33,556 nt of DNA from Microcystis aeruginosa Ma_SC_T_19800800_S464 (GTDB lineage Bacteria; Cyanobacteriota; Cyanobacteriia; Cyanobacteriales; Microcystaceae): positions 1 through 33,556 of the forward strand of contig SFBL01000161.1 in the NCBI GenBank assembly GCA_007095785.1. The letters run 5' to 3'. The notes beneath the pieces are model-generated. The model searched no databases, was not told the DNA's origin, and saw only the letters and a program-made list of their open reading frames with translations. A program made the translations under genes and the position numbers. Of the stretch, positions 1 through 33,556 are shown in pieces. Numbering within the stretch: position 1 is the first letter of the stretch; every line of letters begins with the position of its first letter.

Positions 1-3
1 GCT

Positions 4-118
4 GCGATTTTTGTCAATTGTTTTCGATCTAGAGCGAACTAATCAATTAAATCTCTTGCCAGATAAGGATTTAGTCAATTTATGCCCCCCTATCGAACCA
101 TACCAAGTAACGAAGAAC
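4..118. repeat. Dispersed direct repeat, long copy
   Basis: Bases 4-51 recur almost unchanged at 1669-1716, and the short block at 105-118 (agtaacgaag) follows directly in the second copy. The copy here therefore carries about 55 extra bases between the two blocks, or the other has lost them. The two copies bracket the two toxin-antitoxin modules. A reading frame of about 96 codons crosses this region but resembles nothing I know and runs into the MITE, so I do not call it a gene. Confidence 0.6.
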
Positions 119-194
119 CGAATATCCCTAATTTCCGTATGTCTTGGAATCGCAGATCTTTTATTTAATTGGGGGTTAAACCACCAAGAATGGC

Positions 195-412
195 TAGGAC
201 TTGCTGAAAAAGTACGGGCGAAGCATTCGGATAGAAAATCTACGGTTTCACCGATAGGTTATTGTCCGAATGCTTCGCCCCTACAGGACGCGGGCCGATG
301 AAGACGCAAGGTTTTGAACGACGATTCTCTCAAAATCTTGCACCTGTGAGAGCAAAACAGAACCCTAAAACCCTTACCTCGTCTATATTTCACATTTATT
401 CAGCAAGCCCTA
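195..412. mobile_element. MITE with a nested palindrome
   Basis: The ends are imperfect inverted repeats: left aggacttgctgaaaaa and the complement of right tttattcagcaagccct. A TA lies at each outer edge, which fits a TA target duplication as made by IS630/Tc1-type elements (inference). Inside is a second palindrome, gggcgaagcattcgga at 216-231 matched by its complement at 265-280. No transposase is encoded. The right end stops two bases before the stop codon of the PIN toxin gene. A related element with similar ends lies at 28442-28683. Confidence 0.6.
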
Positions 413-413
413 T

Positions 414-800
414 CTACCAATCTATCTGAACAGGATATTTTGCTAATATTGAATCATGGCTAATCAGTCTAGCATTTTCAAGATTAGCTTGAGCAACTAA
501 CAAGCGGTCAAATGGATCTTTATGGATGTTAGGTAAAGTATTTAAAGCTAAAACATGGCTGACTGTAATTGATAAAAGGCCAATTTGGTTAGTTTCCTGC
601 TGAGTATTAATCATTTCTGCTAAAGGTATCTTGAGTGATAGTTTACCTAGTTGTAGTTTGATTTGCATTTCCCAAATACTTGTAATACTAAGTAATAGCG
701 TATTACTAGGATCTATACACAGTTCTAAAGCTCTTTGAGAGAGTTTTTCTGGTTCGCTATCCCACCAAATAAATGTATGGGTATCTAAAAGAAATTTCAT
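414..800 (-). CDS. PIN-domain toxin ribonuclease (VapC-like)
   Basis: 128-residue PIN-domain protein, the normal length for a type II toxin. The first strand MKFLLDTHTFIWW carries the first acidic residue (D6). A conserved Glu is in SITSIWEMQ, and the later DPFDRLLVAQA stretch is typical of this PIN subgroup (COG3744-like), followed by a final Asp (SHDS). Such proteins are Mg-dependent RNases kept silent by the co-transcribed antitoxin. Its ATG overlaps the antitoxin stop in an ATGA, so the two are translationally coupled. The stop codon lies two bases from a MITE, yet the C-terminus (YPVQIDW) looks complete. Family call is strong; the RNA target is unknown. Confidence 0.85.
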   Translation of the reverse strand: MKFLLDTHTFIWWDSEPEKLSQRALELCIDPSNTLLLSITSIWEMQIKLQLGKLSLKIPLAEMINTQQETNQIGLLSITVSHVLALNTLPNIHKDPFDRLLVAQANLENARLISHDSILAKYPVQIDW

Positions 801-1060
801 GATTCACCTGTCCAAAATTCTTCAGGAAGTGGCTCATCAAAATCTTCGCTAGTCCCAATTTTTCCAGCGTGTAGTCCTGGTTGTCGTAACTTAGGAGAAG
901 GAGTTTCAGACGTTGTTTTTTCAGTATCTCCCCAAGGAATTAGACGAGCTACAGGCTTGTTTCCTTCGGTTATAATAATTTCAGTATCTACCTTTATTAA
1001 GGCAAGTAGTTCTTGTAAAGTTAACTGTACTTGATTGAGATCAATAGTTTTGTTTGACAT
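797..1060 (-). CDS. Phd/YefM-type antitoxin
   Basis: 87 residues starting at ATG 1060 (MSNKTIDLNQ). A longer reading frame begins upstream, but that part overlaps the remains of another toxin gene, so I prefer this start, which has a GAGAG-like ribosome site just before it. The N-terminal half (LTLQELLALIKVDTEIIITE, then GNKPVARLIPW) is the usual Phd/YefM fold that binds DNA as a dimer and represses its own promoter. The acidic, proline-rich C-terminus (SEDFDEPLPEEFW) is the usual toxin-neutralising tail. It precedes and overlaps the PIN toxin gene by four bases. Confidence 0.8.
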   Translation of the reverse strand: MSNKTIDLNQVQLTLQELLALIKVDTEIIITEGNKPVARLIPWGDTEKTTSETPSPKLRQPGLHAGKIGTSEDFDEPLPEEFWTGES

Positions 1061-1085
1061 GAATAATTTTCTCTCTTTATTTACT

Positions 1086-1241
1086 TCACAAAATAAAACA
1101 GGATTCAGTGATAACTGCCTCACAAGTTAATAAAGGTTTGGCAACTTTTTCCCATTGCTGAATTGCCCAATTGTGATAATTATCACTCCGGTCGAGAACG
1201 GCGACTAAGACCCCCGTATCTAGAATTACTCTTTTGAGCAT
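1086..1241 (-). pseudogene. Truncated PIN-domain toxin (51 codons)
   Basis: Begins with ATG one base after the stop of the antitoxin at 1243-1491. The protein starts MLKRVILDTGVLVAVLDRSD, a clear PIN first strand and helix with its acidic residue, and continues to VITESCFIL, then meets TGA at 1086-1088. Full-length relatives are about 130-140 residues, so roughly the last 60 percent is gone, including the later acidic residues of the active site. The stop falls just upstream of the next antitoxin gene, which suggests that a recombination joined two TA modules. The fragment is too short to be an active nuclease. Confidence 0.7.
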
Positions 1242-1242
1242 A

Positions 1243-1491
1243 TTAGACTAGATGCTTTTTTTTAAATTCCCTCTTTTTTAGGGATAAATCTCCTTTACCA
1301 CTGTCTAAACACCCCACTAAGTCTCCGGCTGATTCTAAAGCAGAAATTTCTCTTTCTTCCTCATCAATTGCTGTCTTATCTGCTTTAAGCTGCAAAAATT
1401 CAATAAACTCTATTACTTGTTGTTGTTGTTGTGGGTTGAGGGTTTGCCGTTTTTCTAAAATGGTTTGTTGGTGGGTGGTTGCCAGTGTCAT
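1243..1491 (-). CDS. Antitoxin of a broken PIN module
   Basis: 82 residues. The N-terminus (TLNPQQQQQVIEFIEFLQLK) is the helical stretch common in VapB/DUF2281-like antitoxins of cyanobacteria. The C-terminal part (ESAGDLVGCLDSGKGDLS) is the conserved toxin-facing segment found in this cyanobacterial family. Its stop is separated by one base from the start of the truncated toxin, the spacing expected for a coupled TA operon. It may now be an orphan antitoxin. The codons for the glutamine run come from a short ttg repeat, so copy number there may vary between strains. Confidence 0.65.
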   Translation of the reverse strand: MTLATTHQQTILEKRQTLNPQQQQQVIEFIEFLQLKADKTAIDEEEREISALESAGDLVGCLDSGKGDLSLKKREFKKKHLV

Positions 1492-1625
1492 AGCAATTGT
1501 TCTCCTGATAGGATAGAAAGTTGTGACTTAAGAGTTATTATACCCTAATTCTGATGATAGGATTGCTTTCGACATAGATAGTCATCTCTTTTTTTATGGT
1601 TCTTCAGTTTGTGTTATGCAAGGGA

Positions 1626-1728
1626 CGGGGGTTATAAGGGATGTAACCCTTATATAGAAAGGCATTTAGCGATTTTTGTCAATTGTTTTTGATCTAGAGC
1701 GAACTAATCAATTAAAGTAACGAAGAGC
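1626..1728. repeat. Small hairpin plus short copy of the dispersed repeat
   Basis: A hairpin (ataaggg / cccttat) lies near 1635-1655. Bases 1669-1728 repeat the sequence seen at 4-51 and 105-118, with the middle missing. This lies between the TA modules and the end of the TPR gene. No gene is seen in 1492-1741. Confidence 0.5.
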
Positions 1729-1741
1729 CTTTTTTATTTAC

Positions 1742-3358
1742 TTAACTTAGCAATGATTGAAACCGCTCATCTCCCCGAATCTGCTCAAAATCTTTATCTG
1801 TTTTCGCCATATCCTGATATTCGACATCAAAATTGATGGCGCGTTGTAAGTTTTCGATAGCTAATTCCACATTGTTTTGTAAGCCATAACAAACAGCTTT
1901 ATTGTAGTAAGCATTAGCATAATTTGGATTAATTTTAATAGCACGATCACAAGATTCTAGTGCATCTTTATATCGTCCCATACAAGTTAAAACATATCCT
2001 CGATTATCCCAAGTATCAGGGTAATCGGGTTTAAATTCTAAAGCTCGATCGTAGGATGCGATCGCTTGTTCAAATCTGCCTAAATTAGCTAACGCATTCC
2101 CTCGGTTGTTCCAAGCTTCAGGGTCATCGGGTTTAAATTCTAAAGCTCGATCCCAGGATGCGATCGCTTCTTCCAATCTGCCTAAATTATATAACGCATT
2201 CCCTCGGTTGTTCCAAGCTTCATGCTTATCGGGTTTAATTTCTAAAGCTCGATCGTAGGATGCGATCGCTTGTTCAAATCTGCCTAAATCAGCTAACGCA
2301 AACCCTCGGTAGTTCCAAGCATCATGGTCATCGGGTTTAATTTCTAAAGCTCGATCGAAGGATGCGATCGCTTCTGCCAATCTGCCTAAATTAGCTAACG
2401 CATTCCCTCGGTTGTTCCAAGCTTCAGGGTCATCGGGTTTAAATTCTAAAGCTCGATCCCAGGATGCGATCGCTTCTTCCAATCTGCCTAAATCAGCTAA
2501 CGCAAACCCTCGGTTGTACCAAGCTTCATGGTCATCGGGTTTAAATTCTAAAGCTCGATCCCAGGATGCGATCGCTTGTTCGTATTCTTTTCCCATTGCA
2601 TGAATTAAGCCTTTTTCATTCCACAATTCATATGCTCGAACAGGATCGAGAGATGGGGAATCGCTTAAATAGGCCTTAATTTCGGCCAACTTTTCCTGTC
2701 GTTGTTGGGGAGTGAATTGCTGATAGGTATCGAGATCGCTGTCTAAATAAACCAGTCTTCTAATTTCTCTTTCCAATATGTCCTTATCGGTCGGAAATTC
2801 ATAAACTCCCGAATACCAATCAAAAAAATCCGACGCACGACGAATAAAATACCGCAAGGCAAATTCCGGCAATAAGAATACTAAAGTAAAGGGAAATTGC
2901 CGCTCAAATCGCTCACGGGATAGGTTTAAATAGCCTAAAATCTTAGGAACTCCGGCCCAGGTTCCTCCATAAACTGGACTTTGACTCGACAAGAAATAGC
3001 TTTGACTTTCCGCTTCTTCGTAGCGCAGTAGTGCATTTTCTAAACCTCGCACAAAAAGAATGTTTAGATTGGTATAATTTGGTAGATCGACAATTTTCTC
3101 ATACAAATTATCGGTTTCTGAATCAAGTTGCAGGACTTGAATATTTTTATTGGGTAAATCTTGACTGATTCCCCGAATAATCTCATCAGCTTGCACGGGA
3201 GAACAGCGAACAAAGAGTAAATTAAAGCCATTTTTTCGTCTGAGCGATCGCAGTAATGCTTGATAGGATTCTGCTGCTGTTAGGGGTTGCTCTTCTAGCA
3301 ATCCTTCAAAATCCGATTCCTGAGAGTTAGTTAAGGGTTTTACTTTTTGGTTTGTCAT
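1742..3358 (-). CDS. TPR protein with NTPase-like N-terminal domain
   Basis: 538 residues in two parts. Residues about 30-240 look like a P-loop-type alpha/beta domain: a first strand FNLLFVRCSP, a later strand LNILFVRGLE in the Walker B position, then FPFTLVFLLPEFALRYFIRRA. The Walker A loop is not recognisable, since CSPVQADEI stands where GxxxxGKS/T would be. Residues about 245-520 are seven to eight TPR units (pattern AIASWDRALEFKPDDPEAW), five of them almost identical. The gene lies 88 bp downstream of a genuine P-loop ATPase on the same strand and probably forms a unit with it. My inference is a sensor or adaptor scaffold; the partner would supply ATP hydrolysis. The biochemical role is unknown. 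Confidence 0.7.
   Translation of the reverse strand: MTNQKVKPLTNSQESDFEGLLEEQPLTAAESYQALLRSLRRKNGFNLLFVRCSPVQADEIIRGISQDLPNKNIQVLQLDSETDNLYEKIVDLPNYTNLNILFVRGLENALLRYEEAESQSYFLSSQSPVYGGTWAGVPKILGYLNLSRERFERQFPFTLVFLLPEFALRYFIRRASDFFDWYSGVYEFPTDKDILEREIRRLVYLDSDLDTYQQFTPQQRQEKLAEIKAYLSDSPSLDPVRAYELWNEKGLIHAMGKEYEQAIASWDRALEFKPDDHEAWYNRGFALADLGRLEEAIASWDRALEFKPDDPEAWNNRGNALANLGRLAEAIASFDRALEIKPDDHDAWNYRGFALADLGRFEQAIASYDRALEIKPDKHEAWNNRGNALYNLGRLEEAIASWDRALEFKPDDPEAWNNRGNALANLGRFEQAIASYDRALEFKPDYPDTWDNRGYVLTCMGRYKDALESCDRAIKINPNYANAYYNKAVCYGLQNNVELAIENLQRAINFDVEYQDMAKTDKDFEQIRGDERFQSLLS
2030..2610 (-). repeat. 102-bp tandem repeats encoding TPR units
   Basis: Within the TPR gene, 34-codon units follow each other with very high DNA identity. 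HIP1 octamers (gcgatcgc) sit at 2058, 2160, 2262, 2364, 2466 and 2568, exactly 102 bp apart. Two units (near 2110-2210 and 2415-2515) encode the same 34 residues. This indicates recent duplication or gene conversion. Confidence 0.9.
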
Positions 3359-3430
3359 TATTATATATAGCTGTATTCAGAGTTATGAGCTACAATGATT
3401 TTCTTACCTGTTCCCTGTTTCCCGCTCCCC

Positions 3431-3463
3431 ATTCATAATTCATCATTCATAATTCATCATTAA
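3431..3463. repeat. Short tandem repeat (attcat type)
   Basis: Alternating cattcataatt and catcattcat units sit between the TPR gene and the ATPase gene and run into the last codons of the ATPase gene. A similar array (attcataattcataattcat) is at 4912-4934. Both are typical intergenic microsatellite-like repeats of this genome. Confidence 0.6.
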
Positions 3464-4763
3464 ACTCCTTAATTTCGGTAATTAAAGGATGCACATCATA
3501 CCAACTTTTTAACTCTGCATCTGCATCAAAATAAGCATATTGTAAAACACAACGATTGAATAATAATTTACGATGAGCTTCATCATTTTGAATTTCGTTG
3601 GTACGATGTACCTTAGCCAGAATTTTCCACTGCTCGTGTTCTACTGTTCTCCGATAGACATCTCTAGCTTGGGTTATTGCTCTTTGAGCAGCTTTTGCGG
3701 TAATGGGTAAAGCATCCACATGATCTAAAGCGGTTTGCATTAATAAAATTAAGTTTCGTACATGACCTCCAGTCATTAAACATAATCGCTCCAGAACTTC
3801 TTGACTTTCAAAAATATCTGTTTCTAGCTTTTTCGTTGGTAAAAATTGCTGGGTTCTTTTCTCAATAATAGCCTTAATTTTTGCTATACCATCAGGATTA
3901 ATAGTACGATCAGGATTGCGGAGCATAATCATCGGTAAAACCATCGGGTCATTATCATAAATATCGCGGAGATCATTGGCCCGATTAGAATAGGCCATTG
4001 AAATAGGTATAGTATAAATTAAATGACAATTTAACCCCTTTAATTGATCGGCTCGATCTAAAAAAATCTCATCATGATTAGTTTTATGATCTCGCCGATT
4101 TATTGGTACAATGCGATCTAAGTTATCAACAATTACCACTAATTTTTTTGAATCATCTAAGACATTTTTGCTATTATCAATAAACTCATTTAGTGCTGTT
4201 AACAGCGTAACAGTATGAGGATTGATTTTATTTCTTATTTCTTGTCTTTGACTGGGAATTGCCCGAATCGCCGCAGACATTTTACCAAAATATTTAATCA
4301 AGTCTCCCGTTTCTAATTTGACATCTTCCACTTTAATCTCTGTTAAAGCTAAATCAATTAAATCCTGCCAACGGGATTTTATCCAGTTTTTTAATGGGGT
4401 TGAATTAGCCTGTTTTAGTTGTTCTAATAAATGGCGCGTACAGGCAATGAGAATATCTGTATATTGAGCATCTTCTGGATCGATATCATCTTCATCTGCC
4501 GCAAAATAAACAACAAAACAATTTGTTTGCTCTAGATATTTTTTCAGCCGCAATAATTCCGTGGATTTCCCCCCTCCTCGATGTCCTGTGTAGAGTTGAT
4601 GGGTGTAGTCTGTTGGCAGCGAACGAATAATTTTTCTGCCCAAATCTTGACAAACATCAGCATCCGCTCTCACTGCTTTTAGATCCACATAAAAGGGACT
4701 ATCGGCAGGTAAAGGAACCGGTTTAAAGACACCAACAAGATTAGCGATCAATTGTTCAGACAT
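3447..4763 (-). CDS. P-loop ATPase (STAND/KAP-like), cassette partner of the TPR protein
   Basis: 438 residues. Walker A is clear at residues 60-68 (GHRGGGKST), and Walker B follows around residue 210 (KLVVIVDNLDRI). A sensor-like stretch HLIYTIPISMAY and a C-terminal helical region with LCLMTGGHVRNLILLMQTAL resemble the winged-helix/lid part of AAA and STAND ATPases. There is no signal peptide or membrane helix, so it should be cytoplasmic. The gene lies upstream of, and 88 bp from, the TPR gene on the same strand. I infer an ATP-dependent switch or motor working with the TPR protein, possibly in defence or stress sensing. Exact family and substrate are not known to me. Confidence 0.75.
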   Translation of the reverse strand: MSEQLIANLVGVFKPVPLPADSPFYVDLKAVRADADVCQDLGRKIIRSLPTDYTHQLYTGHRGGGKSTELLRLKKYLEQTNCFVVYFAADEDDIDPEDAQYTDILIACTRHLLEQLKQANSTPLKNWIKSRWQDLIDLALTEIKVEDVKLETGDLIKYFGKMSAAIRAIPSQRQEIRNKINPHTVTLLTALNEFIDNSKNVLDDSKKLVVIVDNLDRIVPINRRDHKTNHDEIFLDRADQLKGLNCHLIYTIPISMAYSNRANDLRDIYDNDPMVLPMIMLRNPDRTINPDGIAKIKAIIEKRTQQFLPTKKLETDIFESQEVLERLCLMTGGHVRNLILLMQTALDHVDALPITAKAAQRAITQARDVYRRTVEHEQWKILAKVHRTNEIQNDEAHRKLLFNRCVLQYAYFDADAELKSWYDVHPLITEIKEFNDEL

Positions 4764-4948
4764 AGGCGACTATAGCTTAATTGATGTCATTATTATAACA
4801 ATACTTATTGACAAGATGTTATACCGAATCCGCTTTTAATATTACGACTAACTCTCGATCGAACTTTAAAAACCCAGTTATGGATTTTTTCCCCCTACTC
4901 CCCACTCCCCAATTCATAATTCATAATTCATAATTTCCCCACTCCCGA

Positions 4949-5944
4949 TTAAAATTGAATTTCACCCATATCTAGGGATAAAAAGCGATCGAGTCCTAAA
5001 TACATCCAATAAATAGAGTTTGGGGATTCCTGAATAGTTTTTTGAAATCCCAAGGCTGCGGCTAATTTCTCATAATCGGGATGGATAATCAAGGTATGTA
5101 AATCGCAGAGATTAGGAAAATCTAAGGTCATTCTCTGGAGAGTTTTTTGGGCATCTTGCAGGAAGATTAAACGATATTTTTCTAAATAATTAGCATCAAT
5201 CATCCAACTGCGAATAAATACCGAAAGACAATTTTCATCTCCCACGGATGCCATTTTAAAAGGATCCTGTTCGTTGATCGCACTTAGATGTAAACTCTTG
5301 TTAGGAGAGGTAAAAAAATTCGCTTCCGACTCGTTTGCGGTGGGATAGAGCAGATAAAAACCGACGGGATTAAGATTATCTACCCGACGCAAAACTCGCA
5401 TACCTGTGGTGTAATCTTTTGACCAACCCCGCAACAGACGAGAAATGCGATGGGGAATTGCCTCAGCATTGCGATTCATCCAGTTATAATTGCCTGTCAG
5501 CAAGTTAGCTACAGGAATCGCATCACAACGGGGATTAAATTGATCTAATTGCAATTCTACAGATGATTCTGAGCTATCAGGCTCTAAAATCCCCGCAATT
5601 GGTTTGATTTTAACTCTGGTTGTGTTGCCGTCAAAAAATTTTTCAATTAAACCAAGGGCTGCTAATTTATCTAACATCATACCAGCAGAGCGATCGCTGC
5701 CCTGATCCTGATCCTGATAAAATAAATCCGATGCTTGTCGATGGGTACAGATAATGGCAGTGGTGGGAAAAATTAACTGGGATAAAGGGGGTTTTACCTG
5801 TCCCTCGTTGGCGATCGCATAAATCCAGAGACGCAGAAAACAAGTGGCACGCACCCGGGTTAATCCTACTTTCCCCACCAAGCGATCGATCATCTGTTCT
5901 TGTTTTTCCCAAGAATACCAAATTTTCAGATGTTTAATCTCCAT
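4949..5944 (-). CDS. Conserved hypothetical protein, possible wHTH plus GNAT-like
   Basis: 331 residues from ATG 5944 (MEIKHLKIWYSW). This start has AGGA eight bases upstream; an earlier TTG at 5968 is less likely. The N-terminal 130 residues contain a helical region with a charged insert (DQDQGSDR) followed by MLDKLAALGLIEKFF and NTTRVKIKP, which reads like a winged helix. The C-terminal part (DLHTLIIHPDYEKLAAALGF) has the feel of the last part of a GNAT acetyltransferase, but an acetyl-CoA loop is not clear. It lies upstream of the ATPase gene by 185 bp on the same strand. I do not recognise a specific function. Confidence 0.6.
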   Translation of the reverse strand: MEIKHLKIWYSWEKQEQMIDRLVGKVGLTRVRATCFLRLWIYAIANEGQVKPPLSQLIFPTTAIICTHRQASDLFYQDQDQGSDRSAGMMLDKLAALGLIEKFFDGNTTRVKIKPIAGILEPDSSESSVELQLDQFNPRCDAIPVANLLTGNYNWMNRNAEAIPHRISRLLRGWSKDYTTGMRVLRRVDNLNPVGFYLLYPTANESEANFFTSPNKSLHLSAINEQDPFKMASVGDENCLSVFIRSWMIDANYLEKYRLIFLQDAQKTLQRMTLDFPNLCDLHTLIIHPDYEKLAAALGFQKTIQESPNSIYWMYLGLDRFLSLDMGEIQF

Positions 5945-6103
5945 CTTTTTGGTCCTAGATTCTAACAACGATTATACTTCATACTTCACCCCACTTCACC
6001 CTAATTCCCCCCAGTTCTCAACCCTCCCCCGACTAGATAGCGCTCATTGTTGTTGCACCTCTAGAACCGACAGAATGGGTGCAGAAACATTTAGGAGGCA
6101 ATT

Positions 6104-6394
6104 ATGAACGATAAAAAATACGGTACTGCTCCCAGTCATACTCAAGCGTGGATTTTTCAAACTTGGTTATCTTTTATTGTCTCTATTTCCGCCACTTCTT
6201 TAGGGGTTGTTTATCTGCCGGTAGATCCGTGGATTAAAGGTTATTTAGGCATGGGTTTATTATTTACCGTCGGTTCCACCATTAATTTATCAAAAACTGT
6301 CCGCGATGTGGAAGAATCTAAACGCTTAATTAATCGTATTGATGAAGCAAAGTTAGAACGGATATTGAGTCAGTACGATCCCTATAAGGAGTAA
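6104..6394 (+). CDS. YiaA/YiaB-type two-helix membrane protein
   Basis: 96 residues with a perfect ribosome site (aggagg, 6092-6097) ahead of ATG 6104. Two hydrophobic helices are seen at about residues 16-38 (WIFQTWLSFIVSISATSLGV) and 45-62, followed by the conserved TVGSTINLSKTVRD and a charged tail ending in LSQYDPYKE. This is the pattern of the YiaA/YiaB two-helix domain (PF05360), frequent as a single small protein in cyanobacteria. It should sit in the plasma or thylakoid membrane; its role is unknown. The next gene follows 70 bp downstream on the same strand. Confidence 0.8.
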   Translation: MNDKKYGTAPSHTQAWIFQTWLSFIVSISATSLGVVYLPVDPWIKGYLGMGLLFTVGSTINLSKTVRDVEESKRLINRIDEAKLERILSQYDPYKE

Positions 6395-6464
6395 TTTTTC
6401 CCAGTTATTGGTTATCGGTTTTTTCGATTATTCTCACTCTTTTTTATGGCTTAGGAGAGTTGAT

Positions 6465-7118
6465 ATGCTATTCACAACTAATCTAATCGGTGTGACCAAA
6501 GGAATAATTTATCTTTTACAAAATCCCGGTAATACGCTGTCTGTATATGATATTGAAGATGGCTTAAAAGAGAGTTGGTTACAGCGATTATCTTTGCAAT
6601 ATGTTAAAAGCGATCGAGCTACCGCCCAAATAATTGCCCAAAGATATCTAGCCGCTAGTCCCTGTTTAGAAACCTTGCTAAAACTTCCAGAAGATTCCCT
6701 AGGTTATCATTATGCTACTCACCTAATTAGGCTCAATTTTGATCCTAATTTTTATCGGTCTATTCAGGTAAATTCCGATACAGATTATCTGCTGCTGCGC
6801 TTACGGCAAACTCACGATATCTGGCATATAGTAACGGGTTTTGGTGTCGATGTGATGGGAGAATTGCAACTGAAAGCTTTTGAATTAAGTCAAACTCGTC
6901 GCCCTCTAGCTATTGTCCTACTTTTAGGGGGATTATTGGGAGCTTTATTTTCTTCGCCACTTTCCTTAGCCTCTCTCTGGGAAGAGATTGTCATCGCCTA
7001 TAATTTGGGCAAAAATACTCGACCTTTTTTGGCGCAAAAATGGGAACTAGCTTGGGAGAAATCTCTGCTAGTTTGGCGGCAAGAATTGGCGATTGTCCAC
7101 TCGAACCTAGAAAATTAA
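6465..7118 (+). CDS. Coq4-family protein
   Basis: 217 residues. I chose ATG 6465 because a good ribosome site (aggagag, 6453-6459) precedes it. The diagnostic signature HDIWHIVTGFGVDVMGE at about residues 119-135 is the HDxxH-x11-E zinc/iron-binding motif of Coq4, a protein needed for ubiquinone biosynthesis in mitochondria and in some bacteria (oxidative decarboxylation of ring carbon 1). An amphipathic, partly hydrophobic segment (AIVLLLGGLLGALF) near residues 150-165 fits membrane contact. Cyanobacteria make plastoquinone rather than ubiquinone, so the substrate here is open. Family call is strong, the function inferred. Confidence 0.75.
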   Translation: MLFTTNLIGVTKGIIYLLQNPGNTLSVYDIEDGLKESWLQRLSLQYVKSDRATAQIIAQRYLAASPCLETLLKLPEDSLGYHYATHLIRLNFDPNFYRSIQVNSDTDYLLLRLRQTHDIWHIVTGFGVDVMGELQLKAFELSQTRRPLAIVLLLGGLLGALFSSPLSLASLWEEIVIAYNLGKNTRPFLAQKWELAWEKSLLVWRQELAIVHSNLEN

Positions 7119-7437
7119 TTTTGCTGGACTACTTAAGTAAGTGGTTATAATTTGAAGATAGATTTTGTCTTTGATCCCCCCTTAATCCCCCTTGATAAGG
7201 GGGGAAATATGATAATTTTTAACGCCTACCTACTTAGAATAATCGACTAAACCGAATAAATCGCGATTAATCGGACAAAATAAGACAATTTGCCCATTCA
7301 GGGGCTAGAGGACAGAAAAATTGTCAGACAATCGGGAAAAAGTGACAGGGGAAAAATTTTTCTGGACTGGAGTAGCCAAAAAATCCCAGTCCGGGTAAAA
7401 TTGATTATCGATCGATTGTGTGAGGAGTCCGATCCCC
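7119..7437. other. Intergenic region with repeat and hairpin
   Basis: No gene seen. A strong hairpin (cccccctta at 7175-7183 with taagggggg at 7196-7204) may act as a terminator for the upstream gene or be a dispersed repeat. The stretch from cttgataagggggg to cctacctactta (7190-7236) recurs at about 14687-14733. The leader of the next gene begins after about 7300. Confidence 0.5.
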
Positions 7438-8577
7438 ATGACCAATAAACACACAGCAAGGCTGCTGGGCAGTTACCTGCAGCGCCTGCCTGCCCATAGT
7501 TGGCTCGTCCTAGTTTTTTGGGCTTTGATTATTGCTCCAGTCCAAGCTGCTGTCGAGTTACGCATTGCCATCAGTAAAGGTGTTAGCGCCGTCTCCGTGG
7601 GTAGTTCCACCGATGCTGTGGTGAAAGATGGGGCCGGGAGAGTCCTAGGAGAATTAACCGCCATGAATGCCCTCAATGCTAATCCCAGAGGAAAAGCGGT
7701 GGGTTTGGCCGATTGGCAGGCCAGTCAATTGATCATCGAACCGGAGAATGATGGTTACGTCTGGATTAATGATCGCTGGTATCGAGGACGAACAAGGATC
7801 ATTCGGCAGGGTTCTGGGGTGACAGCCCTAAATTTAGTCGATTTAGAGGAATATCTCTATAGTGTCGTCGGTGCGGAGGCGATTCCCTCCTGGCCGCAAG
7901 AGGCCTTAAAAGCCCAATCTGTGGCGGCCCGCACCTATGCTCTCTACCAAATGAATACTTCTGGTAATCGCATCTACGATCTCGATACTACCACCCGCAC
8001 CCAAGTTTATAAGGGTCTAGAAAGCGAGTTTACTAGCACCCACGAGGCAGTTAAGGCCACCACCGGGCAAATTATGAGTTTCAACGGCAAACCAATTCTA
8101 GCGGTGTTTCACTCCTCCTCCGGGGGTCATACGGAAAATGTCGAAGATGTTTGGAATTCCCCCTTACCCTACCTGCGCGGTGTCGTCGATTACGATCAAG
8201 TCGCCCCAGTATTCCAATGGTCAAAAAACTTTAGCGCCGGGGAATTAGGTCGTTTAATTGGTGGTGTTGGTCGCGTGCGATCGCTATCTCCCGAAAGGAT
8301 CACTCCCCACGGAAGGGTGATTAGAATGCGTATAGTGGGCGATCAAGGCTCTAAATTAATCTCTGATACCCAATTACGGCGAATACTGGAGCTGCGTAGT
8401 ACCCTATTCACGATTTCAGCTAATAACGGTACTTTTGCCATCAATGGTCGCGGTTTCGGTCATGGGATCGGTTTAAGTCAATGGGGCGCTTTTTCCCTCG
8501 CTGACCAAGGGGTGACTTATGACCGCATTCTCAGCCATTATTATCAAAATGCTCGTTTAACTAAAATGCCCAATTAA
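7438..8577 (+). CDS. SpoIID/LytB-domain protein
   Basis: 379 residues from ATG 7438, with the ribosome site gaggag (7422-7427) ten bases upstream; a GTG at 7420 overlaps that site and is less likely. Residues about 20-40 (SWLVLVFWALIIAPVQAA) form a signal peptide or anchor. The SpoIID/LytB domain spans about residues 110-375, with SVVGAEAIPSWPQEALKAQS, FHSSSGGHTENVEDVW and GFGHGIGLSQWGAF. SpoIID is a peptidoglycan lytic transglycosylase acting on denuded glycans in sporulating firmicutes; the Glu of the VVGAE motif is the expected catalytic acid. In cyanobacteria a role in cell-wall remodelling is likely. It appears to be a single-gene unit. Confidence 0.85.
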   Translation: MTNKHTARLLGSYLQRLPAHSWLVLVFWALIIAPVQAAVELRIAISKGVSAVSVGSSTDAVVKDGAGRVLGELTAMNALNANPRGKAVGLADWQASQLIIEPENDGYVWINDRWYRGRTRIIRQGSGVTALNLVDLEEYLYSVVGAEAIPSWPQEALKAQSVAARTYALYQMNTSGNRIYDLDTTTRTQVYKGLESEFTSTHEAVKATTGQIMSFNGKPILAVFHSSSGGHTENVEDVWNSPLPYLRGVVDYDQVAPVFQWSKNFSAGELGRLIGGVGRVRSLSPERITPHGRVIRMRIVGDQGSKLISDTQLRRILELRSTLFTISANNGTFAINGRGFGHGIGLSQWGAFSLADQGVTYDRILSHYYQNARLTKMPN

Positions 8578-8601
8578 AAAGGCTGTCAGCCATTTCCAGT
8601 G

Positions 8602-8625
8602 AACTGATAACTGATAACTGATAAC
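8602..8625. repeat. Heptamer repeat (actgata)
   Basis: Three tandem copies of the actgata heptamer just after the SpoIID-type gene; the same heptamer recurs at many intergenic sites in the window. Confidence 0.8.
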
Positions 8626-8783
8626 AAGGATCGAATCTAAAACCTAATTGGTTAAGCTAAGTAGGGAGGCACAATTAGGGTGCATCTCGTTTTTGTAAAT
8701 CTGTTGAGTTGGGATTTTTATTTAAATGTAAACTGTCTTCTAAAATTGGTAATTACTTCCGATTTTATCACTCAATCCAAGCT

Positions 8784-8837
8784 TTTGGGGGGTAGAACCC
8801 CCCAAACCCCCCGTTGGGGGCGTGGCGCCGCCCCCAA
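8784..8837. repeat. Pair of GC-rich hairpins
   Basis: Two adjacent palindromes: tttgggggg / ccccccaaa (8784-8806) and ttgggggcg / cgcccccaa (8814-8837). They lie in the 546-bp gap before fabZ, where a 72-codon reading frame exists only because of these repeats. They look like a dispersed palindromic element rather than a terminator, since no T-run follows. Confidence 0.6.
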
Positions 8838-8960
8838 ACCCCGGAGCGCATTAGTTTTTCGGTGGGATGCTTACAGGCAGCTGCCGATATATCTGTGATA
8901 ATTTAAGAATCACTGATAATTACTGATTGTCCATATTTCTGCAAATGTGAGATGCAGCCG

Positions 8961-9040
8961 CACAATTATTTGTGGGATGGGTTAGCGGTAGCGTAACATG
9001 AGCGGGCGTTGGGTTTCATGCTTCAACCCAACCTACGTTC
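8961..9040. repeat. Dispersed palindromic element (copy 1)
   Basis: From cacaattatttgtgggatgg to caacccaacctacgttc. An inverted copy with few differences is at 23012-23089. It contains its own stem gttgggtt / aacccaac near its right end. Confidence 0.75.
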
Positions 9041-9046
9041 ATCTAA

Positions 9047-9083
9047 TCACTGATAACTGATCACTGATAACTGATAACTGATT
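9047..9083. repeat. Heptamer repeat upstream of fabZ
   Basis: Units tcactga, taactga and similar repeats end about 40 bp before the fabZ start, so they probably overlap its promoter region or leader. Confidence 0.7.
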
Positions 9084-9123
9084 ATGAGATAATGTCTAAT
9101 CTCACTTGTAATTTTTGACTTGC

Positions 9124-9603
9124 ATGACCATCGTTACCGAAGCCTTAACCGAGTTGGAACCAGTCATAAAAACTACCTTTACCGTCGAGGAAATTCGCCA
9201 ACTACTGCCCCATCGTTATCCCTTTGCCCTAGTTGATCGGATTATTGACTATGTGCCGGGTAAAAAGGCCGTTGGCCTAAAAAATGTCACGATCAACGAG
9301 CCTTTTTTTCCAGGTCATATTCCCAGTCGTCCCTTGATGCCGGGGGTGTTAATTGTGGAATCCATGGCCCAGGTGGGGGGAGTGATTTTAACCCAATTAC
9401 CCGGGATGAAAGGGAAATTTTTTGCCTTCGCTGGCATTGATAAAACCCGTTTTCGTCGTCCTGTGGTGCCGGGGGATCAATTAATTATGACGGTGGAATT
9501 ATTATCCTTCAAGATGAATAAAATTGCTAAAATGCAAGGGGAAGCAAGAGTCGATGGGCAATTGGCCGTCCAAGGCGAAATGATGTTTTCCATCTTTGAT
9601 TGA
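9124..9603 (+). CDS. fabZ: (3R)-hydroxyacyl-ACP dehydratase FabZ
   Basis: 159 residues from ATG 9124; a TTG nine bases upstream is also in frame. FabZ removes water from 3-hydroxyacyl-ACP in type II fatty acid synthesis in the cytoplasm. The catalytic His lies in [14 protein letters not shown] and the catalytic Glu in [11 protein letters not shown], with the conserved [14 protein letters not shown] just before it. Length is typical of the family. In many bacteria fabZ lies beside lpxA or lpxC; here neither is adjacent, and the next gene starts three bases after the stop, so a membrane protein shares the transcript. Confidence 0.95.
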
Positions 9604-9606
9604 CCT

Positions 9607-10374
9607 ATGAATTTTGATCGAGATCGTTTCCGACAAGAACTAAATTTATTTGCTATTCTAGGGGCTTTTATTACCAACATTTTCGCTAATATTTTCCCTC
9701 TTAATGGCGAAAATATCGGAGCTATCTCGAATACAGTTTTTCAAGATGTCCTAATTATTCCCGCTAATTATGCTTTTGCAATTTGGGGATTAATTTATCT
9801 GGGTTTAATTAGTCTGGGAATTTACCAAGCTTTGGCTTTTAATAAAACTGAACTGGGTTTGCGTCGGTTAGGCTACGAATTAGCCATCGCTAGTGTTTGT
9901 CAGATTCTCTGGGTAATTCTCTTTCAATTGCGTTTTTTTACCCTGTCTTTACTGGCAATGCTAGGCATTTTAATTCCTCTCATCCGGCTTTATCTTCGCT
10001 TAGAAATTAATCGCTTGATTGTCAATCGTAAACAGAGTTTATTAGTTAATACTCCTATTAGTATTTATTTCGCTTGGATTACCGTAGCCACGATTGTCAA
10101 TGTCGCTTCGGTGCTAGATTGGATCAACTGGCAGCGATGGGGTCTAACTGACCAGATCTGGACGGTAATAATCCTAGTTATTGGGGCGATAATCGCGATT
10201 TTAGTCGGTTTAAAACGAAAAGATCGGGCTTTTATCGGGGTGTTTATCTGGGCTTTTTTAGCGATCGCTGTTAAACAGATTTCTCTGCCTCTAATTGCGA
10301 TAACAGCGATTATATTAGCAATTGTCCTAACTTTTTTGGTTTTTCGTGGCAATTTTCGTCCTCTGAGTCGTTAA
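9607..10374 (+). CDS. TspO/tryptophan-rich sensory-like membrane protein
   Basis: 255 residues, very hydrophobic, with about seven predicted membrane helices. The segment IPANYAFAIWGLIYLGL and a second region with WGLTDQIWTVIILVI are like the tryptophan-rich family related to TspO/MBR, though this is longer than canonical five-helix TspO. The start is three bases after the fabZ stop and has no clear ribosome site of its own, so translation is probably coupled to fabZ. The stop codon shares a TTAA palindrome with the stop of the convergent VOC gene. Ligand and role are unknown. Confidence 0.65.
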   Translation: MNFDRDRFRQELNLFAILGAFITNIFANIFPLNGENIGAISNTVFQDVLIIPANYAFAIWGLIYLGLISLGIYQALAFNKTELGLRRLGYELAIASVCQILWVILFQLRFFTLSLLAMLGILIPLIRLYLRLEINRLIVNRKQSLLVNTPISIYFAWITVATIVNVASVLDWINWQRWGLTDQIWTVIILVIGAIIAILVGLKRKDRAFIGVFIWAFLAIAVKQISLPLIAITAIILAIVLTFLVFRGNFRPLSR

Positions 10375-10847
10375 GATGCCGGATTACAGCGAATTTCGAC
10401 GATAAAGCCATCGGGATCGTAGAAGTAAACCCCTCTCCCAGTCGGCCGGGTTACGGGTCCACTAGCAATAGTAATTCCCTGACTTTGTAGCACTTCTAGG
10501 GCAAAATCGAAGCATTCCGGGGCAATATCGAAGGCTAAATGGTTAGCACGGGTAAAAGCGATTTCGGGATTGTCGTCGGGAGGGTTTAAATCTGGTTCCC
10601 AAAATAGGTCAATTACTGTACCATCGGGGGTGATAAAATTGGCCACTTTTCCCTGGGCAACTAATTCTTTTAAGGTACTGGGAATTTTTTCCCCCACCAA
10701 TTCCTCTAATCCTAATATTTCCCCATAAAAATGACGAGAGGCATCCATATCTTTGACGTTGAAAGCGATATGATGGACTTTTCGCAGTTGACCAATTTTG
10801 AGTTTTTTTGCGGCTACGGAAGGACTAATAGTCATTTTAGTTATCAT
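10371..10847 (-). CDS. VOC-family (glyoxalase/dioxygenase-like) protein
   Basis: 158 residues. A single vicinal-oxygen-chelate domain is seen from about residue 22: VHHIAFNVKDMDASRHFYGE, LGLEEL, then ANHLAFDIAP in the second half and GVYFYDPDGFIVEIRC at the end. Candidate metal ligands are His in HHIAF, His in NHLAF and Glu in VEIR. The VOC superfamily includes glyoxalase I, dioxygenases and resistance proteins, so the substrate cannot be told. An in-frame ATG at 10835 is an alternative start. Convergent to the TspO-like gene, with the stop codons overlapping by four bases. Confidence 0.8.
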   Translation of the reverse strand: MITKMTISPSVAAKKLKIGQLRKVHHIAFNVKDMDASRHFYGEILGLEELVGEKIPSTLKELVAQGKVANFITPDGTVIDLFWEPDLNPPDDNPEIAFTRANHLAFDIAPECFDFALEVLQSQGITIASGPVTRPTGRGVYFYDPDGFIVEIRCNPAS

Positions 10848-10873
10848 TTATCAGTAAAGGATTGGGGGATTTT

Positions 10874-10978
10874 TCAGTGAACAGTAATCAGTAATCAGTG
10901 AAAAGACAGCACTATTAATGTCATTTAATACTCCTCATTTAATACCACTAACTGATAACTGATAACTGATAACTGATT
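10874..10978. repeat. Composite heptamer repeat with inverted halves
   Basis: cagtgaacagtaatcagtaatcag at the left and actgataactgataactgat at the right are roughly complementary and enclose gaaaagacagca. A similarly built unit is at 15963-16085, and a left half at 28730-28756. Confidence 0.65.
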
Positions 10979-10984
10979 GGCGAC

Positions 10985-11803
10985 TTAAGAGTTAATTTTT
11001 TGCAATAATTGTCGAATGGATTCGGCATCTTGAGCGTTGGGTAGGAGAGCGAGATAGAAGCCTAAATCCTGTTGCGCTTGGCTGAGTTGTCCAATTTGAT
11101 AGTAAACTAAACCTCGATCGCGCAGCTCTAGGGGATGATTAGGAATGAGCAAAAGTAGTAGATCTATTGTCCGAATTGTCTGAGACCATTGTTGACGATT
11201 CAGGTAAATATATTTTAAATTAGTCAACAGACGTAATAAAATTTGCTGATTGGTGGCAATATTGAGAAAATGTTCTTCTAATTTAACTGGCTGTTGATAA
11301 ACTTGACTTAATCTTTCTTGACAGTCCTGTTTAAATAGGATTTCACCACCGTGAAAGGGATCGACAAAAATTTCCACTTCCTCGAAATCGGGACGGATAA
11401 TAAAATGGCCCGGCATACCAATTCCTACCATGGGAAAATTGATCTTTTTGGCAATCTCTAAATAGATAATCGAGAGAGTGAGTGGGATACCCGTGCGGCG
11501 ATCAATTACGTCATTTAAGTAGCTATTGCGGGGGTCATAGTATTCTTGGGTATTACCAGTAAATTGTAAATCTTCAAACAAATATTGATTGATAACCTTG
11601 ACTATTTTTAAGGGATATAATCTATCTGGTAAACGTTTTTTTACCTCGTCAGCCATTAAATTTATTCTATTTAAATAGTGATCAATCTTGAGACGGGGAT
11701 ATTCAAAATTGGCTATTTGTAGGGATGCCCGAGCTAGATTTATCTCAGAGTCAGGATGTTGAATTGTTTCGATGAAAGCTTGGTATAAGAGTTCAAGGGT
11801 CAT
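10985..11803 (-). CDS. SirB1-family transglutaminase-like protein with TPR
   Basis: 272 residues. The SirB1-type domain is at about residues 40-190 (LNDVIDRRTGIPLTLSIIYL, VGIGMPGHFIIRP, EIFVDPFHGGEIL). His in PGHF and Asp in FVDPF match the transglutaminase-like core, while the catalytic Cys of true transglutaminases is not present at the GIPLTLSI position, as is usual in SirB1. Residues about 205-265 are TPR-like (LRDRGLVYYQIGQLSQAQQD). It is probably cytoplasmic; the family's function is poorly known. Not clearly part of an operon. Confidence 0.8.
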   Translation of the reverse strand: MTLELLYQAFIETIQHPDSEINLARASLQIANFEYPRLKIDHYLNRINLMADEVKKRLPDRLYPLKIVKVINQYLFEDLQFTGNTQEYYDPRNSYLNDVIDRRTGIPLTLSIIYLEIAKKINFPMVGIGMPGHFIIRPDFEEVEIFVDPFHGGEILFKQDCQERLSQVYQQPVKLEEHFLNIATNQQILLRLLTNLKYIYLNRQQWSQTIRTIDLLLLLIPNHPLELRDRGLVYYQIGQLSQAQQDLGFYLALLPNAQDAESIRQLLQKINS

Positions 11804-11881
11804 TAGTAAAGGGTATTAATCAGATTATCAACTATTTTAACCGATCTTTCCGATTTTATCGCTTCTCTTTTCCGATCACCA

Positions 11882-12676
11882 TTAAAGATTGAGCGCTTTA
11901 GATGAGTTTTCCCTGGAGGAGTAGCGAGAAATCTTGTCAAGGTTTAGATTAACCACCGCTTTTTCTAAAGGGATCGTGCGACAATTTTTATTTTGATTCT
12001 GCACTTGATAAACTAATTGATTTGTCCAATCTAAAGCAGTTAACCAACCACTTTGGGGATGATAAACCCCAGTTTCGATGTCTAGCCAACCGCTGCCGCA
12101 AGCTAGTTGCCCCGGTTTGACATCGGGAAAGGCAAAGGTTAAAGTATGACCTGTGATAATTAGTTTATCCTTGAAATAGGGTTGGGTCATGGTATGAAAT
12201 TCGTTTCTAATCCAACAAAACTGCTCGTTTGTTTGCTGTTCAAGGGGATATTCTGGGTGTACTCCCGCGTGAACTAACCAAATATCTCCTAGGTCTAAAT
12301 AAGCGGGTAGGGATTGGAACCAATTGATATGTTCGGCGGGTATATTGTGATTATAACTTAGTAGTGTTGCCGCCCCACCACTCTCGATCCAGCCATTTAA
12401 CCATTTTTCAGAAACTTCTTTTCCCGTCAGAGCTTTTAAGAGCATATATTCATGATTTCCTAGGAGACATTGGTAGTTATTTTTGATCACGAAATCCACC
12501 ACTTCCAAGCTCTGCTGTCCTCGATCGATTAAATCTCCTAGAAAATAAACCTCATCCTCACTATCGGGAGCAACTCGGTTTAATAGTCGCAAAAGTGCCT
12601 GAAAATTACCATGCACATCTCCGATAATAATACGACGCGGTTCTTGAGTTTGTTTCCCTATTTTTCTAAAAAACAT
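11882..12676 (-). CDS. Calcineurin-like metallophosphatase (PPP family)
   Basis: 264 residues from ATG 12676, which is preceded by a GAGAGGGG ribosome site; a TTG at 12700 is in frame but less likely. All signatures of the PPP-type phosphoesterases are present: GDVHGNFQALLRLL, GDLIDRG, LLGNHEYML, and the later His in LVHAGVHP and ITGHT. These bind two metal ions and hydrolyse phosphoserine/threonine or dinucleoside polyphosphates (ApaH-like). The substrate cannot be decided from sequence. Probably a single-gene unit, 78 bp upstream of the SirB1-like gene on the same strand. Confidence 0.85.
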   Translation of the reverse strand: MFFRKIGKQTQEPRRIIIGDVHGNFQALLRLLNRVAPDSEDEVYFLGDLIDRGQQSLEVVDFVIKNNYQCLLGNHEYMLLKALTGKEVSEKWLNGWIESGGAATLLSYNHNIPAEHINWFQSLPAYLDLGDIWLVHAGVHPEYPLEQQTNEQFCWIRNEFHTMTQPYFKDKLIITGHTLTFAFPDVKPGQLACGSGWLDIETGVYHPQSGWLTALDWTNQLVYQVQNQNKNCRTIPLEKAVVNLNLDKISRYSSRENSSKALNL

Positions 12677-13050
12677 ACACCCCTCTCTAATCGCTGACAA
12701 GACTAAAATTGCTACTCTTTTATTGCTAAAAAGGTAGTTTTTATAAGGTCTTAATTTTATTATAGGACAAAGCTTTTCCTTCTGACAGTCACTCCCTCCT
12801 AAGAACCGCCAGAGAAAGGCTGTAATTATTTTGTAAAGTATTTTTGCAATCTCTGGACAGAGAGCGGTCAGGTTATGGTATTATTTTTTTATGATCAGTT
12901 TTTATATAATTGAATTTAAGTATCCATGCTCACACGCACAGATCTCCATTATATAGAAAAGTATCTCAGAAAAATGCTCCCTTGTCAAGTATCACCAAAA
13001 AAAAAGTTTTTTTTGAGATTATAATAAAAAAAAATTAGTTTTCTGCTTCT
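12677..13050. other. AT-rich intergenic region, divergent promoters expected
   Basis: This lies between the divergent phosphatase and nagA genes and must hold both promoters. A 32-codon frame (12926-13024, MLTRTDLHYIEKYL...) is open but ends in a run of A and T (nine A, then eight T after a G), and I cannot support it as a gene. A small stem (ctct/agag around 12855) is weak. No riboswitch recognised. Confidence 0.4.
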
Positions 13051-14202
13051 ATGATAACCCTAATTAACGCTAGAATTCCCGCCCATCAGGAGCGACAACA
13101 AATAGAGATAAATGCTGCGGGAAAGATCGAGAGAATAACGGAGATGGGGGGAAAGACAATAGGGGAAAAGATTATCGATATGGAAGGGGATTGGCTATCC
13201 TTAGGAGGAGTAGATTTACAGATCAACGGAGGATTAGGATTAGCATTTCCTGACTTAGAAATAACAGATCTAGAAAAATTAGATAAGATTAGCGATTATC
13301 TTGGGAATCAAGGAATTGATGGTTATCTTCCCACCCTAGTCACCACGTCTGTGGAGAAATTTCAAAAATCCCTCTCAGTAATTGCTAAATATATCGAAAA
13401 ACAGCAACAGGAAAATCGATCGAGCGCCCAGGTTTTAGGAGTACATTTAGAGGGACCATTTTTAAACTATGAAAAAAGGGGAGCGCATCCGGGACAATAT
13501 CTTTTAAACCCAAGTATAGAAACAGTAGATAAAATTTTTGGGGACTACTTATCGATTGTAAAAATTATCACTCTAGCACCAGAATTAGATAGTAGCGGTA
13601 CGGTGATTAAATACCTAAGCGATCGAGGAATTACCGTCAGTTTAGGACATTCGCAAGCGAGTCAAGAAATAGCCAAAAAAGCCTTTTTCCAAGGGGCAAA
13701 AATGGTTACTCATGCCTTTAATGCCATGCCTCCTTTACATCATCGTCAACCGGGTTTATTAGGGGAAGCAATTATCAATCGCGAGGTATATTGTGGGTTA
13801 ATTGCCGATGGTCAACACATCCATCCAACCATGATAGAATTATTACTAAAAGCCAGTAATTATCATCAAGGAATTTTCTTAGTTAGTGATGCTTTAGCAC
13901 CGATTGGTTTAGGGGATGGTGTCTATCCTTGGGACGAGAGAGAAATTGAAGTCAAACAGGGAACAGCAAGACTTTTTGACGGTACTTTAGCGGGAACAAC
14001 CTTACCCTTATTACAAGGAGTAGCCAATTTAGTTAACTGGGGAATATGTGATTTAGAAACGGCAATTCTCCTAGGCACAGAATCCCCCAGAAAAGCGATG
14101 GGATTAGCGGGTTTATCGGTGGGACAACCTGCCAACTTTTTGCGTTGGCAATCGGCATCAAATTGGGAAAGATTGGATTTCCGCCAGCATTTTGACCTCT
14201 AA
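13051..14202 (+). CDS. nagA: N-acetylglucosamine-6-phosphate deacetylase
   Basis: 383 residues, the family's usual length. NagA deacetylates GlcNAc-6-P to GlcN-6-P in amino-sugar recycling in the cytoplasm. Signatures: metal-binding Glu in GVHLEGPFLN, the His residues in VSLGHSQAS and THAFNAMPPLHH, and the catalytic Asp in LVSDALAPIGLGDG. Residues 1-50 form the small beta domain of amidohydrolases. No clear Shine-Dalgarno precedes the ATG. The last 45 bases overlap the end of the convergent gene at 14158-14601. Confidence 0.9.
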   Translation: MITLINARIPAHQERQQIEINAAGKIERITEMGGKTIGEKIIDMEGDWLSLGGVDLQINGGLGLAFPDLEITDLEKLDKISDYLGNQGIDGYLPTLVTTSVEKFQKSLSVIAKYIEKQQQENRSSAQVLGVHLEGPFLNYEKRGAHPGQYLLNPSIETVDKIFGDYLSIVKIITLAPELDSSGTVIKYLSDRGITVSLGHSQASQEIAKKAFFQGAKMVTHAFNAMPPLHHRQPGLLGEAIINREVYCGLIADGQHIHPTMIELLLKASNYHQGIFLVSDALAPIGLGDGVYPWDEREIEVKQGTARLFDGTLAGTTLPLLQGVANLVNWGICDLETAILLGTESPRKAMGLAGLSVGQPANFLRWQSASNWERLDFRQHFDL

Positions 14203-14601
14203 CTGTTGAATGAGGGTATCGAGATCCACTTCGAGGCGATTAAAACATTCAGGAGGGGAAAGATCGGGTTGAAAATAAATCAATTTTACCTGACCATCAC
14301 CGATAGCGACTATAGCCACTTCTTCCCTGGGATTATAGCGATAAATAATCCCAAGCATCTCTTGAATTTTGCGATTAACCTGGCGATTTAATTTCTCTAG
14401 AGCTTCCTTAGAACAACAGACAAAATGGGGCTGGGGTTTAAGATCGATGCCCAGGGTTTCTTGGGCATCTTCTCCCCATTCCGAGAGTAAACCCCACATT
14501 AAACCAGCCAATTCCTGTTGATTTTCTTGCACGAATTGATCTAATTGATAGCGCCATTGATTAGCGGGATCATCGGGGATTGGTTGTTCAAATCTCATCA
14601 T
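14158..14601 (-). CDS. Conserved cyanobacterial protein, CcmS-like candidate
   Basis: 147 residues. The pattern NQWRYQLDQFVQENQQELAG near the N-terminus, then GIDLKPQPHFVCCSKEALEK, AIGDGQVKLIYFQPD and a final VDLDTLIQQLE agrees with what I remember of the beta-carboxysome assembly chaperone CcmS (Synechocystis slr1911 type), a small soluble protein that helps carboxysome shell assembly. I cannot align it here, so this stays a candidate; the safe statement is a conserved cyanobacterial protein. It is convergent with nagA and the two genes overlap by 45 bp at their 3' ends. Confidence 0.55.
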   Translation of the reverse strand: MMRFEQPIPDDPANQWRYQLDQFVQENQQELAGLMWGLLSEWGEDAQETLGIDLKPQPHFVCCSKEALEKLNRQVNRKIQEMLGIIYRYNPREEVAIVAIGDGQVKLIYFQPDLSPPECFNRLEVDLDTLIQQLEVKMLAEIQSFPI

Positions 14602-14612
14602 TAGCCTCTTTT

Positions 14613-14686
14613 CAGTTATCAGTTATCAGTTATCAGTTATCAGTTATCAGTTATCAGTTATCAGTTATCAGTTATCAGTTATCAGT
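14613..14686. repeat. Heptamer array, ten units of cagttat
   Basis: Ten perfect tandem copies of cagttat (14613-14682) plus a partial unit. It is the longest array of this repeat in the window, and lies directly upstream of the CcmS-like gene start, so it may alter spacing to that gene's promoter. The bases that follow (14687-14733) copy the repeat seen at 7190-7236. Confidence 0.9.
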
Positions 14687-14749
14687 CCTTGATAAGGGGG
14701 GGAAGCTGACAATTTTTAACACCTACCTACTTATCGAAAAAATCGGGAC

Positions 14750-14844
14750 TATAGTCATTTCAGATAAGTCTGATACAGTCTAGACCGACAAAACCCTTAG
14801 GAACTCTGGGATTAATATTCTCAATCTTAATTGAAATGACTATA
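14750..14844. mobile_element. Small MITE (95 bp)
   Basis: Perfect 13-bp terminal inverted repeats, tatagtcatttca at 14750-14762 and tgaaatgactata at 14832-14844, enclose about 69 bases without coding capacity. A TA lies at each end, part of the repeat. Confidence 0.65.
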
Positions 14845-14938
14845 AAACCTCACCTTAAGGCAAAAAGTTTTGGGAGCGGGGCATAAATCCCCGTTACAAA
14901 AACGGACTCCTGCCCCTGCCGACCGCCGACCGCCTTCG

Positions 14939-15952
14939 TTAACGACGGTACTCATCACCGCAATCACCGATTAACTGCAATAAATCCTGGGATTTTTGCA
15001 AGACATGATCAATTTTTTGATAGTCTTGGGGGGATAATTGAAAATCGAAAATACGGGCATTTTCTTGGATATGTTCAGCAACACCCAAACGTACCCCAAT
15101 AATTGCTCCAGCTACGGCTTTTTGTTCGAGAACGTAACGCACTGCCACATTAGGAATGGTGACATGATAGGAATCAGCGATCGCTTTAAGAACGGTTAAT
15201 AATTCTTGGAATAATTGCCAGTTTCCCCAAGCATTGATCATGTTTTTATATTTCCGTAAACTAGCGGTATTGAGACTCATGGGATTGGGTTCAGGATGAC
15301 CGAGATATTTTGCCCCTAATAAGCCTCCTGCTAGAGTACCATAGGCGAGTAGATAGATGTTATGTTCCTGGCAAAATTGCGCCATTTTAGCTAGAGGACG
15401 ACGATCGATCAGGGAAAACTGGACTTGATTGGAGACTATTTTAATCCCGGCGCTGAGAATAATTTTTAAATGTTCCGTGTCGAAATTAGTCAAGGCCAGG
15501 TGTTTAATTTTGCCTTCCTGTTGTAATTCTCCTAAAAAATATAAAGCATCTAGATAATTTTTATCGCGATAATCCCACCAGTGAAACTGCAATAAATCGA
15601 GACTATCCACATCCATGCGACGTAGGGAAATAGCGATATTTTTTGCGACTATTTCCTTAGTCATTTTACCCGGACGGGGAACCCATTTAGTGAAAGCTTG
15701 CAGATTATTTAAAGCATCAATGCCCCTTTGAGCGACTAATTGACGACGAAATTCACCGATAAAATCTTCGGCCGGCCCGTAATGATCGGCCAGATCCCAA
15801 GTGGTGAAACCGGCATCTAGATAGGAGAACATACTAGAGATCGCTTTTTGGGGTGCGATCGAACCATGGGCGCCTGAAACCTGCCACATTCCGTTCAAAA
15901 TACGGCAAATTTCCAGATCGGGGGTAAACTGTAAGCGACGAGATTCGGACAT
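14939..15952 (-). CDS. Aldo/keto reductase
   Basis: 337 residues with the (beta/alpha)8 pattern of NADPH-dependent aldo/keto reductases. The catalytic tetrad is visible: Asp and Tyr in TTWDLADHYG, Lys in QAFTKWVPRPG, His in LLQFHWWDY. The cofactor-binding end reads AGAIIGVRLGVAEHIQENA. The substrate is unknown; it resembles the general oxidoreductase type rather than aldose reductase. It stands alone, with repeats on both sides (MITE at 14750-14844, heptamers at 15963-16085). Confidence 0.9.
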   Translation of the reverse strand: MSESRRLQFTPDLEICRILNGMWQVSGAHGSIAPQKAISSMFSYLDAGFTTWDLADHYGPAEDFIGEFRRQLVAQRGIDALNNLQAFTKWVPRPGKMTKEIVAKNIAISLRRMDVDSLDLLQFHWWDYRDKNYLDALYFLGELQQEGKIKHLALTNFDTEHLKIILSAGIKIVSNQVQFSLIDRRPLAKMAQFCQEHNIYLLAYGTLAGGLLGAKYLGHPEPNPMSLNTASLRKYKNMINAWGNWQLFQELLTVLKAIADSYHVTIPNVAVRYVLEQKAVAGAIIGVRLGVAEHIQENARIFDFQLSPQDYQKIDHVLQKSQDLLQLIGDCGDEYRR

Positions 15953-15962
15953 GGGGACTTTT

Positions 15963-16085
15963 CAGTGATCAGTAAACAGTAAACAGTAAACAGTAATCAG
16001 TGAAAAGACAGCAGAAAACTGCCATTGAATACTGCTCACTTAATATTCTATTCTCCTACTGACCACTGATCACCGATTACTGATT
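15963..16085. repeat. Composite heptamer repeat (second copy)
   Basis: cagtgatcagtaaacagtaa at the left, actgatcaccgattactgatt at the right, with gaaaagacagca between, as at 10874-10978. The halves are approximately complementary and could form a long hairpin. Confidence 0.6.
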
Positions 16086-16187
16086 CAAGACAGATCGATC
16101 GTCCCTGTCTGGAAAAACGCAGTAAAGGGGAAGACTTTCGGAAAAATCTCCCCCTTTTTAGGTTTTTACTTCTCAATTTTTGCCCGG

Positions 16188-16505
16188 TTAATATTCCACT
16201 TCCAATCGCGCTGCGGTGACAGCATCAAAAGCAAAAGCGAGAACTATAGGCATAGGACAAGCGAGGATGACAGCGATAATTAAAGCTGTCACAGTCAATC
16301 CAATCGCCATTCCTAACCAAAGTTTTTCGGCAGGAGATAGACCTTTTTGGCGCTTAATTTTTTGTAACACTTTGGTGGGAATTGGTTCTGGCATCACGGC
16401 ATTGGGAGGGAATGCCCAATAATTACTGTAGCGTTCGAGAAATAGCTCTGTCCAGCCGTTTTCTTGACACCATTCTTGAATCCATTGTTCGTGAAAGTGT
16501 TTCAT
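16188..16505 (-). CDS. Small membrane protein, conserved in cyanobacteria
   Basis: 105 residues with an AGGGA ribosome site before the ATG. The N-terminal 60 residues are soluble and rich in Trp and Glu (HFHEQWIQEWCQENGWTELF), and a hydrophobic stretch at about 64-92 (GMAIGLTVTALIIAVILACP) should span the membrane. I do not recognise a domain with a known role. It is followed by 240 bp without a gene. Confidence 0.6.
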   Translation of the reverse strand: MKHFHEQWIQEWCQENGWTELFLERYSNYWAFPPNAVMPEPIPTKVLQKIKRQKGLSPAEKLWLGMAIGLTVTALIIAVILACPMPIVLAFAFDAVTAARLEVEY

Positions 16506-16749
16506 TGCTTCCCTGTTGACTTTTTCCGGTGATTACTTTAAACATCTCTTGATGCGAACTTCATCCTAGCAAAGCTATCTTCAGGGTCGATCGGATTCAA
16601 TAAAACTTAATATATGAGTAGTCGGTGGGTAAAATGTATTCTAAGATACAGTGCCAGCGAACGACCAAAACGAACCACAAAGACACAAAGGACACAAAGA
16701 TCGATCGCTCCTATATAAGTTAAACCGATCACACAAAAGGAAATAATTG

Positions 16750-17310
16750 TTAAAAAATTTCGGTTCTTGATTCGGTACAGATTGCCTGTAATTTTTGGTC
16801 CCAAGTATCGAGGGGAAGGGTATCGAGATAGGCAAAGTCAAAGACAATCCCGATCGAGGGGATAGCTTGCCATTCGGGAGAATGTAGGAGACGATCAAAA
16901 TAACCTCCCCCGTAACCTAAGCGATAACCTTGGCGATCGCAAGCGACGGCGGGAATTAATAGTAAGTCCACTTCGGCCGGTAAAATGAGAGGGGCGATCG
17001 CTGTTGGTTCATAGATGCCATAACGATTTAATTCTAGGGGATCGTCGGCAGTCCAACAGTGCCAAGTCAGGCTATCTCCGTCACAACGGGGAAAACCCCA
17101 GCGATGGTGCTGGCAAAATAAGGAACTTAAATCCGGCTCTTGACGATAACTGAAGTAAGCGAGAATGGTTTTAGCGTGGTGAAAGAGGGGTAAAGATTGT
17201 AAATTTTTGCAAAGTTGCTGACTATTGTCTTGCCAAATATGCTTAGGAAGCGCTCGTCTTTGGGCAATTAGTTGTTTGCGTAATTGGGCTTTTTTGGTAG
17301 CAGAATCCAT
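16750..17310 (-). CDS. 5-formyltetrahydrofolate cyclo-ligase
   Basis: 186 residues, normal length. The enzyme converts 5-formyl-THF to 5,10-methenyl-THF using ATP, in one-carbon metabolism. Signatures: basic N-terminus KAQLRKQLIAQRRAL, central LLLIPAVACDRQGYRLGYG and the glycine-rich GGGYFDRLL that binds the phosphates. The start lies 32 bp from the divergent glutaredoxin gene start, so both promoters share a very short region. Confidence 0.9.
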   Translation of the reverse strand: MDSATKKAQLRKQLIAQRRALPKHIWQDNSQQLCKNLQSLPLFHHAKTILAYFSYRQEPDLSSLFCQHHRWGFPRCDGDSLTWHCWTADDPLELNRYGIYEPTAIAPLILPAEVDLLLIPAVACDRQGYRLGYGGGYFDRLLHSPEWQAIPSIGIVFDFAYLDTLPLDTWDQKLQAICTESRTEIF

Positions 17311-17342
17311 AAAATAGAGATAAATATTTCTGTAGTCACAAG

Positions 17343-18291
17343 ATGCTAAATCTATTTAACTCGCTTTTTGGGCGTTATAACGAGAATATCAAGGCCAATG
17401 TGGAAATTTACCTTAAATGTCGGCTTGAAGGAACTCTCGGTTTTACCTCGGAGATGAAAGGTTCCGTCAATATAAAACAGCACTTCGACACATTTCGACA
17501 GGCTCAATGTAAAGGCTCAGTGACACGAAGCACAGCTAAAAATAAATGTCTAATCTCAAGAGCAAAATCTCGAATAACTTCTGAAATTGTTAATTGCATT
17601 CTAGATGCGTATTTTGAAGTGCGCTTGCTCATATTCGGAGTCATGAGCATCGGCAGTCTTTTTTCTTTTAAGGGTCTTGACATACTTACGAAAAATAGCT
17701 ACTATGTGAGCATAGCGGATAGGGTAATCAACCGCTCTAAAAACCCATGTAGTCTAATCACTACAACCTCTGCACCTTGACAATCAAAGATATAGGGTTC
17801 TACTCAATAGTTCTAGTTTCTCACCTGCTCGTGATGTAAAATCTTTGTAGGAACTAGACAAAGCAGTATTTGAAGCTAACGTTTCAATTAAAGCAAATTT
17901 TGTAGAAATACAACTATCGTGGGGCGCACGAAAAGTAACGCTTGGGGAAAGAACCACCTCTGTTTTAGATAACGCAAGGAATCTAAAGTAAGTGGACTTG
18001 TTGAACCAAGAATCCCTCGCATGAGTGCGATGGGAGCGTCAAACTTGGGCAACTTGTCCCTACTGTATTCGAGCTAAATGGTTGCTGGGTTGGAAAGGAG
18101 TAAAATACACCGAATACAAAATTGATGGGGATGAAAGCGCTCGTCAAGCCATGGCGGAACGTGCCAAGGGTAAACGCAGTGTACCACAGATTTTTATCAA
18201 TAATGAACCTATCGGTGGTTGTGATGATTTGTATGCTTTGGATGGTCAGAAAAAATTAGATAATTTATTGGCTAAATGTGGGACTATCTAA
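17343..18291 (+). pseudogene. grxC: Glutaredoxin gene split by an insertion
   Basis: Bases 17343-17411 encode MLNLFNSLFGRYNENIKANVEIY (23 residues given in two runs: MLNLFNSLFGRY, NENIKANVEIY) and bases 18043-18291 continue TWATCPYCIRAK to the stop. Joined, they give a normal-length class I glutaredoxin of about 105 residues: strand VEIYTW, active site CPYC, the glutathione-binding region SVPQIFINN and GGCDDLYAL. Between them are 631 bases with IS608-like ends. The reading frame entering the insert continues to 17780 with unrelated sequence. A GTG at 18025 is in frame with the second part and could in principle start an 88-residue product lacking the native first strand. The end overlaps tadA by 16 bp. 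Confidence 0.85.
17412..18042 (+). mobile_element. IS200/IS605 (IS608-like) non-autonomous element in grxC
   Basis: The left flank ends in TTAC, the left cleavage site of IS608. The right end reads GAAT (18010-18013), hairpin ccctcgca / tgcgatggg with one unpaired T (18014-18034), then TCAA (18039-18042), which are the IS608 right guide, hairpin and right cleavage site. A weaker hairpin with an unpaired T lies near the left end (17434-17453). No target duplication is seen, as expected for single-strand transposition. No intact tnpA or tnpB is present; a plus-strand frame near 17863-17988 ending NARNLK may be a tnpB C-terminus remnant. A further small palindromic repeat lies at about 17482-17533. 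Confidence 0.75.
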
Positions 18292-18770
18292 AGTCTATTG
18301 ACGAAAAAGCCTATGAGAAACATCGGCAATGGATGCAGTTAGCTTTAAATTTAGCGGCAACTGCGGGGAACCGGGGTGATGTACCTGTGGGAGCGGTTAT
18401 TGTGGATAAACAGGGCAATTTAATCGCTCAAGGGGCTAATTGCAAGGAAAAACACCATGATCCCACCGCTCACGCCGAAATTCTGGCGATTCGTGCCGCT
18501 AGTCAAGTTTTAGGCAATTGGCACTTAAATGATTGTACCCTCTACGTCACCCTCGAACCCTGTCCCATGTGTGCCGGGGCAATCATTCAGGCTAGATTAG
18601 GATTATTAGTGTACGGTGCTGACGATCCCAAAACAGGAGTTATCCGCACTGTGGCTAATTTTATAGATAGTCCTTTTTCTAACCATCGTTTACCGGTAAT
18701 CGCGGGAATTTTAGCCAAGGAATCGGGGGAATTATTACAAACATGGTTTGAGAAAAAAAGAAATGTTTAA
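18276..18770 (+). CDS. tadA: tRNA adenosine-34 deaminase TadA
   Basis: 164 residues. TadA converts A34 to inosine in tRNA-Arg(ACG). The zinc and catalytic residues are in TAHAEILAI (His, catalytic Glu) and EPCPMCAG (two Cys). It also has DVPVGAVIVDKQG near the start and the conserved DPKTGVIRT region. The ATG at 18276 lies inside the end of the glutaredoxin gene (16-bp overlap), which suggests coupled expression; the insertion in grxC may therefore affect an essential gene unless it has its own promoter. ATG 18333 is an alternative but would cut the first helix. Confidence 0.9.
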   Translation: MWDYLKSIDEKAYEKHRQWMQLALNLAATAGNRGDVPVGAVIVDKQGNLIAQGANCKEKHHDPTAHAEILAIRAASQVLGNWHLNDCTLYVTLEPCPMCAGAIIQARLGLLVYGADDPKTGVIRTVANFIDSPFSNHRLPVIAGILAKESGELLQTWFEKKRNV

Positions 18771-18784
18771 AGGAGTCAGGGAGA

Positions 18785-18820
<36 letters not shown>

Positions 18821-18879
18821 AATCCTACTGTTAAAAGCGGATTGGGTAAGCTGTTGTGCATCTGAATTTGATATTCGTT

Positions 18880-19262
18880 TTACCTTGTCTCAACTAGAAC
18901 TTGAATGCGGACTAGCTGATCACCGATCATAATATGAGAACAGGAAATCGTTAATCTTCCCTCTGTGCTGATGATTGCCGCTTGTCCGTGATAGGTGATA
19001 GTTATCGCATTACTGATCTGGAGTTACTCTGATTTTGCCAATAAGGTAGTTGATATGTACGAGAAACAGGATCTACCTGCATTTCACAAGAGATTGCTAC
19101 TTCTCCCTCCCAATTCATGTATCGAGGGCCAGGCGTTTCTAGAATTAACTCCGTATCTTTAGGATTGCGATAGAATTGGATATCAGGAGTTTCCTTGTCA
19201 AATTCATTTTGATAAAACAAAGATGGCAAATTACTTATTTTCTCTGCGATTGACTCTAGATC
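18880..19262 (-). pseudogene. Detached C-terminal part of the gene at 19263-20060
   Basis: Immediately after the TAG at 19263-19265 the same frame stays open (DLESIAEKISNLPSLFYQNE ... YQLPYWQNQSNS) until a stop at 19002. Near 19010-19020 a second frame takes over and stays open to TAA at 18880 (SNAITITYHGQAAIIS ... VRIQVLVETR). Read together these look like about 125 residues of one coherent C-terminal domain, rich in beta strands. I infer one ancestral gene of about 400 codons broken by an amber mutation and a frameshift. A separate small gene starting at TTG 19229 is the alternative. Confidence 0.5.
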
Positions 19263-20060
19263 CTATTGACAACTTGTATGTCGAATCGAACCTGGATACG
19301 GCAAGTCTATTGTCTCGACGTGACGTACGGTTTTTACGATAGCTTTCTTTAAATGACGACCGATTCGATATAAATTGGCAAAATGATAACGCAAATCACG
19401 GTTTAAAGAAATAGCCGATTTTCCATTCGGATGAATTTCGATATCGGGTCCGATATTGCCATTAGGATGAACTCCTTCCAAGAAATATCCTACGATACGA
19501 GCATCTCTGGGAAAAATTTGAATTTTTTTCCTGATCGGCTTTGTGACTATTCTGCGATCCCGTGAGTAAATTACGATAGAACGCAATTGACCGCCATTAT
19601 GCTTGATTTTATTAACAATAGGGGACAATAAGTTTTTATAATCTTTAATATTATTTTCAAAGTCTTTTTTTGCAGGATTTTTAGCCTTATCTAGCCACTT
19701 ATCATTATATTTGACTTGATTGGAACTATCATAAGGATGGAGAACCTTAAGAATACGGTAGCAATCATCAATATGAGCCATTAAAGCCTCTAGTAATTCT
19801 TTTTGTAAGATAGGCAGTTTCGCTAATGAATAATCGAGACGACCTTCAGCATCAAATAAAGCATGATTTATTCGCTCTATTTCATCTAAAATTTCAGCCA
19901 ATGCTTTCATAACTCTCTGTATTGATAGATCGTAAATAGAAAGTGGATGGCGTTCAATATGGGCTTTATAATAATCGATATTTTCTGGAAGAGATTTTAA
20001 ATAATTGAAGGCTTCAGGATACAAGTTTCCATCTCTATAGGTTTTACGTTCAATTTTCAT
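19263..20060 (-). CDS. Hypothetical protein, possibly 5' part of a broken gene
   Basis: 265 residues from ATG 20060. Residues 45-130 are helical (VMKALAEILDEIERINHALF, LPILQKELLEALMAHIDDCY), and the C-terminal half is basic, with the paired segments YSRDRRIVTKPIRKK and FPRDARIVGYFLEGVHPNG. I recognise no family. It ends in TAG, after which the same frame continues open, so the gene may be truncated (see 18880-19262). It lies between tadA and a field of gene fragments, which fits an accessory or decaying locus. Confidence 0.55.
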   Translation of the reverse strand: MKIERKTYRDGNLYPEAFNYLKSLPENIDYYKAHIERHPLSIYDLSIQRVMKALAEILDEIERINHALFDAEGRLDYSLAKLPILQKELLEALMAHIDDCYRILKVLHPYDSSNQVKYNDKWLDKAKNPAKKDFENNIKDYKNLLSPIVNKIKHNGGQLRSIVIYSRDRRIVTKPIRKKIQIFPRDARIVGYFLEGVHPNGNIGPDIEIHPNGKSAISLNRDLRYHFANLYRIGRHLKKAIVKTVRHVETIDLPYPGSIRHTSCQ

Positions 20061-20130
20061 TGATATGTAAGCAAGTCAGTTGTGTTATCTATGTATTATA
20101 GACTCAAGGAAACCCCACAAAAAGCCATGA

Positions 20131-20410
20131 GAAGCGCTCGCTCGACTCACCTCCCTGCAATACCTCAACCTCAACAGTAACCAAATCAGGGAGATTCCAG
20201 AAGCGCTCGCTCGACTTACCTCCCTGTGGGTCCTCTTTTAGTTTGCTCTGGACGGGTAAAATCAATGAAACGACCTTCAATCAGTTTTTAGAGGGTTTTT
20301 GGCGATCTATCACGATTTTTAAAGGACAAGAACCAGAAACCAACAACGATGACACCCCCCAAGAAACCCCCCATCGGAGCAGTAAAGATTTGCTTACCAC
20401 AGAAAAGTAA
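20131..20410 (+). pseudogene. Leucine-rich-repeat protein remnant
   Basis: Bases 20131-20235 encode one and a half leucine-rich repeats (EALARLTSLQYLNLNSNQIR, then EIPEALARLTSLWVL) before a stop at 20239. A second frame, 20249-20410, encodes WTGKINETTFNQFLEGFW ... TTEK and a stop, and may be the far C-terminus of the same protein. The repeat type is that of cyanobacterial Roc-COR/LRR proteins. The repeats are in one frame and the tail in another, with no start codon, so this is a deletion remnant. Confidence 0.6.
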
Positions 20411-20439
20411 CTTAGGCGAAAAAGTTTACAAATATTTAA

Positions 20440-20628
20440 TATTATCTCTCCTTTGTCAAATTAGGACATGAAATTCCTTATTTGTTAAATCTAGTCGATG
20501 GTGAAATTAGAAGAATGTTCAAACACCACAAACTCTTAAGTGATATTGCACTCAAAATGAATCAAACCTCTGACTCTATTTATCAAGAAGAATGGGATGA
20601 ACACGCATTTCGTCCACAGCAAGTGTAG
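20440..20628 (+). pseudogene. Unrecognised gene fragment
   Basis: An open stretch without a usable start: YYLSFVKLGHEIPYLLNLVD, then GEIRRMFKHHKLLSDIALKM and YQEEWDEHAFRPQQV before TAG. The composition looks protein-like rather than random, and it follows the leucine-rich-repeat remnant, so I read it as the C-terminal fragment of another lost gene. No family recognised. Confidence 0.3.
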
Positions 20629-20640
20629 AATTTATTATTC

Positions 20641-20722
20641 TAAATGCTTAATTGGTTGGTGAGTTAATTTTTGTAACTTCTCAGCCACTTCAACCCGATG
20701 ACAACGATGATAAGTTCATAAT
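20641..20722 (-). pseudogene. Possible DUF488 C-terminal fragment
   Basis: The minus strand encodes YHRCHRVEVAEKLQKL and a stop. CHR followed by a helix is the usual C-terminal signature of DUF488 proteins. Only about 26 codons are open, so this is at best a relic. Confidence 0.25.
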
Positions 20723-20794
20723 TACCTCCTGTTCCTCTGTACTTGAATTATCCCTCAACTCTAAATTCTTGCACCAGAGCGTTTAAATCGAACC

Positions 20795-21358
20795 TCAAGA
20801 ATTAAGAGGTCTTTGACATCGCTTGAGAACAAAAAAGAAAGGTTGGGGAGAGTTTTTAAAATCCATAATTCCCAGCACGGTATTATCATCTACTTTCCGA
20901 AAAGAGTCATTGATGGGCAAATAATCATAAATCATCGTGGCGCTGACTTTGCCCCGATATTCCATCATTCGCAGTCTAGCCTGACTTGTCTCTGTTTTCA
21001 GCAAGGAGTTGGTCAGCATCAGTAAAGGTTTCAGAGAATTATTTTTGAGTATCGGCAGCTTCAAAATCCAGTTCATGGCCGTGGGATTGGGTGCCACCTT
21101 AAAAATTTTTCCCTGACCATCTAAAAATAACAGGGGGTGGACATTCTCAGTATCGACAAATTCTTTACCATACCAATTAGATGCTTCTAATAAACCATCC
21201 ATTGGGTGATTTGTCTGAAGTCCAGAACCTTGCCAACGACCGAGCATAAAGTCTAAACTCACGGGGTCGAGAGCGTCAAACAATTGTAAAGCTCTTTCTG
21301 TGGTTGTTTGACCAGCTTTAAGAATCGACTGGCCGCTTTCTAATTCTAATGTTTCCAT
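20795..21358 (-). CDS. GXWXG / DUF4334 domain protein
   Basis: 187 residues from ATG 21358 (METLELESGQ), which has an AAGAG-type ribosome site; a TTG at 21385 is in frame. The N-terminal motif LDFMLGRWQGSGLQTNHPMD is the GXWXG domain, and the second half (LRMMEYRGKVSATMIYDYLP, DNTVLGIMDFK, FFFVLKR) is DUF4334. These two domains always go together in a family of soluble beta-barrel proteins that probably bind a small hydrophobic ligand. The function is unknown. Single gene between fragments and the next unit. Confidence 0.8.
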   Translation of the reverse strand: METLELESGQSILKAGQTTTERALQLFDALDPVSLDFMLGRWQGSGLQTNHPMDGLLEASNWYGKEFVDTENVHPLLFLDGQGKIFKVAPNPTAMNWILKLPILKNNSLKPLLMLTNSLLKTETSQARLRMMEYRGKVSATMIYDYLPINDSFRKVDDNTVLGIMDFKNSPQPFFFVLKRCQRPLNS

Positions 21359-21436
21359 TGTTTCACTCTTGTTGTGTCCTGACAATGATATTATAGCTTC
21401 TCAGCCACAGGGTGGGGGATTGCCCCTCGGCTAAAA

Positions 21437-21880
21437 TCACCAAACATCGGACATATCTTCACTCAATGGGTCATCGTATCGCTTTAGGGTTTCCAGCCAT
21501 TCACTCATTTCTTCCTTGATGGTTTCTTTCAGTTCTTGCAAATCATCTTTATCTATTAGACCTTTTTCCAGTAAGAAAGTGTAGAACTTTTTCAGACTAC
21601 CTGCGTTAGCCTTGAGGCTTGATTGACTGGCCCACAGGGCCTTTTTGATAAACCAATAACCCAAAAAGTCACTGACCATATCTACCCCGTCCTTAGCTTC
21701 TACTGCATCCTCATAGAGTAAATATTCGTTGATATAAAAATCTATATTTGAAACATGATTATTAATGGTTTTTTCCGACAGACCTGATGATTCTAGCCAA
21801 CTCTCAAAATCCTTTAGTAATTCATGATTGGCTTTTCTTATCTTTTGACAGTCAGCCTCGTATTTCTGGGAATCATCCAT
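21437..21880 (-). CDS. Stand-alone SAM-like (recombinase N-terminal) domain protein
   Basis: 147 residues from ATG 21880, preceded by a strong ribosome site (GGAGGAG at 21893-21899); a TTG at 21919 is less likely. Residues about 15-110 resemble the core-binding domain of tyrosine recombinases: LLKDFESWLESSGLSEKTIN and ANAGSLKKFYTFLLEKG. The catalytic domain with the Arg-His-Arg-Tyr set is absent, and the C-terminus is acidic. It probably binds DNA or is an adaptor rather than a recombinase. It follows the 22021-22839 gene on the same strand and is likely co-transcribed with it. Confidence 0.65.
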   Translation of the reverse strand: MDDSQKYEADCQKIRKANHELLKDFESWLESSGLSEKTINNHVSNIDFYINEYLLYEDAVEAKDGVDMVSDFLGYWFIKKALWASQSSLKANAGSLKKFYTFLLEKGLIDKDDLQELKETIKEEMSEWLETLKRYDDPLSEDMSDVW

Positions 21881-22020
21881 CACAAATCTCTCTCCTCCAA
21901 ATCGCTGCTCGATGGTCAATCGGGTAATGAATCAGGTGTTTTTTTCCAAGCGTCTAAAGCCGCCATTTTCTCCTCAGGGTCAACGTCGGCCAACCGCCGG
22001 AATCGCCTTTCTCTTTTCTG

Positions 22021-22839
22021 CTAAATAGCTCCAACGATGTTAGACTCAATTTGCTCAATGATGGCGGCCACATCTTCTTCTGTATCTCGAGGTTGGGTTA
22101 ATTCCACATCCGTTGAGAAGAGGCACATTTGAGTCCAGTCTAGGTTTTCCAGTTCACACTGGTCAATCACCGAACTGGGGATGTTTTTCAGGGTGATGCT
22201 ATCCCATTCAATGCCGATGAGATTGCTCTGCCGCTCAATTGTCACAATTCTTCCTTGCCAACCACCGATGTCAGTCCCCAAATCTGGGTCAAGTACACCC
22301 TGTTTGACGATGACCGAGTCGCCGACTTTGAAGGCAAACTCTGACTCGGAAAATTCGGGCGACAAGCTGGAGGCAACCGAGAGATGATACTCGCTTCCTA
22401 GCTCTTTTAACTCAAAATCCACAATCATCCGCTTGTTTTCCGAGAAATAACGGTTTTTCCTAGCGATTAGCTCCTCGATTAGCTCTTGAATCTCCGCCTT
22501 GAGCCTTTTATCTCCGTTAAGAAGGTCTTTGTTAAAAACTCGGTCTATCATCCCTTGCCGCTTTGATTCGGGGGACAACGCCAGATTCCAAGCGATTGTC
22601 CCTAGGGTCAGCAATCTTCGCATAGATACCTTCGTTTCATTGGATTCCCGGTAAGGCTCGATAAAATCCTCCAGAACTTCCGACATTTTGACTTCCCCAG
22701 AAGGAGAGACGACAATTTCCTTGAAAGGCAAGGACTTTTCTCTTAATTTCTTCTCAAAGCTTTTCAAGGGTTTTTCGGATCCTTGGGACATTTTCTGCAG
22801 CCTGAGCAGTTCACTAAATGCCTTCGATTTTTTAGCCAT
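22021..22839 (-). CDS. Conserved protein with SH3/KOW-like domain
   Basis: 272 residues. Residues 1-150 are mainly helical and charged (ELLRLQKMSQGSEKPLKSFE ... LIARKNRYFSE). Residues about 185-250 form a small beta domain, FKVGDSVIVKQGVLDPDLG, DIGGWQGRIVTIE and GIEWDSITLKNIP, which I have seen as a conserved SH3-like module in uncharacterised bacterial proteins. The gene precedes the SAM-like gene at 21437-21880 on the same strand. Its stop TAG is followed in the same frame by about 33 more open codons. Function unknown. Confidence 0.6.
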   Translation of the reverse strand: MAKKSKAFSELLRLQKMSQGSEKPLKSFEKKLREKSLPFKEIVVSPSGEVKMSEVLEDFIEPYRESNETKVSMRRLLTLGTIAWNLALSPESKRQGMIDRVFNKDLLNGDKRLKAEIQELIEELIARKNRYFSENKRMIVDFELKELGSEYHLSVASSLSPEFSESEFAFKVGDSVIVKQGVLDPDLGTDIGGWQGRIVTIERQSNLIGIEWDSITLKNIPSSVIDQCELENLDWTQMCLFSTDVELTQPRDTEEDVAAIIEQIESNIVGAI

Positions 22840-23199
22840 GATTGAGCCGGAAAATATGTGTTATTAATCCTGTTGGGTTACTGAACAACATTGGAATAGG
22901 GAAATTGTAACTGCTGTCAGAGAGCGATTGCGCTCTCATTATTAAATCTTAAAGTTCTGGACTGAGTCGTAAGCTGTTGACTGCTATCCGATACTTTTTT
23001 GTTAACATAGAACGTAGGTTGGGTTGAAGCATGAAACCCAACGCCCGATTATGTTACGCTACCGCTAACCCATCCTACAAATAATTGTGCCTACCTACTT
23101 ATCCGATACTTTTTTGTTAACATAGATTAGCAATGCACTTTCAGAGATTCTCTTAAAACAGAGGATATCTCCTTCCCGAATCCCCCGCAGGGGAAAAAT
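22840..23199. other. Intergenic region with repeat insertion, promoter of the desulfurase gene
   Basis: No gene. A 27-bp direct repeat (tatccgatacttttttgtta + acataga) occurs at 22985-23011 and 23100-23126, flanking the palindromic element at 23012-23089. Divergent promoters for 22839 and 23200 must lie here. An AGGGGA ribosome site is at about 23188-23193. Confidence 0.6.
23012..23089. repeat. Dispersed palindromic element (copy 2, inverted)
   Basis: Inverted relative to 8961-9040, with about 90 percent visible identity. Flanked by the 27-bp direct repeat, so it may be an insertion with a long target duplication or part of a tandem duplication. Confidence 0.7.
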
Positions 23200-24363
23200 A
23201 TGTCTCAAAAACCGATTTATCTAGATTGCCACGCCACGACACCCCTAGAGCCGCAAGTTCTGGCGGCGATGTTGCCCTATTTTACCGAACACTTTGGTAA
23301 TGCCAGTAGTATTAATCATGTCTATGGTTGGACAGCCGAGGCCGCGGTTAAACAGGCAAGAGAAACAATCGCCGCTGCTATTAATAGTAGTCCCGAAGAA
23401 ATTATTTTTACCAGTGGAGCAACGGAGGCTAATAACCTCGCTATCAAAGGGGTTGCCGAAGCTTATTTCGCCAAGGGAAGGCACATAGTTACGGTGGTGA
23501 CAGAACATCGCGCCGTTTTAGATCCCTGTCATTATCTGGAAAAATTAGGTTTTGAGGTGACAATTTTACCCGTCAGTGCTGATGGCCTAATTGACTTGGA
23601 ACTACTAGAAAAATCTTTGCGTCCTGACACGATTTTGCTGTCAATTATGGCCGCTAATAACGAGATTGGGGTGATTCAACCTTTAGCGGCAATTGGGGCG
23701 ATTTGTCGCCAGTATCAGGTACTTTTTCATACGGACGCGGCCCAAGCAATCGGCAAAATTCCCCTAGATGTGGAGGAAATGAATATAGATTTGATGTCCT
23801 TAACTGCCCACAAAGTCCACGGACCAAAGGGAATCGGTGCGCTGTACGTCCGGCGCCGAAACCCCAGAGTCCGTCTCGCCGCTCAAATTCAAGGGGGAGG
23901 CCAGGAAAAAGGACTGCGATCGGGTACAATATTTACACCGCAAATTGTCGGTTTTGCCAAGGCAGTAGAATTGGGCATCAAAGCGATTGAAGAAGATAAC
24001 AGCTACTTAAATCAGTTAAAAGCCCGTTTATGGGAGATTATCAGTCAATTAGACAGAATTTATCTCAATGGTCATCCTAGCCAAAGATTAGCCGGAAATT
24101 TAAATATTAGTATTGAAGGGGTGGACGGTGCGGCGTTATTGTTAGGATTACAGCCAATAGTGGCGCTTTCCTCCGGTTCTGCCTGTTCTTCTAGCCATAC
24201 CGCCCCCTCTCACGTTTTAACTGCCTTGGGTCGCCCCGAATCTCTCGCTTATGCCTCCCTGCGCTTCGGGTTGAGTCGTTTTAATACTTTAGAAGAAATT
24301 GAACTGGTGGGGGAACAGGTGGTTTTAACGGTTAATTCCCTCCGCAAAGCCAAAAATTTTTGA
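23200..24363 (+). CDS. Cysteine desulfurase (NifS/IscS family)
   Basis: 387 residues, class V aminotransferase fold. The enzyme releases sulfur from cysteine for iron-sulfur clusters, thiolated tRNA and cofactors. Signatures: IYLDCHATTP at the N-terminus (usual form has Asp-Asn-Ala, here Cys-His-Ala), FTSGATEANNLAI, FHTDAAQAIGK, the PLP-lysine in LTAHKVHGPKG, and the catalytic Cys in ALSSGSACSSSH. It is a group I (IscS/NifS-like) enzyme by its long active-site loop. Good ribosome site AGGGGA. Convergent with ndhD, with no obvious terminator in the 62-bp gap. Confidence 0.9.
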   Translation: MSQKPIYLDCHATTPLEPQVLAAMLPYFTEHFGNASSINHVYGWTAEAAVKQARETIAAAINSSPEEIIFTSGATEANNLAIKGVAEAYFAKGRHIVTVVTEHRAVLDPCHYLEKLGFEVTILPVSADGLIDLELLEKSLRPDTILLSIMAANNEIGVIQPLAAIGAICRQYQVLFHTDAAQAIGKIPLDVEEMNIDLMSLTAHKVHGPKGIGALYVRRRNPRVRLAAQIQGGGQEKGLRSGTIFTPQIVGFAKAVELGIKAIEEDNSYLNQLKARLWEIISQLDRIYLNGHPSQRLAGNLNISIEGVDGAALLLGLQPIVALSSGSACSSSHTAPSHVLTALGRPESLAYASLRFGLSRFNTLEEIELVGEQVVLTVNSLRKAKNF

Positions 24364-24425
24364 CGCTTCGGCACCTATCCACAAGTTAGTTTCGGTCTAG
24401 GTTTAAAAAATTCCGGAAAAGGTGT

Positions 24426-25898
24426 CTATGATTGCTTTTGACTGATTGCCGTGCCAGTTAATAACATTGATGCTTGGTTTTCAGTCCAGTGAATCATCCA
24501 ACTCGGTTGTAATCCCAAAACAATAATAAATAAAGCCAAGGCAATTTCGGGAAATCTTTCGGGCCAGGTACTGCGAGGAATGCGCGATAATTCGGGGGTT
24601 AAACGACCAAAGAAAACCCGATTAATCATCAGGAGAAAATATACTGCGGTTAAACCACTAGCGACCAAACATAAGAGGGTTTGTATCGGAAAAATCGGGA
24701 AACTGCCACGAAAGACCAAAAATTCGGCGATAAATCCCACCATTCCGGGGATGCCGGCGCTGGCCATAGCCGCTAAAATCATTAACATTCCCGTGATTGG
24801 TAAACCTCTTTCTGGATTTAATAAACCGCGTAGATAATCCACATCCCGGCTGCCGGTTTTTTTATACACTACCCCCACCAACAAAAATAATAAAGCGGAA
24901 ATTAAACCGTGACTAATCATCTGCAAAATCGCTGCGGTGATGCTTAATCTGGTGGTGGCCGCCGCCGCTAGTAAAATATAGGCCATGTGGGAAATAGAAG
25001 AATAGGCGACTACTTTTTTCATATCCTTTTGGGCAATAGCGCAACTGGCCCCGTAGAGGGCGCTGATAGCTGCTATCGTTGCTAACCAAGGGGCGATAGT
25101 CACCCAAGCATCGAGAAATAAACCGACTCCAAAGCGCAGCAGTCCATAGGTTCCTAATTTGAGTAATATTCCCGCTAAAAGCACAGAAACGGGGGTAGAT
25201 GCTTCGACGTGGGCATCCGGTAGCCAAGTATGAAAGGGAAAAATCGGGATTTTGATGGCTAATCCAATCAGAAGGGGGATGAGGAGCAGTAATTGGGTTT
25301 TAACGGGTAAATTGTTCGATAAAAGGGGATTATAGGCGAAATTATTAGCACCGGTTAGCCAAACTACGCCGAGGAAAGAGATTAGCACTAAAAAGCCTGA
25401 AATTGCCGTGTATAATAAAAATTTCATGCCCGCGTAACCGCGTCTTTGACCCCCCCAAATGGCAATGAGAAAGTAAAGGGGGACGATTTCTAATTCGTAA
25501 AATAGGAAAAATAGCAGTAAATCCTGCGCTAGAAAGGCCCCCGCTACTCCGGCATTGAGTAACAAGAGCAGAGAATAGTAAAATCTCGGTCGGTTAACCT
25601 CTGTACCACTAGCATAAAGAGCAATTATTGTCAAGATGCTGTTAAGAAAAAGTAATGAAAATGATAAGCCATCGACACCGAGAGCATAATTGAAACCGAG
25701 GAAATTAATCCAAGGCAGGTTAACCGTGAACTGCATTTGCGGGTTACTAGGGTCAAATTGCCAGCCAAGGAGAATATTAAGCAGTAAGAGAACGACAGCA
25801 AGAGTTAGAGCTAATCCTCGCACTTTTTTCGCCTCTAGAGGCGTGTAGGCAATCAGTATCGCCCCTATAATCGGTAGCCAAATAAAAGCGTTGAGCAT
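24426..25898 (-). CDS. ndhD: NAD(P)H dehydrogenase subunit D (NDH-1 chain 4)
   Basis: 490 residues, about 14 membrane helices, a proton-pumping antiporter-like subunit of thylakoid NDH-1. Signatures: the conserved Glu in FFLFYELEIVPLYFLIAIW, the Lys in GLAIKIPIFPFHTWLPDAH, and Lys in AQKDMKKVVAYSSISHMAYI. Its length is shorter than the NdhD1/D2 type (about 525) and closer to the D3/D4 type used in the CO2-uptake forms, but I cannot assign the paralogue by eye. No ndhF neighbour is present, unlike some ndhF4-ndhD4 arrangements. Gene start at ATG 25898. Confidence 0.9.
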   Translation of the reverse strand: MLNAFIWLPIIGAILIAYTPLEAKKVRGLALTLAVVLLLLNILLGWQFDPSNPQMQFTVNLPWINFLGFNYALGVDGLSFSLLFLNSILTIIALYASGTEVNRPRFYYSLLLLLNAGVAGAFLAQDLLLFFLFYELEIVPLYFLIAIWGGQRRGYAGMKFLLYTAISGFLVLISFLGVVWLTGANNFAYNPLLSNNLPVKTQLLLLIPLLIGLAIKIPIFPFHTWLPDAHVEASTPVSVLLAGILLKLGTYGLLRFGVGLFLDAWVTIAPWLATIAAISALYGASCAIAQKDMKKVVAYSSISHMAYILLAAAATTRLSITAAILQMISHGLISALLFLLVGVVYKKTGSRDVDYLRGLLNPERGLPITGMLMILAAMASAGIPGMVGFIAEFLVFRGSFPIFPIQTLLCLVASGLTAVYFLLMINRVFFGRLTPELSRIPRSTWPERFPEIALALFIIVLGLQPSWMIHWTENQASMLLTGTAISQKQS

Positions 25899-25957
25899 TC
25901 TTTATTTTAATGGGGATGATAAACTTTCCCATTATTGCCTAAGCGGTCAATCTTTAG

Positions 25958-26134
25958 CAAGATAGCTATCAACTTTTAACATTTATTAATAAAATAAGCC
26001 AGAGATTACCATTACCAGAAATTCGTCGCAAAAAAAACAGCGATTTTGCTGCCATATACCGAGTAAATCCCTTGGCTTTTGGTCGGGAAAATGAAGCCAA
26101 TTTAGGAACCCTTCATAACTCACCATTAAGATAA
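25958..26134 (+). other. Possible gene fragment (58 open codons)
   Basis: Between ndhD and menE a plus-strand frame without a start encodes QDSYQLLTFINKISQRLPLP, then EIRRKKNSDFAAIYRVNPLA and a stop. Its composition is protein-like, but I recognise no family. It could be a relic of an inactivated gene; alternatively chance. Confidence 0.25.
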
Positions 26135-26143
26135 CTGCTATAA

Positions 26144-27502
26144 TTATCCTCTGGGGTTTGACTCGGTGTCAAAACAAGTTTCAGCTAATTTAATTAAATT
26201 GGTTCGATTAATCTTCCCCTGGGGACTTTTTGGTATCTCTGGTAATTTTATCCAATGTTTCGGCAGTTTATAATTGACTAATTTATCCTTAATCTGGGAT
26301 TGAATAATTGTCTGGCATATCTGAGAATTAACGGGGACATAAAAAGCGACAATTATCTGTCCCCATCGAGAATCTGGCAACCCTAAAACCACCACATCTT
26401 TAACTAAATTAGTGTGTCTAATGGCAGTTTCTACCTCAAGAGGATAAACATTTTCTCCTCCAGTAATTATTTTTTGACTATCGCGACCAATGATATATAA
26501 ATAACCACTTTCATCAAAGTAACCTAAATCATCCGTCTCGAAGTAGCTTGCTTGATTAAGATGGGGATAATAGCCTAAAAATAAAGATTTCGCTTCAATA
26601 ATAATTTTCTGGTTATCGGGATTAATTTTTATCTGAGCATGGGGTAATAGCTGTCCACTACTATTATTTCCTCGTCGAAAATCTTCCGGTTTAAGAGTGA
26701 CAATTTGTGAGGCAGTTTCCGTCATTCCATAGGTGGGAGACAGAGAAATATTATATTCTCTAGCTTTTTCTAGTAAAGATGGCCATGCAGGGGAACCTCC
26801 TAGTAAAACTGTTTTAAAATTGGCTAACCAACGAGGATCATTTTCTAGAAAGAATTGTAATTGAGTGGGTACTAAAGAGATAAAATAATCTTGAAGATTG
26901 AGATTATTTATGCGCTTTTGTTTGATTTTCTGGTAAGGAATAACAGCAAAATCTCCCCCTGTTAAAAAACTTCTGAGAAACTGCATTAAACCACTAACAT
27001 GATATAAAGGCAGTAGGCAAAAAGAGTTAACCTGCTCGACTTGAAAATATTCAGAGAAACCTTTGACAGAAGCAGTTAAAGTTAACCAGTTATGGATAGC
27101 AAAGCGAATTTTTCCCGAGGTTCCCCCTGTGGGTATCATCAGAGAATTAGTCAAAGGATTGACAGGAGGAGAATTATAGTTAAAAACCTTGATATTTTCG
27201 CCAAAAATATAATCGGGTTGCATCAGAGAGAAAACCTGTTCCCATTCGTTAGTTTTCCAGTCGGGATTAGCTAAAAATAGGCAACTTTTTGACCTGACGG
27301 CAGCCAAGAATATCGCTAGAAATTTAAGGGGATTGCCTTCAGCAAGCAGTATAGTTAATCGAGGATTATCTGCGGCGATAAATTTCTGAGAATAGGACTG
27401 ATATAATTGATAAAATTTCTGGCTATTGTATCCATATAACCAATCTTTTTGACTGAGATATGCTAATTGTTTGCTGATGTCGTCCACAGTTTTTCTAACC
27501 AA
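26144..27502 (-). CDS. menE: o-succinylbenzoate-CoA ligase
   Basis: 452 residues, ANL superfamily adenylating enzyme. It activates o-succinylbenzoate to its CoA thioester in phylloquinone synthesis. Signatures: phosphate loop IPTGGTSGKIRFA, SPTYGMTETASQI, DDLGYFDESGYLYIIGRDS, GGENVYPLEVE and the catalytic Lys in PKSPQGKINRTN. The first in-frame start is TTG 27502, overlapping the end of menC by 40 bp; GTG 27487 is an alternative. Overlap means coupled translation with menC. The identity is supported by the menC neighbour. Confidence 0.9.
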   Translation of the reverse strand: MVRKTVDDISKQLAYLSQKDWLYGYNSQKFYQLYQSYSQKFIAADNPRLTILLAEGNPLKFLAIFLAAVRSKSCLFLANPDWKTNEWEQVFSLMQPDYIFGENIKVFNYNSPPVNPLTNSLMIPTGGTSGKIRFAIHNWLTLTASVKGFSEYFQVEQVNSFCLLPLYHVSGLMQFLRSFLTGGDFAVIPYQKIKQKRINNLNLQDYFISLVPTQLQFFLENDPRWLANFKTVLLGGSPAWPSLLEKAREYNISLSPTYGMTETASQIVTLKPEDFRRGNNSSGQLLPHAQIKINPDNQKIIIEAKSLFLGYYPHLNQASYFETDDLGYFDESGYLYIIGRDSQKIITGGENVYPLEVETAIRHTNLVKDVVVLGLPDSRWGQIIVAFYVPVNSQICQTIIQSQIKDKLVNYKLPKHWIKLPEIPKSPQGKINRTNLIKLAETCFDTESNPRG

Positions 27503-28428
27503 TCGGGGTCACTATTATTAAACCATTGTTGCACACCAAAACCTAAAGCTAGCTCCTTTTTGGGGTATTCTTGTGCTAGACGTAGAGCGGATTTTCTGCC
27601 GATATTAGTTTCTAAAACGGAGGAAAATACTAAATCTAAGGGATATTTTTCCCAGAGATGTCTTAACCCGTGGATTGAACCGGTAATAGCAGGTTTAATC
27701 ACAAAAATTCCTCGCCATCCCCGTTGATAACATTCCTCTATTTGTCGAAGATTGGCCACCGATTCATCTAAAGCAATTCCCGTGGTAAAATCTTGACTTA
27801 ATTGCAACATTTCCTCTAATTGAGATGGGGGTAAAGGTTGTTCGATAAATTCAATTATTTGACATTCATCGGCAATTTTTAACCAGATTTTACTCTCAGC
27901 AATACTTAATCCCCCATTGGCATCTAAACGCAATTTAATTCCCCTGGGTAATCGGTCAATTAATTTTTCAAATAAGGTTAACTCCTGCTTGAGAGAATTA
28001 ACTGCAATTTTCCATTTATAAGTATTAGTTTGATTAGTGGCTAAAATATCATCCAGACAGGGAAATACTGCCGTACCAGTGGGCAATAAATAACTATAAT
28101 TTCTCGGTTCTAATTCTCTTGATTGATTTTCTATACTTAAATCTTCTAAAGCTGATTCAAAGGCAAATTGACAAGCAGGAAATTGTTCAGGAATAGAAAA
28201 AATTGAATTTATTGATAGGGGATTTTCGAGACTTTGACAGAATAATATTGCGGCCGATAATGTTTCTGAACCAAATTCAGGTAAAGGAGCAATTTCTCCC
28301 CATCCTATACGTCCATCTTCCGCTTCTAAGCGAATAATAATTCCTTCCCTAATTTCCCAGAGTCCGTGATGGGTTTGTAGGGGATGCAGCAAAGGACGCT
28401 GATAAACACGAAATTGCCAGAAATACAT
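27463..28428 (-). CDS. menC: o-succinylbenzoate synthase
   Basis: 321 residues, enolase superfamily. It dehydrates SHCHC to o-succinylbenzoate in phylloquinone/menaquinone synthesis. The KxK pair is in NTYKWKIAVNS, the metal-binding acids in LRLDANGG, EFIEQPL and GIALDESV, and the second catalytic Lys in FVIKPAITGS. Length is normal. It is the first gene of the menC-menE pair, with an ATG at 28428 just left of a MITE (28442), so any upstream promoter is now inside or beyond that element. Confidence 0.9.
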   Translation of the reverse strand: MYFWQFRVYQRPLLHPLQTHHGLWEIREGIIIRLEAEDGRIGWGEIAPLPEFGSETLSAAILFCQSLENPLSINSIFSIPEQFPACQFAFESALEDLSIENQSRELEPRNYSYLLPTGTAVFPCLDDILATNQTNTYKWKIAVNSLKQELTLFEKLIDRLPRGIKLRLDANGGLSIAESKIWLKIADECQIIEFIEQPLPPSQLEEMLQLSQDFTTGIALDESVANLRQIEECYQRGWRGIFVIKPAITGSIHGLRHLWEKYPLDLVFSSVLETNIGRKSALRLAQEYPKKELALGFGVQQWFNNSDPDWLEKLWTTSANN

Positions 28429-28441
28429 GATTAACTATAAG

Positions 28442-28683
28442 TAGGGTCTGCTGAAAAAGGTTTTCGTGGGGGTAGGGTGTGGCCCCCCCAATCCCCCCCG
28501 ACATCGGGGGGGTGGGGTGTAGGGTGTAGGGTTTTACCAGTTTTGAGGTGGCCAATTACCTAATTTTCAGGGAAAAAGTACCTGAATTTTCCCCCCGATC
28601 ACTCCAATGGTTGGCACTTTTTGAGGGAAAAAAAGTCTAAAAGTCTTACCCAACAAGGTTTTTAGATTTATTCAGCAGACTAT
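28442..28683. mobile_element. MITE (about 242 bp) upstream of menC
   Basis: The ends tagggtctgctgaaaaa and tttattcagcagactata are imperfect inverted repeats of the same kind as the MITE at 195-412. Inside lie GC-rich stretches (ggccccccc, ccccgacatcgggg) and no coding capacity. It starts 14 bp upstream of the menC start codon. Confidence 0.65.
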
Positions 28684-28729
28684 AAGTAGTCGTGAAAAAT
28701 TAATTTTCTAGTTGAGATAGGAGACCTTT

Positions 28730-29076
28730 CAGTGATCAGTAAACAGTAATCAGTCAAAGGCTGCAGATCAATTTTATATAAATATCTATATCATATTTTG
28801 GGCTTGTAAGTAAGTAATCTCAATTAATTGTTAGATAGTGGGACAGGCTTCTGATTCTTTGTATTTTATCTTTAATTGTAACTGGCTACTTAGTTGATGA
28901 TAGGTAGTGCGTTACTTCAATCATAGTCCATCACACAATCACAGTCGATGATAGGTGGTGCGTTACGACGGATTGTCACCTTCCAGTCAAAGCAGCAATT
29001 TTGGCCGTCTAACGCACCCTACAATATCTGTTGTATTATCTAATAAAAACCACAGAGACACAGAGGACACAGAATT
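28730..29076. repeat. Intergenic repeat cluster before the RTX gene end
   Basis: This stretch without genes holds cagtgatcagtaaacagtaa (28730-28756), two copies of gatgataggtagtgcgttac (28896-28915 and 28947-28966) with an inverted partial partner taacgcaccctac (29010-29023), and the common ccacagagacacagaggaca repeat (29050-29070); a variant of the last is at 16675-16699. Confidence 0.6.
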
Positions 29077-29080
29077 AACC

Positions 29081-31645
29081 TTAAACCAATACAACTATAT
29101 CAGAGGCGGTAAGAGTGGGTTTGGAACTAAGAGTTGCAATTTGAATAGCTGCTATTGTACCTGTCCCGTCCCCATCAAAGAATAGTCCTCCAGTGATTGT
29201 ATTATAAATTAAGCGATTGCTGGCATTTAATGCAGTTGTTCCTAACACAAATTGAGCGGTTGTAATCGCAACTCCTGCTGCTAAACCACCGCCAAAACCC
29301 GCAGCAGAGACAGCAATTTTATCCCCCTGACTGGAGAGAAAATCAGTAATTGTGTCAATCCCTTCATTGCGGTTGTTGAAGGTGAAGCGATCGCTACCTG
29401 CACCCCCTGTTATGGTATCATTACCAGTACCACCAATCAAGGTATCATTTCCCGCACTTCCTGTAAGGGTATTTTTACCACTATTACCAGTGATAATGTT
29501 ATTTAATGTGTTACCGGTTCCGTTAATATTTGCGGTTCCAGTTAACGTGAGGTTTTCTAGGTTATTTCCCAGGGTATAAGTAACCGATGATTGACCGATG
29601 AGGGTATCAATTCCTGTACCTCCATTAAGGATATTGTTACCACTATTACCAGTGATAATGTTATTTAATGTGTTACCGGTTCCGTTAATATTTGCGGTTC
29701 CAGTTAACGTGAGGTTTTCTAGGTTATTTCCCAGGGTATAAGTAACCGATGATTGATTAAGGGTATCATTTCCCGCACTTCCTGTAAGGGTATTTTTACC
29801 ACTATTACCCGTCAGAATGTTATTAGCAGCGTTACCTGTCCCATTAATATTTGTAGTCCCAGTTAGGGTCAGATTTTCCACATTAGCAGTTAGGGTAGTT
29901 GTGACATTAGCGGTTAAGGTGTCGCTGATGGTGACAATTCCTTTGTTATTGGTAAGAGTTGCATTGACGGGATTACTGAGGTTAATGGCAAAAGTTTCGT
30001 TTGCTTCATTGAGGTTATCATTGAGGATAGGAATGCTAATAGTAGCAGTAGAAGTATTAGCAGCAATGGTGAGAGTTCCAGTCTTGCTAGTGTAATCTAC
30101 ATTGGCGGTAGCGTTAACGGGTGCAGTAGTATAATTGACGCTAATTGGTTGTGGATTGGGGTTATTGACAGTGACGGTGAGGGTTGCATTATTATCTTTA
30201 CCCTCGACAACGGTGATATTATTGATGGAGAGTTGCGAGGTGACAGTGCTATCGTCATTATTAATTGTCCCCGTAACCGCGTTAGGAGTACCTATCGTAT
30301 AACCTGTCCCCGCAGCAAGAGTTAAAATGACGGTTTCATTACTTTCAACTATGGTATCAGCAGTGGGGTCAACGGTTACGGTAGCAGTGGATGAACCACC
30401 AGCAAAGGTGACAGTATTGGTAGTCCCTGTACGAGTGTAATCTGTATTAAGGGTAGCTGTCCCTCCGAGGGTGTAATTGACTGTTAAAGCATTGGTTGTG
30501 GAACCGCTACGAGTGAAGGTATAGATAAGGTTTTGTGTCCCGTCTTCTGTCACACTTGCGGGAGAAACCACAAGACCAACACTTGGAGGCTGATTTGTCC
30601 CAGTAAATTGATTTACATCTAGAATCCATAATCCGCCTAGATCTTTCGCTGCTTGAACAGTTAGATAGGCATAATTATTAACAACCTCAACACTCGTTAC
30701 ATAATTAGTAACTTTTTGAACGATACCAAATGGACCATAAGCTTCTGTTACCGGAGCATAAGACGCTGCCAAAATCGGAGAAGATGGGTTGCTAATGTCA
30801 ATAATATCTAATCCAGCAACACCATAGGCAACATAGGCATAGTTGCCAACTACCTGAACATCTTCAGCAGAAGCAGATCTACTGCCAAAATACTCACCTT
30901 TCAAAGTAGGAGATATTGGGTTACTGATGTCAATGATTTTCAGTCCTCTAGAGCCAGTGGCTACATAAGCATAATTGCCTGCGACTTGAACACTATAAAG
31001 AATATCTTGTGTTGATATTGAAAATGTAGATTCACCTAATTTGACAGGGGAATTTGGATTACTAATATTGAAAATTTGCAATTCTCCAAAACCTGATTGG
31101 CGTAGATAACTGATGATGTAGGCGTAATTTCCGACGATGTCAACACCACTTACACTCCCCTTAACGCCAGTGACATCATCGGGTGCTGGAGCATTTCCTT
31201 GGATAACAGGAGAATTTGGGTTGCTGATATTGACAATTTGTAATCCTGATTTTCCGTCTGCCACATAGGCATAATTGCCAACTATTTTCACATCTTGAGC
31301 ATCACCTGGAGAATTGTACGTGCTTTTCAAGTTTGGAGAAGAAGGGTTACTAACATCAATCACTCGTAATCCTGAAGTGCCATCTGCTGCATACACATAG
31401 CCATTAGAAAAATCTACATCAGAAATAACATTAGTTGCGTTAGACTGGCCTACCAGTACCGGAGCAGCAGGAGTGCTGATATTAACAATTTTCAAATCTG
31501 CTGTCGTTGATGAAAAATCGGCGAGGTAGGCATAGTTGCCTATAACTCGAACATCCCTGGCATTGCGAAGCCCTTGGTAGCTTGCAACCAAAGCAGGAGT
31601 GGGATTTGACTGCTCGACCGCCGTTAACTGACCATCAATTATCAT
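29081..31645 (-). CDS. RTX-type secreted protein with LVIVD and Calx-beta repeats
   Basis: About 854 residues from ATG 31645. In order: six or more LVIVD-type beta-propeller repeats (about residues 25-330; pattern VVGNYAYVADGKSGLQIV), two Calx-beta domains (about 365-470 and 480-585; SVTEDG, DYTRTGTTNTVTFAGG), then hemolysin-type calcium-binding repeats (about 590-760; TGNSGKNTLTGSAGNDTL). The hydrophobic C-terminal end (TLTASDIVVLV) fits type I secretion. No N-terminal signal is present. It is probably a calcium-binding cell-surface or secreted protein. Its start lies in an ATGA overlap with the preceding gene, which encodes what is usually the N-terminal part of the same protein. Confidence 0.75.
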   Translation of the reverse strand: MIIDGQLTAVEQSNPTPALVASYQGLRNARDVRVIGNYAYLADFSSTTADLKIVNISTPAAPVLVGQSNATNVISDVDFSNGYVYAADGTSGLRVIDVSNPSSPNLKSTYNSPGDAQDVKIVGNYAYVADGKSGLQIVNISNPNSPVIQGNAPAPDDVTGVKGSVSGVDIVGNYAYIISYLRQSGFGELQIFNISNPNSPVKLGESTFSISTQDILYSVQVAGNYAYVATGSRGLKIIDISNPISPTLKGEYFGSRSASAEDVQVVGNYAYVAYGVAGLDIIDISNPSSPILAASYAPVTEAYGPFGIVQKVTNYVTSVEVVNNYAYLTVQAAKDLGGLWILDVNQFTGTNQPPSVGLVVSPASVTEDGTQNLIYTFTRSGSTTNALTVNYTLGGTATLNTDYTRTGTTNTVTFAGGSSTATVTVDPTADTIVESNETVILTLAAGTGYTIGTPNAVTGTINNDDSTVTSQLSINNITVVEGKDNNATLTVTVNNPNPQPISVNYTTAPVNATANVDYTSKTGTLTIAANTSTATISIPILNDNLNEANETFAINLSNPVNATLTNNKGIVTISDTLTANVTTTLTANVENLTLTGTTNINGTGNAANNILTGNSGKNTLTGSAGNDTLNQSSVTYTLGNNLENLTLTGTANINGTGNTLNNIITGNSGNNILNGGTGIDTLIGQSSVTYTLGNNLENLTLTGTANINGTGNTLNNIITGNSGKNTLTGSAGNDTLIGGTGNDTITGGAGSDRFTFNNRNEGIDTITDFLSSQGDKIAVSAAGFGGGLAAGVAITTAQFVLGTTALNASNRLIYNTITGGLFFDGDGTGTIAAIQIATLSSKPTLTASDIVVLV
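29475..29756 (-). repeat. 120-bp identical direct repeats inside the RTX gene
   Basis: Bases 29475-29594 and 29637-29756 appear identical over 120 bp (offset 162). They encode the unit SSVTYTLGNNLENLTLTGTA and following RTX residues. A third, diverged unit follows at about 29799-29885. Recent internal duplication. Confidence 0.85.
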
Positions 31646-32097
31646 CGTTGCCAATCATTCTCCGCTCGTAATAAAGCCAACTGAGAATCAGACAGAGCGC
31701 CCCTCTGTACCAACTCTGCAAAAATTGCCCCCTCATCTCCCGCGCTATCCACCGGATTAATTTGAGCATCCACATAATGCCCAATTTCTTCTAAAATTAC
31801 ATTAATTATCGCTGCTGACGAAGCAGTATTTAAAAAATATGCTGATAGATAAATCTTATTCTTACTACTGGAATATGCACCATTCGCTGTCCCTAAAACT
31901 TCACCACTGAGTACCTCAATCTCAGGAAGTTGACTGAAATTTCGGCTTTGCCACTGTTGTCGTAATTGCGTCGCCTTAACCACATCATAATTTGTGCCAA
32001 AAGCGGTTTCTAAATTCGCCCAAAAACCATCAGATTGAGCAAAATCGAACAAAACATCGTAAATAGGAGGAATAATCGGCAAAAGAGTAGAAGTCAT
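31642..32097 (-). CDS. N-terminal metalloprotease-like domain, probably part of the RTX protein
   Basis: 151 residues. The region NVILEEIGHYVDAQINPVDS followed by AGDEGAIFAELV is the pattern seen near the N-terminus of large cyanobacterial RTX/calcium-binding proteins; it resembles a zinc-protease helix, but the first His of HExxH is replaced by Glu (EEIGH). In such proteins the stretch ending LRAEND is normally followed directly by the VDGQ...AVEQ segment, which here is found in the next frame (IIDGQLTAVEQ). The TGA at 31642 overlaps the ATG of the next frame. Either a frameshift broke one gene, or two coupled genes arose. Confidence 0.65.
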   Translation of the reverse strand: MTSTLLPIIPPIYDVLFDFAQSDGFWANLETAFGTNYDVVKATQLRQQWQSRNFSQLPEIEVLSGEVLGTANGAYSSSKNKIYLSAYFLNTASSAAIINVILEEIGHYVDAQINPVDSAGDEGAIFAELVQRGALSDSQLALLRAENDWQR

Positions 32098-32188
32098 GAC
32101 ATTAACTGCAAAAGTTTATTGCTACCATTTTGTGCAAACAAGCGCAAATTTTTCAAGGGTGCTATCACAAAAATTAACATTTATTACA

Positions 32189-32250
32189 AGAAAACGGGTT
32201 TCTAAATAGGCGTTTGCAGAAAACGGGTTTCTCAAAGAAACCCGTTTTCT
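32189..32250. repeat. Half site and 15-bp-stem hairpin (agaaaacgggtttct)
   Basis: A half unit agaaaacgggtttct at 32189-32203 is followed by a full hairpin at 32218-32250: two 15-bp arms and a 3-base loop (caa). The same hairpin is at 33061-33093. The hairpin end carries the stop codon of the broken Rpn tail. Confidence 0.85.
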
Positions 32251-32718
32251 AGATGTTGATTTTTGCCAAAGACTGCTTAAATTCTGCGAGAGAATGAGCG
32301 GTAGCTGCTAATTTTAGTAGCTCTTCTAAGATAGTAGGGTTAGTCATTTTGCCGATTATCTCTTCAATTTCTGAAGAGCCCCAATTTCCTTGCCAATTTC
32401 CTTGCCAATTTCCTCGCCAATTTTCTTACCCCGTTTTATTCCTCGCAATTCCATATTACTGACTAAAGGCATGGTTTTTTCCTCCTCAAATTTTTTGATT
32501 TTACTCTCTAAGCTTTCCTGTAATTTAGTTGATAAAGTCATCATATTGTCGATGATTTCAAACAGTTTAATTATCTGTTCCCTCTCGAACCCCCTGTCAT
32601 ACAATCCCCTGATTAACGTCCACTTCCACTGTTCCCGTTGTGGCAGCTTCCCAGTAGTCGCTTTCGTTTTCAGATGTGCCATCACGATTATAGCAAAGGG
32701 ATTACTACTTGCTTCCAA
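32249..32718 (-). pseudogene. Rpn-family nuclease, C-terminal fragment
   Basis: Bases 32356-32718 encode MEASSNPFAIIVMAHLKTKA, then REQWKWTLIRGLYDRGFERE and IKLFEIIDNMMTLSTKLQE, which is the helical C-terminal region of Rpn/PD-(D/E)XK recombination-promoting nucleases, followed by short tandem EIGK repeats. The frame then ends at 32356, but another frame continues (SEIEEIIGKMTNPTILEELL, AHSLAEFKQSLAKINI) to a stop at 32249-32251, the usual end of the family. So there is a second lesion near 32360. The catalytic core is missing; see 32719-32955. Confidence 0.7.
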
Positions 32719-32955
32719 TTAGTCACTGATAACTGATAACTGGTAACTGATAACTGAATAGAGTTTGTCAGCGAAACGTTTTTTTGTCTTTGCTGAAGCG
32801 GTAATCCGTTTGAGTTCTTTTTCTAGGGATTCGGGAACTTTTGTCCAATCAATTAATTGGTGAACTTCGGGAAAGAAGAAATGCAAAAATGCTTCAAAAT
32901 ACTCGCTTAATGCTTCTTTCCAGGGTTCATCATAATTGGCGGTTTGTGATGTCAT
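32719..32955 (-). pseudogene. Rpn-family nuclease, N-terminal fragment
   Basis: NYDEPWKEALSEYFEAFLHF, then FPEVHQLIDW and KRFADKLY, are typical for the first 65 residues of the Rpn/transposase_31-like nucleases. After ADKLY, where the family continues with the catalytic EVQ region, the sequence becomes SVISYQLSVISD, which is a translation of the heptamer repeat. Its stop is directly next to the start of the C-terminal fragment. About 150 residues, including the active-site acids, are absent. Confidence 0.75.
32723..32757. repeat. Heptamer repeat inside the broken Rpn gene
   Basis: actgataactgataactggt and aactgataactga units lie exactly where the catalytic part of the nuclease gene is missing. 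Confidence 0.85.
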
Positions 32956-33060
32956 GTTTTAGGTTGTAACTCTATTGTATAATCTCATCCGAGATGTCAG
33001 TACAAGGGGGATGCTTCCCGCGTTAACCCTTCTCTTTCAATCAAAACTCACTTGAAGTCC

Positions 33061-33093
33061 AGAAAACGGGTTTCTTTAAGAAACCCGTTTTCT
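33061..33093. repeat. Second copy of the agaaaacgggtttct hairpin
   Basis: 15-bp arms with loop tta; the same palindrome as 32218-32250. It lies between the two Rpn-type loci. No gene is seen in 32956-33150. Confidence 0.85.
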
Positions 33094-33150
33094 CGATAAT
33101 GGTGTTGAGACTGAAGCTTATCTGTTAATTCCCCCCTGAAAATGACAATT

Positions 33151-33556
33151 TTACAGGGTAATTAAAGTATTTAACCAATTGATTAAATCTTCAACCGTAG
33201 AGAAATCGAATAAAGCTTCTCCTAATGCTTCAACATCATCAATACTTAACTCCATGATTTTAGTTTCCAATGAAGGATTAATCTCTCCTAACTTGCGTTT
33301 AAGTTGACGAAGAATCAATGTCTTTTCCCGTTCAATACCTTGTTCGATACCCCGTTCAATACCTTGTTCAATACCCCGTTCGATACCTTGTTCAATACCT
33401 TGTTCAATACCCCGTTCGATACCCCGTTCGATACCTTGTTCGATACCTTGTTCAATACCTTGACGCATCCAACTGGTGGTAATTTGCATAACTCCCTCCT
33501 GTACAGGTTGACTAAATGTGCTAATCTCTTCTTGAAATTGTATCTCTTCGACCGGA
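33151..33556 (-). CDS. Rpn/DUF4351-type protein, partial (5' end beyond window)
   Basis: The frame is open to the right edge of the window (PVEEIQFQEEISTFSQPVQE before the internal ATG at 33489), so the true start lies outside. The visible part has a run of eleven tetrapeptides GIEQ/GIER, encoded by 12-bp tandem units (33310-33460), then a DUF4351-type tail (ILRQLKRKLGEINPSLETKI, EALGEALFDFSTVEDLINWL). DUF4351 tails cap Rpn-family nucleases in cyanobacteria. The glutamate- and glycine-rich repeat is a common coiled linker there. Catalytic domain not in view. Confidence 0.75.
   Translation of the reverse strand, partial: PVEEIQFQEEISTFSQPVQEGVMQITTSWMRQGIEQGIEQGIERGIERGIEQGIEQGIERGIEQGIERGIEQGIEREKTLILRQLKRKLGEINPSLETKIMELSIDDVEALGEALFDFSTVEDLINWLNTLITL

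Follow-up and report, generated by a model that had tools for sequence, protein, structure and literature searches.

How does a mobile element that seems to lack any protein gene come to lie in a glutaredoxin gene, and what would keep it there? The question is raised by a locus of Microcystis aeruginosa Ma_SC_T_19800800_S464 (contig SFBL01000161.1; the window is the whole stretch of 33,556 nucleotides that was analysed), where the glutaredoxin gene (17343-18291) is cut exactly in two by a 631-bp insert (17412-18042). The original prediction, made from the letters of this DNA, was that removal of 631 bases joins both halves in frame at NVEIY/TWATCPYC, that the insert has the ends of an IS608-like element, that its last bases would form the 3' end of a TnpB guide RNA, and that a TnpB acting in trans could keep the element in place. 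The gene and the element ends are arranged as follows.

17343..17411, plus strand: glutaredoxin gene, 5' part, 23 codons ending in ...NVEIY.
17407..17411, plus strand: TTTAC, insertion target left of the element according to sequence comparison, and putative TAM.
17412..17490, plus strand: left end of the element, CTTAAATGTCGGCTTGAAGG..., an imperfect hairpin as read by eye, the first 48-61 bp being 94-97% identical to several copies.
18010..18042, plus strand: right end of the element, GAAT-CCCTCGC...GATGGGAGCG-TCAA, read in the sequence, a pattern that recurs across the genus.
18043..18291, plus strand: glutaredoxin gene, 3' part, TWATCPYC...GTI*.

The letters before and after the left boundary of the insert are ...GGAAATTTAC and CTTAAATGTCGG..., and those before and after the right boundary are ...AAGAATCCCTCGCATGAGTGCGATGGGAGCGTCAA and ACTTGGGCAACT. 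The 5' part of the gene translates to MLNLFNSLFGRYNENIKANVEIY and the 3' part to TWATCPYC...GTI*, the 3' ORF being a match to Pfam Glutaredoxin (E 6.9e-18). When the locus was compared in 12 genomes of the genus, the own genome counted in, eight empty and three filled sites were found. In the eight (G001, G003-G007, G010 and G011) the flanks abut in an uninterrupted gene, as the predicted in-frame join demanded; an intact 105-residue ORF is present in seven of these empty alleles, and for the eighth (G006, L074) the comparison was made at the level of codons. The insert occupies the same base in G000, G002 and G009, own genome included, with lengths of 631, 662 and 641 bp, respectively; in the remaining genome (G008) the match stops near a contig edge. 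Base 17411 is C, completing TTTAC, in the three filled and in four of the empty alleles, and the other four empty alleles deviate and read TAT in the corresponding codon. There is no target duplication and the insertion lies 3' of a short target, as in the IS608 group. Among the filled alleles of the three genomes the insert is nearly identical and the 3' flanks differ, a combination that fits, rather than proves, a spread by recombination, homing included.

Several other features were noticed around this gene. In G002 (L064) the 3' glutaredoxin part holds a second insertion that is unrelated to the first; it is ~1.15 kb long, has inverted ends of the GACCTCTCC type and what looks like a target duplication of 5 bp, and leaves the gene doubly interrupted. 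Extra DNA of ~110-170 bp is found between the preceding gene and glutaredoxin (near 17326) in four of the eight empty-site genomes (L067, L068, L070 and L074). In the window copy, a GTG of the right-end hairpin (18025-18042) shares the reading frame of the 3' glutaredoxin part and gives an 88-aa ORF that keeps CPYC; this in-frame GTG is absent from the other two filled alleles. A short repeat of the TTCGACA type near the left end (near 17484) varies in length among the three glutaredoxin insertions (L062, L063 and L064).

The interrupted gene could go on working if the insert were spliced from the glutaredoxin mRNA, in the manner of an IStron. The glutaredoxin parts of G000 and G009 differ at 7 of 318 bases, with six synonymous changes and one non-synonymous change, a ratio that speaks for this reading; however, the insert itself differs by short indels and, at three places, in nine columns altogether, and from the divergence of insert and gene the insertion allele may have been shared recently. 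If it was recently shared by recombination, the 6:1 ratio need not postdate the insertion, and selection on the split gene was for that reason discarded as evidence. Given also that no group I or group II intron was matched in Rfam, and that the same gene holds the second insertion in G002, we regard splicing as extremely improbable.

The IS608 right-end motif is GAAT-hairpin-TCAA, and in the IS200/IS605 family what TnpA requires of an element is its ends. The right-end pattern GAATCCCTCGC-N(2-14)-GANGGGAGNGTCAA occurred 89 times in 12 genomes and its reversed control 0 times, and a recognisable left end was present in 10 of 21 ORF-less copies examined, all 10 with TTTA[CT] on the left; the IS608-like ends of the original prediction are thereby upheld. 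A search for relatives gave 37 matches to the insert in its own genome, itself included. One relative, C163:2945-4728, has such ends and is the only one in this genome having both tnpA and tnpB; its tnpA is broken, its tnpB frame is open over 397 aa, and its TnpB is 79% identical to that of the Microcystis phage LMM01; the same genome has 11 PF01797 (TnpA) matches. The ends of the insert also occur in the genus on tnpB elements with a length of ~1.4 kb or, in four cases, ~1.8 kb. A TnpA profile, which like its TnpB counterpart was a home-made HMM built from proteins of the own genome, matches all four ~1.8-kb relatives and otherwise, among 53 control loci, only a phage locus, where it detects the phage tnpA. 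The insert itself appears to be protein-free, with neither tnpA nor tnpB within it. On these comparisons the insert is taken as a non-autonomous IS200/IS605 (IS608-like) element, one that a Y1 TnpA would mobilise.

Sequence analysis further indicates that a deleted IS does not describe the insert in full, as the insert includes a promoter-like sequence followed by a structured RNA of ~330 nt that reaches the right end.

17677..17705, plus strand: sigma-70-like promoter, TTGACA-17-TACTAT, with 10/12 matches.
17711..18042, plus strand: conserved structured RNA of ~330 nt in the alignment of full-length copies, with a putative 5' end and a would-be guide after its 3' end.
17714..17736, plus strand: P1, AGCGG/CCGCT, from the alignment; its loop GGGT (17722-17725) pairs with ACCC (17743-17746).
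17770..17865, plus strand: core of the 5' domain (model R2), CTGCACCTTGAC...GGAACTAGAC, from covariance model and alignment.
17914..18042, plus strand: guide-RNA scaffold of the TnpB type (model R1), with stem 1 TCGTG/CACGA, stem 2, stem 3, the pseudoknot CTTGG/CCAAG and the right-end hairpin.
18043..18058, plus strand: first 16 nt of the would-be guide, within the glutaredoxin gene, the length being that of ISDra2.

Shuffles of the promoter region gave a mean of 2.0 sites where 2 were found, hence the promoter match alone is not significant; a TANNNT motif precedes 45 of 52 named copies (29.9 expected). The last 129 nt of the insert can be aligned to the 3' ends of tnpB elements, with stems 1-3 and the pseudoknot kept despite differing letters, so that the predicted guide-RNA-like 3' end has a shared scaffold behind it. 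For the scaffold alignment A1 (56 rows, tnpB elements included), 19 loci were dropped for truncated, unalignable or different right ends, followed by L108, L113, L020, L024 and four identical rows; since the rows of A1 and A2 were cut at a stem 1 located by pairing (at least 4 of 5), stem 1 is favoured in both. In the 56 sequences 90.2% of cells are paired, with 260 compensatory cells, and 0/500 shuffles reached the values for cells paired, compensatory cells and covariation score; pairs with a double change (259/500) and pair types (318/500) were not above the shuffles. The 18 ORF-less copies taken alone have 92.2% of cells paired and 25 compensatory cells in 8 pairs, again with 0/500 shuffles for these two measures and for the covariation score, 12/500 for pairs with double changes and, for pair types, no excess (185/500). 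In both scaffold sets, structures slid along the alignment paired in 24-40% of cells; six to seven of the 18 copies have an unpaired pseudoknot pair.

For the complete RNA, full-length copies were required to have the anchor and the right-end pattern; 57 were found, 40 were kept (<90% identity) and 39 were referenced. The alignment A3, whose rows were cut at a sequence anchor, consists of the 30 of these 39 without large internal insertions, belonging to 13 families of the order according to the genome labels of the R1 scan, with RNAs of ~310-345 nt. Its structure, derived from the same alignment plus one pseudoknot added by hand, has 71 pairs with 94.7% of cells paired, 41 of them with double (compensatory) changes in 314 cells; 0/500 shuffles reached any of the five measures and slid controls paired in at most 44.7%. 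P1 (5 bp) is fully paired in 34 of 40 copies, the best register being taken for each copy, 96.7% of cells in its loop helix are paired, and UGAC of the core (17778-17781) pairs with GUCA (18038-18041) at the tip of the right end, which closes the RNA immediately ahead of the guide. The window RNA, whose helix-4 variant breaks part of that helix, folds better than shuffled sequences (z -2.40, 0/100). A conserved RNA structure in the ORF-less copies is thus well supported by these alignments. G-U pairs are frequent in them, which would fit RNA rather than single-stranded DNA. At the gathering cut-off, Rfam 15 gave no match in the window, and permissive scans of the insert and 14 relatives gave none above it; a self-splicing intron and a HEARO/IscB RNA were rejected, neither having an Rfam match.

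Whole blocks of 8-10 bp distinguish near-identical or same-site copies (L062 vs L063; L002 vs L115 and L124; L118 vs L120; L064 and also the tnpB element L186). The pseudoknot site is either CTTGGGGA or GCAGGCGTG and helix 4 either GTGAGTAGG or CTCGTGATG; each variant is able to form a local hairpin in place of the long-range pairing, and the right-end loops vary likewise. Template switching or exchange between copies are candidate explanations for these differences.

A simpler account of the insert would be a plain MITE, that is, an internally deleted IS608-like element moved by TnpA, in which the structure is left over or forms hairpins of single-stranded DNA for TnpA only. From what is known of the family its ends would suffice for TnpA, and its 3' end resembles those of tnpB; this account has to face the compensatory changes in stems away from the ends, the G-U pairs, and an extra domain that was not found in the tnpB-side loci searched. 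We find it quite improbable. The candidates for a parent of such an element were likewise rejected: the ~3-kb copy of G001 is an ORF-less element with an inserted antisense ORF of 576 aa, probably another IS, and a tnpB-bearing parent with the 5' domain was sought with R2 in 31 tnpB-side loci, none of which had the core, the only match being one of 14 bits (E 0.42). The ORF-less scaffold type is also absent from the tnpB elements collected from the genus, the nearest right ends of which are 71-74% identical over the last ~131 nt (BLAST).

The RNA extends far beyond the genus. The genome counts obtained with R1 and R2 are lower bounds, given the strict filters used, with up to 28 (R1) and 11 (R2) candidates scored per genome. 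With tnpB elements, which it also matches, counted in, the 129-nt model R1 was found in 94 of 120 genomes from the order. Its best matches outside the genus are mostly of the other kind: at 20 of 27 loci there is an upstream anchor matching the middle of the insert, and three (L240, L244 and L245) are of the tnpB type by appearance; a further 40 loci comprise 17 with the anchor, 7 with a tnpB motif and 16 with neither. The R2 core was found in 55 of 386 genomes of the phylum, from 30 of 142 genera, often in multiple copies. An exact core pattern, which misses the window copy (helix-4 variant) and was used as a finder rather than as a definition, occurs in at least 112 stretches of named genomes. 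Of the 80 stretches listed, 77 are labelled as cyanobacteria (Planktothrix, Nostoc, Dolichospermum, Anabaena, Arthrospira, Scytonema, Crocosphaera and others) and the other 3 are MAGs that carry a Gracilibacteria or Chloroflexaceae label and may have been mis-binned; the R1 scaffold follows the core by 40-209 nt in 71, and of the nine without R1 seven are no farther than 106 nt from where the fetched sequence ends. Weaker R2 matches amount to 41 rows from 15 genomes; the 21 inspected are mostly ORF-less relatives with other right ends, among them a class-level relative with 16 matches, and at least two (L353 and L354) look truncated or due to chance. Copies are also present on two cyanobacterial plasmids. 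The insert belongs to a widespread, phylum-wide family of elements carrying only a structured RNA, with a promoter-like sequence and an extra RNA domain of ~200 nt, which reaches beyond the view of the original prediction. No report of this RNA was found in the literature searched at the level of titles and beginnings of abstracts, with most subscription papers and bioRxiv outside that coverage.

Since the family carries only this guide-RNA-like RNA, its elements probably borrow proteins made by others. The TnpB profile matched at 4 of 100 RNA loci vs 42 of 51 control loci, and the TnpA profile at 0 of the 100, some sites being repeated in these sets. Among the 80 named stretches listed, which are up to 8 kb long and in 43 of which the RNA is flanked by 1 kb or more on either side, TnpB was matched in five, in one of them within 300 nt and antisense, and TnpA in none. 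Since tnpB in cis is absent from the window insert and rare at the other RNA loci, the element may be said to work like a TnpB guide RNA, not to be a standard member. Presence of TnpB (PF07282) and TnpA (PF01797) in whole genomes was scored as family matches at E 0.001: in the 386-genome sample, R2 was found in 55 of the 118 genomes with both, whereas none of the 22 that have TnpB alone, none of the 76 that have TnpA alone and none of the 170 that lack the two gave a match. This co-occurrence, which is confounded by phylogeny and IS load, fits a dependence on both proteins in trans.

The RNA might instead be functional with another partner, either because the 5' domain binds a dedicated trans protein or because the RNA regulates tnpA/tnpB or, as a decoy, TnpB activity. 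Such a partner would account for a core absent from the 31 tnpB-side loci, apart from the 14-bit match, and yet kept in different families as well as in copies whose right ends differ; against it, the 3' 129 nt keep a TnpB-type scaffold with compensatory changes and the core was never found without TnpB in the 386 genomes. We hold this reading to be unlikely.

The reading that we prefer, and consider probable, is that of a transposon reduced to a guide RNA, moved by a borrowed TnpA, with its RNA loaded by a borrowed TnpB, and kept or spread in trans. It builds on the exact insertion, the ends, the site common to three genomes, the conserved RNA structure, the observation that near the loci tested tnpB is rare and tnpA is absent, and the co-occurrence of the RNA with TnpA and TnpB. 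The element, holding an RNA gene and no protein gene, would move as single-stranded DNA with the help of a TnpA that is supplied from elsewhere and, judging from the family, recognises the ends and the TTTAC target. An RNA of ~330 nt would be made from its own promoter, the last ~129 nt folding like a TnpB guide-RNA scaffold, and read-through past TCAA would add the flank, here the glutaredoxin gene, as the guide. The TnpB of another element would then load this RNA and cut TTTAC-flanked empty sites, for example after excision or on sister chromosomes, and repair of the cut site would copy the element back. In this manner the element would be kept, and may spread between lineages, while encoding no protein. 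Retention by a TnpB in trans, the last claim of the original prediction, is plausible, and is better motivated now because the ORF-less scaffolds show compensatory changes and the RNA core occurs only where TnpA and TnpB were found among the 386 genomes.

Against this reading stand the missing ORF-less scaffold type in the tnpB elements collected from the genus, the broken tnpA of C163, the unpaired pseudoknot pairs and the helix-4 variant of the window copy, the promoter match at chance level, and the measures on which the two scaffold sets do not exceed shuffles. We know of no role in TnpB function for the 5' domain, which also counts against it. So does one report, in which the ISDra2 guide RNA expressed without TnpB was undetected in cells (PMC10097598), and therefore a lone RNA may be unstable. 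The 5' domain may, as a guess, stabilise an RNA that is not co-made with TnpB, replacing the protection that TnpB gives in cis.

Phages provide a setting in which all the components occur together. The RNA is matched in five records of Nodularia phages, one of them a RefSeq duplicate, and TnpB matches occur in these phages too; the RNA copies were found by BLAST, although the exact core pattern gave 0 matches in viral contigs. The phage vB_NspS-kac65v151 has an intact RNA (R2 103.1 bits, R1 122.9 bits) downstream of a ribonucleotide reductase gene, an IS200/IS605 transposase/tnpB pair (gp004/gp005) and another tnpB (gp172) immediately upstream of the reductase gene; both tnpB 3' ends match R1 (65.9 and 56.2 bits). 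The reductase gene flanked by the ORF-less phage RNA (L483 3500-3798) contains an intein, and an intein-containing reductase gene with an adjacent tnpB is a neighbourhood associated with homing elements. A short annotated ORF, gp174, runs antisense over the 3' part of the RNA and may not be a gene.

Taken more broadly, we lean slightly towards an old superfamily of protein-free transposons in cyanobacteria and some phages, whose only gene would be the ~330-nt guide RNA with its new 5' domain and which would parasitise the TnpA and TnpB of others, each insertion acting as an RNA-guided drive against empty sites and one nuclease serving many ORF-less copies. If so, a selfish element would have reduced itself to a guide RNA and two ends that exploit the nucleases of other elements, which would bring it a step closer to guides that act in trans, like those of CRISPR systems. 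A single phage genome would then offer a natural system combining TnpA, TnpB and a guide in trans; the RNA would also represent a large new family of structured RNAs and supply candidate scaffolds for the guides of small nucleases.

Among the known systems, stand-alone trans-acting IscB omega RNAs and PATE-type IS605 MITEs likewise have a guide RNA or the ends and no nuclease gene; the IscB type, unlike the insert, has its guide on the 5' side, and we know of no long conserved 5' domain of this kind in either. IStrons, of which ORF-less copies exist (PMC4227781), also join an RNA element to IS605-type ends, whereas the insert has no group I intron match. RAGATH-18 RNAs are guide RNAs of IS607 TnpB of which 64% (10,258/16,029), and so not all, lie beside IS607 TnpB (PMC11061315); the insert has a weak RAGATH-18 match at 17941-18012 (E 0.36, 21.2 bits, below the Rfam cut-off of 44.9) but is of a different IS family. 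As in a TnpB guide RNA (omega RNA, reRNA), the insert has a 3' scaffold with stems and a pseudoknot and a guide at the 3' end; in contrast to it, the RNA overlaps no tnpB and has a conserved 5' domain that a search of tnpB loci did not reveal there.

For the IS608/ISDra2 systems, the literature describes a TnpB guided by RNA from the right end, with a TAM that is the TnpA target, TTAC on the left in IS608, and proposes that TnpB cuts the donor joint left behind by excision (PMC8612924). The guide of ISDra2 is given there as 16 nt (PMC8612924, PMC10097598), density was seen only for the 3' ~116 nt before it, the 5' region being dispensable for cleavage (PMC10097598), and TnpB is reported to be able to drive an IS through plasmid populations (PMC11870625). 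The R1 part of the insert (129 nt) is about the size of the bound ISDra2 RNA. As in these systems, the insert has its target on the left (TTTAC here), a GAAT-hairpin-TCAA right end, no target duplication and a would-be guide from the right flank; unlike them, it is without tnpA and tnpB and has its own promoter-like sequence and an extra RNA domain of ~200 nt.
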